Shown here: one piece after another, positions 1 to 64,000 of the stretch | How positions within the stretch are numbered: the stretch's first letter is position 1 | Layout of the letters: each line of letters opens with the position of its first letter | From: Mesorhizobium opportunistum WSM2075 | Lineage (GTDB): Bacteria; Pseudomonadota; Alphaproteobacteria; Rhizobiales; Rhizobiaceae | Direction of reading: 5' to 3' | Assembly: GCF_000176035.2 (NCBI RefSeq) | Contig: NC_015675.1 | Span: forward strand, 1,550,001-1,614,000 | Length of the DNA stretch: 64,000 bases | Translations under genes and position numbers: made by a program | The notes under the pieces: generated by a model | The model's database searches: none | What the model saw: only the letters and a program-made list of their open reading frames with translations | What the model was told of the DNA's origin: nothing

Positions 1-37
1 TATCGTCATGTTCCCTCCCACTTCGCGCGAGATCACC

Positions 38-826
38 ATGGGTTCCCTGTCTTCGAAGAATGCCCTCGTCACCGGCTCGACCAGCGGTATCGGCCTGGCC
101 ATCGCCCGCGCCTTTGCCGCCGAAGGCGCCAACGTCACCATCAATGGCCTTGGCGATGCCGCCGCGATCGAGCAGGAACGCGCCGGCATCGAGAAGGATT
201 TCGGCGTCAAGTGCCGCTATTCCGATGCCAACATGATGGATGGGGCTGCGGTGAGCGCCATGGTGCACGACGCCGAGGCCGCGTTCGGCAGTCTCGATAT
301 CCTGGTCAACAATGCCGGCATCCAGCATGTCGCGCCGATCGAGGACTTTCCCGACGACAAGTGGGAAGCGATCATCCGCATCAATCTTCTGGCAGCCTTC
401 TATGCCATCAAGGCGGTGGTGCCCGGCATGAAGGCGCGCAAATGGGGCCGCATCATCAACACGGCGTCGGCGCATGCGCTGGTCGCCTCGCCGTTCAAGT
501 CGGCTTATGTCTCGGCCAAGCACGGCATTGCAGGCCTGACCAAGACGGTGGCGCTGGAAACCGCGCAGGACGGCATCACCGTCAACGCGATCGCGCCGGG
601 CTATGTCTGGACGCCGCTGGTCGAAAAGCAGATCCCCGACACGATGAAGGCGCGCGGCATGACCGAGGAGCAGGTCAAGCACGACGTGTTGCTCGCCGCA
701 CAGCCGACGAAGGAATTCGTCACCGTCGAGGAGCTTGCGGCGCTGACGCTGTTCCTGTGCTCGGATTCAGCCAGGCAGATCACCGGGACGACCTTGCCAA
801 TGGACGGCGGCTGGACGGCACAGTAG
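38..826 (+). CDS. bdhA: 3-hydroxybutyrate dehydrogenase-type SDR
   Basis: A classical short-chain dehydrogenase of 262 residues. It probably interconverts D-3-hydroxybutyrate and acetoacetate with NAD in the cytoplasm, as in PHB turnover. The cofactor motif TGSTSGIG is at residues 12-19, followed by a VNNAG motif near 90. The catalytic Ser144, Tyr157 and Lys161 (YVSAK) are in place, and the C-terminus TLPMDGGWTAQ is typical of this subfamily. The start at 38 matches family length. An in-frame ATG at 8 would add ten residues, and neither has a strong ribosome site. The gene stands alone ahead of a phosphoesterase. The substrate call rests on overall resemblance. Confidence 0.8.
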   Translation: MGSLSSKNALVTGSTSGIGLAIARAFAAEGANVTINGLGDAAAIEQERAGIEKDFGVKCRYSDANMMDGAAVSAMVHDAEAAFGSLDILVNNAGIQHVAPIEDFPDDKWEAIIRINLLAAFYAIKAVVPGMKARKWGRIINTASAHALVASPFKSAYVSAKHGIAGLTKTVALETAQDGITVNAIAPGYVWTPLVEKQIPDTMKARGMTEEQVKHDVLLAAQPTKEFVTVEELAALTLFLCSDSARQITGTTLPMDGGWTAQ

Positions 827-896
827 AGGGTAGCCAGCGCGTTCCGTTTGCCGGCTGATGCCGACGGCGTCGGCAGGCAAGCCTACGGTCAGGACC

Positions 897-1661
897 ATGA
901 AAGTCATCCAGCTCTCCGATCCGCATCTGATGGCACCTGGTGGTCGCCTTTACGGCAGCGATCCGCTGGCGCGGCTGGATGCCTGCCTTGCCGATATCGT
1001 CAAGAACCACGCCGACGCCGAACTCGTGGTGATTTCGGGCGATCTCACCAATGACGGCGAGCGCGCCGCCTATGCGGCGTTGAAGGAAAGACTGGCGGCA
1101 TTCGCCCCGCCTTGCCGGCTGATGCTCGGCAATCATGACGACCGGGCGCTGTTTTTCGAGATGTTTCCGCAGGCGGCCGCCGAAGGGGGCTTCGTCCAGA
1201 GCGTTTTCGATGGCAGCCAAGGCCGCCTGATCCTGCTCGACACGCTGGACAGCGGACATGTCGAGGGCAGGCTATGTCAAGCGCGTCTCGACTGGCTCGA
1301 CGAACGGCTGCAAGAAGCTCGAGACCGGTCGGTCCTCCTGTTCATGCATCACCCGCCGTTCCGGATACAGATTCCGGTGCTCGACGAGGTCAGGCTCGCC
1401 GGCGCCGATATCTTCCATGACGTCCTGTCGCGCCACGGCAATGTCCGCCACATCTTCGCCGGCCACGTTCACCGGCTGATCGCCGGCAGCTGGCGCGGCA
1501 TCCCGGTCAGCACGCTGCGCAGCACCAACCACCAGACGGCGCTCGATTTTTCGGAAAGCTGGAGCCTGGGTCACGAACCGCCCGCCTATGCCGTGATCCT
1601 CATCGACGCCGATGGGGTGGTCGTGCATTTCCACGATTTTCCCCTTGCCGGCGGCATCTGA
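897..1661 (+). CDS. metallophosphoesterase, CpdA/Icc type
   Basis: A calcineurin-like phosphoesterase of 254 residues. All metal-binding blocks of the class III cyclic-nucleotide phosphodiesterases are visible in order: LSDPHL near the N-terminus, GDLTNDG, GNHDD, MHHPP and AGHVHR. Hydrolysis of 3',5'-cAMP or a related phosphodiester in the cytoplasm is the likely reaction, though this fold also includes phospholipid and nucleotide hydrolases. The ATG at 897 was chosen because it opens directly into the first motif; an upstream ATG at 858 would add an unlikely basic tail. It follows bdhA by 70 bases with no obvious functional link. Confidence 0.75.
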   Translation: MKVIQLSDPHLMAPGGRLYGSDPLARLDACLADIVKNHADAELVVISGDLTNDGERAAYAALKERLAAFAPPCRLMLGNHDDRALFFEMFPQAAAEGGFVQSVFDGSQGRLILLDTLDSGHVEGRLCQARLDWLDERLQEARDRSVLLFMHHPPFRIQIPVLDEVRLAGADIFHDVLSRHGNVRHIFAGHVHRLIAGSWRGIPVSTLRSTNHQTALDFSESWSLGHEPPAYAVILIDADGVVVHFHDFPLAGGI

Positions 1662-1942
1662 TCGAACTCCGTAGGGCTCTCCATACTGGAGACGGTCCGC
1701 CATCATGGCGATCGTTACGGCCATGGGGCCGGCCTGCTTGTTCCCTCCGTCGGGAAGCCCCGCCGACGCGCCTGCCTGTCGATATGCACCCGCCGTGCGG
1801 CTGCCGTTGCCTAGGGCGCCGCAGCCTCCGCGAAGGCGCGTCAAAAAGCACCGAATTTGGACATTAGTCTTGACAGGAATACAGATGTTCAATACCCGTC
1901 AAGCACTTGAACATGGCCTGCACTACGGGAGGAATGAGCGGT
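1662..1942. promoter_or_regulatory. upstream region of the oxidoreductase-E1-E2 operon
   Basis: A leader of 281 bases with no convincing gene. Near its downstream end two short inverted repeats overlap: CTTGAC at 1869-1874 with GTCAAG at 1898-1903, and GTTCAA at 1887-1892 with TTGAAC at 1907-1912. They could be an operator for the operon. No regulator is adjacent, so this is only a suggestion. Confidence 0.3.
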
Positions 1943-3271
1943 ATGGCTTCCAATGTTTCATTGACGGGCCTTGCCCGCGATCTCGAGGAACGCGGCAAGT
2001 CGGGCAAGCCCATTCGTATCGGCCTGATCGGCTCCGGCGAGATGGGAACCGATATCGTCACCCGCGTCGCGCATATGTCCGGCATCGAGATCGGCGCGAT
2101 TTCCGAACTGAACCTGCCCGCTGCCAGCAGAGCGGTGGACATCGCCTTCCAGGAAACCGGCCACGCGCGCGAGGTGTCGAACGCGTCGGCGATGACGGCC
2201 GCCATGGAGGCCGGCAAGGTGGCGGTCACCAACGACGCCAACCTGGTCATCGACAATGATCTCATCGACGTCGTCATCGACGCCACCGGCGTTCCCGCCG
2301 TCGGCGCCGAGATCGGGCTGCGCGCCATGGAACACGGCAAGCACCTGGTGATGATGAATGTCGAGGCCGACGTCACCATCGGCGCCTATCTGAAGAGCGA
2401 GGCCGACCGGCTTGGCGTCACCTATTCGCTGGGTGCCGGCGACGAGCCGTCCTCCTGCATGGAACTGATCGAGTTCGTCTCGGCCATGGGCCATCCGATC
2501 GTCGCCGCCGGCAAGGGCAAGAACAACCCGCTCAACATCGACGCCACGCCGCCCGCCTATGAGGAAGAGGCCAGGCGCCGCCACATGAATGTGCGCATGC
2601 TGGTCGAATTCGTAGACGGCTCCAAGACCATGGTCGAGATGGCGGCGATCGCCAACGCCACCGGACTGGTACCCGACAAGGCCGGCATGCATGGCCCGGC
2701 CGCGACGCTCGGCGAACTCTCGAAAGTGCTGGTGCCGCAGAAGGATGGCGGTGTGCTGTCCAGGGTCGGCGTCGTCGACTACTCGATCGGCAAGGGTGTC
2801 GCACCCGGCGTCTTCGTCGTCGCCGACATGTCGCATCCTCGCATTTCGGAGCGCATGGAAGATCTGAAGATGGGCAAGGGTCCTTACTTCACCTTCCACC
2901 GTCCTTATCACCTCACCTCGCTCGAAGTGCCGCTGACCTGCGCCCGCGTCGTGCTCTACGGCAAGGCCGACATGGTGCCGCTGGCCAAGCCCGTGGCCGA
3001 AGTCTGCGCGGTGGCCAAGAAGGACATGCAGCCGGGCGAAAAACTCGATGCGATCGGCGAATATTGCTACCGTGCCTGGATCATGATGGCACCCGAAGCG
3101 CATGCGGCCCGGGCCATTCCCTGTGGCCTGCTGCAAGGCGGTTCGGTGACGGCGCCGATCAAGAAGGGCGAGCTCATCACCTATGCCAATGCGGCCCCGG
3201 CTCCGGGCTCCAAGATCGCCGAACTGCGCGCCCGCCAGGACAAGCTCGTCTATGGAACCGTTGGAGCCTGA
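1943..3271 (+). CDS. NAD(P)-dependent oxidoreductase with C-terminal SAF domain
   Basis: A 442-residue protein. It opens with a homoserine-dehydrogenase-like Rossmann fold (GLIGSGEMG near residue 30). It ends in an SAF/AFP-III-like region (MQPGEKLDAIGEYCYRAW through IKKGELITYANA). Proteins of this architecture are often annotated only as SAF-domain or homoserine dehydrogenase-like, and the substrate is unknown. The ATG at 1943 was chosen because GGGAGGA at 1927-1933 is well spaced from it; in-frame ATGs at 1907 and 1934 are worse placed. The gene ends two bases before E1alpha, so the two are probably co-transcribed. It may make the 2-oxo or diketone substrate that the E1-E2 complex cleaves; that is inference. 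Confidence 0.75.
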   Translation: MASNVSLTGLARDLEERGKSGKPIRIGLIGSGEMGTDIVTRVAHMSGIEIGAISELNLPAASRAVDIAFQETGHAREVSNASAMTAAMEAGKVAVTNDANLVIDNDLIDVVIDATGVPAVGAEIGLRAMEHGKHLVMMNVEADVTIGAYLKSEADRLGVTYSLGAGDEPSSCMELIEFVSAMGHPIVAAGKGKNNPLNIDATPPAYEEEARRRHMNVRMLVEFVDGSKTMVEMAAIANATGLVPDKAGMHGPAATLGELSKVLVPQKDGGVLSRVGVVDYSIGKGVAPGVFVVADMSHPRISERMEDLKMGKGPYFTFHRPYHLTSLEVPLTCARVVLYGKADMVPLAKPVAEVCAVAKKDMQPGEKLDAIGEYCYRAWIMMAPEAHAARAIPCGLLQGGSVTAPIKKGELITYANAAPAPGSKIAELRARQDKLVYGTVGA

Positions 3272-3273
3272 TC

Positions 3274-4302
3274 ATGGCTGGATTGAGCAAAGTCGTGGCG
3301 GACAGCCGCGCCAACCTGCCCTTCGTCTATCGCCAGTACAGCGCCGAGCAGCTCAAGCAGGTGCTCTACAAGATGTACCTCATCCGCCGCTTCGAAGAGG
3401 GCGCGGAGGAGTGCTACACGCGCGGCCTCATCCACGGCACCATGCATTTGTCGATCGGCCAGGAGGCCAGCGCCATGGGCATCTGCATGCCGCTTGGCGA
3501 GGATGACCAGATCACCTCGACCCATCGCGGCCATGGCCACTGCATCGCCAAGGGCGCCGAGGTCAAGCGCATGTTCGCCGAGTTCTTCGGCAAGACCACC
3601 GGCTACTGCAAGGGCCGCGGCGGCTCGATGCACATTGCCGATGTCGGCAAGGGCAATCTCGGCGCCAACGGCATCGTCGGCGGCGGCATTCCGATCGCGG
3701 TGGGGGCAGCGCTCTCCTCCAAGAGGATGAAAACCGGCAAGGTTGTCGTGTCCTTCTTCGGCGACGGCGCCAACAATGAAGGCGCCTTCCACGAGGCGCT
3801 CAACATGGCGGCGATCTGGAAGCTGCCCGTCATTTTCGTCTGCGAGAACAATGGCTACGGCATGTCGACGTCGACGGCTCGCTCGACCGCGGTCAAGAAC
3901 ATCGCCGACCGCGCCGCCGCTTATTCGATGCCGGGCGTCATCGTCAACGGCAACATCTTCTCCGAGGTGGCCGAGGCGTCCTACAAGGCCATCGAGCGTG
4001 CCCGTGCAGGCGAGGGGCCGACGCTGATCGAATCCAAGACGTACCGTCATCGCGGCCATTCCAAGAGCGACCGCAACCGCTATCGCACCAAGGAGGAGAT
4101 CGAGGACTGGATGTCGAACCGCGACCCGATCACGCTGTTCGAAAACGAGCTGCGCGAATTCGGCTTCATCGACGACAAGGGCATCGAGGCCATCCGCGAT
4201 GCGGTGGCGCGGGAAATCGCCGACGGCATCGAATTCGCCAAGGCAAGTCCGTCGCCGGACATCAGCGAGACCGGAAATTATGTCTATACGGAGCAGGCGT
4301 GA
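3274..4302 (+). CDS. thiamine-dependent dehydrogenase E1 component, alpha subunit (acetoin/pyruvate type)
   Basis: A 342-residue alpha chain of a heterotetrameric E1. It carries the thiamine-diphosphate signature beginning [15 protein letters not shown] and closed by the NN of CENNGYG. The phosphorylation-loop equivalent [12 protein letters not shown] and the late [10 protein letters not shown] block are also present. With the beta chain it would decarboxylate a 2-oxo acid, or cleave acetoin, and pass the acyl group to the lipoyl E2. Spacing from the SAF oxidoreductase is two bases, and its stop overlaps the beta-subunit start as TGATG. Acetoin versus pyruvate versus another substrate cannot be decided from sequence alone. 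Confidence 0.85.
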
Positions 4303-5300
4303 TGGACGCGATGGTGCGTGAACTGAGCTACGCCCAGGCGATCCAGGAAGCCATGGCGATCGCCATGGACATGGACGAACGCGTCTTCCTGATGGGCGAA
4401 GATATCGGCGTCTATGGCGGCGCCTTTCAGGTGACCGGGGACCTGGTCGAGCGCTATGGCGCGGACCGCGTGATGGACACGCCGATCTCGGAACTGGGCG
4501 GCGCCGGCGTCGCGGTCGGTGCGGCCCTCACCGGCATGCGGCCGATATTCGAATTCCAGTTTTCCGATTTCGCGACGCTCGCCATGGAGCAGATCGTCAA
4601 CCAGGCGGCCAAGATGCGCTTCATGCTGGGCGGCGAGGTTTCGGTTCCCGTGGTGATGCGCTTTCCCGCCGGCTCCGGCACCGGCGCGGCCGCGCAGCAC
4701 AGCCAGAGCCTCGAAGCCTGGCTCGGACATGTGCCCGGCCTCAAGGTCATCCAGCCGGCAACGCCCTACGATGCCAAGGGCATGCTATTGGCGGCGGTCG
4801 CCGATCCCGATCCGGTGATGATCTTCGAGCACAAGCTGCTCTACAAGATGAAGGGGCCGGTGCCCGAAGGTTATTACACGGTGCCGATCGGCAAGGCCGA
4901 TATCCGCCGCGAGGGCCGCGACCTCACCATCGTCGCCACCTCGATCATGGTGCAGAAGGCGCTCGACGCCGCCGCCATCCTGGAAGCCGAAGGCATCGAT
5001 GTCGAGGTCGTCGACCTCAGGACCATCCGGCCGATGGACAAGCAGACCGTCATCGACAGCGTCAAGAAGACCTCGCGGCTGATGTGCGTCTACGAGGCGG
5101 TCAAGACGCTGGGCATCGGCGCCGAGGTCAGCGCCATGATCGCCGAGAGCGAAGCGTTCGACTATCTCGACGCGCCGATCGTGCGGCTGGGCGGCGCGGA
5201 GACGCCGATCCCCTACAATCCGGAGCTGGAAAAGGCCACCGTGCCGCAGGTTCCCGACATCATCACCGCCGCGCGCGACCTCGCGAAAGGGGTTCGCTGA
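4302..5300 (+). CDS. thiamine-dependent dehydrogenase E1 component, beta subunit
   Basis: A 332-residue beta chain. The transketolase-like pyrimidine domain begins with [12 protein letters not shown], followed by [15 protein letters not shown] and the [16 protein letters not shown] loop. The C-terminal transketolase domain follows ([11 protein letters not shown]). It supplies half of the thiamine pocket in the E1 tetramer. The ATG at 4302 overlaps the alpha stop codon by one base, a sign of translational coupling; ATG 4311 is the alternative. The E2 gene starts four bases after the stop. Confidence 0.85.
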
Positions 5301-5303
5301 GAG

Positions 5304-6707
5304 ATGCCGACCGAAGTCATTCTTCCCAAGGTCGACATGGACATGGCGACCGGACAGATTTCGCGCTGGTTCGCCGAGGAAGGCGCGCACGTCAAGAAGG
5401 GCGACGTGCTGTTCGAGATCGAGACCGACAAGGCGGCGATGGAGATCGACGCCCCGGCCAGCGGCGTCCTGCGCGATGTCACTGGCAAGGAAGGTGTCGA
5501 TATCGCGGTGGGTGCGGCTGTTGCCTGGATCTATGCTGATGGGGAGGCGTATGGGGACAAGGCGCCAATCTCCCCCCTCGAGGGGGAGATGTCGGCGAAG
5601 CCGACAGAGGGGGTCGTCTCAGGAGGCACCGCTCCTGCGTTGAGCCCGGTCGAACCGACCCCACCCGACCGGCCTGCGGCCGGCCACCCTCCCCTCGAGG
5701 GGGAGGGGAAAACCCGCGCCACGCCTTTGGCTCGGCGCTTGGCTCGGGAAGCAGGCATTGCACTTTCCAATATCGCAGGCACGGGCCCATATGGCCGTGT
5801 TGTAAAAGCCGACATAGACGCCGCGCTCTCCTCCCCCCTCGAGGGGGAGATGTCGGCGAAGCCGACAGAGGGGGTCGTCTCAAGAGGCACCGCTCCTGCG
5901 TTGAGCCCGGTCGAACCGACCCCACCCGACCGGCCTTCGGCCGGCCACCCTCCCCTCAAGGGGGAGGGTCACGTGCTGCGTTTGTTCGAACCCGGCTCCT
6001 ACGAACTCGTCCCGCACGACAACATGCGCAAGACGATCGCGCGGCGCCTGGTCGAGGCCAAGACCACCATCCCGCATTTCTACCTGACGCTCGACTGCGA
6101 GCTCGATGCACTCTTGGCATTGCGTACGCAGATCAATGCCGCGGCTCCGGTGAAGAAGACCGAAAAAGGCGAGGCGCCGGCCTACAAGCTGTCGGTCAAC
6201 GACATGGTCATCAAGGCGATGGCGCTAGCGCTGAAGGCGGTGCCGGATGCCAACGCCTCATGGACCGAAAGCGCCATGGTCAAGCACAAGCATGCCGATG
6301 TCGGCGTTGCCGTGTCGATCCCCGGTGGCCTGATCACGCCGATCATTCGGCATGCGGACGAAAAGACGCTGTCCGTGATCTCGAACGAGATGAAGGACCT
6401 GGCAAGCCGCGCCCGCAGCCGCAAGCTGAAGCCGGAAGAGTACCAGGGCGGCACGACGGCGGTGTCGAACCTCGGCATGTTCGGCATCAAGGACTTTGCC
6501 GCCGTCATCAACCCGCCGCATGCGACGATCCTGGCGGTTGGTGCCGGCGAGGAGCGGGCGGTGGTCAAGAACGGCGAGATCAAAATCGCCACCGTGATGT
6601 CGGTGACGCTGTCGACCGATCATCGCGCCGTCGATGGAGCGCTGGGCGCCGAACTGCTGGTCGCCTTCAAGCGGCTGATCGAAAATCCGATGGGCATGCT
6701 GGTCTAG
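5304..6707 (+). CDS. dihydrolipoamide acyltransferase E2 with repeat-derived linkers
   Basis: A 467-residue E2. Residues 1-80 form a lipoyl domain with the lipoylated Lys43 in IETDKAAMEI. Residues about 138-175 are a peripheral-subunit binding domain (TPLARRLAREAGIAL). From about 232 to the end lies the CoA-dependent acyltransferase domain, with His440 and Asp444 of DHRAVDG. Both interdomain linkers, about residues 90-135 and 177-222, are translations of the same 139-bp palindromic DNA repeat in the same frame. The usual Ala/Pro-rich linkers are replaced by this sequence. All three domains look intact, so the protein should work. No E3 gene is nearby, so E3 is presumably shared with another complex. 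Confidence 0.88.
   Translation: MPTEVILPKVDMDMATGQISRWFAEEGAHVKKGDVLFEIETDKAAMEIDAPASGVLRDVTGKEGVDIAVGAAVAWIYADGEAYGDKAPISPLEGEMSAKPTEGVVSGGTAPALSPVEPTPPDRPAAGHPPLEGEGKTRATPLARRLAREAGIALSNIAGTGPYGRVVKADIDAALSSPLEGEMSAKPTEGVVSRGTAPALSPVEPTPPDRPSAGHPPLKGEGHVLRLFEPGSYELVPHDNMRKTIARRLVEAKTTIPHFYLTLDCELDALLALRTQINAAAPVKKTEKGEAPAYKLSVNDMVIKAMALALKAVPDANASWTESAMVKHKHADVGVAVSIPGGLITPIIRHADEKTLSVISNEMKDLASRARSRKLKPEEYQGGTTAVSNLGMFGIKDFAAVINPPHATILAVGAGEERAVVKNGEIKIATVMSVTLSTDHRAVDGALGAELLVAFKRLIENPMGMLV
5570..5708. repeat. palindromic repeat, copy 1, inside the E2 gene
   Basis: A 139-base element ending in matching arms (CTCCCCCCTCGAGGGGGAG at the left, CCTCCCCTCGAGGGGGAGG at the right). It contains inner palindromes such as TGTCGGCGAAGCCGACA and GGCCTGCGGCC. 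It lies between the lipoyl and E3-binding domains and is read through as protein. A second near-identical copy starts 261 bases later, exactly 87 codons. The arrangement resembles the mobile intergenic elements of rhizobia. Confidence 0.85.
5831..5969. repeat. palindromic repeat, copy 2, inside the E2 gene
   Basis: Second copy of the 139-base element, between the E3-binding and catalytic domains. It has the same orientation and reading frame as copy 1. I see only a few substitutions relative to copy 1: CAGGAGG to CAAGAGG, CTGCGG to CTTCGG, and CTCGAG to CTCAAG in the right arm. No indels break the frame. Confidence 0.85.
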
Positions 6708-6817
6708 GCCTCTTGCCAGCCGGTGTCGGATGGTGCGCCGGCTTACGGCGGAAATGACTTGTCAGGCGCCGACCCTTGACCCATCTTCTCTGTGGACCGC
6801 GATCCAGGGAGGCCAGC

Positions 6818-7186
6818 ATGCCCGCATTCGACCCATCTGATGTCAAAACCCTGTTTGGCAAGGTCATGGGCGCCTCGCCATCCGACATCAAGCTGGTGGC
6901 GCAGCGCCTGCACGACCATGCTTTCGAACCGCGCATGTCGGCGGAGGAGACGAAGCAGCTTGTCGCAAGCCTCGGCTACGACAGCCTGGATGCATTCTGC
7001 GCCGATATCGGCCTGCCCATGCATATCGCCGAGCGGTGGAGCCGTTTTGGCGTTTCCGGTGAGATGAAGCAGGTGTTCACGCTGCTGGCTGCCCAGCGCA
7101 AGCGGGTGGCCGAGGCGATCGCCGAGTTCGAATCCATGACCCATGTCGGCGTCGAGGATTTTTTGCGCGAACGCGGACTTATCTAG
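6818..7186 (+). CDS. hypothetical protein, 122 aa
   Basis: I do not recognise this soluble 122-residue protein. It has no signal peptide or membrane segment. It is rich in helix-forming residues, and the stretch DSLDAFCADIGLPMHIAERWSRFG looks like a helix-turn-helix or homeodomain-like fold. The ATG at 6818 follows AGGGAGG at a good distance, which supports the start. It sits between the E2 gene and the convergent SorC regulator. Its job in either system is unknown. Confidence 0.6.
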   Translation: MPAFDPSDVKTLFGKVMGASPSDIKLVAQRLHDHAFEPRMSAEETKQLVASLGYDSLDAFCADIGLPMHIAERWSRFGVSGEMKQVFTLLAAQRKRVAEAIAEFESMTHVGVEDFLRERGLI

Positions 7187-7204
7187 CTCGAACAGGAATC
7201 ACTC

Positions 7205-8176
7205 CTAGCCGCTTTTGGCCAGCAGCGCGGTCGCCGTGTCGCTGTCGGTGATCAGCACATTGGTGCTGACGGCCTTCAGCGCAGCGAGGATCGCGGCAAC
7301 CTTGCGTTTTCCGCCGGCGGCCAGCACGACATTCGGCACCTGGCCGACCATTTCGAGATCGATGGCCATGACGCGCCGATTGACCTCGTGGTCGACCAGC
7401 CGGCCCGCGGCATCGACGAAGTAGCACAGCATGTTGGCGACCGCGCCTTTCGCCTTCAGCGATACGATCAGCGACGACGGCACGATGCCGTGCCGGAAGA
7501 TGGTGGCGTCCGGCGACATGTCGCCGACCGTGAGCAACGCGATGTCGGCGGCGGCCGCGCGCTGCCGCACATCCTGCAGGGTTGGTTGCGCCCACAGGAG
7601 ATCGCGAAGCGAGGGATCGTCGACCGTCACCGGCGCAGTGATCTGATAGCTGTCGACCTCGAAGACATCGGCGACCTTGGCGGCGACGATCGACGGGTTG
7701 ATCCATTGCGAATGCGGCAGGCTGCCGACCAGCGCCACCACCGAGGCGCGCTTCAACTGCCGGCGGGCGAGAAAGCCCAGGCTGGCATGCAGCGTCGCGC
7801 CGCCGCCGATGGCGAGCGTCATGCCGTCCTGCATCTGCTCGCCGAGAAAGGCGGCGACGGCGTGGCCGATCGCCTTCTCCAGATGGTCCTGGGCCGAGGG
7901 TGTCGGAATGACGACCGCGGCGTTGAGGCCCCAGCGTTTCTCAAGCGCTCGTTCGAGCGCCACCTGCTCGGCGGTCGGCGCGTTGATCATGGTGACGACG
8001 ATGCCTTCGGCTGTGCAGGCGGCCAGCGTGCGCATGACCTTCACCCGGGAGACATCGAGCTTTTCGGCGATCTGCTCCTGCGTGAAGCCTTCGACATAGT
8101 AGAGCCAGGCCGTCTTCACGTTGAGATCCGACGACACCATCGGCAGGCGGGCCGGTCTGGGTTTTTGCGTGGGCAT
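7205..8176 (-). CDS. SorC/DeoR-family transcriptional regulator
   Basis: A 323-residue sugar-responsive regulator. A winged helix-turn-helix occupies about residues 25-55 (FTQEQIAEKLDVSRVKVMRTL). It is followed by the long SorC effector-binding domain (AIGGGATLHASLGF, LLTVGDMSPDATIF, VLAAGGKRKVAAILAAL). Family members bind phosphorylated sugars and act as repressors or activators. It is transcribed away from the importer at 8440, which suggests it controls that operon through the inverted repeat at 8288-8321. An effect on the E1-E2 operon downstream cannot be excluded. Confidence 0.8.
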   Translation of the reverse strand: MPTQKPRPARLPMVSSDLNVKTAWLYYVEGFTQEQIAEKLDVSRVKVMRTLAACTAEGIVVTMINAPTAEQVALERALEKRWGLNAAVVIPTPSAQDHLEKAIGHAVAAFLGEQMQDGMTLAIGGGATLHASLGFLARRQLKRASVVALVGSLPHSQWINPSIVAAKVADVFEVDSYQITAPVTVDDPSLRDLLWAQPTLQDVRQRAAAADIALLTVGDMSPDATIFRHGIVPSSLIVSLKAKGAVANMLCYFVDAAGRLVDHEVNRRVMAIDLEMVGQVPNVVLAAGGKRKVAAILAALKAVSTNVLITDSDTATALLAKSG

Positions 8177-8287
8177 GTCTTCTGGTCCCTCATCAGCCGT
8201 GGCCGGGCCGCGTTGTCCTCATCGGAGAAACGCCGGCCGGATGTCAACCGGATGCCGGGTTGCGGCATGCCGATAGTTGCACATCTC

Positions 8288-8321
8288 TGTTCATTTGTAA
8301 TTGACATTGTACATATGAACA
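8288..8321. promoter_or_regulatory. operator-like inverted repeat over a -35 box
   Basis: Arms TGTTCATTTGTA (8288-8299) and TACATATGAACA (8310-8321) are complementary at 11 of 12 positions around a 10-base spacer. The spacer begins with TTGACA, a consensus -35 box for the rightward importer operon; TATTTT at 8322 is a possible -10 at short spacing. Position and symmetry fit a binding site for the divergent SorC regulator. Confidence 0.55.
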
Positions 8322-8439
8322 TATTTTGTGGGTTTCACGCGCTGTGTCATCCACCAGTCATATGCGCCGTGCAGGGAGGAAGAGACGGGGAGCCGGCCAG
8401 GGGCCGGACCGGTCATGCACAGACAAGACAGGAGGTCTC

Positions 8440-9426
8440 ATGAAGACGCACTTCATCAAGCTGCTGGCCAGCCAGCTGGCGCTCGCGGCAACTTTGTTTG
8501 CCGGCGTGGCAAACGCCGAAACACTGACGCTCTACACATCGCAGCCGGAGGCCGACGCGGCCAAGACCGTGGACGCCTTCAAGAAGGCGCAGCCCGGCAT
8601 CGACGTGACCATCTATCGCTCCGGAACCAGCGACATCCTGACCAAGATGGCGGCCGAGTTCGCCGCCGGCAGCCCGCAGCCCGACGTGCTTTTGATCGCC
8701 GACGCGGTCTCGATGGAGCTTTTGAAGAAGGACGGCCGGCTGATGGCCTATCCCGAGGCCAAGCTCGATGGCATCGAGGCCGACACCTATGATCCCGACA
8801 AGACCTATTTCGGCAGCAAGCTGATCACCACCGGCATCGTCTACAACACCGCTGCCGCCGAAAAGCCAGAGCATTGGGCCGATCTCGCCAAGCCCGCCTA
8901 TGCCGATGGTCTGGTCATGCCGAGCCCGCTCTACTCGGGTGCCGCCGCCTACCTGCTCTCGGGCTTCGTCGGTGACGCCAACTATGGCTGGGATTTCTTT
9001 CAGAAGCTGAAGACCAACAACACCGTCAGCGTGCGCGGCAATGGCGCGGTGCTGAAGTCGGTGGCATCGGGCGAGAAGCCCTATGGCATCCTGGTCGACT
9101 TCATGGCGATGAATGCCAAGAAGAAAGGCTCGCCGGTCGAGTTCGTGTTCCCCAGCGAGGGCGTGCCTGCAGTGACCGAACCGGTCGCCATCATGAAGAC
9201 CGCCAAGAATGTGGACGGCGCCAAGAAGTTCGTCGACTTCATTCTTTCCGATGATGGCCAGAAGCTGGCGCTGTCCATGGGCTACCTGCCGGCGCGCGCC
9301 TCGGTCGGCCGTCCCGACTGGCTGCCGGAAGGCGTCAAGGTCAAGGTGATGGCGTTCGACACCAAGGCGATCGTCGCCAAGACCGACGCCGACAAGGCAA
9401 AGTTCTCCGAACTGTTCGGCGGCTGA
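8440..9426 (+). CDS. ABC transporter substrate-binding protein (iron/phosphosugar AfuA-like class)
   Basis: A 328-residue periplasmic binding protein with a signal peptide cleaved after ANA at residue 26. The mature start ETLTLYTSQPEADAAK and the later DILTKMAAEF and NGAVLKSV blocks place it with the FbpA/AfuA/ThiB-type binding proteins. That class takes ferric iron, thiamine, aminoethylphosphonate or sugar phosphates. I do not see the adjacent tyrosines usual for ferric-ion ligands, which favours an organic ligand. The start has a GGAGGT ribosome site at 8431-8436. A strong hairpin follows the gene. Confidence 0.8.
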   Translation: MKTHFIKLLASQLALAATLFAGVANAETLTLYTSQPEADAAKTVDAFKKAQPGIDVTIYRSGTSDILTKMAAEFAAGSPQPDVLLIADAVSMELLKKDGRLMAYPEAKLDGIEADTYDPDKTYFGSKLITTGIVYNTAAAEKPEHWADLAKPAYADGLVMPSPLYSGAAAYLLSGFVGDANYGWDFFQKLKTNNTVSVRGNGAVLKSVASGEKPYGILVDFMAMNAKKKGSPVEFVFPSEGVPAVTEPVAIMKTAKNVDGAKKFVDFILSDDGQKLALSMGYLPARASVGRPDWLPEGVKVKVMAFDTKAIVAKTDADKAKFSELFGG

Positions 9427-9435
9427 GCCGGCAAT

Positions 9436-9471
9436 CGCTTCGGGATGCCGTCTCAGCGGCATCCCGAAGCG
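9436..9471 (+). other. strong hairpin between binding-protein and permease genes
   Basis: A perfect 15-base inverted repeat, CGCTTCGGGATGCCG and its complement, around a 6-base loop. There is no T-run. Hairpins of this kind after binding-protein genes usually stabilise the upstream message or partly end transcription, giving more binding protein than permease. Confidence 0.65.
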
Positions 9472-9515
9472 CTACGAACAAAGCCGATCGCGGATCGATC
9501 CCAGGAAAATCAATC

Positions 9516-11219
9516 ATGTCCACACGGATAAGGGAAAGTCGGGGCCAGGAAATGGCCCTGACGGCGGCGGTGGCCGTCGTCATCGTACTGCTTTCCCTGT
9601 TGCCGATGCTGCGGCTCGTCAAGGAGATCGTGGCGCCCGGCGGCACGATGTCGACCGTGGCCATCGAGGCCGGGCTGAGAAGCCCGGCGACCTGGATCGC
9701 CACCTGGCATACGCTGGTCGTCGGCATAGGCGGCACCCTGCTTGCGGTGCTGTCGGGAACGCTGGTGGCAGTTCTCGTCTCGCTGACGGACATTCGCGGC
9801 CGAAGCGCCCTGGTGCTTTGCTACGTCATGCCGCTGATGATCGCCCCGCAGGTGACGGCTCTGGCCTGGCTGCAATTGTTCGGCCCGGCCAGTCCGTTTC
9901 TCAAGCTATTCGGCGCGGCACCGCCGCTCGGCACGAAAAATCCACTCTATTCGACATCGGGCATCATTCTGCTGCTCGGCGTGCAGTATGGTCCGCTGGT
10001 CTTCCTGCTGGTGCGTGCCGGCCTGCGCAAGCTGCCGCGCGAACTGGTCGAGGCGGCGCGCGCCGGCGGCGCCGGCTGGTTCACCGTGCTGGTCACCATC
10101 GTGCTGCCCCTGATGACGCCGTCGATCATGGCCGCGGCGGCACTGGCCTTCGTGTCCTGCGTCGGCAATTTCGGCATCCCGGCCTTCCTCGGCATTCCCG
10201 CCAACTATCTCGTGCTGCCGACGCTCATCTACCAGAAGCTGGCCGGCGGCGGCCCCGCCGTGCTTGGCGAAACGGCCTTTCTTTCGGTGCTGATCGGCGT
10301 CATCGCCATGGCGGGCATTCTCGCCCAGGAGCTCATGAGCCGCCGCCGCGACTACCGCATCAGCTCCACCTCGCTGTCGGCCGAACCCTACGAGCTTGGC
10401 TGCTGGCGCCCCGCCGTCCAGGCCGGCATGTGGCTGCTGATCGTGCTGGTGCTATTCCTGCCGCTGTTCGGGCTGATGCTGACCTCGCTGGTGCCCGGCT
10501 ACGGCATTGCGCTCACCGCCAAGACGGCGACGCTCGACAATTATCGCTTCGTGCTATTCGAGCACGATGCGGCGAGCCGCGCCTTCTTCAACAGTTTCTG
10601 GCTGTCGATCGCGACGGCCTTCTTCGCGGTGCTCGTCGCCGTGCCGATCGGCTATCTGATCGCTTGGGGCAAGCAGCGCTGGGTGCGGCTGCTCAATCTG
10701 TCGGTGGAACTGCCTTATGCCTTGCCCGGCGTGGTGCTGGCGATCGCCTCGCTGCTGCTCTTCCTGCGACCGATCCCGCTGACCGGCATCCAGCTCTACA
10801 ACACGGTCTGGATCATCCTCTACGCTTACCTTGCCCGCTTCCTGGTGCTGGCTCTGCGGCCGACCATCAGCGGCTATCACCAGATCGACCGGGCGCTGGA
10901 GGAAGCGGCGCAAGTGGCGGGCGCCGGGCTGTTCACGCGCATGCGCACCATCATCTTTCCGCTGGTGGCACCAGCGGCGATCGCCGGCGGACTGCTGATC
11001 TTCATGACGGCGCTCAGCGAACTCACCGTCTCGGCGCTGCTGTGGTCGTCCGGGTCGGAGACGATCGGCGTGGTGATGTTTTCCTTCGAGCAGGGCGGCG
11101 ATTCCAACTACGCGGCGGCGATGTCCGTCATCACGGTCGCGGTCACCTTCGTGCTGATGCTGGTGACCAATCTGCTTGCCCCTCATCTTCCGAGTGGAGT
11201 TCTGCCATGGCGCGACTGA
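9516..11219 (+). CDS. ABC transporter permease, fused double-permease (FbpB/ThiP type)
   Basis: A 567-residue inner-membrane protein with about twelve hydrophobic segments. It consists of two tandem binding-protein-dependent permease halves. The first EAA-type loop is near LPRELVEAARAGGAGWF and the second near IDRALEEAAQVAGAGLF. One fused chain replacing a permease pair is normal for the iron/thiamine/phosphosugar class and agrees with the binding-protein call. The downstream ATPase gene begins 13 bases before this stop, so the two are translationally coupled. Confidence 0.85.
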   Translation: MSTRIRESRGQEMALTAAVAVVIVLLSLLPMLRLVKEIVAPGGTMSTVAIEAGLRSPATWIATWHTLVVGIGGTLLAVLSGTLVAVLVSLTDIRGRSALVLCYVMPLMIAPQVTALAWLQLFGPASPFLKLFGAAPPLGTKNPLYSTSGIILLLGVQYGPLVFLLVRAGLRKLPRELVEAARAGGAGWFTVLVTIVLPLMTPSIMAAAALAFVSCVGNFGIPAFLGIPANYLVLPTLIYQKLAGGGPAVLGETAFLSVLIGVIAMAGILAQELMSRRRDYRISSTSLSAEPYELGCWRPAVQAGMWLLIVLVLFLPLFGLMLTSLVPGYGIALTAKTATLDNYRFVLFEHDAASRAFFNSFWLSIATAFFAVLVAVPIGYLIAWGKQRWVRLLNLSVELPYALPGVVLAIASLLLFLRPIPLTGIQLYNTVWIILYAYLARFLVLALRPTISGYHQIDRALEEAAQVAGAGLFTRMRTIIFPLVAPAAIAGGLLIFMTALSELTVSALLWSSGSETIGVVMFSFEQGGDSNYAAAMSVITVAVTFVLMLVTNLLAPHLPSGVLPWRD

Positions 11220-12280
11220 CCCTGGACCATGTAACCAAGAGCTTCGCCGATTTCGACGCCCTGAAGGACGTATCGATCGACGTCGCCGACGGCGAGTTCC
11301 TGGCGGTGCTCGGGCCGTCCGGCTGCGGCAAGACCACGCTGCTGCGGCTCGTCGCCGGATTCGAGAAAGTGACGTCAGGCGAGATCCGTATCGGCAGCCA
11401 GATCGTGTCGGCCAAGGGCGGCAGCGTCGCGCCGGAAAAGCGGCGCGTCGGCATCGTCTTCCAGAACTACGCGCTGTGGCCGCATATGACGGTCGCCGAA
11501 AACATCGGCTATTCGCTGAAAGTGGCGAAGCTCGACAAAGCGGCGGCGCGCCGGAAGGTCGAGGACGCACTCACCCTGGTCAACCTGCAGGGCTTGGGCG
11601 AGCGCAGGCCCGCCAATCTCTCCGGCGGCCAGCGTCAGCGCGTTGCCTTGGCGCGTTGTCTGGTCGCCGCGCCGTCACTGGTGCTGTTCGACGAACCGCT
11701 CGCCAATCTGGACGTGCATTTGAGAGCCTCGATGGAAGACGAGTTCGCCGCCTTCCACAAGCGCACGGGCACGACCATCGTGTACATCACCCACGACCAG
11801 GCCGAGGCGATGGCGCTGGCCGACCGCATCGCGGTGATGGATCATGGGCGCCTTGCGCAGCTGGCGACGCCGCGCGAGCTCTATCATGAGCCGGCAAATG
11901 AGATGGTGGCCTCCTTCATTTCGCATGGAATTTTGCTTCCTGCCGATGTGCTGAGCGCCGAAGATGCCGGTCACTGCAAGGTCAGGGTTCTCGGAGCCGA
12001 GTTGGTCGTTCGCTGCCGGGCCGGTGAGCAGCCACGCGCCGGCGCAAAGATATGCTGCCGCTCGGCCGATCTCGACGTTTCGCCTGACGGACCCGGCTTT
12101 GACGGCCTCGTCAAGCGGGTGATCTACCAGGGTGGTGCCGCGCGCATCGAATTCACGCCTTCCGCCGGTCCCGATCTCACCTTGCATTTCGAACAGCCCG
12201 ATCCGGTGATCCTGGAGAGCGGAGCCCAGGCACGGCTGCGCATAAAGTCCGGTTGGCTGATCCCGGGGGCAGCATCGTGA
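11207..12280 (+). CDS. ABC transporter ATP-binding protein (FbpC-like)
   Basis: A 357-residue ATPase. Walker A is GPSGCGKTT, the signature LSGGQRQRVALARCL, Walker B LVLFDEPLANLD and the switch histidine lies in YITHDQAEA. The last 110 or so residues form a TOBE-like regulatory domain. The ATG at 11207 sits inside the end of the permease gene. The stop overlaps the next gene as TGATG, so importer and hydrolase are one transcript. Confidence 0.87.
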   Translation: MARLTLDHVTKSFADFDALKDVSIDVADGEFLAVLGPSGCGKTTLLRLVAGFEKVTSGEIRIGSQIVSAKGGSVAPEKRRVGIVFQNYALWPHMTVAENIGYSLKVAKLDKAAARRKVEDALTLVNLQGLGERRPANLSGGQRQRVALARCLVAAPSLVLFDEPLANLDVHLRASMEDEFAAFHKRTGTTIVYITHDQAEAMALADRIAVMDHGRLAQLATPRELYHEPANEMVASFISHGILLPADVLSAEDAGHCKVRVLGAELVVRCRAGEQPRAGAKICCRSADLDVSPDGPGFDGLVKRVIYQGGAARIEFTPSAGPDLTLHFEQPDPVILESGAQARLRIKSGWLIPGAAS

Positions 12281-13455
12281 TGATGCTGGACTTGTTTGGC
12301 GGCTTTGGCGAAAAGGGCCGCACCAGCCTCGCCGTCAGCAGCGGCAGTGATCGCATTCTGCTCGATATCGGCATCAAGGTTGGTGCCTCGGGGGCGGAAT
12401 ACTATCCGGCGCTCGACGGGTCGGTCGCCGACATCGACGCGGTCTTCGTCTCGCATGCGCATGAGGATCATGTCGGGGCGCTGAGCTGGCTGCTGTCGCG
12501 CGGCTATGCCGGCCCGATCTTCATGACGGCCGAAACCCGCGAAGAGGCGCCGGCGACACTTGCCGCCTATGCCGACCCCGCGGACTTCAAGCGTTTTCCA
12601 ATTCCAGACGATCGTATCGAAATCTTCGAACCCGGCGATACGCTGAAAAGCGGCAATCTGACGATCAGGACGGGACGGTCGGGGCATGTCGTAGGCGGCG
12701 TCTGGTTCGCCGTCGATGACGGGAAAAGCCGTGTCGCCTATTCGGCCGATGTCGTGCCGGACAGCAACGTCTTCGTCATGGATACGATCCCCCATTGCGA
12801 TCTCCTGGTCTTCGATGCCTCCTACGGCGCCGACCCTGTGCCGGGAGCGGCGCGGGCGCGCGAAATCTCGCAGTGGGTGGCAAGGCATTCAGATGGGTGC
12901 CTGCTGCCGACGCCGCTGTCGGGACGATCGCTGGAGCTGATCGCGGCCTTGCCGGGGCCGTTTGCCATCCACGCCGGCATGCGCACGTCGCTGGAAGCGC
13001 AGATCGGCGCCACGACGGCCTTGCTGCCCGGCGTTTGCGAACTGCTGCGTGCCCGCTTGGCAAGCGCCGCCGACTGGGCCGATGACGACACATTGCCGGC
13101 CTTGCCGCTGCTCGCGGATGACGGCATGGGTGCGGCCGGTCCGTCGTCGCGCCTTCTGCCGCGCGCCGACCAAGCCGGGTTGCCGGTGCTGCTCACCGGA
13201 CACCTGCCCGCCGGTTCACCGGGCGATCTCCTGCACAAGGCCGGCCGTGCCGACTGGGTGCGGATGCCCACCCATCCGACGCTGTCGGGCAATGTCGGTA
13301 TCTGGGAGAAGGCGGGACGGCCCGACGCGCTCGGTCATTCCTGCACGACCGATCTTCTGAATGACCTGAAAACCCACATCCCGTCGCTGCGCACGCAATG
13401 CCGTACCGGCCAGCGCATCGCGGTGCCGGCTCTAAGTCAAGGAGATCGAGCATGA
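12280..13455 (+). CDS. metallo-beta-lactamase-fold hydrolase, RNase J/CPSF-like
   Basis: A 391-residue enzyme with the HxHxDH zinc motif SHAHEDHVGAL near residue 60. It also has GRSGHVVGGVWF and AYSADVVPDSNV blocks, typical of the MBL superfamily near the beta-CASP/RNase J branch. A nuclease or phosphodiesterase role is likely, but no single substrate is recognised. It is translationally coupled to the ATPase, which ties it to the transported compound. Its final codons and stop lie inside a palindromic repeat at 13448-13497. GTG 12277 and ATG 12283 are alternative starts. Confidence 0.72.
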   Translation: MMLDLFGGFGEKGRTSLAVSSGSDRILLDIGIKVGASGAEYYPALDGSVADIDAVFVSHAHEDHVGALSWLLSRGYAGPIFMTAETREEAPATLAAYADPADFKRFPIPDDRIEIFEPGDTLKSGNLTIRTGRSGHVVGGVWFAVDDGKSRVAYSADVVPDSNVFVMDTIPHCDLLVFDASYGADPVPGAARAREISQWVARHSDGCLLPTPLSGRSLELIAALPGPFAIHAGMRTSLEAQIGATTALLPGVCELLRARLASAADWADDDTLPALPLLADDGMGAAGPSSRLLPRADQAGLPVLLTGHLPAGSPGDLLHKAGRADWVRMPTHPTLSGNVGIWEKAGRPDALGHSCTTDLLNDLKTHIPSLRTQCRTGQRIAVPALSQGDRA

Positions 13456-13497
13456 TGTCGTCCGAAAAGCCGCTTCACACTTTTCGGCACCATGCTC
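13448..13497. repeat. rhizobial-type palindromic repeat supplying a stop codon
   Basis: A 50-base imperfect hairpin bounded by GAGCATG and CATGCTC, with an inner CGAAAA/TTTTCG stem around GCCGCTTCACAC. From memory this matches a very common intergenic element in rhizobial genomes. The left arm contains the TGA that ends the upstream hydrolase gene, and the right arm ends 13 bases before the surE start. Confidence 0.7.
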
Positions 13498-13510
13498 TGG
13501 GGAGTAAACA

Positions 13511-14269
13511 ATGAGAATCCTGATCTGCAATGATGACGGCATCGAAGCGCCGGGACTTGCCCGTCTCGTCAACGCGGTCACCGGTCTGAGCGATGATGTC
13601 TGGGTGGTGGCGCCCGATGGCAAGCGCACCGCCGCCGGGTCGTCGCTGACGATCGCGAGACCTTTGACGATGCGGCGCGTCAAGCCGAACTGGTACTCCT
13701 GCTCCGGCACCCCGGCCGATTGCGTGGTGAGTGCGATGACATGGCTGTTTGCCGATGAGAAGAAGCCGGACCTCGTGCTGTCGGGCGTCAATGACGGCCG
13801 CAACGTCGCCGAAGACCTCGCCTATTCAGGCACGCTCGGCATTGCGCGGGAAGCGACCTTCTGGGGCGTCCCGGCGATCGGCTTTTCGCGTGTGAAGAAT
13901 CCTGATTTTACCGATGGCGACGACCACTGGCTCGGCACGTTGATTGCTTCATTGTGGCAATCGCGCGGGGATTGGACGAGCGAGGGACATTGGCTCAGCG
14001 TCAACCTGCCGACTTCGCTGCCGGCCGAAATCCGGCAGCCGCGCATCGGCCGTGACAAGATTGGCCGCACCGCCGAAATTCTGGAAAGCGATGCCGATCG
14101 CACCGTCATTACCGTGCCGCGCGGTCGTGCCCATGCAAGCGAGCCGGGCGACGAGAACGCGGCGATCGATGCCGGCTTTGTCAGCATCAACCGGCTGAAC
14201 TGGTTTGGCGAAACGCGGCTGGACGAACGGTTTCTCGACGGGATCCCGAGCCAGCGGCAAGCTGGCTGA
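13511..14269 (+). CDS. surE: 5'/3'-nucleotidase SurE
   Basis: A 252-residue SurE phosphatase, which removes phosphate from nucleoside monophosphates and short polyphosphates. The metal site is visible: NDDG (residues 8-11) at the N-terminus, the Ser of AAGSS near 40, and the SGVNDGRNVAEDL block carrying the last ligand. Housekeeping surE in this group normally sits beside serS and pcm; this copy instead follows an importer and an MBL hydrolase. It may be a specialised paralogue that dephosphorylates an imported compound. Confidence 0.85.
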   Translation: MRILICNDDGIEAPGLARLVNAVTGLSDDVWVVAPDGKRTAAGSSLTIARPLTMRRVKPNWYSCSGTPADCVVSAMTWLFADEKKPDLVLSGVNDGRNVAEDLAYSGTLGIAREATFWGVPAIGFSRVKNPDFTDGDDHWLGTLIASLWQSRGDWTSEGHWLSVNLPTSLPAEIRQPRIGRDKIGRTAEILESDADRTVITVPRGRAHASEPGDENAAIDAGFVSINRLNWFGETRLDERFLDGIPSQRQAG

Positions 14270-14421
14270 TCCGAGGTCTGGATCGTCGAGCCGCTTGAAC
14301 CGTGCCAGCACTTTAGTCTCTCCGGCCCGCGACCGTGGATCACCAACCTGTCAGCGGCTAAATCGCGTCAATCCAATGCTTATGCTTGAAGCCGCCGTTA
14401 TTTCATTCCACATCGGGCGCA

Positions 14422-15555
14422 ATGAACGGCAAGATACGAGAATGGGTTCGCAGTTGGCGATGGGCCTTGGTCGCATCGCTGATCCTGCATGCCTTGATCG
14501 CAGGGTTCTTGTTCTTTGGCCTGCCGAGATCCGAGCAGCAGCCGGATCAGCAGGAACAGCCCGTCAATGTCGCGATCGTGCCGCCGCCCGAGACGCCTAA
14601 GCCGAAACCTGCGCCAAAGCCACCGGAGCCGAAACCTGAGAAGAAGGCTGAAAAGCCGCCTGAACAAAAGCCGCCTCCGGAACCGCCGAAACCACCAAAC
14701 GACGAGGTTCTGAAGCGCGTTTTCCAATACGGCCAGAAAGATACCGGGCCGGAGAAATCACTCGACGGTAGCAGCGCCAAGCCCAACACGCCGTCGCCGG
14801 CCAAGGATGAGGCGGCGAAGCCGCCTGTAGCACCCGCGCCGACCCAGCCCGTCCCGGCTGCAACGCCACAGCAGAAGGCGGAGCCCAGCAAGCCTGACGA
14901 GAAGCCGGCGACCGTTGCGCCGGTTGAAAGGCCCGCGCAAAGCGAGGAGAAGCAGGCGGCCGAGGATACTGACAAACAGCCGCCGGAGGTCGCACCGCAA
15001 CCCGCCGAAAAGCAAGCGGTCGTGACGCCAAAGCCATTGGAGGCTGAGACCGGTGGTAAGCCGGCGCCTCCAGCCTCGGCCGAAAAGGCAAAGCCCAAAC
15101 CTTCAAAGCCTATGAAGTTCAAATCCGCAAGAGCCTTGAAGGCCCCAGGCGGGAATGCAGGGAAGCCAGGTTCGACGAACAACGAGGTTGCGGGATCGCC
15201 GGTCTATTCCGGCCTTCCGGGCGTTAGAAAGCTTTACTCGCAGGGGGCAACCGGCAATGCGTTCGCCACAAGCTCCATGGAGAACGTGCCGCGCGATCAG
15301 CGCATTGCCAACCTTTGCGCCAACGTACTGAACCAGGAATTGCAGCAGGCCGACTATTCTCCCAAATGGCTGCCAACCATTCCGCTTAAGGCAGGCAACG
15401 TTCTCAGCCGACCGGAGGCCGCCTTCAGCACGATGACCACTTGGTACCAGCTGAGCTTCCGGTGCGAGGTCGACACCGAGGCGACGAGGGTCTTGTCGTT
15501 CAACTTCCGTGTCGGCCCTGTGATCCCACGCAGCCAATGGCCGCGGCCTCTTTAG
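14422..15555 (+). CDS. TonB-like membrane protein with DUF930-type C-terminal domain
   Basis: A 377-residue protein with an N-terminal membrane anchor (ALVASLILHALIAGFLFFG). A long Pro/Lys/Glu-rich periplasmic spacer follows to about residue 230. The C-terminal domain of about 90 residues contains two cysteines (NLCANVL and FRCEVD) and resembles DUF930. The anchor-plus-proline-spacer layout is that of TonB, but the C-terminus is not a TonB fold. The start at 14422 gives a conventional anchor; 14386 is an upstream alternative. Function is unknown; an envelope-spanning role is inferred. Confidence 0.65.
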   Translation: MNGKIREWVRSWRWALVASLILHALIAGFLFFGLPRSEQQPDQQEQPVNVAIVPPPETPKPKPAPKPPEPKPEKKAEKPPEQKPPPEPPKPPNDEVLKRVFQYGQKDTGPEKSLDGSSAKPNTPSPAKDEAAKPPVAPAPTQPVPAATPQQKAEPSKPDEKPATVAPVERPAQSEEKQAAEDTDKQPPEVAPQPAEKQAVVTPKPLEAETGGKPAPPASAEKAKPKPSKPMKFKSARALKAPGGNAGKPGSTNNEVAGSPVYSGLPGVRKLYSQGATGNAFATSSMENVPRDQRIANLCANVLNQELQQADYSPKWLPTIPLKAGNVLSRPEAAFSTMTTWYQLSFRCEVDTEATRVLSFNFRVGPVIPRSQWPRPL

Positions 15556-15574
15556 AATTGCTCTAATCGCTAAA

Positions 15575-16249
15575 TTAGGCGGGCACGCCGAGTCCAGACA
15601 ATTGCCGGCTAACTTCTTGCCAGTCGGCGCAGACGAAATCGGCGCCGGCCGCCATCAGCCGCGCGCCATGCTCGGCATAGGTATGGCCGCCGCCGGTGTA
15701 GCCGATCGCCGTCATGCCGGCGGCGACCGCGCCCTGGATGCCGAAGGGCGAATCCTCAATGACGATACAGTCCGCCGGATTGGCGCCCATCCTGGCGGCG
15801 GCGAACAGGAAGATGTCCGGCGCGGGCTTGCCGTTCTTGACCATCGAGGAACTGTAGATCGCGTCGCCGAAAAACCCTGCCAGACCAGTGACGGCAAGGC
15901 TGTGGTTGATGCGCTCGACCGACGATGACGAGGCAACGCAGCGGTCGCCCTCGAGCGTTTCCAAGAACGCGGCAATTCCTAGTGTCGGCTTCAATTCCTC
16001 GGAGAACAGGATCTTGGTCTCGGCCCAGATGTCGCTGGCCGCCGAAGCGGGAAACTGGTGGCCGGTTAACTCTTTGATTCGGATGATGATGTCGGACTGC
16101 TTCATGCCGACGCACTGGGCGATGATGCCGCCATGGACGCCCGGCATGCCGTGCTTTTCATAGACGCGCTCATAGGCCCTGGCGGCCAGCGGCTCACTGT
16201 CGACGAGGACGCCGTCGCAATCGAAAATGATGGGCCTTGGTCGCGCCAC
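15575..16249 (-). CDS. HAD-superfamily phosphatase, beta-phosphoglucomutase-like
   Basis: A subfamily IA HAD hydrolase of about 224 residues. Motif I is IIFDCDGVLVDSE with the nucleophilic Asp, motif II SSSSVER, motif III the Lys of VKNGKPAPDIF, and motif IV VIEDSPFGIQGA. Phosphate removal from, or isomerisation of, a small sugar phosphate is expected. The GTG at 16249 was chosen for the GGAGAG ribosome site seven bases upstream; ATGs at 16291 and 16279 would add an atypical leader. It is convergent with the DUF930-type gene. Confidence 0.75.
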   Translation of the reverse strand: MARPRPIIFDCDGVLVDSEPLAARAYERVYEKHGMPGVHGGIIAQCVGMKQSDIIIRIKELTGHQFPASAASDIWAETKILFSEELKPTLGIAAFLETLEGDRCVASSSSVERINHSLAVTGLAGFFGDAIYSSSMVKNGKPAPDIFLFAAARMGANPADCIVIEDSPFGIQGAVAAGMTAIGYTGGGHTYAEHGARLMAAGADFVCADWQEVSRQLSGLGVPA

Positions 16250-16329
16250 GCGCTTCTCTCCGGACTCGATTTCGCACATCGCTATCGGCAAAAAGTCAAA
16301 TGTTCAATAGCGCGATGTTTGTGGTGGGG

Positions 16330-16980
16330 TCAAAGCTGGCGCAGCGCGTCGCTGGCGCGGGCGGATCCGAGCGCCCGTTGCATGGCTTGCCGGGACTGCG
16401 CGCGGTCCGGCGTGATCCAGTTCGGTTCCGCACCCAGGAAGCGGTCGAGGAAAGCCACCGCATAGGCCGGCATCTCGGTGACGTTCTCGCGATAGGACCA
16501 CCAGGTACGCAGATCGTCGGCACATTTGTCGATGCTGGGTGCCGTGCCGAATTCCTGCTCGTAGATCGCCGAAATGACCGAGACGCAGTAGTTGGTGTAG
16601 AGGAACCCTTCCGGCCAGAAGCGGATGATTTCCAGCGTGCCGGCGTTCTGGTCCGTCTCGATGAGCTGCTCGAGGCCCGAGATTTCCCTGGCCGGTGCCT
16701 GCTTGATCAATTCGCGCAGCACGAGGCCGGCGGCAAAGACGATGAAGTCGGCGCGGTCGACCGCGGCGAAGCGCTTCTGCTCTTCCATGATCTCGACCCA
16801 GTCGAGAAAAGCCCGGGTCAGCTTCGCCTCGTCGATCTCGAAACGCACGCCGAACGTGTCCGAGACCACCTTGGCGCTGCCGCGGAAGGTGGCGCGGAAC
16901 CAGCGCAGCTGCCGCAACCGGTGGCGCAGGTCGGGCATGAGGGCCAGTTCGTCCCTGAAGGGCAGTTCCATTTCACGCAT
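16330..16980 (-). CDS. hypothetical protein, 216 aa
   Basis: I do not recognise this family. The protein is soluble and alpha-helical in appearance, rich in Trp and aromatic residues (RLRQLRWFRATF, DDLRTWWSYREN), with no signal peptide. A conserved-looking centre includes EIIRFWPEGFLYTNYCVSVI. The gene runs in the same direction as the HAD phosphatase, 81 bases upstream of it. It starts just before the divergent glucitol PTS promoter, so it may share that control region. Confidence 0.6.
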   Translation of the reverse strand: MREMELPFRDELALMPDLRHRLRQLRWFRATFRGSAKVVSDTFGVRFEIDEAKLTRAFLDWVEIMEEQKRFAAVDRADFIVFAAGLVLRELIKQAPAREISGLEQLIETDQNAGTLEIIRFWPEGFLYTNYCVSVISAIYEQEFGTAPSIDKCADDLRTWWSYRENVTEMPAYAVAFLDRFLGAEPNWITPDRAQSRQAMQRALGSARASDALRQL

Positions 16981-17056
16981 CCCGTTTCGTCACAGGCTAG
17001 CACAGCCATGCCGCCGCCGAAATCGGCCGACGGCCCTGTGGATGACCGTGACCAGG

Positions 17057-17077
17057 GTCAATATCATACATATTGAC
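17057..17077. promoter_or_regulatory. operator-like palindrome upstream of the glucitol PTS operon
   Basis: A perfect inverted repeat: GTCAATAT (17057-17064), spacer CATAC, ATATTGAC (17070-17077). The right arm overlaps TTGACA, a consensus -35. It lies about 90 bases before gutM. The best candidate protein is the SorC regulator encoded at 22955-23980. Confidence 0.6.
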
Positions 17078-17163
17078 ATTCGCGGAAACAAATGTTCTCA
17101 CTTTGCTGTTGTCGCGCGCCGGTCCAAGGTGCGCTTCAACTGAGGCTTCGGGAGGAGAACCGA

Positions 17164-17601
17164 ATGGCGATTTGGCAGTGGGGACTGCTTCTGCTGGTTA
17201 TTGTGTGGGCGCTGCAGTCGCTCGGCGTCTGGCTGCAGATGCGGCACTATTCGGATGTCTTCCGCGGTGTCACCGACCAGTACAAGGATGGCTTTGTCGG
17301 AGCCGGCAATTTTCGCGGCCGGCTGGCCAAGGGCACCATCGCGCTGGTCGTGGTGACGCCTGACCTGGTCGTGCGCCGCGTGATGGTGATGAGCGGCCGT
17401 TCCGTCTTCACCAAATTCAAGAGATTTCAGGAATTCGAGGGCGTTGCCCTCGATCGACTCCGGTCCAACCCTGCAATCATGGGGGAGGGGGAACCCGGTG
17501 TGGCCGAGGCCGTGAAGCGCGCGATCGAGCAGATCGACAAAGCACGGTCGGAGCCGGGGAAGAAGCCGGGCCTATCCGGTTTGAACGTAGCAAGGGCCTA
17601 A
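17164..17601 (+). CDS. gutM: glucitol operon activator GutM
   Basis: A 145-residue GutM-type protein. One N-terminal membrane segment (WGLLLLVIVWALQSLGVWLQ) is followed by the conserved RHYSDVFRGVTDQYKDGFVGAGN block. GutM is required for full expression of the enterobacterial glucitol operon, by a mechanism that is poorly known. The ATG at 17164 follows GGGAGGAG. It is the first gene of the PTS operon, 52 bases before EIIC. Confidence 0.8.
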   Translation: MAIWQWGLLLLVIVWALQSLGVWLQMRHYSDVFRGVTDQYKDGFVGAGNFRGRLAKGTIALVVVTPDLVVRRVMVMSGRSVFTKFKRFQEFEGVALDRLRSNPAIMGEGEPGVAEAVKRAIEQIDKARSEPGKKPGLSGLNVARA

Positions 17602-17653
17602 AGCACGCCGCGCACCGACTGGGATAAACCGGCGGGCGGCATAAGGAGGAGAA

Positions 17654-18415
17654 ATGTCTGTATTTTCGTTGTTGGCGCAGCATGCCGACATGGCCGTGCA
17701 CAATCTGCATGTCGCAGGTGCCATGGTCTCGGATGCTGCTTTGCATGGCAAGCTCGCCGTCGAGCATGCCTCCGACCATCTCGTTGTCCTCGCACAGGCG
17801 GACAGCGGACCGATCACCGTCGATCAGTTCAAGGAAAAGCTGAAAGAGGTCCAGCAGGAAGAGCAGCTCGGCTGGCTGACCGCCATCGGCAAATACTTCA
17901 TCGGCATCTTCCAGAAGGGCGGCGAAGTGTTCGCCGGCTTCGTCACCGGCATCATTCCGACGCTGGTGGTGCTGATGACCGCCTTCTACGCCGTCACCGA
18001 GCTGGTCGGCGAAGAACGCGTGCACGGCCTGGCGCGCGGCGCCGGCCGTATCGCGCTGACGCGCTACACGCTGCTGCCGCTGCTGGCGGTGTTCTTCCTC
18101 ACCAATCCGATGGCCTATACGTTCGGATCGTTCCTGGAAGAAAAGCACAAGCCGGCCTTCTATGACGCGGCCGTGTCCTACGTGCATCCGCCGCTTGGCC
18201 TGTTCCCGCACATCAATCCCGGCGAATATTTCGTCTGGGGCGGCATTCTCGTCGCGCTTCTGGAGCTGGAAAAGAAGGGTGCGGTCGTTGCCGGTTACCA
18301 CGTCAAGGTGGCGATCTGGTACGCCATCGTCGGCCTCGTCGTCATCCTGCTCAAGGGCATGCTGACCGAGCGCATCACCGCCATCATGGCACGCCGCCAG
18401 GGCGTCGAGCTGTAA
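17654..18415 (+). CDS. srlA: PTS glucitol/sorbitol transporter, EIIC subunit
   Basis: A 253-residue membrane protein of the SrlA (EIIC-Gut) family. The hydrophilic N-terminus is followed by several membrane segments (FVTGIIPTLVVLMTAFYAV, YTLLPLLAVFFLTNPMAY). The block FLEEKHKPAFYDAAVSYVHPPLGLFPHINPGEYF is strongly characteristic. With EIIB and EIIA it would import and phosphorylate a hexitol. GGAGGAG precedes the start, and the EIIB gene follows 15 bases after the stop. The N-terminal 50 residues are longer than I remember for enterobacterial SrlA. Confidence 0.85.
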   Translation: MSVFSLLAQHADMAVHNLHVAGAMVSDAALHGKLAVEHASDHLVVLAQADSGPITVDQFKEKLKEVQQEEQLGWLTAIGKYFIGIFQKGGEVFAGFVTGIIPTLVVLMTAFYAVTELVGEERVHGLARGAGRIALTRYTLLPLLAVFFLTNPMAYTFGSFLEEKHKPAFYDAAVSYVHPPLGLFPHINPGEYFVWGGILVALLELEKKGAVVAGYHVKVAIWYAIVGLVVILLKGMLTERITAIMARRQGVEL

Positions 18416-18430
18416 GGGCGGGAGGACATC

Positions 18431-19435
18431 ATGGCCAAGACATACAAAGCCGTACGCATCTCCAGGGGCAACACAGGCTGGGGCGGCCCGCTCGTCATCG
18501 AGCCGACAGCGCAGCGCGACAAGGTCGTCTCCGTCACCGGCGGCGGCATTCATCCCGTGGCCCAACTTATCGCCGACATGACCGGCGCCACGGCTGTCGA
18601 CGGCTTCAAGGCGCCGCCTGTCGAAGGCGAGATGGCGGTCGTCGTCGTCGATTGCGGCGGTACCGCCCGCTGCGGCGTCTACCCGCGCAAGCGCATCCCG
18701 ACCGTCAACCTGACGCCGGTCGGCCAGGCTGGGCCGCTCGCCCAGTTCATCACGGAAGACATCTACGTTTCGGGCGTGAAGCCGGCCAACGTCACAATGG
18801 CGGACGGATCCGAAACGGTCACCACTGCGGGGGGAGCAGCATCGATGGGTTCAAGCAATAGCAATGCAGCCGCGGCACCACAGCCGCTGCCGAGCGAAGG
18901 CGGGCTTATCGGCCTGATCAGCTCGATCGGCCGCGTCATGGGTCGTGTGGTCGGCATCTTCTTCAATTCCGGCCGCCGCACCATCGACCAGGTCGTGCGC
19001 AACGTGCTGCCGTTCATGGCCTTCGTGACCATGCTCATCGGCCTGATCCTGTACACCGGCATCGGCGACGTGCTGGCCCAGCCGATGGGACCGCTGGCCA
19101 ACAACATCGTCGGCCTGCTGATCATCTCGGCGATCTGCGGCCTGCCGTTCCTGTCGCCCATCCTCGGGCCAGGCGCGGTCATCGCGCAGGTCATCGGCGT
19201 CGCCATCATCGGTCCGCAGATCGCCAACGGCACGATTTCGCCGGCGATGGCCCTGCCGGCGCTGTTTGCCTACAACACCCAGGTCGGCTGCGACTTCGTT
19301 CCGGTCGGCCTGGCGCTGGGCGAAGCCAAGCCGAAGACGATCGAAATCGGTGTGCCGGCGGTGCTCATCAGCCGCCAGATCATGGGTCCGGTCTCGGTGC
19401 TGATCGCCTGGGTCGTCAGCCTGATCGTGTTCTAA
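18431..19435 (+). CDS. srlE: PTS glucitol/sorbitol transporter, EIIB/C2 subunit
   Basis: A 334-residue SrlE-type protein. The N-terminal EIIB domain contains the phosphorylated cysteine in DCGGTARCGVYPRKRIP. A linker rich in Ser/Asn/Ala lies at about residues 137-155. The second membrane domain follows (VLPFMAFVTMLIGLILY, FLSPILGPGAVIAQVIGVAII, GCDFVPVGLALGEA). The gene ends one base before the paired-hairpin repeat at 19436-19543, so EIIA expression may be modulated there. Confidence 0.85.
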   Translation: MAKTYKAVRISRGNTGWGGPLVIEPTAQRDKVVSVTGGGIHPVAQLIADMTGATAVDGFKAPPVEGEMAVVVVDCGGTARCGVYPRKRIPTVNLTPVGQAGPLAQFITEDIYVSGVKPANVTMADGSETVTTAGGAASMGSSNSNAAAAPQPLPSEGGLIGLISSIGRVMGRVVGIFFNSGRRTIDQVVRNVLPFMAFVTMLIGLILYTGIGDVLAQPMGPLANNIVGLLIISAICGLPFLSPILGPGAVIAQVIGVAIIGPQIANGTISPAMALPALFAYNTQVGCDFVPVGLALGEAKPKTIEIGVPAVLISRQIMGPVSVLIAWVVSLIVF

Positions 19436-19543
19436 GAAGCAATTCCAGGAAAAGTGTTCCACGGTTTTCCGTCCGGAATTGCTTCAAAACAAAAGAGATA
19501 GAGTGGCTCGCCGTTTCCATAAAACGATGAGCCACTCTATCTC
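19436..19543. repeat. paired-hairpin intergenic repeat inside the PTS operon
   Basis: Two consecutive palindromes. The first has arms GAAGCAATTCC (19436-19446) and GGAATTGCTTC (19475-19485). The second has perfect 15-base arms, GAGATAGAGTGGCTC (19495-19509) and its complement (19529-19543), around a 19-base loop that holds a further small stem. From memory such AATTCC-type elements are abundant in rhizobia. It separates EIIB from EIIA without an evident terminator. Confidence 0.75.
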
Positions 19544-19571
19544 AGGAGAGTTGGAAAATGAGGTTCGCCAT

Positions 19572-19952
19572 ATGACGGTTCTGTTGAGAACACGGGTCAC
19601 AGCCATCGGACCCGAAGTGGCGGACCTTGCCGAAGGGGGCGTGGTCATCCTGTTCGCGGATGGCTCGCCGCCGGAGCTCGCCGAGGTTTCCGTGCTCCAC
19701 AAGATGGAGCACGGACCCAGCGACGGCGCGCCCCAGAAGGGCGCGTCGATCACCCTTGGCGATGTTTCCGCGACCATAACCGCGGTCGGCTCCAGCGCAT
19801 GGAGCAAGGTCCTCGAGATGGGCCACGTCGTCATCTCCTTCAGCGGCGCCAGCGAGGCCGAGAGGCCGGGCGAGATCTGTGCTTCGCAGGTCGATACACA
19901 AGCGCTCGTGGCCGCCCTGAAGACAGACGCGATCATCACCATCGCCGCCTGA
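19572..19952 (+). CDS. srlB: PTS glucitol/sorbitol transporter, EIIA subunit
   Basis: A 126-residue SrlB-type EIIA. It has the expected size, and an invariant histidine in VSVLHKMEHGP is the likely phosphorylation site that passes phosphate from HPr to EIIB. The late block KVLEMGHVVISFSG is family-typical. The ATG at 19572 was chosen over a start at 19479, which would be inside the repeat element. The HPr-EI gene follows 56 bases later. Confidence 0.82.
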   Translation: MTVLLRTRVTAIGPEVADLAEGGVVILFADGSPPELAEVSVLHKMEHGPSDGAPQKGASITLGDVSATITAVGSSAWSKVLEMGHVVISFSGASEAERPGEICASQVDTQALVAALKTDAIITIAA

Positions 19953-20008
19953 AAGCATCGCGCCGCGACCCATCTGGTTTTGGCGCTCAAAAAAGCAGAG
20001 TATTTGCC

Positions 20009-21988
20009 ATGGAACGCTCGACCATCGTCAGAGTGCATGAAGGTCTGCACGCCCGTCCCGCCACGCGGTTCGTCAAGCTCGCCAAGGGCTTCGAATCCGA
20101 TGTCGAGCTGGTCAAAGACGGCAAGGCGGTCAGCGCCAAGAGTTCCGTCAAGCTGATGCTGCTGGCGGTCAAGGAAAACCAGGAAGTCACGGTGCGGGCG
20201 AACGGCGCCGACGCCATCGAGGCCATCGAGGCGCTGATCGGCTATCTGGAAAACCCCAAGGCCGGTCTCGACGATGAAGAACCGCAGACCCCAGCGAATG
20301 ATGCCTGGCGCGAAGGCGAGCCAGTGCCAGCGCCTCATTCCGCGCCGGCGGTATCAAGCGAAGCCAGGGGTCTGCGCGGTGTCGCCGCAAGCGAAGGCGT
20401 CGCCATCGGTCCGGCCTTCGCACATTTCCCGCCTGACATTGCCGGGCAGGGCCGCCTGTTGCAGGCCGATGAGATCGCCGGCGAGATCGACAGGTTTCGC
20501 GCCGCCATTGCCGCGGTCCAGGCGCGCATGGACCGGGCGTTGGCGCAGGACAGCCTGTCGGCCGGAGATCGCGGCATCGTCGCCGCACTCAGGGATATCG
20601 CCGCCGACGACAGCCTGACCGGCGAGGCCGAAAAAGCCATCAGGGGCGGCAATGATGCTGTTTCGGCCGTCATCACCGCCGCCTCTACCATCGCCGCCGA
20701 TTTCAGCGCCGTCGACGACCATTATCTCAATGCGCGGGCCGACGATGTCCATGCCGTCGGGCGGCAGATCTGCCTGGTGCTGCTGGGCCAAGACGACGTC
20801 AGCCTGGAAAATATTCCCGAAGGCGCCATTCTCATCGCCGACGACATCGGCGCCTGGGATCTGGCGCGCGCGCCGCTGAAACGCATCGGCGGGGTGGTTT
20901 GCGGCCATGGCGGCGCCACCTCCCACATCGCCATCATCGCCCGCTCGCATGGCATTCCGGCGGTGCTGGGCCTCGGCAACCAGATCAATGCCCTGCGTGC
21001 CGCCCAAGAGGTGGCGCTCGATGGCAATAGCGGCCAGGTGATCGTCGACCCCGATGCGGCGGTGCGCGCCAATTTCGCCGGCCGCGTCGAAGCGGCGGCA
21101 AAGGAGCGTGCCGGGCTTAGCGTCTTCAAGACGGTGACGCCGAAGCGCGCCGACGGCAAGGTTATCGAGGTCGCCGCCAATATCGGCTCGCTGGAAGAGA
21201 TCGAGGCGGCGCAGGAAGCCGGCGCGATGGGTGTCGGCCTGTTCCGAACCGAGCTTCTGTTCATGCGCCATATGCATCTTCCCTCGGAGGACATGCAGGC
21301 CGAGACCTATGCGGCGCTGGCCAAGGCCTTCGCACCCTACCCGGTCATCGTGCGCACGCTCGACATCGGCGGCGACAAGCCGATTGCCGGCATCGAATTC
21401 CCCGACGAGGAGAATCCTTTCCTCGGCTGGCGCGGCATCCGCATGTGCCTCGACCGGCCCGATATCTTCAAGCGCCAGCTCAGGGCGCTGCTCCGGGCAG
21501 CCGTGCACGGCAACATCAAGGTGATGCTGCCGATGGTGTCCGATATTTCCGAAGTCACGCGCACCCGCGCACTGGTCGATGAATGCGCCGCCGAGCTGAA
21601 GGCCGAAGGCGTACCTTACGCAACGTTCGACCTCGGCGTGATGATCGAGACCCCGGCCGCCGTGCTGATCGCGCCGGCGCTGGCAAAAGAAGTGGCCTTC
21701 TTCTCGATCGGCACCAACGACCTGACCCAGTACATCATGGCCGCCGACAGGCTGAACCCTACGGTGGCCAAGCTCAACGACGTCACCAATCCGGCCGTCA
21801 TGTCGGCGATCGAGCTGACGGCCAAGGCCGGCGTCGCCGCCGGCATCATGGTCGGCATGTGCGGTGAGGCTGCCGGGCGGCCGGATCTCATTCCCACCTT
21901 CGTCGAGATGGGACTGACCGAACTTTCGATGAGCCCGGCCTCGATCCAGCGCGCCAAGAAGACCATCACGGCCATGGCCGGGGACTAA
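20009..21988 (+). CDS. HPr-Enzyme I fusion, phosphoenolpyruvate-protein phosphotransferase
   Basis: A 659-residue fusion. Residues 1-90 are HPr, with His14 in GLHARPATRF and the regulatory-type serine region AKSSVKLML. A linker to about residue 120 leads into full Enzyme I. Its swivel histidine is in GGATSHIAIIARSHGIPAV, followed by the PEP-binding TIM barrel (GLFRTELLFM, RTLDIGGDKP, GTNDLTQY, MCGEAAG). It has no GAF domain, so it is not the nitrogen-PTS PtsP. It gives the glucitol permease its own phosphoryl supply, making the operon self-contained. Confidence 0.88.
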   Translation: MERSTIVRVHEGLHARPATRFVKLAKGFESDVELVKDGKAVSAKSSVKLMLLAVKENQEVTVRANGADAIEAIEALIGYLENPKAGLDDEEPQTPANDAWREGEPVPAPHSAPAVSSEARGLRGVAASEGVAIGPAFAHFPPDIAGQGRLLQADEIAGEIDRFRAAIAAVQARMDRALAQDSLSAGDRGIVAALRDIAADDSLTGEAEKAIRGGNDAVSAVITAASTIAADFSAVDDHYLNARADDVHAVGRQICLVLLGQDDVSLENIPEGAILIADDIGAWDLARAPLKRIGGVVCGHGGATSHIAIIARSHGIPAVLGLGNQINALRAAQEVALDGNSGQVIVDPDAAVRANFAGRVEAAAKERAGLSVFKTVTPKRADGKVIEVAANIGSLEEIEAAQEAGAMGVGLFRTELLFMRHMHLPSEDMQAETYAALAKAFAPYPVIVRTLDIGGDKPIAGIEFPDEENPFLGWRGIRMCLDRPDIFKRQLRALLRAAVHGNIKVMLPMVSDISEVTRTRALVDECAAELKAEGVPYATFDLGVMIETPAAVLIAPALAKEVAFFSIGTNDLTQYIMAADRLNPTVAKLNDVTNPAVMSAIELTAKAGVAAGIMVGMCGEAAGRPDLIPTFVEMGLTELSMSPASIQRAKKTITAMAGD

Positions 21989-21997
21989 ATCCCTGAG

Positions 21998-22798
21998 CTA
22001 CGGCAAATGCGCAAGCAAGGTGGCAAAGACAGGGGTCAGTTCGGCGATCGGGCTCGCCCTGCCGCAGGCCTGAACGATGCGGTCGTGACGTATATCGGCC
22101 GCCAGGATCGCGATCTCCAGCATGTCGGGCTCCGGCGCGCCGTCGCGGCCGGTCGTCGCCAGGCCGCAAGCCAAGACGACCGGTGCCAGACAGCTTATGT
22201 CGAGTGCCCGGTCACCCGCCGCCGTCGTTTCCGGGGCGGCTTCGCCAAAACGGACCGGGCGCTGGGCGAGGCACTCGACCAGCAGCGCCGAACAGGTGGC
22301 CGCGATCGCCTGCAGGCCGGCACCGGGCGCGGTCAGCGCAGCCAGCAGATCGCCATGCCGCTTGCGCATCGTGGCATGAACGGCGGCGAAATCGGCTTCA
22401 TGGATACGGGCATTGTCGATCTTCAGCCCGGCAAGCACCGCCTTGGTCAGATAGTACATGTCGCGCCGGAACAGGCGCTCCGCGCTCAACTGCCGGTCCT
22501 CGTTTCCGGCCGGGAAATAGGTGCCGAGGCCCTTTACGGTCGTTCCGTCGACCTTGATCGGTCGCTCGTGCGGGACAAAGGATTCGGCGATCGACAGGGC
22601 TTCGTCGACGGCACTCGCGGCGTGGCTGAGCAGGCCTTCGATGCCTTTGCCCGGAAACGGCGGCAGATGGCTGGTGGCTTCGCGCAGCAGGCTGGCGTCG
22701 CCGGTGCCGTCATGGCGGCTCTGGCGGATGATGTCGCGGACTTCCCGCAACCGGTCCTTCAGGTTGACGCGGACATCTTCGGAGATTTGTCGGAGCAT
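21998..22798 (-). CDS. hypothetical protein, 266 aa
   Basis: I do not recognise this protein. It looks soluble and mostly helical, with no signal peptide. The run RLFRRDMYYLTKAVLAGLKIDNARIHE is the most distinctive part. A Thr/Gly-rich turn (KVDGTTVKGLGTYFP) lies just before it. It is convergent with the HPr-EI gene, ten bases apart, and divergent from the SorC regulator. Position suggests a role in metabolism of the PTS substrate, but nothing in the sequence shows a catalytic motif. Confidence 0.6.
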   Translation of the reverse strand: MLRQISEDVRVNLKDRLREVRDIIRQSRHDGTGDASLLREATSHLPPFPGKGIEGLLSHAASAVDEALSIAESFVPHERPIKVDGTTVKGLGTYFPAGNEDRQLSAERLFRRDMYYLTKAVLAGLKIDNARIHEADFAAVHATMRKRHGDLLAALTAPGAGLQAIAATCSALLVECLAQRPVRFGEAAPETTAAGDRALDISCLAPVVLACGLATTGRDGAPEPDMLEIAILAADIRHDRIVQACGRASPIAELTPVFATLLAHLP

Positions 22799-22954
22799 CG
22801 CGGGTCGCCTCGAAAGTGCCGTGGAGGGCCGTCAGCAGCAGCCAGCCACCAACACTACATTGTTCCTATCGATTGGCAGATCAATAGGCGATACTAAAAC
22901 GGCATGCAGAATCGGCAATGGGGTGCTGGTCCATCGCTGCGGGGGAGGAATGAT

Positions 22955-23980
22955 TTGGGCAGGCGACGACAAACCGGAGAGGGGCGGGCCGACGAGGGGC
23001 GGATAGGAGCCGGAGCGACCGAGCAGGTCGCCAGCGAGAGCCGGACGGATCGCCTCAGGATCCGCGCCGCCTGGATGTATTTCGTCGAGCAGATGACGCA
23101 GAACGAGATCGCCGACGTGCTCGGCGTCGGCCGCGTCACCATCGTGCGCATGCTGGCGGAGGCCCGCGCGCGCAACGAGGTGAAGATCACCATCGAGAGC
23201 GAGCTCCTGGAGATCGTGCGGCTGGAGCGTGCGCTCGAAAGGACCTTCGGCCTGCAGCAGGCGCTCGTGGCGCCGCTGACGGCGGCCAATGCCGATCCGA
23301 TCCCGGCAATCGCCGCCAAGACCGGCATGTTCCTGTCCGATGCGATGAAATCGGGCATGCGGGTCGGTGTCGGCTGGGGTGTAACGCTGTTCCACACTTT
23401 GCCGTTCATCAGCGCCAAGTCGCTGACCGATTTCAGCGTGATATCGCTGCTTGGCGGTGTTGGCGTCGCGCGCCGGGTCAACCCGGCCGAGTTCGCCTGG
23501 CGCTTCGCCCAGATCTTCCAGGGTGACGGCTATCTGATGCCGACACCGGCCGTCGTCGACAGCGTCGAGACCAAGATCGCGCTGGTCGAGCGCTGCGGCC
23601 TGCAGGAGATTTTCGAAATGGCCGACGCGCTCGATGCCGTCCTGCTGAGCGTTGGCGGCATCGCTTCGGCCACCACCTTCTCGCGCGGCGGCTTTCTCAA
23701 GGAAGCGGACCGGGAGGCCCTGCTTGCGCGTGGCGCGGTCGGCGACCTTCTATTCCATTTCTATGACCGCAACGGCGACCTGGTCGACCATCCCGTCAAT
23801 AGCCATGTGATGTCGGTGGATGTCGATCGCCTGCGCAAGGCGCCGATCCGCATCCTCACTTCCGGCGGCGAGGAGAAGACAGCGGCGCTGCTCGGCGCCA
23901 TGAACCTGATCGCGCCGACGATCCTGATCACCGACGAGGAAAGCGCAAGGCGCATGCTCGATGCGGTCAGCGGAAGCTGA
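22955..23980 (+). CDS. SorC/DeoR-family regulator, probable controller of the PTS operon
   Basis: A regulator of about 341 residues with an N-terminal helix-turn-helix (MTQNEIADVLGVGRVTIVRML). The C-terminal SorC phosphosugar-binding domain follows (GVGWGVTLFHTLPF, VLLSVGGIASATTF, LTSGGEEKTAALLGAM). The start is proposed as TTG 22955 because GGGGGAGGA at 22941-22949 is well spaced from it; ATG 22904 would lack such a site. It lies next to the glucitol PTS and matches the family that reads sugar phosphates made by such systems. Its last 14 bases overlap the convergent HAD gene. Confidence 0.8.
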   Translation: MGRRRQTGEGRADEGRIGAGATEQVASESRTDRLRIRAAWMYFVEQMTQNEIADVLGVGRVTIVRMLAEARARNEVKITIESELLEIVRLERALERTFGLQQALVAPLTAANADPIPAIAAKTGMFLSDAMKSGMRVGVGWGVTLFHTLPFISAKSLTDFSVISLLGGVGVARRVNPAEFAWRFAQIFQGDGYLMPTPAVVDSVETKIALVERCGLQEIFEMADALDAVLLSVGGIASATTFSRGGFLKEADREALLARGAVGDLLFHFYDRNGDLVDHPVNSHVMSVDVDRLRKAPIRILTSGGEEKTAALLGAMNLIAPTILITDEESARRMLDAVSGS

Positions 23981-24818
23981 AGGAAGCCGTGATGTAGTCC
24001 GGCCAGGCCTGCTGCTCGTCGAAAACGGCGGCAAGATCCGATGTGTCGGCCAGGATTCCGCTCAGCACCAGCGCCGTGGCGACGCCGGCGCCATTTCCGC
24101 CCGCTATGTCGTGCTCGACGCTGTCGCCGACGCAAACCACGCTGTCACGGTTCGGCGCGCCGGCCAGCGCCAGCGCGGCGTCGAAAATCGCCGGATAGGG
24201 CTTGCCGATGCGGGTGACGCTGCCGCCAAGGCTTTCATAGAGATCGGCGAGTTCCCCGGCGCCGAAGCGGGGTCCGACCGCTGTCAGCATGATCCTGTCG
24301 GGATTGGTGCAGAAGCATGGCACCTGCCGTGCCGCTGCCGCGGCCAGCAGCCTGCGGTAATGGTCGAGGTCGTAACGGTCGCCCTCGCTGGCCGAGATCA
24401 GCACCAGTTCGGCGTCTTCGCCGGCCTCGGTCAGCACAAAGGGCAGGCCGTCGATCGCCGTGCGGTCGTTGTCGCGGCTGATCAGCAGGCATTTTGTCCC
24501 GGGCCGCAGCCTTCCCGATGCCGCCATGTCATTGAAGGAGCGCCATGCCACCTCGCCGGAGGACACAAAATGGTCCCAGCTTCCGGCGACGAAGCCGAGC
24601 TTGAGCAGGCGCTCCTCGTTGGGCCTGGCACGCTTGCCGGAATTGGAAATCAGCACCACTGTCTTGCCGGCGTGCTTCAGCGCCGACAATGCCGCCACCG
24701 CGCCGGGATAAGGGGCCTGGCCGTCATGCAGCACGCCGAACTGGTCGAGCAGGAAAACCTGATAACGCTCAGCCAGCGGCGCGATGCCGTCGAGACGTTC
24801 GATCCTTTTCGCGCTCAT
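23967..24818 (-). CDS. HAD-superfamily phosphatase, subfamily IIA (NagD-like)
   Basis: A 283-residue HAD-IIA hydrolase. Motif I is LLDQFGVLHDGQ; the usual first Asp of DxxG is present but Asp+2 is replaced by Phe. Motif II is LISNSGKRA and motif IV CVGDSVEHDIAGG. Most HAD phosphatases have DxD in motif I, so the DQF reading is notable; some TIGR01459-type relatives share it. It is the third gene of the leftward aldolase-kinase-HAD operon, and its start overlaps the kinase stop by four bases. A sugar-phosphate substrate is inferred from context. Confidence 0.75.
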   Translation of the reverse strand: MSAKRIERLDGIAPLAERYQVFLLDQFGVLHDGQAPYPGAVAALSALKHAGKTVVLISNSGKRARPNEERLLKLGFVAGSWDHFVSSGEVAWRSFNDMAASGRLRPGTKCLLISRDNDRTAIDGLPFVLTEAGEDAELVLISASEGDRYDLDHYRRLLAAAAARQVPCFCTNPDRIMLTAVGPRFGAGELADLYESLGGSVTRIGKPYPAIFDAALALAGAPNRDSVVCVGDSVEHDIAGGNGAGVATALVLSGILADTSDLAAVFDEQQAWPDYITASFSFR

Positions 24819-26089
24819 GCCAGCCCTGCCTTGGCCGCGCCCTTCAGCGCCAGCCTGGCGGTGCCGGCTGCAGCCTCGTCGGAGAGCGTGGGCAGGAAAT
24901 CGACGCCGAGCTTGCGCTGCCGGATCGCCGTCCATGCCGGATTCGCCGCGCCGCCGCCGACGCTCCTGACCGATGTCAGCGCAGGTGCGCCAAGCTCCGC
25001 CAGTCTGCCGTAGCCGAGCGCCTCGATCGCGGCCATGCCCTCCAACATCGCCTTGAGATAGTCGGCGTCGTCTGCCGGCCTAGGGGTGAGGCGCGGCGGC
25101 AATGCTGGATCGGCGATCGGGAACCGTTCGCCCGCTGTGCTCAGCGGATAGTAATCGAGGCCAGTCTCGGTCGTAGGGTCGATCGCCGCGCTGAGTTCGA
25201 TGATCCGCGCGAGCGGAAAATGCTGGGCCAGTACCTTGCCGCCGGAATTCGAGGCGCCGCCCGCCAGCCAGGTGTCGCCGAGGCGATGGCTGTAGATGCC
25301 GAAGCGCGGCGCCGAGATCGGCCGGTCGGACAGGATCTTGATGGTCAGCGAGGATCCCAGTGCGGTGACGCCGTCGCCGATGGCCGTGGCGCCGGTCGCC
25401 AGGAACGAGGCGCAGCCGTCGGTGGTGCCGGCAACCACGGCCACGTCGCGCGGCAGGCCGAACAGATCCGCCATGGCTGGGGTGAGGGTGCCGGTGATAT
25501 CGCCGGGCTCGACCACGCGCGGCAGCAAGTCCATGTGCATGCCGGTGGCCGCGATCCAGTCCGGCCAGCGCCGGGCCTCGACGTCATAGCCCGTCTTCAG
25601 CGCGTTGTTCTCGTCGCTGACATCGAAGCGGCCGGACAGGTTTGCGGCAATCCAGTCGGCCTGGTGCTGCACCGCCGCGATGCCGGGCAGATGCTGGAAC
25701 AGCAAAGCCTTGGCGAGGCCCGACGTCGCCCCGTGGGCGGCGCTAGCCTCCGGTGCCTCGCGCGCGATCGCGGCCAGGATACCGTCGTCGGCGACCTTGT
25801 CGTTGTACATCAGCGGTTCCGCCAGCGGCCGCCCGGCGACGTCGACCGGCAGCAGCGTGCCCGACGTGCCGTCGATGGCGATGGCGCGAACCGTGGCGCG
25901 GTCGATGCCTGAAAGCAGCTCCGTCAGCGCCGCCTGGACCGCTTGCCACCATGCCGAGGGCGCGCGTGGATCCTGGCTGAACGTGTCGAGGCGGACAGCG
26001 GACTGGCCGGCAATGGAAAAGTCCGGACGCATGGCGACGGCGCGCGCGCCCGACGTGCCGATGTCGATGCCGATGACAAGAGGCATCAT
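24815..26089 (-). CDS. FGGY-family carbohydrate kinase
   Basis: A 424-residue pentulose/hexulose-type kinase. The phosphate-1 loop is IGIDIGTSGARAVAM and the substrate region AIDGTSGTLLPVD. The phosphate-2 loop is VVAGTTDGCASF and the adenosine loop VRSVGGGAANPAW. It phosphorylates a ketose or polyol before the partner aldolase acts. It is shorter than the usual 480-540 residues but no block is missing. It lies between the aldolase (13 bases) and the HAD gene (4-base overlap). The exact sugar is not recognisable; ribulose-like substrates are plausible. Confidence 0.78.
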   Translation of the reverse strand: MMPLVIGIDIGTSGARAVAMRPDFSIAGQSAVRLDTFSQDPRAPSAWWQAVQAALTELLSGIDRATVRAIAIDGTSGTLLPVDVAGRPLAEPLMYNDKVADDGILAAIAREAPEASAAHGATSGLAKALLFQHLPGIAAVQHQADWIAANLSGRFDVSDENNALKTGYDVEARRWPDWIAATGMHMDLLPRVVEPGDITGTLTPAMADLFGLPRDVAVVAGTTDGCASFLATGATAIGDGVTALGSSLTIKILSDRPISAPRFGIYSHRLGDTWLAGGASNSGGKVLAQHFPLARIIELSAAIDPTTETGLDYYPLSTAGERFPIADPALPPRLTPRPADDADYLKAMLEGMAAIEALGYGRLAELGAPALTSVRSVGGGAANPAWTAIRQRKLGVDFLPTLSDEAAAGTARLALKGAAKAGLA

Positions 26090-26101
26090 GTCAGTCCTTT
26101 G

Positions 26102-27145
26102 CTAGCCGCCGGCCGCGTTGAGCTTCTGGCGATACTGCTCGGCGTCCCAGTTGACCAGTTCGTCGTTTTCGGCGGCGGTGAGATAGTTCAGCCGCGCCGC
26201 GACGTCGACGCGTGCCGTCACGTCGGCGAGGCAACGCTGCATGGCATCGGCGCCGGCGCTGGCGTCGCCGCGCATCAGGACGCCGGCGCCGGGAAACAGG
26301 ATCGCCACTGGTGCGGCGCCGAGCCGCGCGACGACGCCGGCCGCGTCCTCGCCTGGCTTGGCCACGACCGAGCCCCGGCCGAGGAAGATGACATGGTCCG
26401 GATAGAGGCTGCCGGCCTCGGCCATGCGGCGGCTTTCCGGATCGAGCGCGACCGCATGCGCCTCGATATCCGCCGGCAATCGGTAGACGCTGTCGCCGGC
26501 AAGCGTTGTCAGGGCCACGATATCTGGCGCGGCGGTAACGCGTGCCGGCCGCGCCAGCAGCGACCGGACGCGGCGCAGCAGAAGGTCAGCCTCGGCCACG
26601 GTTTCGGCGGCGACGACCAGTCCGTGATTGCCAAGGATCAGCACATCGACACCGGGCCGCAGCTTCTCGGCAATGCCGCGGGCGAGCGGCAGACCTGGCC
26701 GGAAATAGGGGACATAGGCCCATTCGATGCCGTCCAGCCGCCTAGCGACCTCAGTCTCGCCATTGGCCTGCACGGCAAGCGAAATCGTATCGACGCAATG
26801 CACGTGCAGGACCACGCGCTGTGGCATCAAGGCATGCACCGTGGTCTCGATCGATGGGCGCAGGCCGCGCGGATTGAGTTCATCGATGGCAAAGGCCTGC
26901 GGCTTGTCGGCTGCCGGATTGCGCTCTTCGACCGCCTTGAGCAACGGCGCCATCGCTACCGGCACCATGATGTCGTCGCTGAGCGCATCCTTCAGCCATG
27001 TGCCCGAAGCCTTGATCCACAGCGTGTCGCCGGCCTTGAGCGAGGTGTTGCCGCCCGCCGCCTGGGTCATGTGCGGGTTCAGCCCGATGCCGGCTGAAAG
27101 CGCCCGCAAGGCTGCCAGTTCCTGTGCATCAGCCTGGTTTGCCAT
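26102..27145 (-). CDS. class II aldolase/adducin-family protein, long form
   Basis: A 347-residue protein. Its first 210 or so residues form a class II aldolase domain: GGNTSLKAGDTLWIKASGTWL near the N-terminus and the zinc pair HVHCVD (residues about 112-117). LGNHGLVV supplies the third histidine. Related enzymes cleave ketose 1-phosphates to DHAP and an aldehyde. The C-terminal third (FLGRGSVVAKPGEDA, LFPGAGVLMRGDAS) is like the extended aldolase domain of rhamnulose-phosphate aldolase/dehydrogenase fusions, but no dehydrogenase follows. It leads the leftward operon and diverges from the DeoR regulator. Confidence 0.75.
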   Translation of the reverse strand: MANQADAQELAALRALSAGIGLNPHMTQAAGGNTSLKAGDTLWIKASGTWLKDALSDDIMVPVAMAPLLKAVEERNPAADKPQAFAIDELNPRGLRPSIETTVHALMPQRVVLHVHCVDTISLAVQANGETEVARRLDGIEWAYVPYFRPGLPLARGIAEKLRPGVDVLILGNHGLVVAAETVAEADLLLRRVRSLLARPARVTAAPDIVALTTLAGDSVYRLPADIEAHAVALDPESRRMAEAGSLYPDHVIFLGRGSVVAKPGEDAAGVVARLGAAPVAILFPGAGVLMRGDASAGADAMQRCLADVTARVDVAARLNYLTAAENDELVNWDAEQYRQKLNAAGG

Positions 27146-27214
27146 GGCGCCTTCTTCTCCCTGCACGAAATCCCGTCGCCGGGACCGACATTTGGCGGAG
27201 ATATCGCAGATATG

Positions 27215-27240
27215 AGTGATCTACGTCAACAGTGATCTAC
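27215..27240. promoter_or_regulatory. direct-repeat operator candidate between divergent sugar operons
   Basis: AGTGATCTAC occurs twice, at 27215-27224 and 27231-27240, 16 bases apart. The site lies in the 179-base region between the aldolase start (leftward) and the DeoR gene (rightward). Direct decamer repeats of this kind are typical DeoR-family sites, so it may control both operons. Confidence 0.5.
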
Positions 27241-27324
27241 TATCCTCAAAACAGCTTGCAATCCGACTAATGTTGAGTAAGTTGCGCCAATTGTCATGAA
27301 AAATGGCATTTCGGGAGGAAAGTG

Positions 27325-28107
27325 TTGAGCGACTTCGGCCGCCAGCGTCAGATCGTCGAACTGCTGCGGGACCGCCCGTTCGCCTCGGTGCGCGAGCTGC
27401 AGGAGCGGCTCGGCGTTTCGGCGGCGACGGTCAGGCGCGATATCGACAGGATCGATGAAGCCGGGGAAGCCCGGAAGGTCTATGGCGGCATCTCGGCGCT
27501 CGACGGCGCTTCCCATGCGGGCGTCGCCTATGCCCGGCCCTATGACGAGAACCGTGACCTCGCCGTCGAGGCCAAGCGGCAGATCGCGGCCGTTGCCGCT
27601 ACCATGGTGCGCGACGGCGACGCGGTCATCGTCCATGGCGGCTCGACCTGTTTCCATCTCGGCGTCAAGCTCGCCGAGCGCAACATCCGGCTCTACACCA
27701 ATTCGATGCCGCTCGCGGCCTATCTCAGCGATCACGGCCATTGCAGCCTGACGGTTGCCGGCGGCGAGCTGCATCGCGAACCCGGTATCATCCATTCGCC
27801 GACGCAAGCCACTCCCTTCTACGCCTCGAAATTCTTTCTGGGCGCGCAAGGCCTTAATCAGGAAGGGCTGCTGGAATCGCACCCGCTGCTGGTGCGCTCC
27901 ATCGTCGATCTCAGCCTGTGCGCCGACCAGATCGTGGTGCTGGCCGACAGCCGCAAGCTTTCCATCCACGCGCGCAATGTCTCGCTGCCCCTGTCGCGCA
28001 TCGGCACGCTGATCACCGATGATGGCCTCTCCGATACCGATGCACGCATGCTGGAGGACGCAGGCGTCATGGTGCGGATTGCTTCCACCTTGGGAGCCGT
28101 CCCATGA
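27325..28107 (+). CDS. DeoR-family transcriptional regulator
   Basis: A repressor of about 260 residues with a DeoR helix-turn-helix (VRELQERLGVSAATVRRDIDRID). The DeoRC effector domain follows, including the phosphosugar-binding IVHGGSTCFHL and the late FLGAQGLNQEGLLE. The start is TTG 27325 or GTG 27322; GGGAGGAA at 27313-27320 fits the TTG better. The next gene starts in its last codon (ATGA overlap). It should sense a phosphorylated intermediate and control both divergent arms. Confidence 0.82.
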   Translation: MSDFGRQRQIVELLRDRPFASVRELQERLGVSAATVRRDIDRIDEAGEARKVYGGISALDGASHAGVAYARPYDENRDLAVEAKRQIAAVAATMVRDGDAVIVHGGSTCFHLGVKLAERNIRLYTNSMPLAAYLSDHGHCSLTVAGGELHREPGIIHSPTQATPFYASKFFLGAQGLNQEGLLESHPLLVRSIVDLSLCADQIVVLADSRKLSIHARNVSLPLSRIGTLITDDGLSDTDARMLEDAGVMVRIASTLGAVP

Positions 28108-29483
28108 AACTGGCGGTGCTCGACTTCGGCAAGACCAATTCGAAGCTGTTTGTCTTCGGCCAGGACGGACGCATCCTCGACGAGCGCCGGACCCAGCCGA
28201 AATGGACGCGCCAGAGCGGCTTCAGCGTGCTTGACGAGGCCGACCTCCACGATTGGGCGCTCAGCACTGTCACTGACGCGGTCGACAACCATGGTGTCGA
28301 AGGGGTGATGGTATCCGGCCATGGCTGCACCTTTGCCCTGGTGGACGATGAGGCGCTGACGCATCCGATCCTCGACTACGAGCAGGAGCCGCCGGCCGAG
28401 ATCGCCGCTCGGATCGATCCTCGCATTCCCGATTTCGCCGAGACGTTCTCGCCGCGCCTGCCGCTCGGTTTCAACTATGGCCGCCATATGCTGTGGCTGC
28501 AGGAGGTCGATCCCGACGCATTCGCGGCGGCGACAGCGATCCTCGGCTATCCGCAATACTGGAGCTGGCGTCTCGGCGGCAGGCCGGTTTGCGAAGTGTC
28601 CTATCTCGGCTGCCATTCGCATTTGTGGGCGCCGCGCAAGCGTGATTTCTCTTCGCTGGTGGATACCGAAGGCTGGCGCGGCCGGATGCCGGCGTTCGCG
28701 CGTGCCGGCGCCGTCATCGGCGAGCAGCGTCTGGGCGGCGCGGCGCGGCCGGTCGCCATCCACAACGGCGTCCACGATTCGAATGCGGCTCTCCATGCCT
28801 ATCGCCGGCAGGAACTTGGCCCGCTGACCGTGGTGTCGACCGGCACCTGGGTCGTCGTGCTCAATCCCGACTGCCCGCTCGACGCACTCGACCAGGATCG
28901 CGACATGCTGGTCAATGTCGATGTCGACGGCGGCCCGGTGCCGACCATCCGCTTCATGGGCGGGCGCGAATTCGCCGCCATCAGCGATGGCTGGCAAGGC
29001 GCGATCCCGAATGGCTCGATCCAGCAGGCAATCGGCGCAGGCATCATGGCGCTGCCGAGCTTCGCGCCGGGCGGGCCGATGCCGGATCGTCCCGGCCGGC
29101 TGCTTGGGCGCATGCCCGATGCCGGGGAGCGCGCGGCCGTGGCACTGCTCTATGTCGCACTGATGGTCGATCTCTGCCTCGACCTGATCCATTCGCAAAA
29201 CACTGTCATCGTCGATGGCGGGCTGAACGTTGGCGGACTGCTTGCCGGACTGCTGGCGCAACTGCGTCCCGGCCAAGCCTTCATGCAGGGCGCCTCGCTG
29301 GAGGGCAGCGCCACGGGTGCGGCAGCGCTCGCCTTCGAGAGTGTCGGGCGTGAATTCGCCGCCGAGGTACCGGGACCGGTGACAGCGGCGCGCTTCACCG
29401 GCCTTGCCGGCTACCGCGACGACTGGCGCGATCTCGTCGCCGGCCGCGGCACGGCGGGCAAAGCGGTAGGAGGCGCGCGATGA
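28104..29483 (+). CDS. FGGY-family carbohydrate kinase, RhaK-like
   Basis: A 459-residue FGGY kinase. The N-terminal loop is [13 protein letters not shown], the form seen in RhaK/fuculokinase-like members, with [11 protein letters not shown] as the substrate block. [10 protein letters not shown] is the second phosphate loop and [11 protein letters not shown] the adenosine-contact region. In Rhizobium leguminosarum the rhamnose kinase RhaK is needed for activity of its ABC importer, and this gene directly precedes an importer. Start and stop overlap both neighbours by four bases. It is the second kinase of the locus, and its sugar is not identifiable from sequence. Confidence 0.78.
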
Positions 29484-31024
29484 CCGCGACAGCCAAGCCC
29501 GAAACGACACGTCAGCCTGTGCTGGAGATGCGCCACATCTCCAAGACCTTCGGTGCGATCCGCGCCTTGCACGATGTCTCGCTCAGCGTCCATGCCGGCG
29601 AGTTGCACGCGCTGATGGGCGAGAACGGCGCTGGCAAGTCGACGCTGATGAAGGTGCTGTCGGGCGCCTATCGGCCGGATCCGGGCGGCGAGATCCTGAT
29701 CGATGGCGTGCCCGCCGCGACCGGCGATCCGATCAAGGCGCGCGCTGCCGGCATCGCGGTGATCTATCAGGAGCTGTCGCTGGCGCCCAACCTGACAGTG
29801 GCGCAGAACATCTTCCTCGGCAACGAGCCGCGGCGTTTCGGCATCGTCGACCGTGAGCAGTGCAACCGGCGCGCCAGCGAGATCGTCGGCCGGCTCGGCG
29901 TCTCCTTCTCGGCGCGCGTCCTGGTCTCCAGCCTGTCGCTCGGCGAGCGCCAGCTGGTCGAGATCGCCCGCGCTTTGTCGACCAATGCGCGCATCATCGT
30001 CATGGACGAGCCGACGACGTCGCTGACCTCGCGCGAGACCGACCGCCTGTTCGAGGTGATCGCGACGCTGAAGGCGCAAGGCATCGCCATCATCTACATC
30101 AGCCACCGCATGGAAGAGGTCTACCAGCTCGCCGATCGCGTCAGCGTGCTGCGCGACAGCGGCTATGTCGGCACGCTGGAGCGCGCCGACCTCAACGCCT
30201 CGCGGCTGGTGTCGATGATGGTCGGCCGCGACCTCTCGGCTTTCTACAAGAAGGACCATCGCCCACCTGACGAGAAGCGTGCGGTCGCGCTCTCGGTGCG
30301 CGGCATGTCCGACGGCCGGCTGCTGAAGAACTGTTCGTTCGACCTCCACAAGGGCGAGGTGCTGGCCCTGGCCGGTCTCGTCGGCTCCGGCCGCACCGAA
30401 CTCGCCCGGCTGATCTTCGGCGCCGACAAGCGCAGCGCCGGTACGGTTGAACTCGACGGCAAACCGATCTCCATCGGCTCGCCGCGCGAGGCGCTCGAGG
30501 CCGGCATCGCCTACCTCACCGAGGACCGCAAGGAACTCGGCCTGTTCCTCGACATGTCGATCTCCGACAATATCAGCATGGGCGTGCTGGCCAAGGACGC
30601 ACGGGCGGGCGGATTCCGCGACTTCACCGCAGCCGATCGTCGCGCGGCAAAGGCCATTGCGGATCTCTCGATCCGAACCCGCTCGGCGCAGGCTAATGCC
30701 GGCTCGCTGTCGGGCGGCAACCAGCAGAAGGTGCTGCTCGCCCGGCTGCTGGAGACCGAGCCGAAGGTCGTCATCCTCGACGAGCCGACCCGTGGCGTCG
30801 ATGTCGGCGCCAAGTCGGAGATCTACCGGCTGATCGACAATCTCGCCAACCAGGGCATCGCCATCCTGATGATCTCCAGCGAATTGCCCGAGGTGATCGG
30901 CGTCGCCGACCGCGTACTGGTGATGCGCGACGGCGTCATATCGGGCGAGGTGACGGCATCCGGGGGCGAGCCGCTTCGTCAGGAAGCGATCATGGAACTT
31001 GCGACGGGAGCGGCCCAGGAATGA
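29480..31024 (+). CDS. sugar ABC transporter ATP-binding protein (RbsA-like, double ATPase)
   Basis: A 514-residue tandem ATPase of the CUT2 class. The first half has [26 protein letters not shown] and [12 protein letters not shown]. The second has the degenerate [12 protein letters not shown], then [15 protein letters not shown] and [15 protein letters not shown]. Such proteins power monosaccharide uptake with one permease type. The gene overlaps the kinase and the permease by four bases each, so DeoR, kinase, ATPase and permease form one tight transcript. Confidence 0.9.
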
Positions 31025-32031
31025 TCGACAGAACGACCGACAAGACGACCGGGACGGCGGCAGTGGACCAGGCGGCGGTCAGGAGCCGGCGGCTGCGCAC
31101 AGTTTTCGCCGCGCTGGGCATGCTGCCGGTGCTGGTGCTGCTGGCGGCCGGCTTCCAGTTCATCAATCCCCGCTTCCTCACCCAGACCAACTTGTTGATC
31201 GTCACGCAGCAATCGTCGATCAACATCGTGCTCGCCGCCGGCATGACCTTCGTCATCCTGACCGGCGGCATCGACCTGTCGGTCGGCTCCATCCTCGCCG
31301 CCTCGGCGATGGTGGCGGTGCTGGTGTCGCTGGTGCCGGACTGGGGCCTGCTCGGCGTACCGGCAGCCATTCTCGTCGGCCTCGGCTTCGGCCTCATCAA
31401 CGGGCTGCTCGTCGCCTACATCAAGCTGCCGCCCTTCATCGTCACGCTCGGCTCGCTGACGGCGGTGCGCGGCGTTGCCCGCCTGCTCGGGCAGGACACG
31501 ACGGTGTTCAACTCCGACCTGCCATTCGACTTCATCGGCAATGGGTCGCTGTTCGGCATTCCCTGGCTAGTCGTCATCGCGCTGGCGGTGGTGGTGCTGT
31601 CCTGGCTGGTGCTCAAGCGCACGGTGCTCGGCACCTGGATCTACGCCGTCGGTGGCAATGCCGAGGCGGCGCGGCTGACCGGCATCAAGGTGCCGCTGGT
31701 GCTGCTCTTCGTCTATGGCGTTTCGGGCCTGCTCGCCGGCCTCGGCGGCGCCATGTCGGCGGCACGGCTCTACGCCGCCAACGGTTTGCAGCTCGGGCAG
31801 TCCTACGAGCTCGATGCCATCGCCGCCGTGATTTTGGGCGGCACCAGTTTTGTCGGTGGCGTCGGCTCGATCTGGGGCACGCTGATCGGCGGCCTGATCA
31901 TCGCGGTGCTCTCCAACGGGCTCATCTTGGCCGGGGTCTCGGACATCTGGCAGTACATCATCAAGGGATTGGTCATCATCGTGGCGGTCGCCCTCGACCG
32001 CTACAGGCTCCAGGCAGGGGCAAGAACGTGA
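31021..32031 (+). CDS. sugar ABC transporter permease (RbsC-like)
   Basis: A 336-residue inner-membrane permease of the CUT2 class with about nine hydrophobic segments. Landmarks are [36 protein letters not shown] and the cytoplasmic [14 protein letters not shown] loop. [20 protein letters not shown] is near the end. It would form the homodimeric channel used with the double ATPase upstream. The binding-protein gene follows after 78 bases. Confidence 0.9.
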
Positions 32032-32109
32032 GTGACCTGGTCGCCGGCGCAAATGCCGGCTTGTGTAACGCACCGTGAGAGGCGCGGGCAATCGGAGGAA
32101 GTAAGCGTA

Positions 32110-33048
32110 ATGAAGACCATCGCCAAACTGCTCTGCGGCGCCGCATTCGCGGCCGTCGCCATCGCGCCGGCATCGGCCAAGGACCTCAACAAGGTCGGCA
32201 TCTCGGTCGGCCTGCTCGGCAACCCCTTCTTCGTCGCCACCATCAAGGGCATCGAGGACGCTGCCAAGAAGATCAACCCGAAGGTCGAGGTGACGTCGGT
32301 ATCGGCCGACTACGACCTCAACAAGCAGGTTTCGCAGGTCGATTCCTTCATCGCCGCCGGTGTCGACGTGATCATGCTCAACGCGGTCGACGCCAAGGCG
32401 ATCGCGCCGGCGGTGAAGAAGGCGCAGGCCGCCGGCATCATCGTTGCCGCGTTCGACGTTTCGGCGCCGGGCGCCGACGTCACCGTGATGACCAACAACG
32501 TCAAGGCCGGCGAGGAGGCTTGCCAGTACCTGGTCGACAACACCGGCGGCAAGGGCGACTACGTCATCCTCAACGGCCCGGCGTCTTCGTCGATCCTGGA
32601 GCGGGTGAAGGGCTGCAAGAACGTGCTTTCGCAGCATCCCGACATCAAGATCCTCTCCGACGACCAGAATGCCGAAGGCTCGCGCGACGGCGGCCTGAAG
32701 GTATTCCAGTCGCTGCTCACCCGCTTCGACAAGATCGACGCGGTGTTCGCCATCAACGATCCGACGGCGATCGGCGCGCAGCTTGCCGCCAAGCAGCTCA
32801 ACCGTTCGGAATTCATCATCACCGCGGTCGACGGCGCGCCCGATATCGAAAAGGAGCTCGCTTCCGGCAAGTCGATGATCAAGGCCTCTGCCTCGCAGGA
32901 TCCCTATGTGATGGCCGGCCAGTCGCTGACCATGGCGGCCGAGCTGCTGGCCGGCAAGAAGCCGGCGGAAGCCACCGTGCTGCTCGATCCCAAGCTGATC
33001 ACCGCCGAGAACCTCAAGGACTACAAGGGCTGGACCGCGGCCCGCTGA
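32110..33048 (+). CDS. sugar ABC transporter substrate-binding protein (RbsB-like)
   Basis: A 312-residue periplasmic protein with a signal peptide cleaved after ASA at residue 23. The type I periplasmic-binding fold is evident: VGISVGLLGNPFFVATIKG, AAGVDVIMLNAVDA, FAINDPTAIGAQ and the hinge ITAVDGAPDIEKELASG. Ligands of this class are free pentoses, hexoses or polyols. A GGAGGAAG ribosome site precedes the start. A strong hairpin follows the stop. Confidence 0.88.
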   Translation: MKTIAKLLCGAAFAAVAIAPASAKDLNKVGISVGLLGNPFFVATIKGIEDAAKKINPKVEVTSVSADYDLNKQVSQVDSFIAAGVDVIMLNAVDAKAIAPAVKKAQAAGIIVAAFDVSAPGADVTVMTNNVKAGEEACQYLVDNTGGKGDYVILNGPASSSILERVKGCKNVLSQHPDIKILSDDQNAEGSRDGGLKVFQSLLTRFDKIDAVFAINDPTAIGAQLAAKQLNRSEFIITAVDGAPDIEKELASGKSMIKASASQDPYVMAGQSLTMAAELLAGKKPAEATVLLDPKLITAENLKDYKGWTAAR

Positions 33049-33060
33049 TCATTTCAACAA

Positions 33061-33086
33061 GCGCGGCCGGTTGATCCCGGCCGCGC
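33061..33086 (+). terminator. GC-rich hairpin after the binding-protein gene
   Basis: A perfect 10-base inverted repeat GCGCGGCCGG/CCGGCCGCGC around TTGATC, followed by CATCCTTTT. It begins 12 bases after the stop of the binding-protein gene. It may end part of the transcription or protect the abundant upstream message before the epimerase gene. Confidence 0.6.
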
Positions 33087-33117
33087 CCATCCTTTTCGCC
33101 GCAATCCGGAGACGATC

Positions 33118-34011
33118 ATGTCGCGCATCGGAATCCATTCTTTCGTCTGGTCGGCAAGCTCGGCGCAAGGCGAGCTCGAACGCACGCTGGCCAACACCAG
33201 GGAGGCCGGCTTCGATCTGATCGAATTTTCCTATCTCGACCCGGCCGATGTCGACATTGGCGGGCTTGCCAAGCGCATCGCCGATCTCGGGCTCGGGGTG
33301 GCGATCAGCATCGGACTGCCCACCAATGGCGACATATCGAGCGCCGACAAGGCGGTCGCGGCGCGCGGCGTCGAAATCCTCAATCAGACCATCGCGCTGA
33401 CGCGCGACCTTGGCGGCCGCAAGGTCGCCGGCATCCTGTCGACCAGCCACGGCTTGCAGGTCGAGGCGCCGACACGCGATCAATGGAACCGCAGCGCGGC
33501 GGCGCTGGCCAAGGTTGCCGAGACGGCCAAGGCCGCCGGGGTCACGCTCAATCTCGAAATCGTCAACCGCTTCGAAAGCAACCTGCTCAACACCGCGGCG
33601 CAGGGGCTCGCCTTCATCGAGGACACCGGCTCGGACAACATCTTCCTGCATCTCGACACGTTCCACATGAACATCGAGGAGGCCGATGTCGGGCTCGCCA
33701 TCCGCCACGCGGCGGCCAAGATCGGCTATGTCCATATCGGCGAAAGCCATCGCGGCTTCCTCGGCACCGGCAACATCGACTTCGCGGCGATCTTCGATGC
33801 GCTGACGGCCATCGGCTATGGCGACGATCTCAGCTTCGAATCCTTCTCCTCGGAGATCGTCGACGAGAACCTGTCGAAGAAGACCGCCATCTGGCGCAAT
33901 CTGTGGACGGACAACATGGCGCTCGCCAAGCATGCGCGCGCCTTCATCGGCCTCGGACTGGAGACGGCGCGGCGCAAGGCGGAACTCGTCTCGGCCAGGC
34001 ACAAGCCATAG
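33118..34011 (+). CDS. sugar isomerase/epimerase, D-tagatose/D-psicose 3-epimerase-like TIM barrel
   Basis: A 297-residue TIM-barrel protein. Metal and catalytic landmarks of ketose 3-epimerases are present: NLEIVNRFESN with the first glutamate, HLDTFHMNIEE with the Asp ligand, HIGESHRGFLGTGNIDF and the final LSFESFSSEI glutamate. It probably epimerises a ketose at C3 in the cytoplasm, feeding one of the kinases in the locus. It follows the importer genes in the same direction. The actual ketose is not known. Confidence 0.8.
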   Translation: MSRIGIHSFVWSASSAQGELERTLANTREAGFDLIEFSYLDPADVDIGGLAKRIADLGLGVAISIGLPTNGDISSADKAVAARGVEILNQTIALTRDLGGRKVAGILSTSHGLQVEAPTRDQWNRSAAALAKVAETAKAAGVTLNLEIVNRFESNLLNTAAQGLAFIEDTGSDNIFLHLDTFHMNIEEADVGLAIRHAAAKIGYVHIGESHRGFLGTGNIDFAAIFDALTAIGYGDDLSFESFSSEIVDENLSKKTAIWRNLWTDNMALAKHARAFIGLGLETARRKAELVSARHKP

Positions 34012-34138
34012 TTTCGTTCGTCGAGGCGACTGTCCGGGATGTCAGCCGCTTGCGGCGGCATTGCCCGTTGCGGGTGCATCGGATATCCCACCGTCCAGGC
34101 AGATCACGCCAGCACAATTGACCAGACGGAGCCCTGAC

Positions 34139-34492
34139 ATGACAGACCAGACGATCTTCAAATTCGGCCCGGTCGAACACGCGGAGGCCAGCGATCTCGC
34201 CGGTTGGATCGTGGTCGAGGGCAGGCCGACCATGCAGACCGCCGTCCAGCACACGACCGAGGACGGCAAGGTGATGTCGGGCACGTGGCGGGCGACGCCC
34301 GGCACCTATCACGCGACTTATACCGACTATGAGTTCGTGCACATGATCGCCGGCCGCATCATCATCACCCCCGACGGCGGCACGCCGGTCGAAGTGGGTC
34401 CCGGCGACGCCTTCGTGGTGGAAGCCGATTTCAAGGGCACCTGGAAGATCATCGAGCCGGTGACCAAGCATTTTGTGGTAAGGGTTGCCTGA
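34139..34492 (+). CDS. cupin-domain protein (DUF861 type)
   Basis: A small single-domain cupin of 117 residues. The pattern TPGTYHATYTDYEFVHMIAGRI followed by DGGTPVEVGPGDAFVVEADFKGTW fits the Cupin_3/DUF861 group. That group includes many sugar- and amine-related proteins of unknown activity; several have lost metal ligands. It ends the DeoR-kinase-importer-epimerase run, 127 bases after the epimerase. A tetraloop hairpin closes the unit. Confidence 0.75.
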   Translation: MTDQTIFKFGPVEHAEASDLAGWIVVEGRPTMQTAVQHTTEDGKVMSGTWRATPGTYHATYTDYEFVHMIAGRIIITPDGGTPVEVGPGDAFVVEADFKGTWKIIEPVTKHFVVRVA

Positions 34493-34524
34493 GGCGGGGT
34501 GATCCCGTCTGGCCGCATGAAAGT

Positions 34525-34548
34525 CCCGCCATGGTTCGCCATGGCGGG
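34525..34548 (+). terminator. UUCG-tetraloop hairpin after the cupin gene
   Basis: A perfect inverted repeat CCCGCCATGG/CCATGGCGGG around TTCG, one of the most stable RNA tetraloops. It lies 33 bases after the cupin stop. There is no clean T-run, but it is a plausible end of the sugar operon. Confidence 0.6.
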
Positions 34549-34701
34549 CGAATGCTCAAGCGAACGCCTTTCGTGCCTCTGCGGGGCTCTGCCGTCCGGC
34601 TTGTGGAACATTCATCTGGTGCCAGCGTTTGCTTGTACGCTGTCTTTCAGGAATGCACTGCAGGCCGCGAAGGGGTGGGCGCTGCCTTTGGAGGCACTAC
34701 C

Positions 34702-35172
34702 ATGAGCCGCAACCCACAAAGCACGGCACGTGTTGCCGGCCATCCCATCCACCCGATGCTTATTCCGTTCCCGATCGCCTTTTTTGTCGCCACCTTCGTT
34801 TGCGACCTGATCTTCTGGCGAACAGGCAATCCGGGATGGGTCACCGCCAGCCTTTGGCTGCTTGGGGCGGGCCTGATAATGGCCGCCTTGGCCGCGCTTG
34901 CCGGCCTGACAGATGTCTTGGGCGATGTTCAGATCCGCAATCTGCGTGATGCATGGCTCCACGCGGGCGGTAATGTGGTCGTCGTCCTGGTCGAACTCTA
35001 CAACTGGTACTCGCGATACGCCCACGGCGAGGCGGCGGTGGTGCCCACCGGGCTGATCCTGTCGTTGATCGTGGTTCTCATCCCCCTGTTTACAGGTTGG
35101 AAAGGCTGGGAAATGGTCTACCGACATCGTGTGGGTGTCGCCGATGGCTCGGAGGAGGTGCGCTGGCCCTGA
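34702..35172 (+). CDS. DUF2231-type membrane protein
   Basis: A 156-residue inner-membrane protein with four hydrophobic segments. It opens with the diagnostic HPIHPMLIPFPIAFF motif; LAGLTDVLGD and the final LFTGWKGWEMVYRHRVGV are also typical of DUF2231 proteins. The function of the family is unknown, though a redox or haem-related role has been suggested. The ATG at 34702 follows GGAGG at 34690-34694. It stands alone after the sugar operon. Confidence 0.78.
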   Translation: MSRNPQSTARVAGHPIHPMLIPFPIAFFVATFVCDLIFWRTGNPGWVTASLWLLGAGLIMAALAALAGLTDVLGDVQIRNLRDAWLHAGGNVVVVLVELYNWYSRYAHGEAAVVPTGLILSLIVVLIPLFTGWKGWEMVYRHRVGVADGSEEVRWP

Positions 35173-35462
35173 GCCGCGGTAAGCGTGTTCGCTGATCTGT
35201 GCATCTTCCTTCGCCGGGGCATCGGCCAAGCCACTCAGCCATTGAGTCATGAAGGCGTCTGCGGCGTTATCCAGGCGGCCTTGACATCAGCGATGTGGCA
35301 CTCGCCAGCCAAGCGATCTCATCGATCCCTACCAGCTAAGTATCCTTGATACACCGGATTCATCCCCTAGTTCTTTCGGGGGCGCGGCAATCGCGAGGTT
35401 GCTCGGGCAGCGGCGGTTCGCGCCGTTCTGACTGCACGCCGCGGAAGGACGGTTGCGCATCG

Positions 35463-36101
35463 ATGGAGGTCGTCGTGCGTCAATCGCGTGGATTCACCTG
35501 TGCGTATTTCGTCTTAGCTTGCTCGATCGCGGTGGTTTGCGCAGGAGCTGCAACCGGTGGTCCGCACGGCGGAGGGAACGGCGGCGGCCACGGTTCTGGT
35601 GGCCATAGTGGCGGCGGAGGGCACGGCGCTGGCGGCCAAAACGGCAGCTCACAGAAAGGGACTAGCAACAATCCCGGCGGCTCCGGTTCGCCAGCGGACG
35701 ATGAGACCAGCACAACCGGCACGACGACGGCCCCTGGGGCGGCCACTGCCACCGCTGTCGCGTCCGCGAGAGGCGGACAGTCGCTCGACCTCCCGGCTGC
35801 TCTCCAGCCTCCCAGCGACAGCAACACTCTATCAACGGTCAGCCGAATCGAGGCGCTGCCGGGCGTTCCGGATGAAGTCGTTCGGGCCTGCCATGATGCC
35901 ATCGAGTCGGCAGCCGCGCCGTTTGGCGCGACCAGCGTGCGCGTCAGCAGCGCGGGTCCCGTACGTCAGTTGAGTCAGGATACGATCTCGGCTCCCGTTG
36001 AGGTCAGCATCGACTATCTACGGCAGGGCAGCGTGGAAACGCGGCAGGCGCCGGTCAAATGCGAATTGAATGCGACAGGCAGCGTGATCGGGCTGACATA
36101 G
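35463..36101 (+). CDS. glycine-rich secreted hypothetical protein
   Basis: A 212-residue protein with an N-terminal hydrophobic signal-like segment (FTCAYFVLACSIAVVCAGAA). A Gly/His/Ser/Thr-rich low-complexity stretch runs to about residue 105. A small C-terminal domain with two cysteines (VVRACHDAI and VKCELNATG) completes it. Export to the periplasm or cell surface is likely. GTG 35475 is an alternative start that would shorten the signal. The 290 bases before it hold no gene I can support. Function unknown. Confidence 0.6.
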   Translation: MEVVVRQSRGFTCAYFVLACSIAVVCAGAATGGPHGGGNGGGHGSGGHSGGGGHGAGGQNGSSQKGTSNNPGGSGSPADDETSTTGTTTAPGAATATAVASARGGQSLDLPAALQPPSDSNTLSTVSRIEALPGVPDEVVRACHDAIESAAAPFGATSVRVSSAGPVRQLSQDTISAPVEVSIDYLRQGSVETRQAPVKCELNATGSVIGLT

Positions 36102-36247
36102 CGCATCGCGCAGAATTCCTCGCCGATAGGGCGTGAATTCGAGGGTATTCATCCTTTGCCCGAAATGGCGGCAGGCCTCGGGCGTGCTGCGAGGGGTGCG
36201 TGGCATTCAAAGACCCGTGGCCTTCCACACAAGGGATCAGCCGGAAA

Positions 36248-38173
36248 TCACTGCGATGTCGCGGATGTCGGCAAGAGCGAATAGGGAAGTGTGATCGAGC
36301 GCACCCGGGTCACCCGCGAAGGGTTGCGAACCTTGCCAGTCTTCTGGCTGACGGCCTTCACCTGGCCGGCGGCTGCCGGGCGGGCAGAACGTGGCTTCGC
36401 AGGCGGTTCGACCTGCGCGCTGCGACGCTCAGTCCTGAGCCTATCATTGTCCGCGCGCGCGGCGGTCAAGTCGCGGGCAAGAGAAACAGTGGCTTCGCGT
36501 TGCTCGTCCAGAGCCTCCTGCAGCTTGGCGACACGCAGCAAAAGAGCTTGGGTGGCCGCGCGTTCGATGCGAGCCTTGTCGAGATCTTGACGATTCAAGA
36601 CGGCTGTAGCACGTTCCCGTGCCAGAGCCTGTGCCGTCTCGGTCGTGGTCTGCTCGGCACGCTCTTTCGCTGAGACTGCTCTGGTGCGCTCCTGTTCAGC
36701 CGCCTCGCGCTCGATGCGAGCCTGTTTCAGCTCCTCACCGGCCGATGCTGCTGCAGCGCGTTCCCGTGCCAGCGCCCGCTCCGCGTCAGCTGCGGTCCGC
36801 TCCACTTGTTGTCTCGCCTTGACCGCGCCGGTCAGCTTCTGCTCAGCCGCATCCGCACGCTTCGAGAGTGCGGCATTGGACAGGTTCGCTTCGGCGAGAT
36901 CGCCACGAAGCTGTTCCGACTTCCGGCGCTCGTCGTCGAGCATGCCGCCCGCCTGCGCCAGTGAAGCCCTGGCCGCGGCGCGATCCTTGGCGGCCCCGGT
37001 CTCAAGCTGTTCAATTTGCGCCCGCGCTTGCGATAGATCGCGCGCCTGCCTCTGCGCTTGCTGCTGCTGGAGATGAGCAGCGGGCATCTCCTTGAAGACA
37101 TAGCTGGTGGCCTCGCCCACCAGCGTGCGGGCATCTCCCGCAATGCGCCGCAACGCGTCAAGCGTGCGGGCTGCCGCTAGTTCGTTGCGCAATCGCTCCT
37201 CGCGTGCATTGGTGGCAGCCATGCTTGCCCTCAGCGTGTCGATCTGCTTGCTCGACGCGAGGAGTGCTCCCTGCAGGGCGGCGCTCCTGGCACGCTCGCC
37301 TTCCGCCGCCCGGTGTTCCTGGTCGGCCAATTGTCTCGCAGCGGCTGCCTGACCACGATCTGTCCCGGCTTGCGCCTGTTTAGCCGTGAGATCCGGGCCG
37401 AGCAATTCGACATTCGCCGGAAGCTCCAAGGGGTGCGAAAGATCTCGATTGGTCTGGCTTTGGGCTTGCGAAATGGCGGGGGCGCTTTCGACCGAGGTTT
37501 GTCTCGTCGTCGCATAACCAATCGGCGCGGCCAGACAAATGACGGCGAGGCCCAAGCGGAGTACAAGACCGATCGGCCTGCGAACCACAGGGGCTGAGGC
37601 AGGCGCCATGGCCCCGTCGGGTTCTCCCATCTGAGCCGTGAAATTCAAACCGGGATCCGCGGCATAGGCCAATGGAGCAATTTTTCGCGGTGAAGCCTTA
37701 TGGCGCAATTGATCCCATGCCGACCCGCAAATCCGCTTCCCACGTTCCTTGATCGCGCTGATGGACGCTGCAAGCCGGCCAGGCCGAACTTTGTTCGGTG
37801 CAGGAGCACCGGTCTCGACCACCGACGAGCTCCCGCGAAGCTCGGACGTCATGTCGAAATGCTCGATTCGCACTCCGAACCGAGAGTAGTTGGCATTTTG
37901 TGCCCGAACATCCAGGTCGACGGTATCCAAGGAGTTGGCGACCTTGGAAGGAACAGGCTCGGCGACAAGGCCGGCCGGGCTTTCCCATTCCCAAGAAGCT
38001 TCGTCGGGGGGACCGGATCTGCCTTCGTCAGGCGGTGCAAGGCGGCGCCGTCGCACCGCGGCAAAGATACGCCAGAGCACAAAAAAGACGCCCACCGACA
38101 CGAGCGCCACTACTGCGCCCAGAATGGCCAGATTTACGTCGTTCGCGTGAATTTCGGCAAGATAATTTGGCAT
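36248..38173 (-). CDS. coiled-coil membrane protein of unknown function, 641 aa
   Basis: A 641-residue protein with an N-terminal membrane helix (LAILGAVVALVSVGVFFVLW). A charged middle region and a second hydrophobic segment near residue 210 (LVLRLGLAVICLAAPIGYA) follow. A long Ala/Glu/Arg/Lys-rich coiled coil fills about residues 270-590, and the tail is basic. Charge patterns such as ERARSAALQG and AEQERTRAVSAKERAEQ are typical of coiled coils, which makes homology hard to judge. It may be a cell-envelope or division-associated scaffold. No clear ribosome site precedes the ATG; the upstream DNA is a 19-bp tandem repeat. Confidence 0.65.
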   Translation of the reverse strand: MPNYLAEIHANDVNLAILGAVVALVSVGVFFVLWRIFAAVRRRRLAPPDEGRSGPPDEASWEWESPAGLVAEPVPSKVANSLDTVDLDVRAQNANYSRFGVRIEHFDMTSELRGSSSVVETGAPAPNKVRPGRLAASISAIKERGKRICGSAWDQLRHKASPRKIAPLAYAADPGLNFTAQMGEPDGAMAPASAPVVRRPIGLVLRLGLAVICLAAPIGYATTRQTSVESAPAISQAQSQTNRDLSHPLELPANVELLGPDLTAKQAQAGTDRGQAAAARQLADQEHRAAEGERARSAALQGALLASSKQIDTLRASMAATNAREERLRNELAAARTLDALRRIAGDARTLVGEATSYVFKEMPAAHLQQQQAQRQARDLSQARAQIEQLETGAAKDRAAARASLAQAGGMLDDERRKSEQLRGDLAEANLSNAALSKRADAAEQKLTGAVKARQQVERTAADAERALARERAAAASAGEELKQARIEREAAEQERTRAVSAKERAEQTTTETAQALARERATAVLNRQDLDKARIERAATQALLLRVAKLQEALDEQREATVSLARDLTAARADNDRLRTERRSAQVEPPAKPRSARPAAAGQVKAVSQKTGKVRNPSRVTRVRSITLPYSLLPTSATSQ

Positions 38174-38180
38174 TGCCGTG

Positions 38181-38256
38181 CCCGTGCGGTCTGGGGTGTC
38201 CCGTGCGGTCTGGGGTGTCCCGTGCGGTCTGGGGTGTCCCGTGCGGTCTGGGGTGT
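38181..38256. repeat. four perfect 19-bp tandem repeats
   Basis: The unit CCCGTGCGGTCTGGGGTGT is repeated four times without mismatch. The array begins eight bases upstream of the start codon of the leftward coiled-coil gene, so it occupies the place of its ribosome site or promoter. Copy number could vary between strains and affect expression. Confidence 0.9.
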
Positions 38257-38791
38257 ATTGTCAAGTTCGCAAAGCGATGTCTGGTCATTCGCCTTGACCA
38301 AGACCTTACCGCTCTCGAAGTGTCGCTTTCTTGGGCTCCTCCCGGCGCTATGCTAATTGTTGCGGATGGCGGGGCGCCGGTCGCATGCTGATAGATCGTC
38401 GACCAAGGACGCATGCAGGGCCCTGAAATGCCGATTTGCACCTCTGCATGATCAGCCTTGCGAGGGTTCGCCGGTGCGGACAATCGCCATTTCCCGGCTC
38501 TGGACTGTCCATCATGAACAATAAACTAGGTCACAGCGCACCACGGTCAACCATCATATGCTGTTTGAACAATCGAGTGGAGTGAGAGGTATCCGGCGGC
38601 AATAGCGTAGCTTGCTGAGCCGCCAGTTCCCGTTCGTCATCTTCCGCTGTTAATGGAGATGTCGAGGCCCAGACCGGCTGACGCTGGAAAATCTCGATCG
38701 AGAGCTTCCAGGCGGTTCAATTTATAACCGCCACCGGCTTTATTTGTATCTGATCTGCTGATACGTAACCCGTGTGACGAGCGCGGGCCAT
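38257..38791. other. intergenic region with a possible regulator operator
   Basis: About 535 bases between the tandem repeats and the ArsR-type regulator, with no gene I can support. Near the right end CGGTT (38713-38717) and AACCG (38726-38730) form an inverted repeat around eight AT-rich bases. It is similar in flavour, but not in spacing, to the CGG-N7-CCG motif downstream, so the regulator may control itself. Confidence 0.35.
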
Positions 38792-39718
38792 ATGTCGAAT
38801 GAAATCATGGTTGTCGATCCGCTTGAGCGGCTCGACTTGTTGAAGAGCCTTGCGAGCGAGGTCCGGGTTCGAATTCTCGATCTGCTGCACCGCAAGGGGC
38901 CGAAAAACGTCAATCAGGTGGCCGAAGAACTGGGTCTTCCACAATCGACAATTTCGGCAAACATCCAGGTACTTGTCGATGTCGGTTTGATCGAGACGAA
39001 ATCACAAAAGGCGCGCAAGGGAAGCCAGAAGGTATGCTATTCGACCTTCTCCGAACTGGTTGTCGTCTTCAAGGACCGCACTCCGGCGCAGGATCTCAGC
39101 GTCATAGAAGTGGCGATGCCGCTTGGACTCTATACGAGATGCGAAGTCTCCGCTCCCTGCGGCCTGTGTTCAAGGGACGGCGTCATCGGGCTGCTCGATG
39201 TGCCCAATACCTTCCTCGATCCTGACCGTATGCGGGCCGGGCTGCTGTGGTTCACGCGCGGCTTCGTCGAATACCAGTTTCCCAACAACGCGACGCTTGC
39301 CAATGCCAAAGTCGGCGGGTTGGAACTGGCGATGGAGCTTTCGTCCGAGGTGCCGGGCACATCGAAGGATTGGCCATCGGACATCACGGTCGCGATCAAC
39401 GGACACGAGATCGATACCTGGACGGCGCCGGCCGACTATGGCGACAAGCGCGGCAAGCATACTCCCGGCTGGTGGAAACTAGCCGGATCGCAGTATGGCG
39501 ACCTCGTCCACTGGCGCGTCAAGAACAACGGCACCTATCGCGGTAATGACAAGGTTTCCAGATGCTCGCTGGCTGATCTGGAACTCGAGCGACACCGCTC
39601 GATCCGGATACGAATCGGCGTGAAAGAAGATGCACGTCACCCCGGCGGCATAAACATCTTCGGCAGCGGCTTCGGCAATTACAGCAACGACATCGTTCTG
39701 CGCCTGCTAAAGGCCTGA
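38792..39718 (+). CDS. ArsR-type HTH regulator with large C-terminal sensing domain
   Basis: A 308-residue protein. Residues about 10-85 form an ArsR-like winged helix (LASEVRVRILDLLHRKG, VNQVAEELGLPQSTISANIQVL). The remaining 220 residues are unusual for ArsR proteins. First comes a cysteine cluster, CEVSAPCGLCSRDG. Then follows a beta-rich region with many aromatic residues (ITVAINGHEIDTW, HTPGWWKLAGSQYGDLVHWR) that looks like a jelly-roll carbohydrate-binding domain. It directly precedes the arabinofuranosidase gene and probably represses the regulon until a sugar binds. ATG 38807 and GTG 38774 are alternative starts. Confidence 0.72.
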   Translation: MSNEIMVVDPLERLDLLKSLASEVRVRILDLLHRKGPKNVNQVAEELGLPQSTISANIQVLVDVGLIETKSQKARKGSQKVCYSTFSELVVVFKDRTPAQDLSVIEVAMPLGLYTRCEVSAPCGLCSRDGVIGLLDVPNTFLDPDRMRAGLLWFTRGFVEYQFPNNATLANAKVGGLELAMELSSEVPGTSKDWPSDITVAINGHEIDTWTAPADYGDKRGKHTPGWWKLAGSQYGDLVHWRVKNNGTYRGNDKVSRCSLADLELERHRSIRIRIGVKEDARHPGGINIFGSGFGNYSNDIVLRLLKA

Positions 39719-39771
39719 GAGCATAGACCCTTGACGGGCGGACGAACTCCGCCCTTAACTGACCCACGCCC

Positions 39772-39784
39772 CGGATATAAACCG
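39772..39784. promoter_or_regulatory. CGG-N7-CCG operator candidate upstream of GH51
   Basis: CGGATATAAACCG, an AT-rich spacer between CGG and CCG, 36 bases before the GH51 start. A second palindrome, CGGATTGATAATCCG, follows at 39791-39805. The same pattern recurs at 41342 and 45666, upstream of the other transcription units. Confidence 0.65.
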
Positions 39785-39819
39785 GAAAATCGGATTGATA
39801 ATCCGCAGTGGGAGGGATC

Positions 39820-41325
39820 ATGAAGGCCAGAGTCACGGCGAACGCGGCCTACGCCGTCGCGGATATCGACAAACGTCTTTACGGCTCGTTTCTCGAGCAT
39901 CTTGGCCGGGCGGTCTATACGGGCATCTACGAGCCCGGACATCCGCAAGCGGACGCAGAGGGGATGCGCAAGGACGTGATCGAGTTGGTGCGTGCGCTCG
40001 ACACTCCGATCTGCCGTTACCCGGGTGGCAACTTCGTGTCCGCCTACAATTGGGAAGACGGCATAGGCCCCAAGGAGAACCGCCCGCGGCGGCTCGATCT
40101 TGCGTGGCGCACCACGGAGCCGAACCTAGTTGGAATCCACGAATTCGCCGACTGGGCCGAAAAAGCCGGCACTGAGATGATGCTTGCGGTCAATCTCGGT
40201 TCCCGCGGCCTCGACGAGGCGCGGGCCTTCGTTGAATACGTCAACCACCCGGGCGGCAGCTACTGGTCCGACCTCAGGGCCAAGAACGGACGCACGCAGC
40301 CCTGGAACTGCCGCCTCTGGTGCCTTGGCAACGAAATGGACGGTCCCTGGCAGGTCGGCCACAAGTCGGCGAGCGAATACGGCCATCTCGCAAACGAGAC
40401 CGCCAAGGCGCTGCGCGGCCTCGACCCCACGGTTGAACTGGTCGTCTGCGGCTCGTCGCATTCCAATATGCCGACTTATCCCCAATGGGAAGCAACCGTG
40501 TTGGAGGCGACTTACGAGCAGGTCGACTACATCTCTCTCCACATGTATTTCGAGAATTACGAGAAGAATACGGCCGAATATCTCGCTCTCCCAGCCAAGC
40601 TCGACCGCTACATTGGCACGGTCGCGGGCATCATCGGCTACGTGAAGGCCAAGACCCGCTCGAAGCGGGACGTGAAGATCTCCTTCGACGAGTGGAACGT
40701 CTGGTACCATCAGCGCAAGCGAGACGCCGAGCGTATGCGCGCCTGGGACTGGCCGGAAGCGCCCAGGCTTTTGGAAGACATCTACAATTTCGAGGACGTG
40801 CTCCAGGTCGGCTGCATCATCAATACCTTCATCCGCCGATCGGATATTGTTCGTATCGCCTGCATTGCGCAGCTGGTGAACGTTATCGCGCCGATCATGA
40901 CCGAGCCCGGCGGCGGCGCCTGGCGGCAGACGATCTACTGGCCTTTCATGCTGGCCTCCAAGCACGGCCGCGGCACCGCGCTGCAGCTTGCGGTCGAGGT
41001 GCCCACCTATGACGCGGCCGCGGCTGACAAGGTGCCATGGCTCGACATTGCAGGCGTGCACGATTCGAACGCCGGCACGCTGACCTTCTTCGCAATCAAC
41101 CGGCATGGGTCCGAGGCGATAGAGGCCGACGTCGCCCTCGAGCGGTTCGCCGCCAAGTCCATCGAGCATACGATCATCCGTCATGACGATCTCGAGGCCT
41201 GCAACACGAAGGACGAGCCGGACAATGTAGCACCGGCCAAAGGTAACGGGGCAGCGCTCAGCAGCAAGGGAATGATGCTGAAGTTGCCGCCGCACTCCTA
41301 CTCGATGGTGCGTCTGACACTCTGA
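39820..41325 (+). CDS. abfA: alpha-N-arabinofuranosidase, GH51
   Basis: A 501-residue intracellular glycoside hydrolase of family 51, which releases L-arabinofuranose from arabinan, arabinoxylan or their oligosaccharides. The acid/base Glu172 lies in CLGNEMDGPWQ and the nucleophile Glu291 in ISFDEWNVWY. The N-terminal GSFLEHLGRAVYTGIYEPGH and the CRYPGGNFVSAYNWEDG block are family hallmarks. Length is normal and there is no signal peptide, so substrates must be imported first, by the ABC system downstream. GGGAGG at 39810-39815 precedes the ATG. Confidence 0.92.
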   Translation: MKARVTANAAYAVADIDKRLYGSFLEHLGRAVYTGIYEPGHPQADAEGMRKDVIELVRALDTPICRYPGGNFVSAYNWEDGIGPKENRPRRLDLAWRTTEPNLVGIHEFADWAEKAGTEMMLAVNLGSRGLDEARAFVEYVNHPGGSYWSDLRAKNGRTQPWNCRLWCLGNEMDGPWQVGHKSASEYGHLANETAKALRGLDPTVELVVCGSSHSNMPTYPQWEATVLEATYEQVDYISLHMYFENYEKNTAEYLALPAKLDRYIGTVAGIIGYVKAKTRSKRDVKISFDEWNVWYHQRKRDAERMRAWDWPEAPRLLEDIYNFEDVLQVGCIINTFIRRSDIVRIACIAQLVNVIAPIMTEPGGGAWRQTIYWPFMLASKHGRGTALQLAVEVPTYDAAAADKVPWLDIAGVHDSNAGTLTFFAINRHGSEAIEADVALERFAAKSIEHTIIRHDDLEACNTKDEPDNVAPAKGNGAALSSKGMMLKLPPHSYSMVRLTL

Positions 41326-41341
41326 GAAGATATCCGACTAC

Positions 41342-41354
41342 CGGATATATACCG
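41342..41354. promoter_or_regulatory. CGG-N7-CCG operator candidate upstream of the binding-protein gene
   Basis: CGGATATATACCG, 86 bases before the binding-protein start. TATCCG at 41331-41336 pairs with CGGATA at 41342-41347 as an overlapping palindrome. It shares the half-site and AT-rich core with the sites at 39772 and 45666. Confidence 0.65.
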
Positions 41355-41439
41355 CAAAATCCGTTGCAGGCGGTTTGGTTTGGTGTAGCATTGAAATGTT
41401 CAAGGCGGATCTAACCGCCGTACTCGGGAGGAAGCTGAG

Positions 41440-42714
41440 ATGAACTTTCGCAGGATGATGGCCATAGCGGTGGTTGCGGCCGGAGGATTTTGGGCCGTCG
41501 CGGCCCAGGCCGAAGAAACCGTCATATGGTGGGATTTCCTCGGCGGGGGTGACGGTGTGCGCATGAAGCAGATGATCACCGACTTCAACACCGCCCACGC
41601 CGGCAAGGTCAAGATCGACGCCACGACGCTGGAGTGGGGCACGCCCTTCTACGCGAAGGTGCAGACCTCGGCCGCGGTCGGTGAGGCGCCAGACGTCATG
41701 ACCTATCACGCCAGCCGCATCCCCTTGGCGGTGAGCCAGGAGATTCTCGAAGAAATCACCGCCGAGGACATGAGCAAGATGGGCCTCTCGGCCTCGGACT
41801 TCGCCCAGACGACGATGGACGCCGTGACGGTCGATGGCAAGCAATACGCAGTGCCGCTCGATACCCATCCAATTGTCCTGTACTACAATCGCGTCCTCTT
41901 GAAGAAGGCAGGCGTGCTCGGCGACGACGGCCGTCCGGTGGGCATGAGCAACAAAGAGGAATTCACCGCGACATTACAGAAGTTGAAGGATGCCGGCGTC
42001 GAGTTCCCGTTGGGCAGCGTCACCGCCGATGGCAACTTCATGTACCGCACCATTTATTCGCTGGTGTGCCAGCAAGGCGGCGAGCTTCTGACGGGCAAGG
42101 AGTTCCTCGCTGGCGACAATGCTGAAAAGCTGGCGAAAGCGTTAGCGGTTCTGCAAGGGTGGACGAAGGCTGGGCTGCAGTCGACCTATACGGACTATCC
42201 GGCAACCGTTGCCCTGTTCACCTCGGGCAAGGCCGCCATGATGATCAACGGCGTCTGGGAAGTTCCCACGATGACCGACCTCGCCAAGCAAGGCAAGCTG
42301 TTCGACTGGGGCGCCGTCGAGATCCCGGTGATCTTCGACAAGCCATGCACCTATGCGGACAGCCACTCGTTCGCGATCCCGAAGAACAAGGGCAAGGAGA
42401 TCAGCCCGGAAAAGCGTGCCGCCGTTCTCGAGGTGATCTCATGGATGGACAAGCACTCGCTGTTCTGGGCCACGGCAGGCCACATCCCGGCGTACAAGCC
42501 AGTCACCGAGACGGCGGAATACAAGGCAATGGAGCCAAATGCGACCTACTCGACGCTGACGGCCAATATGATCTTCGATCCGAAGTCGACCAAAGCTGGC
42601 GTCGCCGGGCCGATCTTCGACATCATGTCCAATTATTTCGTGCCAACCCTCAACGGAGAGATGGACCCGGGCGAGGCGGTGAAATCCATCAAGGAAGAGC
42701 TGAACAGCATGTAG
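41440..42714 (+). CDS. oligosaccharide ABC transporter substrate-binding protein (CUT1)
   Basis: A 424-residue periplasmic binding protein with a signal peptide cleaved after AQA at residue 24. The mature N-terminus EETVIWWDFLGGGDGVRMKQMI and the blocks VDGKQYAVPLDTHPIVLYYN and TSGKAAMMINGVWEV are those of extracellular solute-binding family 1. The link to GH51 suggests arabino-oligosaccharides as ligand. GGGAGGAAG lies just upstream. A hairpin follows before the permeases. Confidence 0.87.
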   Translation: MNFRRMMAIAVVAAGGFWAVAAQAEETVIWWDFLGGGDGVRMKQMITDFNTAHAGKVKIDATTLEWGTPFYAKVQTSAAVGEAPDVMTYHASRIPLAVSQEILEEITAEDMSKMGLSASDFAQTTMDAVTVDGKQYAVPLDTHPIVLYYNRVLLKKAGVLGDDGRPVGMSNKEEFTATLQKLKDAGVEFPLGSVTADGNFMYRTIYSLVCQQGGELLTGKEFLAGDNAEKLAKALAVLQGWTKAGLQSTYTDYPATVALFTSGKAAMMINGVWEVPTMTDLAKQGKLFDWGAVEIPVIFDKPCTYADSHSFAIPKNKGKEISPEKRAAVLEVISWMDKHSLFWATAGHIPAYKPVTETAEYKAMEPNATYSTLTANMIFDPKSTKAGVAGPIFDIMSNYFVPTLNGEMDPGEAVKSIKEELNSM

Positions 42715-42717
42715 GGT

Positions 42718-42765
42718 CTCAAAGGCTGGGACCGCCCTGGCCAGGATGGTCCCAGCCATGTTTGA
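42718..42765 (+). other. hairpin between binding-protein and permease genes
   Basis: GGCTGGGACC (42724-42733) pairs perfectly with GGTCCCAGCC (42748-42757). An outer CTCAAA/TTTGAG pair extends it beyond a short bulge. As after the other two binding-protein genes in the window, it probably sets the excess of binding protein over permease. Confidence 0.6.
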
Positions 42766-42774
42766 GGAAGAGCC

Positions 42775-43659
42775 ATGCTTCGCAACTCCCGCACTGAACG
42801 TCTTGTCGCGCTGGTGCTGGTCGCTCCCTTCTTGGCGATCTACTTGCTGGCGTTCGTCTATCCGACGGTTCAGATGTTCCGCATCTCCTTCACCGATGCG
42901 CCGCTGATCGGTGCGGGTCAGTGGGTTGGTCTCGACAACTACCTGCGGCTCGACAATGACCCGATGTTCCGGCGCGCGGTCTGGAACACTGCTTACTTCG
43001 TGCTGATGACGGTCGTCCCGGGAACACTCGTCGCCCTTTTGATCGCGCTTGGCGTGTCACGCCTCAAGGGCCGGTTCCAGGCGGGTGTGCTGGCGTTGTT
43101 TTTCCTGCCCTACATCCTACCGGTATCCGTGGTCTATCTGATCTGGGACTGGACATTGAATTTCCAGTTCGGGATCGCGATGCATGTGCTGGACTGGCTG
43201 GGAATCGCGCGAGTACCGGTCTTTAAGTCGCGCGCCTGGTTCTTGCCGGCGGTGGCCGGGGTGACGATCTGGTGGACCGCGGGCTTCTCGATCCTCCTCT
43301 TCCTCGCCGGACTGCGGTCCATACCAGCGGAGATCTACGAAGCCGCCGCGCTCGACAACTCGACGCGATGGACCACGTTTCGGCGTATCACCTGGCCACT
43401 GCTTTGGCCGATCACCTCGCTGGTATTGACCATCCAGCTCATCCTGCAGCTCAAGATCTTCGATCAGGTCTATCTGTTCTCGATCGGCGGCCGGCCGAAC
43501 GACAATATGGTGCTCGTCTACTACGTCTTCCAGAAGGCTTTCCAGCAGAACCAGGGAGGCAGGGCGGCGGCTGTCGCCGTCACCCTCTTCGTGCTTGTGG
43601 TCGTCGTCTCGGTCCTGCAATTCCAGCTGCTCCGGTTCGCCGAAAGGCGGCGCCGATGA
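42775..43659 (+). CDS. sugar ABC transporter permease 1 (MalF/UgpA-like)
   Basis: A 294-residue permease of the CUT1 class with six hydrophobic segments. The cytoplasmic EAA loop is EIYEAAALDNSTRWTTFRRITWPLL. FRISFTDAPL and WVGLDNYLRL near the N-terminus are typical. It pairs with the second permease, whose start overlaps its stop (ATGA), to form the heterodimeric channel. Confidence 0.88.
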   Translation: MLRNSRTERLVALVLVAPFLAIYLLAFVYPTVQMFRISFTDAPLIGAGQWVGLDNYLRLDNDPMFRRAVWNTAYFVLMTVVPGTLVALLIALGVSRLKGRFQAGVLALFFLPYILPVSVVYLIWDWTLNFQFGIAMHVLDWLGIARVPVFKSRAWFLPAVAGVTIWWTAGFSILLFLAGLRSIPAEIYEAAALDNSTRWTTFRRITWPLLWPITSLVLTIQLILQLKIFDQVYLFSIGGRPNDNMVLVYYVFQKAFQQNQGGRAAAVAVTLFVLVVVVSVLQFQLLRFAERRRR

Positions 43660-44498
43660 ACGCCATGGCTGCGCGGCGCTGGAATTTTTGGGGCGGGGTA
43701 ATCACGGCAACGACGCTCGTCTGGGCCATCCTATGGGCATTCCCGCTCTATTGGGGCGTGATCTCATCGCTCAAACCGGACGACGAAGTCGTCCGGCCTT
43801 ACATCGAACTCTGGCCCGAGACGCCGACGCTGGAGAACTATATTGACGCCCTGACCACCACGCAGATCGGCACCTGGTACGTCAATTCGGTGGCGGTCGC
43901 GGTCGGCGTAACGGCCATCACCATCTTCATCTCGATGCTGTGCGGCTACGCGATCTCGCAGTTGCGGTTCCCGGGGCGGATCGCGCTATGGTGGTTGATA
44001 CTCGCCTCCTTCATGGTGCCAATTTCGGCGCTGATCATCAATCATTTCGTGCTGGTCGCCAACCTTGGCCTGCTCAACACCTGGGCCGGAATCATGTTGC
44101 CGCAGCTTATCCACCCCGTCATCATCATCGTGTACAAGCAGTTCTTCGATCAGGTCCCGAAGGACTTCCGCGAGGCCGCGGTCATGGACAATGCGTCTGA
44201 ATTCGGGATCCTGTTCAAAATCTACGTGCCCATGAACTGGGGGGTAACGACGGCGCTGTCGATCGTCTGTTTCATCTGGACGTGGAACGCGTTTTTGTGG
44301 CCGTTCCTCTCTGTGACCCGCACCGAGATGATGACGATCACCGTCGGCATCACGCAGGTCAATGACGCCTTCGGCGTCTACTACGCGCGCCAGCTGTCGG
44401 CAGCTGTGCTGGCCGGCCTACCGGTGGCACTGGCCTACCTCTTCTTCCAGCGCCGGGTAACCGAAGCGATAACGCTCTCGGCAGGTATCAAGGGATAG
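43656..44498 (+). CDS. sugar ABC transporter permease 2 (MalG/UgpE-like)
   Basis: A 280-residue permease with six hydrophobic segments. The MalG-type loop is VPKDFREAAVMDNASEFGILFKIYVPM, and PLYWGVISSLKPDDEV follows the first helix. Four-base overlap with the upstream permease shows coupling. It ends 64 bases from the convergent ATPase gene, which is unusual in that the ATPase sits on the opposite strand. Confidence 0.88.
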   Translation: MNAMAARRWNFWGGVITATTLVWAILWAFPLYWGVISSLKPDDEVVRPYIELWPETPTLENYIDALTTTQIGTWYVNSVAVAVGVTAITIFISMLCGYAISQLRFPGRIALWWLILASFMVPISALIINHFVLVANLGLLNTWAGIMLPQLIHPVIIIVYKQFFDQVPKDFREAAVMDNASEFGILFKIYVPMNWGVTTALSIVCFIWTWNAFLWPFLSVTRTEMMTITVGITQVNDAFGVYYARQLSAAVLAGLPVALAYLFFQRRVTEAITLSAGIKG

Positions 44499-44562
44499 CC
44501 TCGGCCCGCAAGCGAACCGCAATGCCAGAGGGCATGACCCTGCTCGGCGGATTCAGGCCGGG

Positions 44563-45636
44563 TCAGCGTGCGTGCCAGGTCGATCCGTCCGCGGCGAAGA
44601 GATGCAGGGCGGAGATGTCGAACTTCAGCCGAACGGTATCGCCCGGCTTGACGCTCGAGAGCCCGCGATCTTGTGCCGTAACCTGCGTCCCATCGGCGAG
44701 CCGCGCATAGACGAGCGTTCGCTCGCCAAGGCGCTCGACAACGGTGGCCGTGGCGGATGCATCTTCGCCGTCGGAGACGACAGTCAGCGATTCCGGCCGC
44801 ACTCCCAGTTCGCGCCAATCCATGTTGGACGGCGCGCCAGGAAGTTCGACGATCGATCCATCCGTCAAGCGCGCATTGAGCCTGTCGCCTGAGCCCGAAA
44901 CCGTAACGGGCAGAATGTTCATCGCCGGAGATCCGACGAAGGTCGCGACGAAGCGCGATGCCGGACGTGCATAGACCTCGTCGGGTCTTCCCATCTGCTC
45001 TATCCGGCAGTCGTTGAGGATCACAATACGGTCGGCGAGGGTCATCGCTTCCACCTGGTCGTGGGTGACGTAGATCATCGTCGACTTCAAACGTTGATGC
45101 AGCTCGGCAAGCTCGACGCGCGTACGGGCCCGAAGCGCCGCGTCCAGATTGGAGAGCGGCTCGTCGAACAGGAATGCCTTGGGCTCCTTGACGATTGCCC
45201 GCCCGATGGCCACGCGCTGGCGCTGCCCGCCGGAGAGCTGCGACGGCCGCCGATTGAGCAGCGCTTCGATCTCCAGGATGCGCGCAGCCTCAGCGATCCG
45301 CTGGCGTATGACATCCGGCGCGACACGAATGTTCCTCAGCCCAAAGGCCATGTTCTCCGCGACTGTCATATGTGGATAAAGCGCATAGTTCTGGAAGACC
45401 ATCGCAACGTTGCGCCTGCCCGGCGCCAGGTTCTCCGAGCGCACCCCGTCGATCGTCAGCGTGCCCTCGTCAATGCTTTCGAGGCCGGCGATCATCCGTA
45501 ACAGCGTCGTCTTGCCAGAACCGGACGGACCGAGAAACACGACCAGCTCTCCTGGTTCAATGTCCAGGCTGACGCCGCGGATCACTTCGACTGCGCCAAA
45601 GTGCTTTGATACGCCCGACAGCGCGATTCCCGTCAT
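44563..45636 (-). CDS. ABC transporter ATP-binding protein (UgpC/MalK-like)
   Basis: A 357-residue ATPase: GPSGSGKTT, LSGGQRQRVAIGRAIV, AFLFDEPLSNLD and VTHDQVEAMTLADR, with a C-terminal TOBE/regulatory domain. It completes the arabino-oligosaccharide importer although it is encoded convergently. A CGG-N7-CCc site 30 bases upstream of its start joins it to the same regulon. ATG 45636 is chosen because GGAGGAAACAAGGA lies upstream of it; ATG 45660 would overlap the operator more closely. Confidence 0.87.
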   Translation of the reverse strand: MTGIALSGVSKHFGAVEVIRGVSLDIEPGELVVFLGPSGSGKTTLLRMIAGLESIDEGTLTIDGVRSENLAPGRRNVAMVFQNYALYPHMTVAENMAFGLRNIRVAPDVIRQRIAEAARILEIEALLNRRPSQLSGGQRQRVAIGRAIVKEPKAFLFDEPLSNLDAALRARTRVELAELHQRLKSTMIYVTHDQVEAMTLADRIVILNDCRIEQMGRPDEVYARPASRFVATFVGSPAMNILPVTVSGSGDRLNARLTDGSIVELPGAPSNMDWRELGVRPESLTVVSDGEDASATATVVERLGERTLVYARLADGTQVTAQDRGLSSVKPGDTVRLKFDISALHLFAADGSTWHAR

Positions 45637-45665
45637 GCTTGCGATCCTTGTTTCCTCCATAATTT

Positions 45666-45679
45666 CGGATAAATACCCG
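45666..45679. promoter_or_regulatory. CGG-N7-CCC operator candidate upstream of the ATPase gene
   Basis: CGGATAAATACCCG, the third occurrence of the motif, 30 bases upstream of the leftward ATPase start. It matches the sites at 39772 and 41342 except for the final half-site (CCC G instead of CCG). Confidence 0.55.
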
Positions 45680-45933
45680 ATGTCAAGGAACGTGGGGGCT
45701 ATGGCACAATGAGCGCCCTTATCCCTGGTCCCCGGAACAGCTGCTTTCCAAGCTACCTTGCCAAAAAGCCGACCATCTGCAGGCCCCAAACACGACCCAC
45801 AGGCTGACGGATTGTTCTCTTGAAAAAGACGGCGTCCATCCAAATCATAAAAGTCAGCGAAATTTGCCTTACTAAGTCTCTCAAAGTTTCTTAGAAAACT
45901 GCGGCAGATTTCTCGCTAAATCCTTGAAATGCA
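45680..45933. other. intergenic region left of the tRNA-Arg island
   Basis: About 250 bases between the ATPase promoter and the island end. No gene, RNA or repeat is recognised in it. Confidence 0.4.
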
Positions 45934-45979
45934 TGGTGATCCCGACAGGAATCGAACCTGTGACCTACAGATTAGGAAT
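45934..45979. other. attachment-site repeat, partial copy of tRNA-Arg(CCT)
   Basis: A 46-base sequence identical to the 3' part of the tRNA-Arg gene (48684-48729), from the anticodon loop through CCA. It has no 5' half, so it is not a functional tRNA. It marks the far end of an integrated element, most likely the original tRNA 3' end displaced by insertion. Confidence 0.9.
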
Positions 45980-46362
45980 ATGATTTCCGCCAAAAAACAC
46001 AATAAAATCAATATCTTGATGGGCGTCATTTCCATTCTACGGGATTCTACAGAATTGTAGCGTTGTACTAACCAGCGTTGTCCAGATTATCTGGACGTCA
46101 ATCGCCTATCGCGCTCAATGAACGGGGCTCAGGGATAAGACCATGAAGCGCAGCGAGCCGCTGCGAGGTAGACGAAGGTCGACGCGGGAGCGCCGGCTAA
46201 ACCCTCACCGTCATCCCAGACGAGATGAACGATAATGACGAGCCAAGACTTCACGGCGAGGCCGGTCGTGCGCCACTCAGCCAGTGAGGGCTTGGCGAGG
46301 TCAGAAGGCGATCTTTCTTCGCAACGGCCGTCATGTTGACCAATTGATCCGTCGGGAAACGA
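45980..46362. other. left non-coding end of the island
   Basis: No gene I can support. ATTCTAC occurs at 46034-46040 and 46044-46050, one helical turn apart, and CTACAGAATTGTAG at 46047-46060 is nearly palindromic. These could be recombinase arm sites. A leftward reading frame at 46129-46374 (81 codons) has no recognised domain and runs into the inverted repeat. Confidence 0.4.
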
Positions 46363-46390
46363 GCTAGTGGTCAAAACTTGGACGCTTGAT
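46363..46390. repeat. left inverted repeat flanking the ATPase-nuclease gene
   Basis: Begins GCTAGTGGTCAAA and continues to GACGCTTGAT. It matches the complement of 48244-48270 over about 27 positions with a few mismatches and one gap; the outer 13 bases are perfect. The pair encloses the gene like transposon ends, but no transposase is present. Confidence 0.7.
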
Positions 46391-46508
46391 ACCCGAAACG
46401 GAATACCGCTGCCGACCTCCTTACGGTCGTTCGGGATCCTTCCTTCGCCTACTACAACTTGCCATTGGTCAGTCAGCCGCCGCTGGCGGGGATGCGGAAA
46501 ACGAACGT

Positions 46509-48062
46509 ATGGTAAAAGTCCAAGCCGCTATCTACAGACTCTCCCTATCCCATCCCGTTTTCCGATGCCATATAGGCGATGAAATAACGGGGGCAACGTT
46601 GAAAATAAACGAACTAAAAGGGCGCTCTGCCCATCTCACTAACCTGAACAACATCAACGTAATTATGGGTCGCAACGGCGCGGGAAAGAGCCGCTTCCTT
46701 CGTGACATCGAGGAAGTGACCAGCCAGAATAAGCAACTCTTTTATTTTCGCTATGTCAGCCCTGAACGGGCTGGCTCATTCAAGCGCGATGGTTCCGTCC
46801 TCACAAATATGAGTAATGACCCCACTTGGCTGCGGCAAGTACGGGCAGTTAATCAGGCCAACAACTTCAAAGCCGCATCGGCGATGCTGTTCCGCGAAGC
46901 CGAGACGCTTTATCTACGTCGCCTAGCCAGCACGCCAGAAATCCGAATGGACCCCACGCGCAACTTCCAGACAGATCGGCTGAGTAAGGTAAATCAGCTG
47001 CTCACCAATATCTCGCTTGAGATGGGTAACGCCGATTTCGAGTTTCGTTCGCTGACCGATGGCCAGCTAGTAATCCCAGACCAAATCAGCAGCGGCGAAT
47101 CGGAAGCCGTAGCTCTGGCTTCCGAGATTCTCTATTTCTTTGATACGATAGACCCTGCGAAGACGAATATACTGCTCCTTGATGAGCCGGACGTGCACCT
47201 TCACCCCGATCTCCAAGCACGGCTCGGTAAGCTGATCATCGCCATGCTGGACGAGTTCAAGAGCTACGCGGAAAGCATTGCTGTATGCCTCGCCACGCAT
47301 AGCAGCCCGTTGGTCTGTTCTCTCGCGGATTCGCAATATGTTTCGATCGGCACCAAGAGCTTCGCGGTCGATACGGTTGAACTCAAACCGACCAGCGCCG
47401 AGCTTCGCAAGGTTGCCCCATTCTTCGGCCACCCCCTTTCACTTTCGCTAAGCGAAGACGCGGCGTTGATCCTCGAAGGCGAGGACGACGAACGCGTTTG
47501 GCAGCAGGCTGCGCGAACGTCGCAGGGCCGGATCAAGGTCTTTCCGGTGCTGGCCGGCAGCGTAGACCAGCAGGGCGAACTAGAGACCTTCTGTGTCAAT
47601 CTGCTCGATACGCTCTATGACAACCCGGTCGCCTTTTCCCTTCGCGACGGCGACGGCGTGGTTGATCAACCGCTCGAACATCGCCCACCTATCAAGCGCT
47701 ACCGCCTGCAATGCTATGCAATTGAAAACGCCCTTTTGACTGACCCCTGCCTTGCCGTGATGGGCACGACCTGGGAGGGTTTTGTCGCTGCGGCATTGAA
47801 ATGGGAGGCTGAAAATCAGGGACACGCAGATAGAACGCTCATTAACGAGCTTGCCGAGTCCAATGATCGGCTGCGGCACAAGAAAATCAAGAAGGTCCGC
47901 CAGCTCGTCTGTGCCGTGCTCGAGTGCAAGAAGCCTTGGGAGGTCGTGGTTGGTCAGGCCATCGGAGCGCTAACGAACGAGGATCTCGCAAGTTCGAACA
48001 TGCTGATTGATTTCCTCGGGGCGGAAATGGTCAGCGACATCATCTTCAGGAACGGGGCATGA
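46509..48062 (+). CDS. ABC-type ATPase with C-terminal TOPRIM-like domain, candidate anti-phage protein
   Basis: A 517-residue protein. The ATPase part has Walker A GRNGAGKS at 54-61, the signature SSGESEAVAL near 195, Walker B ILLLDEPDVHLHPD near 221-234 and the switch histidine in ATHSSP near 264. The C-terminal part has ALILEGEDDERVW, with Glu323 and nearby acidic residues, and SLRDGDG, with Asp380 and Asp382. This is the Glu plus DxD pattern of TOPRIM/DUF4435 nucleases. Architecture resembles OLD nucleases and fused PARIS AriA-AriB proteins. ATG 46509 is preferred to TTG 46386, which lies in the inverted repeat. Abortive-infection function is inference. Confidence 0.75.
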   Translation: MVKVQAAIYRLSLSHPVFRCHIGDEITGATLKINELKGRSAHLTNLNNINVIMGRNGAGKSRFLRDIEEVTSQNKQLFYFRYVSPERAGSFKRDGSVLTNMSNDPTWLRQVRAVNQANNFKAASAMLFREAETLYLRRLASTPEIRMDPTRNFQTDRLSKVNQLLTNISLEMGNADFEFRSLTDGQLVIPDQISSGESEAVALASEILYFFDTIDPAKTNILLLDEPDVHLHPDLQARLGKLIIAMLDEFKSYAESIAVCLATHSSPLVCSLADSQYVSIGTKSFAVDTVELKPTSAELRKVAPFFGHPLSLSLSEDAALILEGEDDERVWQQAARTSQGRIKVFPVLAGSVDQQGELETFCVNLLDTLYDNPVAFSLRDGDGVVDQPLEHRPPIKRYRLQCYAIENALLTDPCLAVMGTTWEGFVAAALKWEAENQGHADRTLINELAESNDRLRHKKIKKVRQLVCAVLECKKPWEVVVGQAIGALTNEDLASSNMLIDFLGAEMVSDIIFRNGA

Positions 48063-48243
48063 GCAACATTGAATAGCGCGAGACCTCGATCTTAGCTGCT
48101 ATCAAGGATCAGCCAGTGTTGGCTGTCCGCCGCCTGTTCCTACCCGGCGCAATTCGTTGAAGAGATGAACGGCAGCTTTCCCGGCCTAACGGCCCGAAAC
48201 TTGCTGGTCTGCTTCCCACGGTGAGCGGGCCTACGGCTCCTGA

Positions 48244-48270
48244 ACCAAGCGTCAGAGTTTGACCACTAGC
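48244..48270. repeat. right inverted repeat flanking the ATPase-nuclease gene
   Basis: Ends TTTGACCACTAGC (48258-48270), the exact complement of 46363-46375, preceded by CAAGCGTCAG that pairs with the inner part of the left copy. Together they bracket about 1.9 kb. Confidence 0.7.
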
Positions 48271-48550
48271 GACTGGCAAAGAGTCTTCGCAACTGGCCGG
48301 GCTAATGGTGACGAAAGGGCCCTCCTGAGACTCGCGTTTGGCCGACGTAATCTACGAAGCAGTACGCGGCGATTCCTTCGTTTCCAAATTGAATGGGTGG
48401 CCTCTTCCTTTAAGACACTGGAGCGGGGGAAGGAAGCTGTGGTGCCGGTTCGTTGCGTCTCGGGCGATATGCCTTGTCAGCGAGACATCGTCAATGACCG
48501 GTCGAGACATGCAACTGAAGCTGTCAAACCCCGTCAAGCAGTTCTACGCA

Positions 48551-48580
48551 AATCCGTAGAATGGCTTCATTCTACGGATT
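48551..48580. repeat. perfect 12-bp inverted repeat near the tRNA-proximal island end
   Basis: AATCCGTAGAAT, loop GGCTTC, ATTCTACGGATT. Its ATTCTAC core is the same word found twice at the opposite island end. It could be a recombinase arm site, or a terminator for the region. Confidence 0.6.
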
Positions 48581-48683
48581 CTTGGTGATGGAAAGTGGCG
48601 AAATTCACGGCTATTCACGTAGAATGGCGATCGGACCCTTTCGGGTCTGACCGCCTAATCAATTGATTTAACATGGTTTTTCG

Positions 48684-48760
48684 TGGTGATCCCGACAGGA
48701 ATCGAACCTGTGACCTACAGATTAGGAATCTGCCGCTCTATCCTACTGAGCTACGGGACC
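48684..48760 (-). tRNA. tRNA-Arg(CCT)
   Basis: A complete 77-nucleotide tRNA including an encoded CCA. On the minus strand the acceptor GGTCCCG pairs with CGGGATC, with one G-U. The D stem is GCTC/GAGC, the anticodon stem GCAGA/TCTGT with loop TTCCTAA (anticodon CCT), and the T arm ACAGG-TTCGATT-CCTGT. It reads AGG codons. Its 3' 46 bases are duplicated at 45934-45979, so the gene is the island integration site and was restored by it. Confidence 0.95.
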
Positions 48761-48878
48761 ACGCGGCCCGACACATAGCCGCTTCGGATCGTTTCGCCAA
48801 GAGGCTGGCCGAAGGCAATTCAAGAGGCCGGCCGAAGACAATTCGGCGGCCTCTTGTCATCGTTCGTCACCGCGCGCC

Positions 48879-50042
48879 TCAGGCGGCCAGCGCGGTTTCG
48901 GCCAGTTTCACCCAGTAGCTCATGCCGTGCGGGATGGCCTCGTCGTTGAAATCATAGGCCGGGTTGTGGAGGCCGGCGGTGTCGCCATTGCCGATGAAGA
49001 TGAAGGCTCCGGGGCGGGCTTCCAGCATGTAGGAGAAGTCCTCGCCGCCCATCACCGGCTGGATGCCGCGGTGGACATGGGCGTCGCCGGCGACGTTGGC
49101 CGCGATGTCGCTGGCGAACACCGTCTCTTCCGCGTGGTTGAAGGTCACTGGGTAATTGGCCTGGTAGTCGACCTCGATCTTGGCGCCGAAGGCGATCGCC
49201 AGCCCTTCGCAGATGGTGCGGATGCGCTCTTCGGACTTCTTGGCGATTTCCTTGCGCAAGGTGCGCACCGTGCCGGCGATCTCGGCCGATTCCGGAATGA
49301 TGTTGTAGGCATCGCCGGCATGGAACTTGGTCACCGACACCACCACCGCCTCGACCGGATCGGTGCTGCGCGAAGCGATGGTCTGCAGCGCGCCGACCAG
49401 CTGGCTGGTGATGACGATCGGGTCGATCGTGCCGTGCGGCATGGCCGCGTGGCCGCCGCGGCCCTTCACGGTGATGGTGAATTCGGCCGTCGCCGCCATG
49501 ATCGGGCCCGGCCGGATCGCGAACTGGCCGACAGGCAGGCCCGGCATGTTGTGCATGCCGAACACCTTGGAGATGTCGAAGCGCTCCATCATGCCGTCCT
49601 TGACCATCTCGTTGCCGCCGCCGCCGCCTTCCTCGGCCGGCTGGAAGATCACCGCCACGGAGCCCGCGAAATTGCGTGTTTCGGCGAGATATTTCGCCGC
49701 GCCCAGAAGCATCGCCGTGTGGCCGTCATGACCGCAGGCGTGCATCTTGCCGGGAACGGTCGAAGCGTAAGGCTTGCCGGTGATCTCGTTGAGCGGCAGC
49801 GCATCCATGTCGGCGCGCAGGCCGATGGTGGCGCCGTCGCCCTGGCGGCCACGAATGATGCCAACGACGCCGGTCTTGCCGAGGCCGGTCACCACGTCGT
49901 CGCAGCCGAACTCCTTCAGCTTCTCGGTCACGAAGGCGGCGGTCTTGAAGACGTCGAAGTTCAGTTCTGGCGTCTGGTGCAGGTGTTGGCGCCAGCCGGC
50001 GACTTCGTCCTGCATCTCGGCGGCTCGGTTCAGGATTGGCAT
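48879..50042 (-). CDS. M20-family amidohydrolase (hippurate hydrolase/N-acyl amino acid deacylase type)
   Basis: A 387-residue metallopeptidase-fold enzyme. The zinc motifs are GLRADMDALPLNE, HACGHDGHTAML and FQPAEEGGGGG with the catalytic glutamate, followed by the GRGGHAAMPH dimerisation block and VMGGEDFSYML near the end. Family members remove acyl groups from N-acyl or N-benzoyl amino acids. ATG 50042 gives the normal length. It is divergent from the D,D-carboxypeptidase gene and has no operon partner. Confidence 0.85.
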   Translation of the reverse strand: MPILNRAAEMQDEVAGWRQHLHQTPELNFDVFKTAAFVTEKLKEFGCDDVVTGLGKTGVVGIIRGRQGDGATIGLRADMDALPLNEITGKPYASTVPGKMHACGHDGHTAMLLGAAKYLAETRNFAGSVAVIFQPAEEGGGGGNEMVKDGMMERFDISKVFGMHNMPGLPVGQFAIRPGPIMAATAEFTITVKGRGGHAAMPHGTIDPIVITSQLVGALQTIASRSTDPVEAVVVSVTKFHAGDAYNIIPESAEIAGTVRTLRKEIAKKSEERIRTICEGLAIAFGAKIEVDYQANYPVTFNHAEETVFASDIAANVAGDAHVHRGIQPVMGGEDFSYMLEARPGAFIFIGNGDTAGLHNPAYDFNDEAIPHGMSYWVKLAETALAA

Positions 50043-50257
50043 GGTGGTTCCATCTCGCTGTTGGAGCAGGCGGGCTGGCCCGCTGCCTTTCAATTGTGAT
50101 CGTCAGGCACTTTTGCCATGTTGGCGTCACATAGGGTAAATAGCACCGCAACGATGCGGTCCGTTTTTGAGGGGCGGACTCGTTATGCTGCCGGTCACGT
50201 AACGAAATCTTACGGAGCCAGGGGCGACTACGGCAAGAGGCGATTTCGGATTTGATC

Positions 50258-51421
50258 ATGCGGCACAGGCATTTCCTCAAACTATTCTCGGCTGGCGCAA
50301 TCATGCTGTCGGTCCTGGCTGGGCCGACGCTGGCCAATCCGGTGGTTGTCTTCGACCTCAAGAGCGGGCAGATCCTGCAGCATCAGGATGCCTTCAAGCG
50401 CTGGTACCCGGCCTCGCTGAGCAAGCTGATGACCGCCTACGTGACCTTCCGGGCGATCGCGGCCGGCGAAGTCCAGCTCGATTCGCCGATCAAGGTGACG
50501 AAACACTCGGCCGCGGAGCCGCCAAGCAAGATGGGCTTCAAGCCGGGTTCGGTGATGCGGCTCGACAATGCGCTGAAGATGATGCTGGTCAAATCGGCCA
50601 ACGACATCGCCATGGCGGTCGGTGAGAATATCGGCGGCTCGCAAGCGGCCTTTGCCGAACGAATGAACGCCGAAGCAGTCCGGCTCGGCATGAACGGCAC
50701 CCATTTCGTCAATCCGAACGGCCTTTATTCGCCGGACCAGTACACCACGGCGCGCGACCTTGCCGTGCTGGTGATGGCGATACGCCGGGAATTTCCGCAA
50801 TATGCGCCATGGTTCTCGATCGAGGGGCTCGCGGTCGGCAAGAAGGCGATCCCGAACTACAATCTCTTGATCGGCCGCTATCCCGGCGCCGACGGCATGA
50901 AGACCGGCTTTGTCTGCCCTTCCGGCTTCAACATGATCGGTTCGGCGACGCGCAACGGGCGCACGCTGGTGGCGGTGGTGCTTGGCGAGAAGTCGGCGGT
51001 CAGCCGTGCCGAGGCCGCGGCCAGACTGCTCGACCAGGGTTTTGGCGCGCCCGCCGCCGGCTCGGCCACCGTCGCCACGCTGGCGCCCTACGGCGATACG
51101 GTCTCGCCCAACGACATGCATGACGAGGTCTGCAAGAAGAAGACGCCGGAGGAGCAATCCGAAGCGCCGCCCGCCTTGGCCAAGGACGTGCCGAAATCGC
51201 CCTACCAGGTAAAGCTCGACCATGTGCCGACGCTGGTTGCCGTCGGTCTTGGCGGCGCCACCGGCCCGGCGCCGAAGGCGATACTCGACCAGGGCGGCCA
51301 GGAATATGCCGACGTGCCGATCCCGACCTGGCGGCCGGACAAACCCCAGCCCGCGGGCACCGGTCCCAAGGTAGCAGGCGCCGACGCGCAAGGTGACCGG
51401 CCCGCCAAGACCGCGAACTGA
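50258..51421 (+). CDS. D-alanyl-D-alanine carboxypeptidase, penicillin-binding protein (DacF type)
   Basis: A 387-residue S11 serine peptidase that trims the terminal D-Ala from peptidoglycan stem peptides in the periplasm. The signal peptide ends near TLA at residue 26. SxxK is SLSK at 53-56, followed by SAN in KSANDIAM and KTG in ADGMKTGF. The C-terminal 120 residues are an unstructured Pro/Ala-rich extension. ATG 50258 is chosen over TTG 50252. The CobW-type GTPase gene follows after five bases. Confidence 0.87.
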   Translation: MRHRHFLKLFSAGAIMLSVLAGPTLANPVVVFDLKSGQILQHQDAFKRWYPASLSKLMTAYVTFRAIAAGEVQLDSPIKVTKHSAAEPPSKMGFKPGSVMRLDNALKMMLVKSANDIAMAVGENIGGSQAAFAERMNAEAVRLGMNGTHFVNPNGLYSPDQYTTARDLAVLVMAIRREFPQYAPWFSIEGLAVGKKAIPNYNLLIGRYPGADGMKTGFVCPSGFNMIGSATRNGRTLVAVVLGEKSAVSRAEAAARLLDQGFGAPAAGSATVATLAPYGDTVSPNDMHDEVCKKKTPEEQSEAPPALAKDVPKSPYQVKLDHVPTLVAVGLGGATGPAPKAILDQGGQEYADVPIPTWRPDKPQPAGTGPKVAGADAQGDRPAKTAN

Positions 51422-51426
51422 CCGCA

Positions 51427-52563
51427 ATGGCGAGTTTCCCGATACCCGTCTCGGTACTGACCGGCTTCCTCGGCGCCGGCAAGACGACGCTGCTCAACCG
51501 GCTGCTGAAGGATCCGGCGCTGGCCGACACGGCGGTCATCATCAACGAGTTCGGCGAGGTGGCGATCGACCATCTGCTTGTCGAGCAGGCCTCCGACGGC
51601 ATCATCCAGCTTTCCGACGGCTGCCTGTGCTGCACGGTGCGCGGCGAACTGGTCGATACGCTGGCCGACCTGGTCGACCGGCTGCAGACCGGGCGCATCG
51701 CACGCCTTGCCCGCGTCATCGTCGAGACCACTGGGCTCGCCGATCCGGCGCCCGTGCTGCAATCGATCATGGCGCATCCGGCGCTGGTCCAGGCTTTCCG
51801 GCTCGACGGCGTCATCACGCTGGTCGATGCGGTCAATGGCGACGCCACGCTCGATGCCCATGTCGAGGCGGTCAAGCAGGTCGCGGTCGCCGACCGCATC
51901 GTGCTGAGCAAGGCCGACCTGGTTGCCGGCCCCGTAGAACTCGAAATGCTGCGGGCGCGCCTGCGGCAGATCAATCCGGGTGCCGAACTGCTCGATGCCG
52001 GCGATACGGGGACGGGCGTGGCGGCGCTGTTCGACTGCGGCCTCTACAATCCAGCCACCAAATCCGCGGACGTGCGGCGCTGGCTCGGCGAGGAAGCGGC
52101 GCACGATCACCACCATCATGACCATCACCATGACGGGCACGATCACCATGAAGGGTACGATCACCATGACGGGCACGATCATGGTCACCGGCACGACCAG
52201 CGCGTGCGCTCCTATTCACTGGTGCATGATGGTCCGGTGCCGTTTTCGGCCATCGAGATGTTTCTCGACCTTCTGCGCTCGACGCATGGCGAACACCTCT
52301 TGCGCATGAAGGGCGTCATCGAATTGCAGGAAGATCCGTCGCGGCCGCTGGTCGTGCATGGCGTGCAGAAGATCCTGCATCCGCCGGTGCAGTTGCCCTC
52401 CTGGCCGGACAGCCAACGTGGCACGCGGCTGGTGCTGATCACGCTCGACATGCCGGAAGACTATGTGCGCCGGCTGTTCGCCGCCTTCACCAACCGGCCC
52501 TCGATCGACACGCCCGACCGCGCGGCGCTGGAAAACAATCCGCTGGCGATTGCCGGGCGGTAA
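51427..52563 (+). CDS. CobW/COG0523-family GTPase, probable metallochaperone
   Basis: A 378-residue G3E GTPase. Walker A is GFLGAGKTT at 13-21, the metal-binding CxCC motif is in DGCLCCTVRG, and SKADLV is the guanine-specificity motif. A long histidine-rich loop (about residues 225-258, HDHHHHDHHHDGHDHH and beyond) precedes the C-terminal CobW domain. Such proteins deliver zinc or another metal to client enzymes. It may share a transcript with the D,D-carboxypeptidase. No Zur box was recognised. Confidence 0.85.
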   Translation: MASFPIPVSVLTGFLGAGKTTLLNRLLKDPALADTAVIINEFGEVAIDHLLVEQASDGIIQLSDGCLCCTVRGELVDTLADLVDRLQTGRIARLARVIVETTGLADPAPVLQSIMAHPALVQAFRLDGVITLVDAVNGDATLDAHVEAVKQVAVADRIVLSKADLVAGPVELEMLRARLRQINPGAELLDAGDTGTGVAALFDCGLYNPATKSADVRRWLGEEAAHDHHHHDHHHDGHDHHEGYDHHDGHDHGHRHDQRVRSYSLVHDGPVPFSAIEMFLDLLRSTHGEHLLRMKGVIELQEDPSRPLVVHGVQKILHPPVQLPSWPDSQRGTRLVLITLDMPEDYVRRLFAAFTNRPSIDTPDRAALENNPLAIAGR

Positions 52564-52566
52564 ACG

Positions 52567-52809
52567 CTACGTTCCCTGCGCGCCGCGTTCGACCAGAAAA
52601 CGGTGGCCACCCACGACAGCCGCCGTTTCGATCAACTGATGGCCTGCATCCGAGCAAAAGGCAGGGATGTCGATGACAGCCAGAGGATCGGTGGTCTCGA
52701 GCCAAAGCCTGCTGCCCGGCAGCATGCCGGCAAGACGTTTTTTCGCTTTAAGCACGGGTAGGGGACAGTTCAGCCCCTTGAGATCATAGATCGCGGTGCG
52801 TTCGGCCAA
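52567..52809 (-). CDS. TusA-family sulfur carrier-like protein
   Basis: An 80-residue single-domain protein of the SirA/TusA fold. The active cysteine is in DLKGLNCPLPVLKAKKRL, the exact CPxP context of the family, and TTDPLAVIDIPAFC follows. TusA proteins relay sulfur for tRNA thiolation, molybdenum cofactor or sulfur metabolism. It is convergent with the GTPase gene, four bases apart, and lies ten bases downstream of the L,D-transpeptidase, with which it may be co-transcribed. Confidence 0.85.
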   Translation of the reverse strand: MAERTAIYDLKGLNCPLPVLKAKKRLAGMLPGSRLWLETTDPLAVIDIPAFCSDAGHQLIETAAVVGGHRFLVERGAQGT

Positions 52810-52819
52810 GGATAGAACC

Positions 52820-54118
52820 TCAGCCGCCGAACATGCCGAGCAGCTTGTTCTTGAGTTTGGTCACCCGGCTCTCATCGGCATTGGCGGCCTGCGTTTCAGC
52901 TTCCGGCGCGGCCTCGGTCGGGGCGGCTATGGTGGCGGTGGCGGCAGGCGCCTCCTTGGCGGCCTTGGCCGCTTCCTTCTCGGCGAGCGCCTGTGCCTTG
53001 GCGGCTTCCTTGGCCTGCTTGGCAGCCTCTATCGCAGCCAGCCTCTGCTCCTCGGCCTTCTGCTTGGCGGCTTTCTCGGCGTCGAGTGCAGCCATCTTGC
53101 GGCCGGTCGGTGAATCGATGCGGCCCATGCGCGTCGTCTCGGTCACCGTGCCATTGGAATTGAGCGAAGGCGGGTCGATCGGCACGCGCTCGCCGCGCGC
53201 CCGGCGCTTCGACCAGTCGGAGACGATGCTGGCTTCCTTGATGCCTGCGATGGTCGGCCTGGGCGGCGGCACGCTGGCCTTGAGCGCGCCGGTGAACGCC
53301 GCGTCATAGGTGCTCTGATAGGCGTTGTAGGCGCTCTTCAGCGAATCCGGCTGCGTGGTCGCCGGGCACGGTCCGGTCGGATCGAATGTCTGGCCGTCGG
53401 GGGCGACCTGGTTGAAGACGTAGCGCTTTTCGCAGACGTCGACCTTCGGCGGCACCTTGGTGATCTCGAAATTGTCGTAGCCGACCTTCAGCATCTTCCA
53501 GAACTCGTAGTTCGGGTCGTTGCGATAGCGCGCCATGTTGGCGGCGGTCATGCGGAACGGAAAGGCCTCGACCTGAAACTCGGTCTGCCCGCCCTGGAAG
53601 GCGTCGCGGCCGAAGGCATAGATCTGCTCGATCTGCGCGTCGGTCATCGAATAGCAGCCCGAGGACGAGCAGGCGCCGTGCACCATCAGGTTCTGGCCGG
53701 TGCGGCCGTTGGCACGGTCATAGGCGTTGGGAAAGCCGATGTTGAAGGATAGATGGTAGTTCGAGCGCGGGTTCATCTGGGACGGGCGAACCGTGTAGAA
53801 GCCTTCCGGCGCCTGGCGATCGCCCTCGGTGTATTTCGGACCGAGCTTGCCCGACCATTTGCAGATGTCGTAGCTGGCGACCATGTCGTAACGGCCGTTG
53901 GTCTTGGCCTTCCAGATTTCGAGCTTGCCTTCTTCCTTGAAGATACGCGCCATCACCGAGGAGGTGCGCACCATGCCCTTGGCCTTCATGTCGGCCAGGA
54001 TCTTGTCCGGCAGCGGCTTGTTGGCCTCCGGGGCAAAGTCCTTCATCGACGAATCATTGCAGCCGGCGATAGCGATCGAGGCGACGAGGACTCCGGTACG
54101 GGCGAGCTTGGCAAACAT
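52820..54118 (-). CDS. L,D-transpeptidase (YkuD) lipoprotein
   Basis: A 432-residue lipoprotein. The lipobox IAGC gives the lipidated cysteine near residue 19. The YkuD domain covers about residues 60-180 with the active site HGACSSSGCYSMTD near 143-156, where the second cysteine is catalytic. The C-terminal 130 residues are an Ala/Lys/Glu-rich probable coiled coil. It should cross-link peptidoglycan or attach proteins in the periplasm. The ATG at 54118 starts directly into the signal. A triple 21-bp repeat lies upstream. Confidence 0.82.
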   Translation of the reverse strand: MFAKLARTGVLVASIAIAGCNDSSMKDFAPEANKPLPDKILADMKAKGMVRTSSVMARIFKEEGKLEIWKAKTNGRYDMVASYDICKWSGKLGPKYTEGDRQAPEGFYTVRPSQMNPRSNYHLSFNIGFPNAYDRANGRTGQNLMVHGACSSSGCYSMTDAQIEQIYAFGRDAFQGGQTEFQVEAFPFRMTAANMARYRNDPNYEFWKMLKVGYDNFEITKVPPKVDVCEKRYVFNQVAPDGQTFDPTGPCPATTQPDSLKSAYNAYQSTYDAAFTGALKASVPPPRPTIAGIKEASIVSDWSKRRARGERVPIDPPSLNSNGTVTETTRMGRIDSPTGRKMAALDAEKAAKQKAEEQRLAAIEAAKQAKEAAKAQALAEKEAAKAAKEAPAATATIAAPTEAAPEAETQAANADESRVTKLKNKLLGMFGG

Positions 54119-54240
54119 GGATACGGCTATGTCTTTTCCCTCGGGCCAATGGCTTCGAAACGGCCGAGCCCACATGCTGAACACCGACGGACCGTAAGCC
54201 CGTTAACCTTGAAAATTCCTTACCGCAAGCGTCGGTCAAC

Positions 54241-54303
54241 CCCTTCGCGGCAATTTCCCGAGCCTTCGTGGCAACTTCCCAACCCTTCGTTGCAACTTCA
54301 TTG
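54241..54303. repeat. three imperfect 21-bp tandem repeats
   Basis: Consecutive units at 54241, 54262 and 54283 share CCTTCGTGGCAACTTCCC with a few changes each. They lie 123 bases upstream of the L,D-transpeptidase start, in the 282-base gap before accA. They may be protein-binding sites or simple expansion. Confidence 0.7.
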
Positions 54304-54400
54304 ACCCGAATGCGGCGGCATTTTTGTGGCGAAATTGCTCATTGACGCCACATTGCGGTGGGCAAGCCGCTTCCGATGACCTCGTTCCGGCGTCAGCGGG

Positions 54401-55351
54401 TCAGAGGCTGCGCCCCATCGCCAGGTATTTCTCGCGGCGCTGCTCGCGGAAATCGGTGTTGGCGCCGGCAAAGTCCTTCATCGTCTTGGCAATGAGGTCG
54501 CCGGTCGCGGCAATCACCGTCTCGGGCGCGCGCTGGGCGCCGCCCATCGGCTCGGGGATGATGGCGTCGATGATCTTCAATTCCAAAAGATCCTGCGCGG
54601 TGATCTTCATGTTGGTCGCCGCGTCCTTGGAGCGGGTGGTGTCGCGCCACAAGATCGAGGCCGCGCCCTCCGGCGAAATCACCGAATAGATGGCGTGTTC
54701 GAGCATGTAGACACGGTTGGCGGTGGCGATCGCGATGGCGCCGCCAGAGCCGCCTTCGCCGATGACCACCGAAATCGACGGCACCTTGAGCGCAAGGCAG
54801 GCCGAGGTCGAGCGGGCGATGGCTTCCGCCTGGCCCCGCTCCTCGGCGCCGACGCCGGGATAGGCACCCGCCGTGTCGACCAGGGTCAGGAGCGGGATCT
54901 TGAAGCGATCGGCAAGCTCCATCAGCCGCACCGCCTTGCGATAGCCTTCAGGGCGCACCGAACCGAAATTGTGCTTCAGCCGGCTGGTCGTATCCGAACC
55001 CTTCTCCTGGCCGATGATCGCGATGGGCTCGCCGCGGAAGCGGGCGAAACCGCCGACGATCGCCTGGTCCTCACCGAAATTGCGGTCGCCGGCGAGCGGC
55101 GTGAAATCGCTGAACAGGCCCTTGATGTAGTCGACGCAGTGCGGCCTGTCGGAGTGGCGTGCCACCTGCACTTTCTGCCAGGGCGTCAGCGCCTTGTAGA
55201 GATCGCGCAGCGCGTCGCGCGACCGCTTCTCCAGCCTGGTGATCTCGTCGGCGACATCGACCGCCTCGCCATTCTCGGCAAGCTTCTTCAGCTCGAGGAT
55301 CTTGAGCTCAAGATCCTGCACCGGCTTTTCGAAATCGAGGTAATTGTACAT
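54401..55351 (-). CDS. accA: acetyl-CoA carboxylase carboxyltransferase subunit alpha
   Basis: A 316-residue AccA, the alpha half of the carboxyltransferase that makes malonyl-CoA for fatty-acid synthesis. The N-terminal helices start MYNYLDFEKPVQDLE, and the carboxyltransferase core contains DTAGAYPGVGAEERGQAEAIA and VIGEGGSGGAIAI, both hallmarks. Length and start are standard. It follows xerD in the same direction by 98 bases; this order is common in Rhizobiales. Confidence 0.95.
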   Translation of the reverse strand: MYNYLDFEKPVQDLELKILELKKLAENGEAVDVADEITRLEKRSRDALRDLYKALTPWQKVQVARHSDRPHCVDYIKGLFSDFTPLAGDRNFGEDQAIVGGFARFRGEPIAIIGQEKGSDTTSRLKHNFGSVRPEGYRKAVRLMELADRFKIPLLTLVDTAGAYPGVGAEERGQAEAIARSTSACLALKVPSISVVIGEGGSGGAIAIATANRVYMLEHAIYSVISPEGAASILWRDTTRSKDAATNMKITAQDLLELKIIDAIIPEPMGGAQRAPETVIAATGDLIAKTMKDFAGANTDFREQRREKYLAMGRSL

Positions 55352-55449
55352 GCGTGAGCGGACCGATACGTCGGAAGGCAATGACTGCGGAACCGTTTAA
55401 TCCAAGGCCCCGGGCGGTGAAATGTCGTCCTCACATAGCGATATGAGGC

Positions 55450-56367
55450 CTAGTCGGCAAGCGGATGATGATCGTTGACCAGCCGCACCAGCCGCTCCTC
55501 CAGCACATGGGTGTAAATCTGTGTCGTCGATATGTCGGCATGGCCAAGCAACTGCTGCACGGCCCTGAGATCGGCGCCGTTCTGCAGGAGATGGCTGGCA
55601 AAGGCATGGCGCAGCACGTGTGGTGAAACCTTGGCCGAGGCGATGCCGGCCCGCGCCGCCAGCCCTTTCAGATCGCGGGCAAAGACTTGGCGGGAAAGAT
55701 AGCCGCTGTCGGAGGCGGCCGGAAACAGGAACGGGCTTTCTGCGAAGGCGGGCACTCCGGCCCGGGCGGCAAGCCAGGTTCGCATCGCCGCGCGCGCCTT
55801 GGCCGACAGCGGCACCATGCGTTCCTTGTCGCCCTTGCCGCGCACCATGAAGAAGCGGTCGTCGCGCTGCGCCACCGTCACCGGCAGGCCGACCAGTTCG
55901 GAAACGCGCAGGCCCGTGGCGTAGAGCACCTCGACCAGCGCATGCAGGCGCAGGGCCGCCAGCCTGTCGGCATGGCCGAGCCCTGCGTCGCCGGCTTCGG
56001 TGGCGGCGCGGTCGATCAGCCTGCCGGTGTCGGCCTCGGACATCGTCTTGGGCAGCGGCCGTCCCTTTTTCGGGCTGTCCAGCGTGCCGGTCGGGTCGTC
56101 GCCGCGCAGGCCCTCGGCGTAGAGAAACTTGAAGAACTGGCGGATCGCCGACAATTTGCGCGCCTGTGACGTCGGCGCGAAGCCGCGGGCGGCGATGTCG
56201 TCGAGATAGGCGCGGATGTCGGCGGCCGCCGCACCGGCAAGCCCGCCATCGATCTCGTTCGAAGCGTCTTCGAGATCGCGGCGATAGGAGGAAAGCGTGT
56301 TCTCGGCAGCACCACGCTCGGCGCTCATCATTTCCAGGAAGGCCTCGATGCGGGCGGCGCTGTTCAT
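55450..56367 (-). CDS. xerD: tyrosine recombinase XerD
   Basis: A 305-residue tyrosine recombinase for chromosome dimer resolution at dif. It has a SAM-like N-terminal core-binding domain. The catalytic Arg is in [11 protein letters not shown], the Lys in [10 protein letters not shown], then [27 protein letters not shown] with the second His and the nucleophilic Tyr. Position between accA and the aro genes shows it is the housekeeping enzyme, not an island integrase. Confidence 0.9.
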
Positions 56368-56393
56368 CCTTGAGGATCAGTTCTTCTTGGGAT

Positions 56394-56546
56394 TCAGTTC
56401 TTTTTGGGATTCAGCTTTTCCAACGGGATGCGCACGCTCATCTCCGCTTTTTTCGGTTCGACGAACATCACCAGCGCGAACATCGTACCATAGGCAATGC
56501 CGGCCAGAATCGCGAGGGTCACGACAAAGCGAAACAGTGTCGGCAT
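56394..56546 (-). CDS. small membrane protein, 50 aa
   Basis: A 50-residue reading frame starting ATG at 56546. The first half is one hydrophobic helix (FVVTLAILAGIAYGTMFALVM). It is followed by a short charged tail, FVEPKKAEMSVRIP, ending KLNPKKN. The pattern is that of a single-pass bacterial membrane microprotein. It lies in the gap between xerD and aroK and runs toward xerD, 26 bases away. I believe a similar small gene occurs at this place in related genomes; this is from memory. Confidence 0.65.
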   Translation of the reverse strand: MPTLFRFVVTLAILAGIAYGTMFALVMFVEPKKAEMSVRIPLEKLNPKKN

Positions 56547-56762
56547 CAATCTTCGCCCGTCTTCTTGTTCTGCGTTCCCAGCCCTGTGCCCTTATGGGAC
56601 GCCAATCCGGCCAATTCAAGGACGAAGCGGAGGCTTGTTAGCAACTTCTGATGCAGGCATTCCTTGGCCGATATAGGCTTGCCTCTACTCGGCATGCTTG
56701 ACGCAAACGGGCTTTTCATGTCGATACGCCGGCAAAGAGGGCCCCAGAACCGTCATGGTGTC

Positions 56763-57374
56763 ATGAACGCGCTACACGCAAATCCTCCAGGCGAGACCAG
56801 CGCCGCGCTGGTTAACCGGCTGGGCAGCCGGTCCATCGTCTTTGTCGGGCTGATGGGCGCCGGCAAGACGGCGATCGGCCGCAAGGTGGCGACGATGCTT
56901 TCGCTGCCCTTCATCGACAGCGACCAGGAGATCGAAAGCGTCTCGCGCATGACCGTGCCGGAGCTGTTCGAGCGCTATGGCGAAACCGAGTTCAGGGCGC
57001 TGGAACAGCGTGTCATCCTGCGCGTGCTGGAAAATGGCCCCCAGGTGCTCTCCACGGGCGGCGGCGCCTTCATGAACGCACAGACGCGCGAGGCCATCGC
57101 CACGCATGGCGTGTCGGTGTGGCTGAAGGCCGAGCTCGACCTCTTGATGGAACGCGTCTCCAAGAAGCAGAACCGGCCGCTGTTGAAGAGCGCCGATCCC
57201 CGTGCCGTGCTGGAGCGGCTGATGGGCGAACGCTATCCAGTCTACGCAACCGCTGATGTCACCGTGCCGACCCGCGACGACCGCAAGGAAATCATCGCCG
57301 CCGAGGTGCTGGAGGCGCTCTGCCGGCATTTCGGCATCGAGGAAAATGCCGCGACAGGCGAGGTCGAATCGTGA
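56763..57374 (+). CDS. aroK: shikimate kinase
   Basis: A 203-residue shikimate kinase, which phosphorylates shikimate in aromatic amino-acid synthesis. Walker A is GLMGAGKT at 29-36. DSDQEIE with the shikimate-binding Asp, [18 protein letters not shown] and the lid region KKQNRPLL follow. The ATG at 56763 removes an improbable upstream extension from 56664. The stop overlaps the GTG start of aroB (GTGA). Confidence 0.92.
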
Positions 57375-58507
57375 GCGTGGATCAGCCTGTCACCGTCGAA
57401 GTCGGGCTTGGCGACCGGGCCTACGACATACTCATCGGCTCAGGGTTGCTGTCTTGCGCGGGTGAGGAGATCTCGCGCCGGCTGCCGGGCACGCGCGCGG
57501 CCGTCATCACCGACGCCAATGTCGCGGCGGTGCATCTCGAGGCGCTGAAGACCGGGCTCGAAAAGGGCGGCATCCAGCCCGCCGTCATCACATTGCCGCC
57601 CGGCGAGAAGACCAAGAGTTTTGTCCATCTCGAAGAGGTGGTCGACGGTGTGCTGGCCGCCAGGCTGGAGCGCGGCGACATCGTCATCGCCTTGGGCGGC
57701 GGCGTCATCGGCGACCTTGCCGGCTTTGCCGCCGGCATCGTGCGGCGCGGCATGAATTTCGTGCAGATCCCGACCTCGCTGCTGGCCCAGGTCGATTCCT
57801 CCGTCGGCGGCAAGACCGGCATCAACAGTCCACGCGGCAAGAACCTCGTCGGTGTTTTCCATCAGCCGAAGCTGGTGCTGGCCGACACCGAAGTGCTCGA
57901 CACGCTGCCGATCCGCGAATTCCGCGCCGGCTATGCCGAGCTCGCCAAATACGGGCTGATCGACCGGCCGCAATTCTTCGCCTGGCTGGAAGAAAACTGG
58001 AGGCAGGTGTTCGCCGGCGGCCCGGAGAGGGCGCAGGCGATTGCCGAGGCCTGTCGCGCCAAGGCCGACGTCGTCGCCCGCGACGAGTTCGAGACCGGCG
58101 ACCGGGCGCTGCTCAATCTCGGCCACACGTTCGGCCACGCGCTGGAAGCCGCCACGCAGTATGACGGCGCCCGCCTCGTCCATGGCGAGGGGGTCGCCAT
58201 CGGCATGGCACTGGCGCACCGGTTCTCCTCGCGCCTCAATCTGGCCAGCCCCGACGACGCGGCGCGCGTCGAGACCCATCTGCGCGCCGTTGGGCTGCCG
58301 TGGCGCATGGCCGACATTCCTGGCGATCTGCCTGACGCCGAGGCACTGCTGGCCTTCATCACCCAGGACAAGAAAGTGTCGCGCGGCGCGCTGACCTTCA
58401 TCCTGACGCGCGGTGTCGGCCAGGCCTTCATCGCCAAGGACGTGCCGGCTTCGGAAGTGCTGTCGTTCCTCCGGGAGAACCACCCGGCCAACGGGAAAGC
58501 CGGCTGA
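57371..58507 (+). CDS. aroB: 3-dehydroquinate synthase
   Basis: A 378-residue AroB, converting DAHP to 3-dehydroquinate with bound NAD and a divalent metal. Landmarks are [43 protein letters not shown] and the metal-binding [12 protein letters not shown] and [12 protein letters not shown]. The GTG start overlaps aroK by four bases, so the two shikimate genes are translationally coupled. Length is normal. Confidence 0.95.
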
Positions 58508-58508
58508 G

Positions 58509-59405
58509 ATGAGCAACCAGACGGGCTGGGTCGTCGTCGCCGTCCTTGCAATCCTCATCCTGCTGATCGTTGCCGTGCGCACGCGCCTGCTTGCCATGTT
58601 CGGCTACGAGCTGTCGCGCATCGAGCCGCAGCGCTCGAGCCAGGACGAGTTGCGCGGTGCGGTCGACGATTTCCGCCGCGACGGTCAGGTGGTGCGCGAG
58701 GATCGTGATCGCATTGGCGGCCTGTTCGATCTCGAGGAGCTCGAAGTCTCCGATGTCATGGTGCACCGCACCAACATGCGCTCGGTCAATGCCGACAATG
58801 CGCCGGAAGCGGTGGTGCGCGAGATCCTGCAGAGCCCGCACACGCGCATGCCGTTGTGGAAGGGCTCGCTCGACAACATTGTCGGCGTGCTGCACGCCAA
58901 GGACCTGCTGCGCGCGTTGAACGAAGTCGGCAACGACTTTTCCAAGATCGACGTGATGAAGATCGCCTCGAAACCCTGGTTCGTGCCGGACACCACGACG
59001 TTGCAGGAACAGCTCAACGCCTTTCTGCGCCGTAAGGCGCATTTTGCCGTCGTCGTTGACGAATATGGCGAGGTCGAAGGGCTGGTGACGCTGGAGGATA
59101 TCATCGAGGAGATCGTCGGCGAGATCGCCGACGAGCATGATGTCGACATCCATGGCGTCAAGCAGGAGGCCGACGGTTCCGTCGTCGTCGAGGGCACGGT
59201 GCCGATCCGCGACCTGAACCGGGCGCTCGACTGGAACCTGCCCGACGAGGAGGCGACCACCATTGCCGGCCTCGTCATTCACGAGACGCAGTCGATCCCC
59301 GAGGAAAAACAGGCTTTCACCTTCCACGGCAAGCGCTTCACCGTGATGAAACGCGACAAGAACCGGATTGCCCGGTTGAGGATCAGGCCGGCCGTGGACA
59401 CTTAA
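58509..59405 (+). CDS. CorC/HlyC-family CBS-domain protein lacking the DUF21 domain
   Basis: A 298-residue protein. After a single N-terminal membrane helix (WVVVAVLAILILLIVAV) it passes directly into ELRGAVDDFRRDG. A pair of CBS domains follows (SDVMVHRTNMRSVNAD, PLWKGSLDNIVGVLHAKDLL, VVVDEYGEVEGLVTLEDIIEEIVGEI), then the C-terminal CorC_HlyC domain. Full family members have about 180 residues of DUF21 membrane domain before the CBS pair; here it is reduced to one helix. It starts one base after aroB. Divalent-cation handling is the family theme. Confidence 0.8.
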   Translation: MSNQTGWVVVAVLAILILLIVAVRTRLLAMFGYELSRIEPQRSSQDELRGAVDDFRRDGQVVREDRDRIGGLFDLEELEVSDVMVHRTNMRSVNADNAPEAVVREILQSPHTRMPLWKGSLDNIVGVLHAKDLLRALNEVGNDFSKIDVMKIASKPWFVPDTTTLQEQLNAFLRRKAHFAVVVDEYGEVEGLVTLEDIIEEIVGEIADEHDVDIHGVKQEADGSVVVEGTVPIRDLNRALDWNLPDEEATTIAGLVIHETQSIPEEKQAFTFHGKRFTVMKRDKNRIARLRIRPAVDT

Positions 59406-59438
59406 GCGCCTCGCGCTGAGACGGATCCCGTCCGGCGC

Positions 59439-60983
59439 TCAGCAATCCTTGGTCCAGCGTTCGCTGAGCGTTGCGTCTGTTTCCGCATCGACCGACGCCA
59501 GGCTGACCTCATAGCCCCAAAGGCTTCGGATGTGGCGAAGTGTTGCGTCGCGGCTCTCATTGTCGAGCAGGACGCCGTCCTTCACCTTGTGCTGAAGTCG
59601 CAAATGCCGGTCGCCGAGCAAGTCCACGTCCACGATCTGGATATCGGGCCGGTTTGCGCCCCAATCATAGTTTTGGGCCAGCGCGGCCCGTATCTTGCTG
59701 TAGCCCCGCTCGTCGTGGATCGATGCGACTTCGTAGTGCGGTCGGTCGGAGCCGTCGGCCAGCACGAAGAGCCGCCATTTCCGGATCAGGGTCGGACTGA
59801 GATATTGGCGAATGAAGGATTCGTCCCGGTGATTGGCCCAGGCGTCGAGCAAGGTTTCGAGCCAGTCGCCGCGGCCGGCAATGTCGGGAAACCAGTCGCG
59901 GTCTTCCGCCGTCGGCTCGGTCGAGATGCGCTGGATGTCCTGCATCATGTCAAGGCCGAGGGCATAGGGGTTGATGCCGGAAAACCGCGGGTCGTCGAAG
60001 GAAGGCTGGAAGATCACGTTCGAGTGGTTGCGCAGGATTTCGAGCATGGTGCCTTCATTGATCCGGCCACGGTCGAACAACATGTTCATCAAGGTATAAT
60101 GGACGAAAGTGGCGCACCCCTCATTCATGACCTGGGTTTGCCGCTGCGGGTAAAAATACTGTGCGATGACCCGGACAATGCGGAGGATCTCGCGTTGCCA
60201 AGGTTCCAGGACGAGGCTGTTCTTTTCCAGGAAATAGAGCAGGTTCTCCTCGGGCAGGCTCAGCGATTTTTTCCGTTCAGCCAAGACTTCTTCCCCGGCT
60301 TCGGCCTTGTCGGCGTCCTGCACCGGAGGCAGAGTCCGCCACAGATCATTGTAGGAGCGCTCCTCGTATTCGAGACGTTCGCGAAGGCCTTCGCGTTGCT
60401 GTTCCGACGAGAGTTTCGGCGGCCGGTGGTATCGGAACACGCCTTGCTCCATCAGCGCGTGAGCCGAATCGAGAACCGCTTCCACGGCGGCGAGACCGTA
60501 ACGCTCCTCGCACCGGGCGATGTAACCTTTCGCGAAGTCCAGATAGCTCAGAATCCCGCCTGCGTCCGTCCACTGGCGGAAAAGGTGATTGTTCTTGAAG
60601 AAATGGTTATGTCCGAGTGCCGCATGGGCCGTCACCAGGGCCTGCAGGGCCATGGTGTTTTCTTCCATCAGGTAGACGATGCAGGGATCGGAATTGATGA
60701 CCAGCTCATAAGCCAGCCCGCGCCCACCTTTGCGGTAGAGAAGCTCGTTGTAGAGGAAATGCTTACCGAACGACCAATGCCGGTACATCAGCGGCATGCC
60801 GACCGAGGAGTAGGCGTCGAGCATCTGCTGCGAGGAAATAACCTCCATCTGCACCGGGTAGGTGTCGAGGTGAAGCTGATCAATCGCGATTGCCTCGATC
60901 TCGTCATAGGCTCGCGACAGTGTCTTGAAGTCCCAGTCGGACCCTGAGAAAAGCAACCTGGATTTACCGGCTTGGCTAGCCAT
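59439..60983 (-). CDS. spoVR: SpoVR-family protein
   Basis: A 514-residue SpoVR/YcgB protein. Diagnostic stretches are YRHWSFGKHFLYNELLYRKG, LAYELVINSDPCIVYLMEEN and HNHFFKNNHLFRQWTDA. PQRQTQVMNEGCATFVHYT, with its conserved Glu and Cys, follows. The biochemical activity is unknown; in enterobacteria it belongs to the RpoS/nitrogen-stress module with YeaG and YeaH. The ATG at 60983 is just downstream of the yeaH stop, so PrkA, YeaH and SpoVR form one leftward operon. Confidence 0.9.
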   Translation of the reverse strand: MASQAGKSRLLFSGSDWDFKTLSRAYDEIEAIAIDQLHLDTYPVQMEVISSQQMLDAYSSVGMPLMYRHWSFGKHFLYNELLYRKGGRGLAYELVINSDPCIVYLMEENTMALQALVTAHAALGHNHFFKNNHLFRQWTDAGGILSYLDFAKGYIARCEERYGLAAVEAVLDSAHALMEQGVFRYHRPPKLSSEQQREGLRERLEYEERSYNDLWRTLPPVQDADKAEAGEEVLAERKKSLSLPEENLLYFLEKNSLVLEPWQREILRIVRVIAQYFYPQRQTQVMNEGCATFVHYTLMNMLFDRGRINEGTMLEILRNHSNVIFQPSFDDPRFSGINPYALGLDMMQDIQRISTEPTAEDRDWFPDIAGRGDWLETLLDAWANHRDESFIRQYLSPTLIRKWRLFVLADGSDRPHYEVASIHDERGYSKIRAALAQNYDWGANRPDIQIVDVDLLGDRHLRLQHKVKDGVLLDNESRDATLRHIRSLWGYEVSLASVDAETDATLSERWTKDC

Positions 60984-60993
60984 CCGACATACC

Positions 60994-62304
60994 TCACGCG
61001 CTCGCACGCATTGCCGGCTGCCTGGCGAAGAGCTCGCGAAAGACGGGGTAGATATCCGCTGGGGATGCGATGCGCCGCATCTGGAAATTCGGCCATTTCT
61101 GCTCGATGGCGCTGTAGGCGCGCCAAAGCGAGGTGCCATTTTCGGTCGACCCAAAAATATGGCTTTCGCGCTCGTCGATGATCTCCACATAGGCGAAATA
61201 CTGGCACAACCGCATCAGTTTGCCGCCGAGCAGCTCGATGCAGCGTTCGGAATCGGTGGCGAAATTGTCGCCGTCGGAGGCCTGGGCGGCATAGATGTTC
61301 CATTCCGTCGGCGGATAGCGCTGTTCAATGGTGCGGTGCATTTCCTCGAGCGCCGTGGAAACGACCGTGCCGCCGCTCTGGGTATGGTAGAAGAACGTCT
61401 GCTCGTCGACCTCCTGGGCCTCGTGGGTGTGACGAATGAAAACGATGTCCGTCCGCTCATAACGCCGCGTCAGGAATAGGTGGAGCAGCACGAAGAAGCG
61501 TTTGGCCAGATCCTTTTCGCGCTCCCCCATCGATCCCGAAACGTCCATAAGGCAGAACATGACGGCGCTGGCATTGGGCTGCGGCTGGGGGTCGAAGCGG
61601 TTGAAGCGGATGTCGACCGGGTCGACATAGGAAATTCGCCGGCGACGACGCTCCATCAAATCGAGTTCTTCGCGCAGGGCAGCGATGCGTTCGCGCCTTG
61701 CCGCGTTCGGGGGTTGCGCTTCGAGCAGTGCAAGCTGGCGGGCGATCTCATCCAATTGCGCCTGTTTGGGACGCCGGAGCGCAATGCGGCGACCATGGCT
61801 GTTGCGCATCGTGCGGCCGACATTGATGTTGGTCGGCGAGCCGCTGGCGCTGAAGCCCGCCCGCTTCGGCTTGAACGTCAATATCTGCTTGAGATTGAGC
61901 TTGACCAGATCGGGCAGTTCAAGATCCTCGAAGAAAAGATCGAGAACCTCCTCGCGTGACAACATGAAACGAAAATCGTCTTCGGATTCGCTATTTCCCG
62001 GAGACGAAGAGCCCACGCCTCCCAGACCTGGCTTTGGGATCAGATCTCCTGAAATGTAAGTTCTGTTGCCAGGCAAGATATGCTGGCGCCGGCCGCTGTC
62101 CCTGGCATCGCTGAAGACCGGCTCGCTGGTGCCTTTCCGGGGCATGGGCACGGCATGCTCCCGGTCAACCTCGGCGATGCGGCCGGCGCGGACCTGGTCG
62201 CGGATGTTTCGCTTGAGTTCCTCCCGCGCGCGCTTCAGAAACCGCTGGCGGTTGCCCAGGCTTTTGTCCTTCGGATTCAGGCGTCTGTCGATAAAGATCG
62301 GCAT
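60994..62304 (-). CDS. yeaH: DUF444-family protein YeaH, VWA-like
   Basis: A 436-residue YeaH/YhbH protein. It begins MPIFIDRRLNPKDKSLGNRQRF and contains the metal-ion-dependent adhesion-type motif MDVSGSMGEREKD, plus FIRHTHEAQEVDE and TVVSTALEEMH. A von Willebrand A-like fold is expected. In Escherichia coli it partners the kinase YeaG (PrkA) in adaptation to sustained nitrogen starvation. It lies between prkA (19 bases) and spoVR (10 bases). Confidence 0.9.
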   Translation of the reverse strand: MPIFIDRRLNPKDKSLGNRQRFLKRAREELKRNIRDQVRAGRIAEVDREHAVPMPRKGTSEPVFSDARDSGRRQHILPGNRTYISGDLIPKPGLGGVGSSSPGNSESEDDFRFMLSREEVLDLFFEDLELPDLVKLNLKQILTFKPKRAGFSASGSPTNINVGRTMRNSHGRRIALRRPKQAQLDEIARQLALLEAQPPNAARRERIAALREELDLMERRRRRISYVDPVDIRFNRFDPQPQPNASAVMFCLMDVSGSMGEREKDLAKRFFVLLHLFLTRRYERTDIVFIRHTHEAQEVDEQTFFYHTQSGGTVVSTALEEMHRTIEQRYPPTEWNIYAAQASDGDNFATDSERCIELLGGKLMRLCQYFAYVEIIDERESHIFGSTENGTSLWRAYSAIEQKWPNFQMRRIASPADIYPVFRELFARQPAMRASA

Positions 62305-62323
62305 GGAAGCATCCGGGCCTGCC

Positions 62324-64000
62324 TCAACCCGCCTTGTTCACACGCATGTACCAGTCGACAAGCCGGCGCACCTGCCGCTCGGTGTAACCACGTTGCACCA
62401 TGCGCTGCACGAATTCATTGTGGCGTTTTTCCGTCACGCTGTCCTGTTTGGAGCCGAAACTGATCACGGGCAGAAGGTCTTCAACCTGTCCGAACATCCG
62501 CTTCTCGATCACTTCACGCAGCTTTTCATAGCTGGTCCATGACGGATTGCGGCCATGGTTGCGCGCCCGGGCGCGCAATGTGAATTTGACCACTTCGTTG
62601 CGAAAATCCTTGGGATTGGCGATGCCGGCCGGCTTTTCGACCTGCGACAGTTCCTTGTCCAGGATCTCGCGGTCGAGGATCTGGCCGGTATCGGGGTCCT
62701 TGTAGTCCTGATCCTCGATCCAGGCATCGGCATAGGCGATGTAGCGGTCGAAAAGGTTCTGGCCATATTCGCTATATGACTCCAGATAGGCCTTCTGGAT
62801 TTCGTGGCCGATGAACTCGGCATAGCGGGTCGCGAGCTCCGACTTGATGAATTCGAGATAGGCGGCTTCCGTTTCCTTCGGGAACTGCTCGCGCTTGATC
62901 GCCTCTTCCAGGATGTACATCAGGTGCACCGGGTCCGCCGCGACCTCGTTGGTGTCGTAGTTGAACGTCTGCGACAGGATTTTGAAGGCGAAGCGCGTGC
63001 TTACGCCGGTCATGCCCTCGTCGACGCCGGCTGCGTCGCGATACTCCTGAACGGACTTGGCCCTGGGATCGACCTCCTTGAGGTTTTCACCGTCATAGGC
63101 GCGCATCTTGGTATAGAGCGGCGAATTGTCGTGCTCGGCAAGGCGAGTCGAGACGGTGAACCGGCTGAGAATGTCCAGCACTTCAGGTGCGCACGGGCTG
63201 CCGGCCAGTTCGCTCTCGCGCAGCAATTTCTCGTAAATATGCCTCTCTTCGGTGATCCGCAGGCAATATGGCACCTTGACCACGAGGATGCGGTCCAGAA
63301 AGGCCTCGTTGTTTTTGTTGTTCTTGAACTGCTGCCATTCCGATTCGTTGGAATGGGCAATGATGATGCCCTGATAGGGGAAGGCGCCGAAATTCTCAGT
63401 GCCATTGTAGCTGCCTTCCTGGGTCGCCGTGAGCAGCGGGTGCAGGACCTTGATGGGCGCCTTGAACATCTCGACGAATTCGAGCAGGCCTTGCGTGGTC
63501 CGGTTCAGGCCGCCGCTGTAGGAATAGGCGTCCGGATCGGACTGGCTGAAATTTTCCAATTGCCTGATGTCGACCTTGCCGACCAAGGCCGAGACGTCCT
63601 GGTTGTTCTCGTCGCCGGGCTCTGTCTTGGCAATGCCGATCTGGCGCAGCCGCGACGGCATCAGCTTGACGACACTGAACTTGGAAATATCGCCCGACAG
63701 TTCGTCGAGCCGCTTGGCCGCCCAGGGCGAGATAAGTCCGTTGAGACGGCGCCGGGCTATCCCGTATTTATCCTCCAGCAGGTCTCCCATGCGGTCGGGA
63801 TGGAAAAGGCCAAGCGGCGATTCGAAAATCGGACTGATCTGGCTGCCGGCCTTCAGCGTGTAGATCGGCCGTTCCTCCATCAGTTTCTTCAGCCGTTCGG
63901 CAAGGGAGGATTTGCCGCCGCCGACGGGGCCGAGGAGGTAGAGGATCTGCTTGCGCTCCTCCAGTCCCTGAGAGGCATAGCGGAAATATCCGGCGATGCG
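62324..64000 (-). CDS. prkA: PrkA-family serine protein kinase/AAA protein, 5' truncated by the window
   Basis: The reading frame enters at the right edge of the window and 558 residues are visible. Walker A GPVGGGKSS lies about 15 residues after the apparent first helix, and an internal MEERPIYTLKAG is not the start. SNESEWQQFKNN, ILVVKVPYCLRITEE and the late SYEKLREVIEKRMFGQVEDLLPVISFGSK are typical of PrkA/YeaG. An AAA-like N-terminus is joined to a kinase-like C-terminus. It leads the PrkA-YeaH-SpoVR operon. The start lies outside the window. Confidence 0.9.
   Translation of the reverse strand, partial: RIAGYFRYASQGLEERKQILYLLGPVGGGKSSLAERLKKLMEERPIYTLKAGSQISPIFESPLGLFHPDRMGDLLEDKYGIARRRLNGLISPWAAKRLDELSGDISKFSVVKLMPSRLRQIGIAKTEPGDENNQDVSALVGKVDIRQLENFSQSDPDAYSYSGGLNRTTQGLLEFVEMFKAPIKVLHPLLTATQEGSYNGTENFGAFPYQGIIIAHSNESEWQQFKNNKNNEAFLDRILVVKVPYCLRITEERHIYEKLLRESELAGSPCAPEVLDILSRFTVSTRLAEHDNSPLYTKMRAYDGENLKEVDPRAKSVQEYRDAAGVDEGMTGVSTRFAFKILSQTFNYDTNEVAADPVHLMYILEEAIKREQFPKETEAAYLEFIKSELATRYAEFIGHEIQKAYLESYSEYGQNLFDRYIAYADAWIEDQDYKDPDTGQILDREILDKELSQVEKPAGIANPKDFRNEVVKFTLRARARNHGRNPSWTSYEKLREVIEKRMFGQVEDLLPVISFGSKQDSVTEKRHNEFVQRMVQRGYTERQVRRLVDWYMRVNKAG

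Follow-up and report, generated by a model that had tools for sequence, protein, structure and literature searches.

A transposase-less cassette with IS630-type ends, nested in a tRNA-Arg island of Mesorhizobium opportunistum, probably carries a compact AriA/AriB-like gene

An island at tRNA-Arg(CCT) was analysed in a 64,000-bp stretch of the Mesorhizobium opportunistum WSM2075 genome (the window), and it probably consists of three nested layers: the tRNA island encloses a cassette with IS630-type ends, and the cassette in turn encloses a gene for a single-chain AriA/AriB-like protein. Our confidence in this reading was somewhat lowered because the ATPase half of the protein was not discriminating and no empty cassette site was obtained.

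The island is bounded by an exact 46-nt direct repeat (45934-45979 and 48684-48729, spacing 2750), which extends to 49 nt at 98% identity and corresponds to the 3' half of tRNA-Arg(CCT), located at 48684-48760 on the minus strand and the sole tRNA found in the window by ARAGORN. The proximal repeat copy lies within the tRNA gene and the distal copy (45934-45979, no strand assigned) is att-like. Matches to the repeat of at least 98% were found at only two places in the whole genome, and four other matches covered merely 26-34 nt. In another genome of the genus (G034) the same insert was located at the same tRNA with 96.7% identity over 2383 alignment columns; beyond the tRNA the right flank had 92.4% identity over 925, whereas no alignment was obtained for the left flank. 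Given that the alignment of this insert begins one base before the repeat, the left boundary of the island is real. A perfect 46-bp repeat of the tRNA 3' half bounding a 2.75-kb insertion had been proposed in an earlier note on this DNA, and the repeat search, ARAGORN and the G034 alignment all confirmed it. The GC content per 500-base window was 0.51-0.58 over 46000-48499 compared with 0.63-0.66 at 44500-45499 and 49000-49999.

The island interior (45980-48683, no strand assigned) is common to the window and G034. No integrase was present among its listed open reading frames, and when four integrase sequences from islands at the same tRNA were compared by tblastn with the two stretches outside the cassette, the best E value was 0.28. 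Thus, the distal direct repeat of a tRNA 3' end that is characteristic of tRNA genomic islands was found, and an integrase of its own was not. A weak inverted repeat of 26 nt and 73% identity (arms at 46032-46057 and 48539-48564, no strand assigned) possibly represents integrase arm sites and could also be due to chance.

The locus query was matched in all 61 genus genomes searched, and in nine further fetched genomes the two repeat copies were 1.8, 7.5, 9.7, 10, 20, 22, 30, 40 and 87 kb apart. By sequence, the 30 flanks compared on the tRNA side could be sorted into 22 groups; tRNA-Arg(CCT) is a hot spot for island insertion. Tyrosine-integrase-like genes, recognised by eye and from a motif rather than by a family scan, adjoin the distal repeat in three islands. 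Ten island proteins picked by eye were scanned with PADLOC and six matched at 1e-5 or lower: AbiTii in G075 (1.5e-39), a BrxHI/HmaA-type helicase (3.9e-101) and an HmaB-type methylase (3.6e-30) in G036, a cytosine methylase (2.8e-89) and an NsnA/PD-T4-2-type protein (4.9e-49) in G019, and, weakly, a cyclase in G031 (1.9e-6). The islands L253, L255 and L248 at this tRNA contain BREX/Hma-like, methylase plus NsnA-like, and AbiTii-like genes, respectively, and the locus may be a hot spot for defence genes. The G030 and G062 islands each had an empty site in other genomes, and none was found for the window island in the tRNA flanks of 30 genomes, so that the comparison with relatives suggested in the earlier note yielded the other cargo it looked for (the 22 flank groups and the defence-type matches) and, for this island, not the empty site.

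Islands of this kind would insert at tRNA-Arg(CCT) and rebuild the 3' half of the tRNA, and the 2.75-kb integrase-less island of the window strain and G034 would be a remnant or else depend on a trans-acting integrase for its movement. It may equally well be that the island is a decayed integrative element which has lost its integrase and in which the cassette was carried along, neither layer being mobile today. The failure to match an integrase in the insert is consistent with decay, as are a 1.8-kb island at the same site in G016, which by eye seemingly contains only an integrase fragment, and the lack of an intact IS630 relative in the window genome; the exact 46-bp repeats, intact in both strains, and the higher identity between strains of the island than of its right flank argue against it. 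Such decay is compatible with the three nested layers and differs from them on present mobility only.

The longest open reading frame between the repeat copies (46386-48062, plus strand) was found as the earlier note had described the main gene of the island, but the length of 517 residues given there, which starts from the ATG at 46509, is probably too great. Alignment column 30 or 31 is where 14 of the 19 aligned homologues begin, and the predicted model has a pLDDT below 50 over residues 1-28; the TTG at 46599 is therefore the likelier start, and the compact AriA/AriB-like gene, delimited by reading frame, homologue alignment and model, then covers 46599-48062 on the plus strand and encodes 487 aa. 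In the 517-aa numbering the protein contains GRNGAGKS, ISSGESE and LLLDEPDVHLHP, which we take to be the Walker A, signature and Walker B motifs, respectively, as well as EGEDD (residues 323-327, positions 47475-47489) and RDGD (residues 379-382, positions 47643-47654). The predicted ABC-type ATPase domain (46599-47378, plus strand; Pfam and model) passed the cut-offs of both AAA_21 (49.4 bits, cut-off 27) and AAA_15 (47.2 bits, cut-off 32.1). When this half was compared structurally with AriA, ABCE1 chains tied and AriA was not singled out.

The C-terminal part (47394-48059, plus strand) was assigned to an AriB/DUF4435-like TOPRIM domain from its motifs, a profile and a structure comparison, in which AriB was the best match and the modelled fold was AriB-like TOPRIM. 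With Foldseek there was no C-terminal match at E ≤0.001 and AriB came first at 0.014, and a C-terminal sequence profile gave no credible match in the PDB (best E 0.015, a coat protein). The DUF4435 profile scored 12 bits with the whole protein and 14.5 bits with the C-terminal part alone and did not reach the cut-off of 27; of the 22 family members, 18 matched it with E ≤0.5 (best 8.4e-7). Because DUF4435 was below the cut-off for its sequence, the protein was not filed as a PARIS member, and it works like PARIS at most by analogy. The motifs, the two Pfam matches and the AriB match bear out the previous claim of an ABC-type ATPase with a C-terminal Glu/DxD TOPRIM-like region. The proposed compact variant of AriA plus AriB, with its check by profiles and structure, agreed with the ATPase profiles and the AriB-like TOPRIM fold and did not agree with the DUF4435 score, and the ATPase half did not discriminate for AriA. 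GajA and Eco8 occupied the top ranks in Foldseek. That the protein is an OLD-, GajA- or retron-Eco8-type DNA nuclease or a repair-type ATPase instead of an AriAB-type effector is unlikely.

According to the accessible text on PARIS, both of its genes are required, growth is arrested and Ocr acts as trigger, and single-gene AriAB fusions occur (PMC9122126); in that on AriB, the protein is a TOPRIM ribonuclease that cuts tRNA and is inactive as E26A (PMC12409363). By inference, E323 is the equivalent of AriB E26, and R379-D380-G381-D382 is the DxD part. By analogy we expect the passenger to be an ATPase-scaffolded, triggered TOPRIM nuclease, a function that we infer from domain and fold. As in PARIS, assembly of the ATPase would keep the nuclease inactive until a phage protein, perhaps an anti-restriction protein, triggered it, and growth would stop once the nuclease cut tRNA or some other nucleic acid. 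In the fused form the sensor would stay tethered to the effector, with no release of AriB, and by this analogy tethering would be the main mechanistic difference from PARIS.

Six matches to the gene family were obtained in the 61 genus genomes: one each in the window genome (G000) and G034, three weak ones that are ATPase pieces and one 40% relative belonging to another family. Within these 61 genomes, the window genome and G034 were the only carriers of the gene family. When 49 fetched homologue loci were scanned with the window, the gene lay between copies of a long repeat that overlaps a tRNA only in the window and G034; in L040 a 24-nt repeat touches tRNA-Ser. Of 31 places scanned for inverted ends anchored on CTAG, only the window and G034 had them, and therefore the gene family does not usually travel in the cassette. 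In Escherichia coli the gene adjoins the guaA 3' end in both genomes viewed of the 26 carrying it, with a partial integrase-core pseudogene and a response-regulator gene downstream, and a Vreelandella flank of the gene likewise gave a match to the guaA region; L075:16001-18745 (E. coli) and L015 are among these loci. Neither the E. coli nor the Vreelandella locus yielded a direct repeat, and no relative was matched in the phage collection.

An inverted end pair at 46364 and 48269, absent from the earlier note, was exposed by aligning the island copies of the window and G034. The candidate IS630-type mobile insertion cassette that it delimits (46364-48269, plus strand, 1906 bp; island alignment and end searches) has a left terminal inverted repeat that starts with CTAG (46364-46392, plus strand) and a right one that ends with CTAG (48241-48269, minus strand), both defined by end comparison and profile. 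The two ends have a common 29-base terminal repeat and distinct sequences just inside, and these subterminal sequences (46393-46420, plus strand, and 48200-48240, minus strand) are both conserved in other cassettes by end comparison. The ends were not among the five longest matches listed in an ungapped inverted-repeat search of the window, because its left end has one extra base. The exact left end with at most 3 mismatches was found in 1 of 61 genus genomes and a guessed end with at most 2 mismatches in 1 of 199 order genomes, each time the window genome itself only. When the non-coding flanks were used as longer DNA queries, matches were obtained in 7/61 and 10/61 genus genomes, often paired around different DNA; the family was revealed only by these queries and not by the short-end searches. 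A plasmid search gave nothing with the left non-coding island flank and four short matches, all cassette ends, with the right.

With 3 mismatches allowed, the 29-base end pattern occurred in 19 of 61 genus genomes and its reversed control in none, and a looser pattern with 2 mismatches in 12 of 297 family genomes and 6 of 109 genera (control 0). In 65 stretches examined there were 39 convergent end pairs, a few of which overlap or are duplicates; 23 of the pairs, 552-7899 bp in size, have CTAG on both sides, the window and G034 copies representing one insertion. A profile built from 44 cassette ends only gave 128 matches in 12 genomes, which were chosen mostly for having some. Among the 88 best matches, 24 neighbouring end pairs less than 9 kb apart comprised 20 convergent, 3 divergent and 1 tandem, and many ends in these genomes had no partner within 9 kb.

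None of 29 passenger proteins scanned belonged to a transposase family and 6 had no Pfam match; a 135-aa reading frame in L207, outside this set, looks IS3-like by eye. The passengers included epoxide hydrolase with MsrB, DUF1254/DUF1214, DUF5677, AhpC/TSA, cyclases, GNAT, ankyrin-cytochrome c, AraC and TetR regulators, FGE-type sulfatase factor, methyltransferase, sulfotransferase, glyoxalase, NmrA and DUF2726. Two cyclase passengers and one from G020 matched Pycsar cyclase profiles, for which the common cyclase domain alone may account. Conserved terminal inverted repeats were thus found in many copies around unrelated passengers without transposase. A search for the empty site of one cassette gave none, as did that for the window island, so that the CTAG at both ends is a putative target duplication. 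In the openly accessible literature, in listings and abstract openings, nothing was found on IS630-ended passenger cassettes in rhizobia.

Several individual cassettes had features of their own. A passenger of 1099 aa (L103:8734-12033) matched nothing in Pfam (E 0.001) or PADLOC (E 1e-5). At L095:3747-4361 the overlap between two cassette ends is exactly the four bases CTAG (3769-3772), which looks like insertion of one cassette at the border of another. In G084, ends near contig ends (L096:9529, L097:10806, L164:52) are cut at the same inner base and run into the same sequence, TGTGTGGATGCCCCC; probably another repeated element targets the cassette end there. In G011 a cassette lies next to a repeat of about 100 bp that ends near CTAG (L157:2815-2998) and is also present in many genomes of the genus.

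A multicopy element of 1152 bp in G389 was reached through the weaker end-profile matches; its protein is a DDE_3 transposase (E 1.7e-20), the IS630 type. One of its ends shares 22/29 positions with the cassette consensus by hand count and the other shares little beyond CTAGTGGT, and the four copies whose ends were examined had CTAG on both sides. In 11 places (eight in G389, two in G020, one in G339) end-profile matches coincided with the 3' ends of IS630-type transposase genes. Taken singly, these matches are weak (E 6e-4 to 0.024); it is the coincidence with transposase ends that argues for the IS630 link. The G389 transposase was searched in eight genomes: in G011 an intact relative (89%) abuts a cassette, the window genome has only broken IS630 pieces of 33-46% identity, and G034 gave no match. 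Given these broken, divergent pieces and the lack of a match in G034, no mobiliser is present now. The accessible text of PMC2170065 describes TA duplication on insertion of ISY100, an IS630-family element, and cites a title on the 5'-CTAG-3' preference of IS630. The 1906-bp cassette would belong to a Rhizobiaceae family with varied passengers, and its ends suggest that it was probably inserted at a CTAG target by a related, trans-acting IS630 transposase. That the paired ends are intergenic or REP/RIME-like repeats chancing to flank genes, without any mobile cassette, is improbable: genome-wide intergenic repeats do exist, as the one beside the G011 cassette illustrates, and the missing empty site and the many partnerless ends would fit them, but the prevailing convergence of neighbouring ends (20/24), the different conserved subterminal sequences on the left and right, the CTAG at both ends of 23/39 pairs and the 11 coincidences with IS630 transposase gene ends all argue against it.

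With roughly balanced confidence we propose that IS630-ended cassettes of the Rhizobiaceae form a scattered, integron-free pool of genes shuttled between CTAG sites by IS630 transposases in trans, and that one of them introduced a compact AriA/AriB-type nuclease, a whole immune system in a single gene, into a tRNA island. The outcome would be a minimal defence element with two levels of nesting, 1.9 kb inside 2.75 kb. A transposase-less cassette in a tRNA island suggests one way in which single defence genes may travel; if true, such a gene can spread without an integrase or transposase of its own, and a small, easily cloned one-chain PARIS relative would be available for studying sensing and nuclease release when the two are tethered. 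The end sequence is a simple DNA signature for collecting Rhizobiaceae passengers and would make their range countable.

Mobile insertion cassettes (MICs) have insertion-sequence-like ends around passenger genes and no transposase. The present cassettes are similar in that IS-like ends flank passengers without transposase, and differ in having IS630-type ends with CTAG, in occurring in Rhizobiaceae and in their many different passengers, and their target duplication is putative. They resemble IS630/Tc1-mariner elements in the CTAG at their ends and in the positions shared with one end of the G389 element, whereas those scanned have no internal transposase. The passenger protein resembles the OLD family, GajA and the retron Eco8 nuclease in that an ATPase precedes a TOPRIM domain in one chain, but its C-terminal domain is less like theirs than like AriB. 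With PARIS it has in common an ABC-type ATPase and a DUF4435-like TOPRIM domain whose best structural match is AriB, and it differs in being one chain of 487 aa, compared with a 694-position AriAB profile, a 464-residue AriA and 305-306 modelled residues of AriB.
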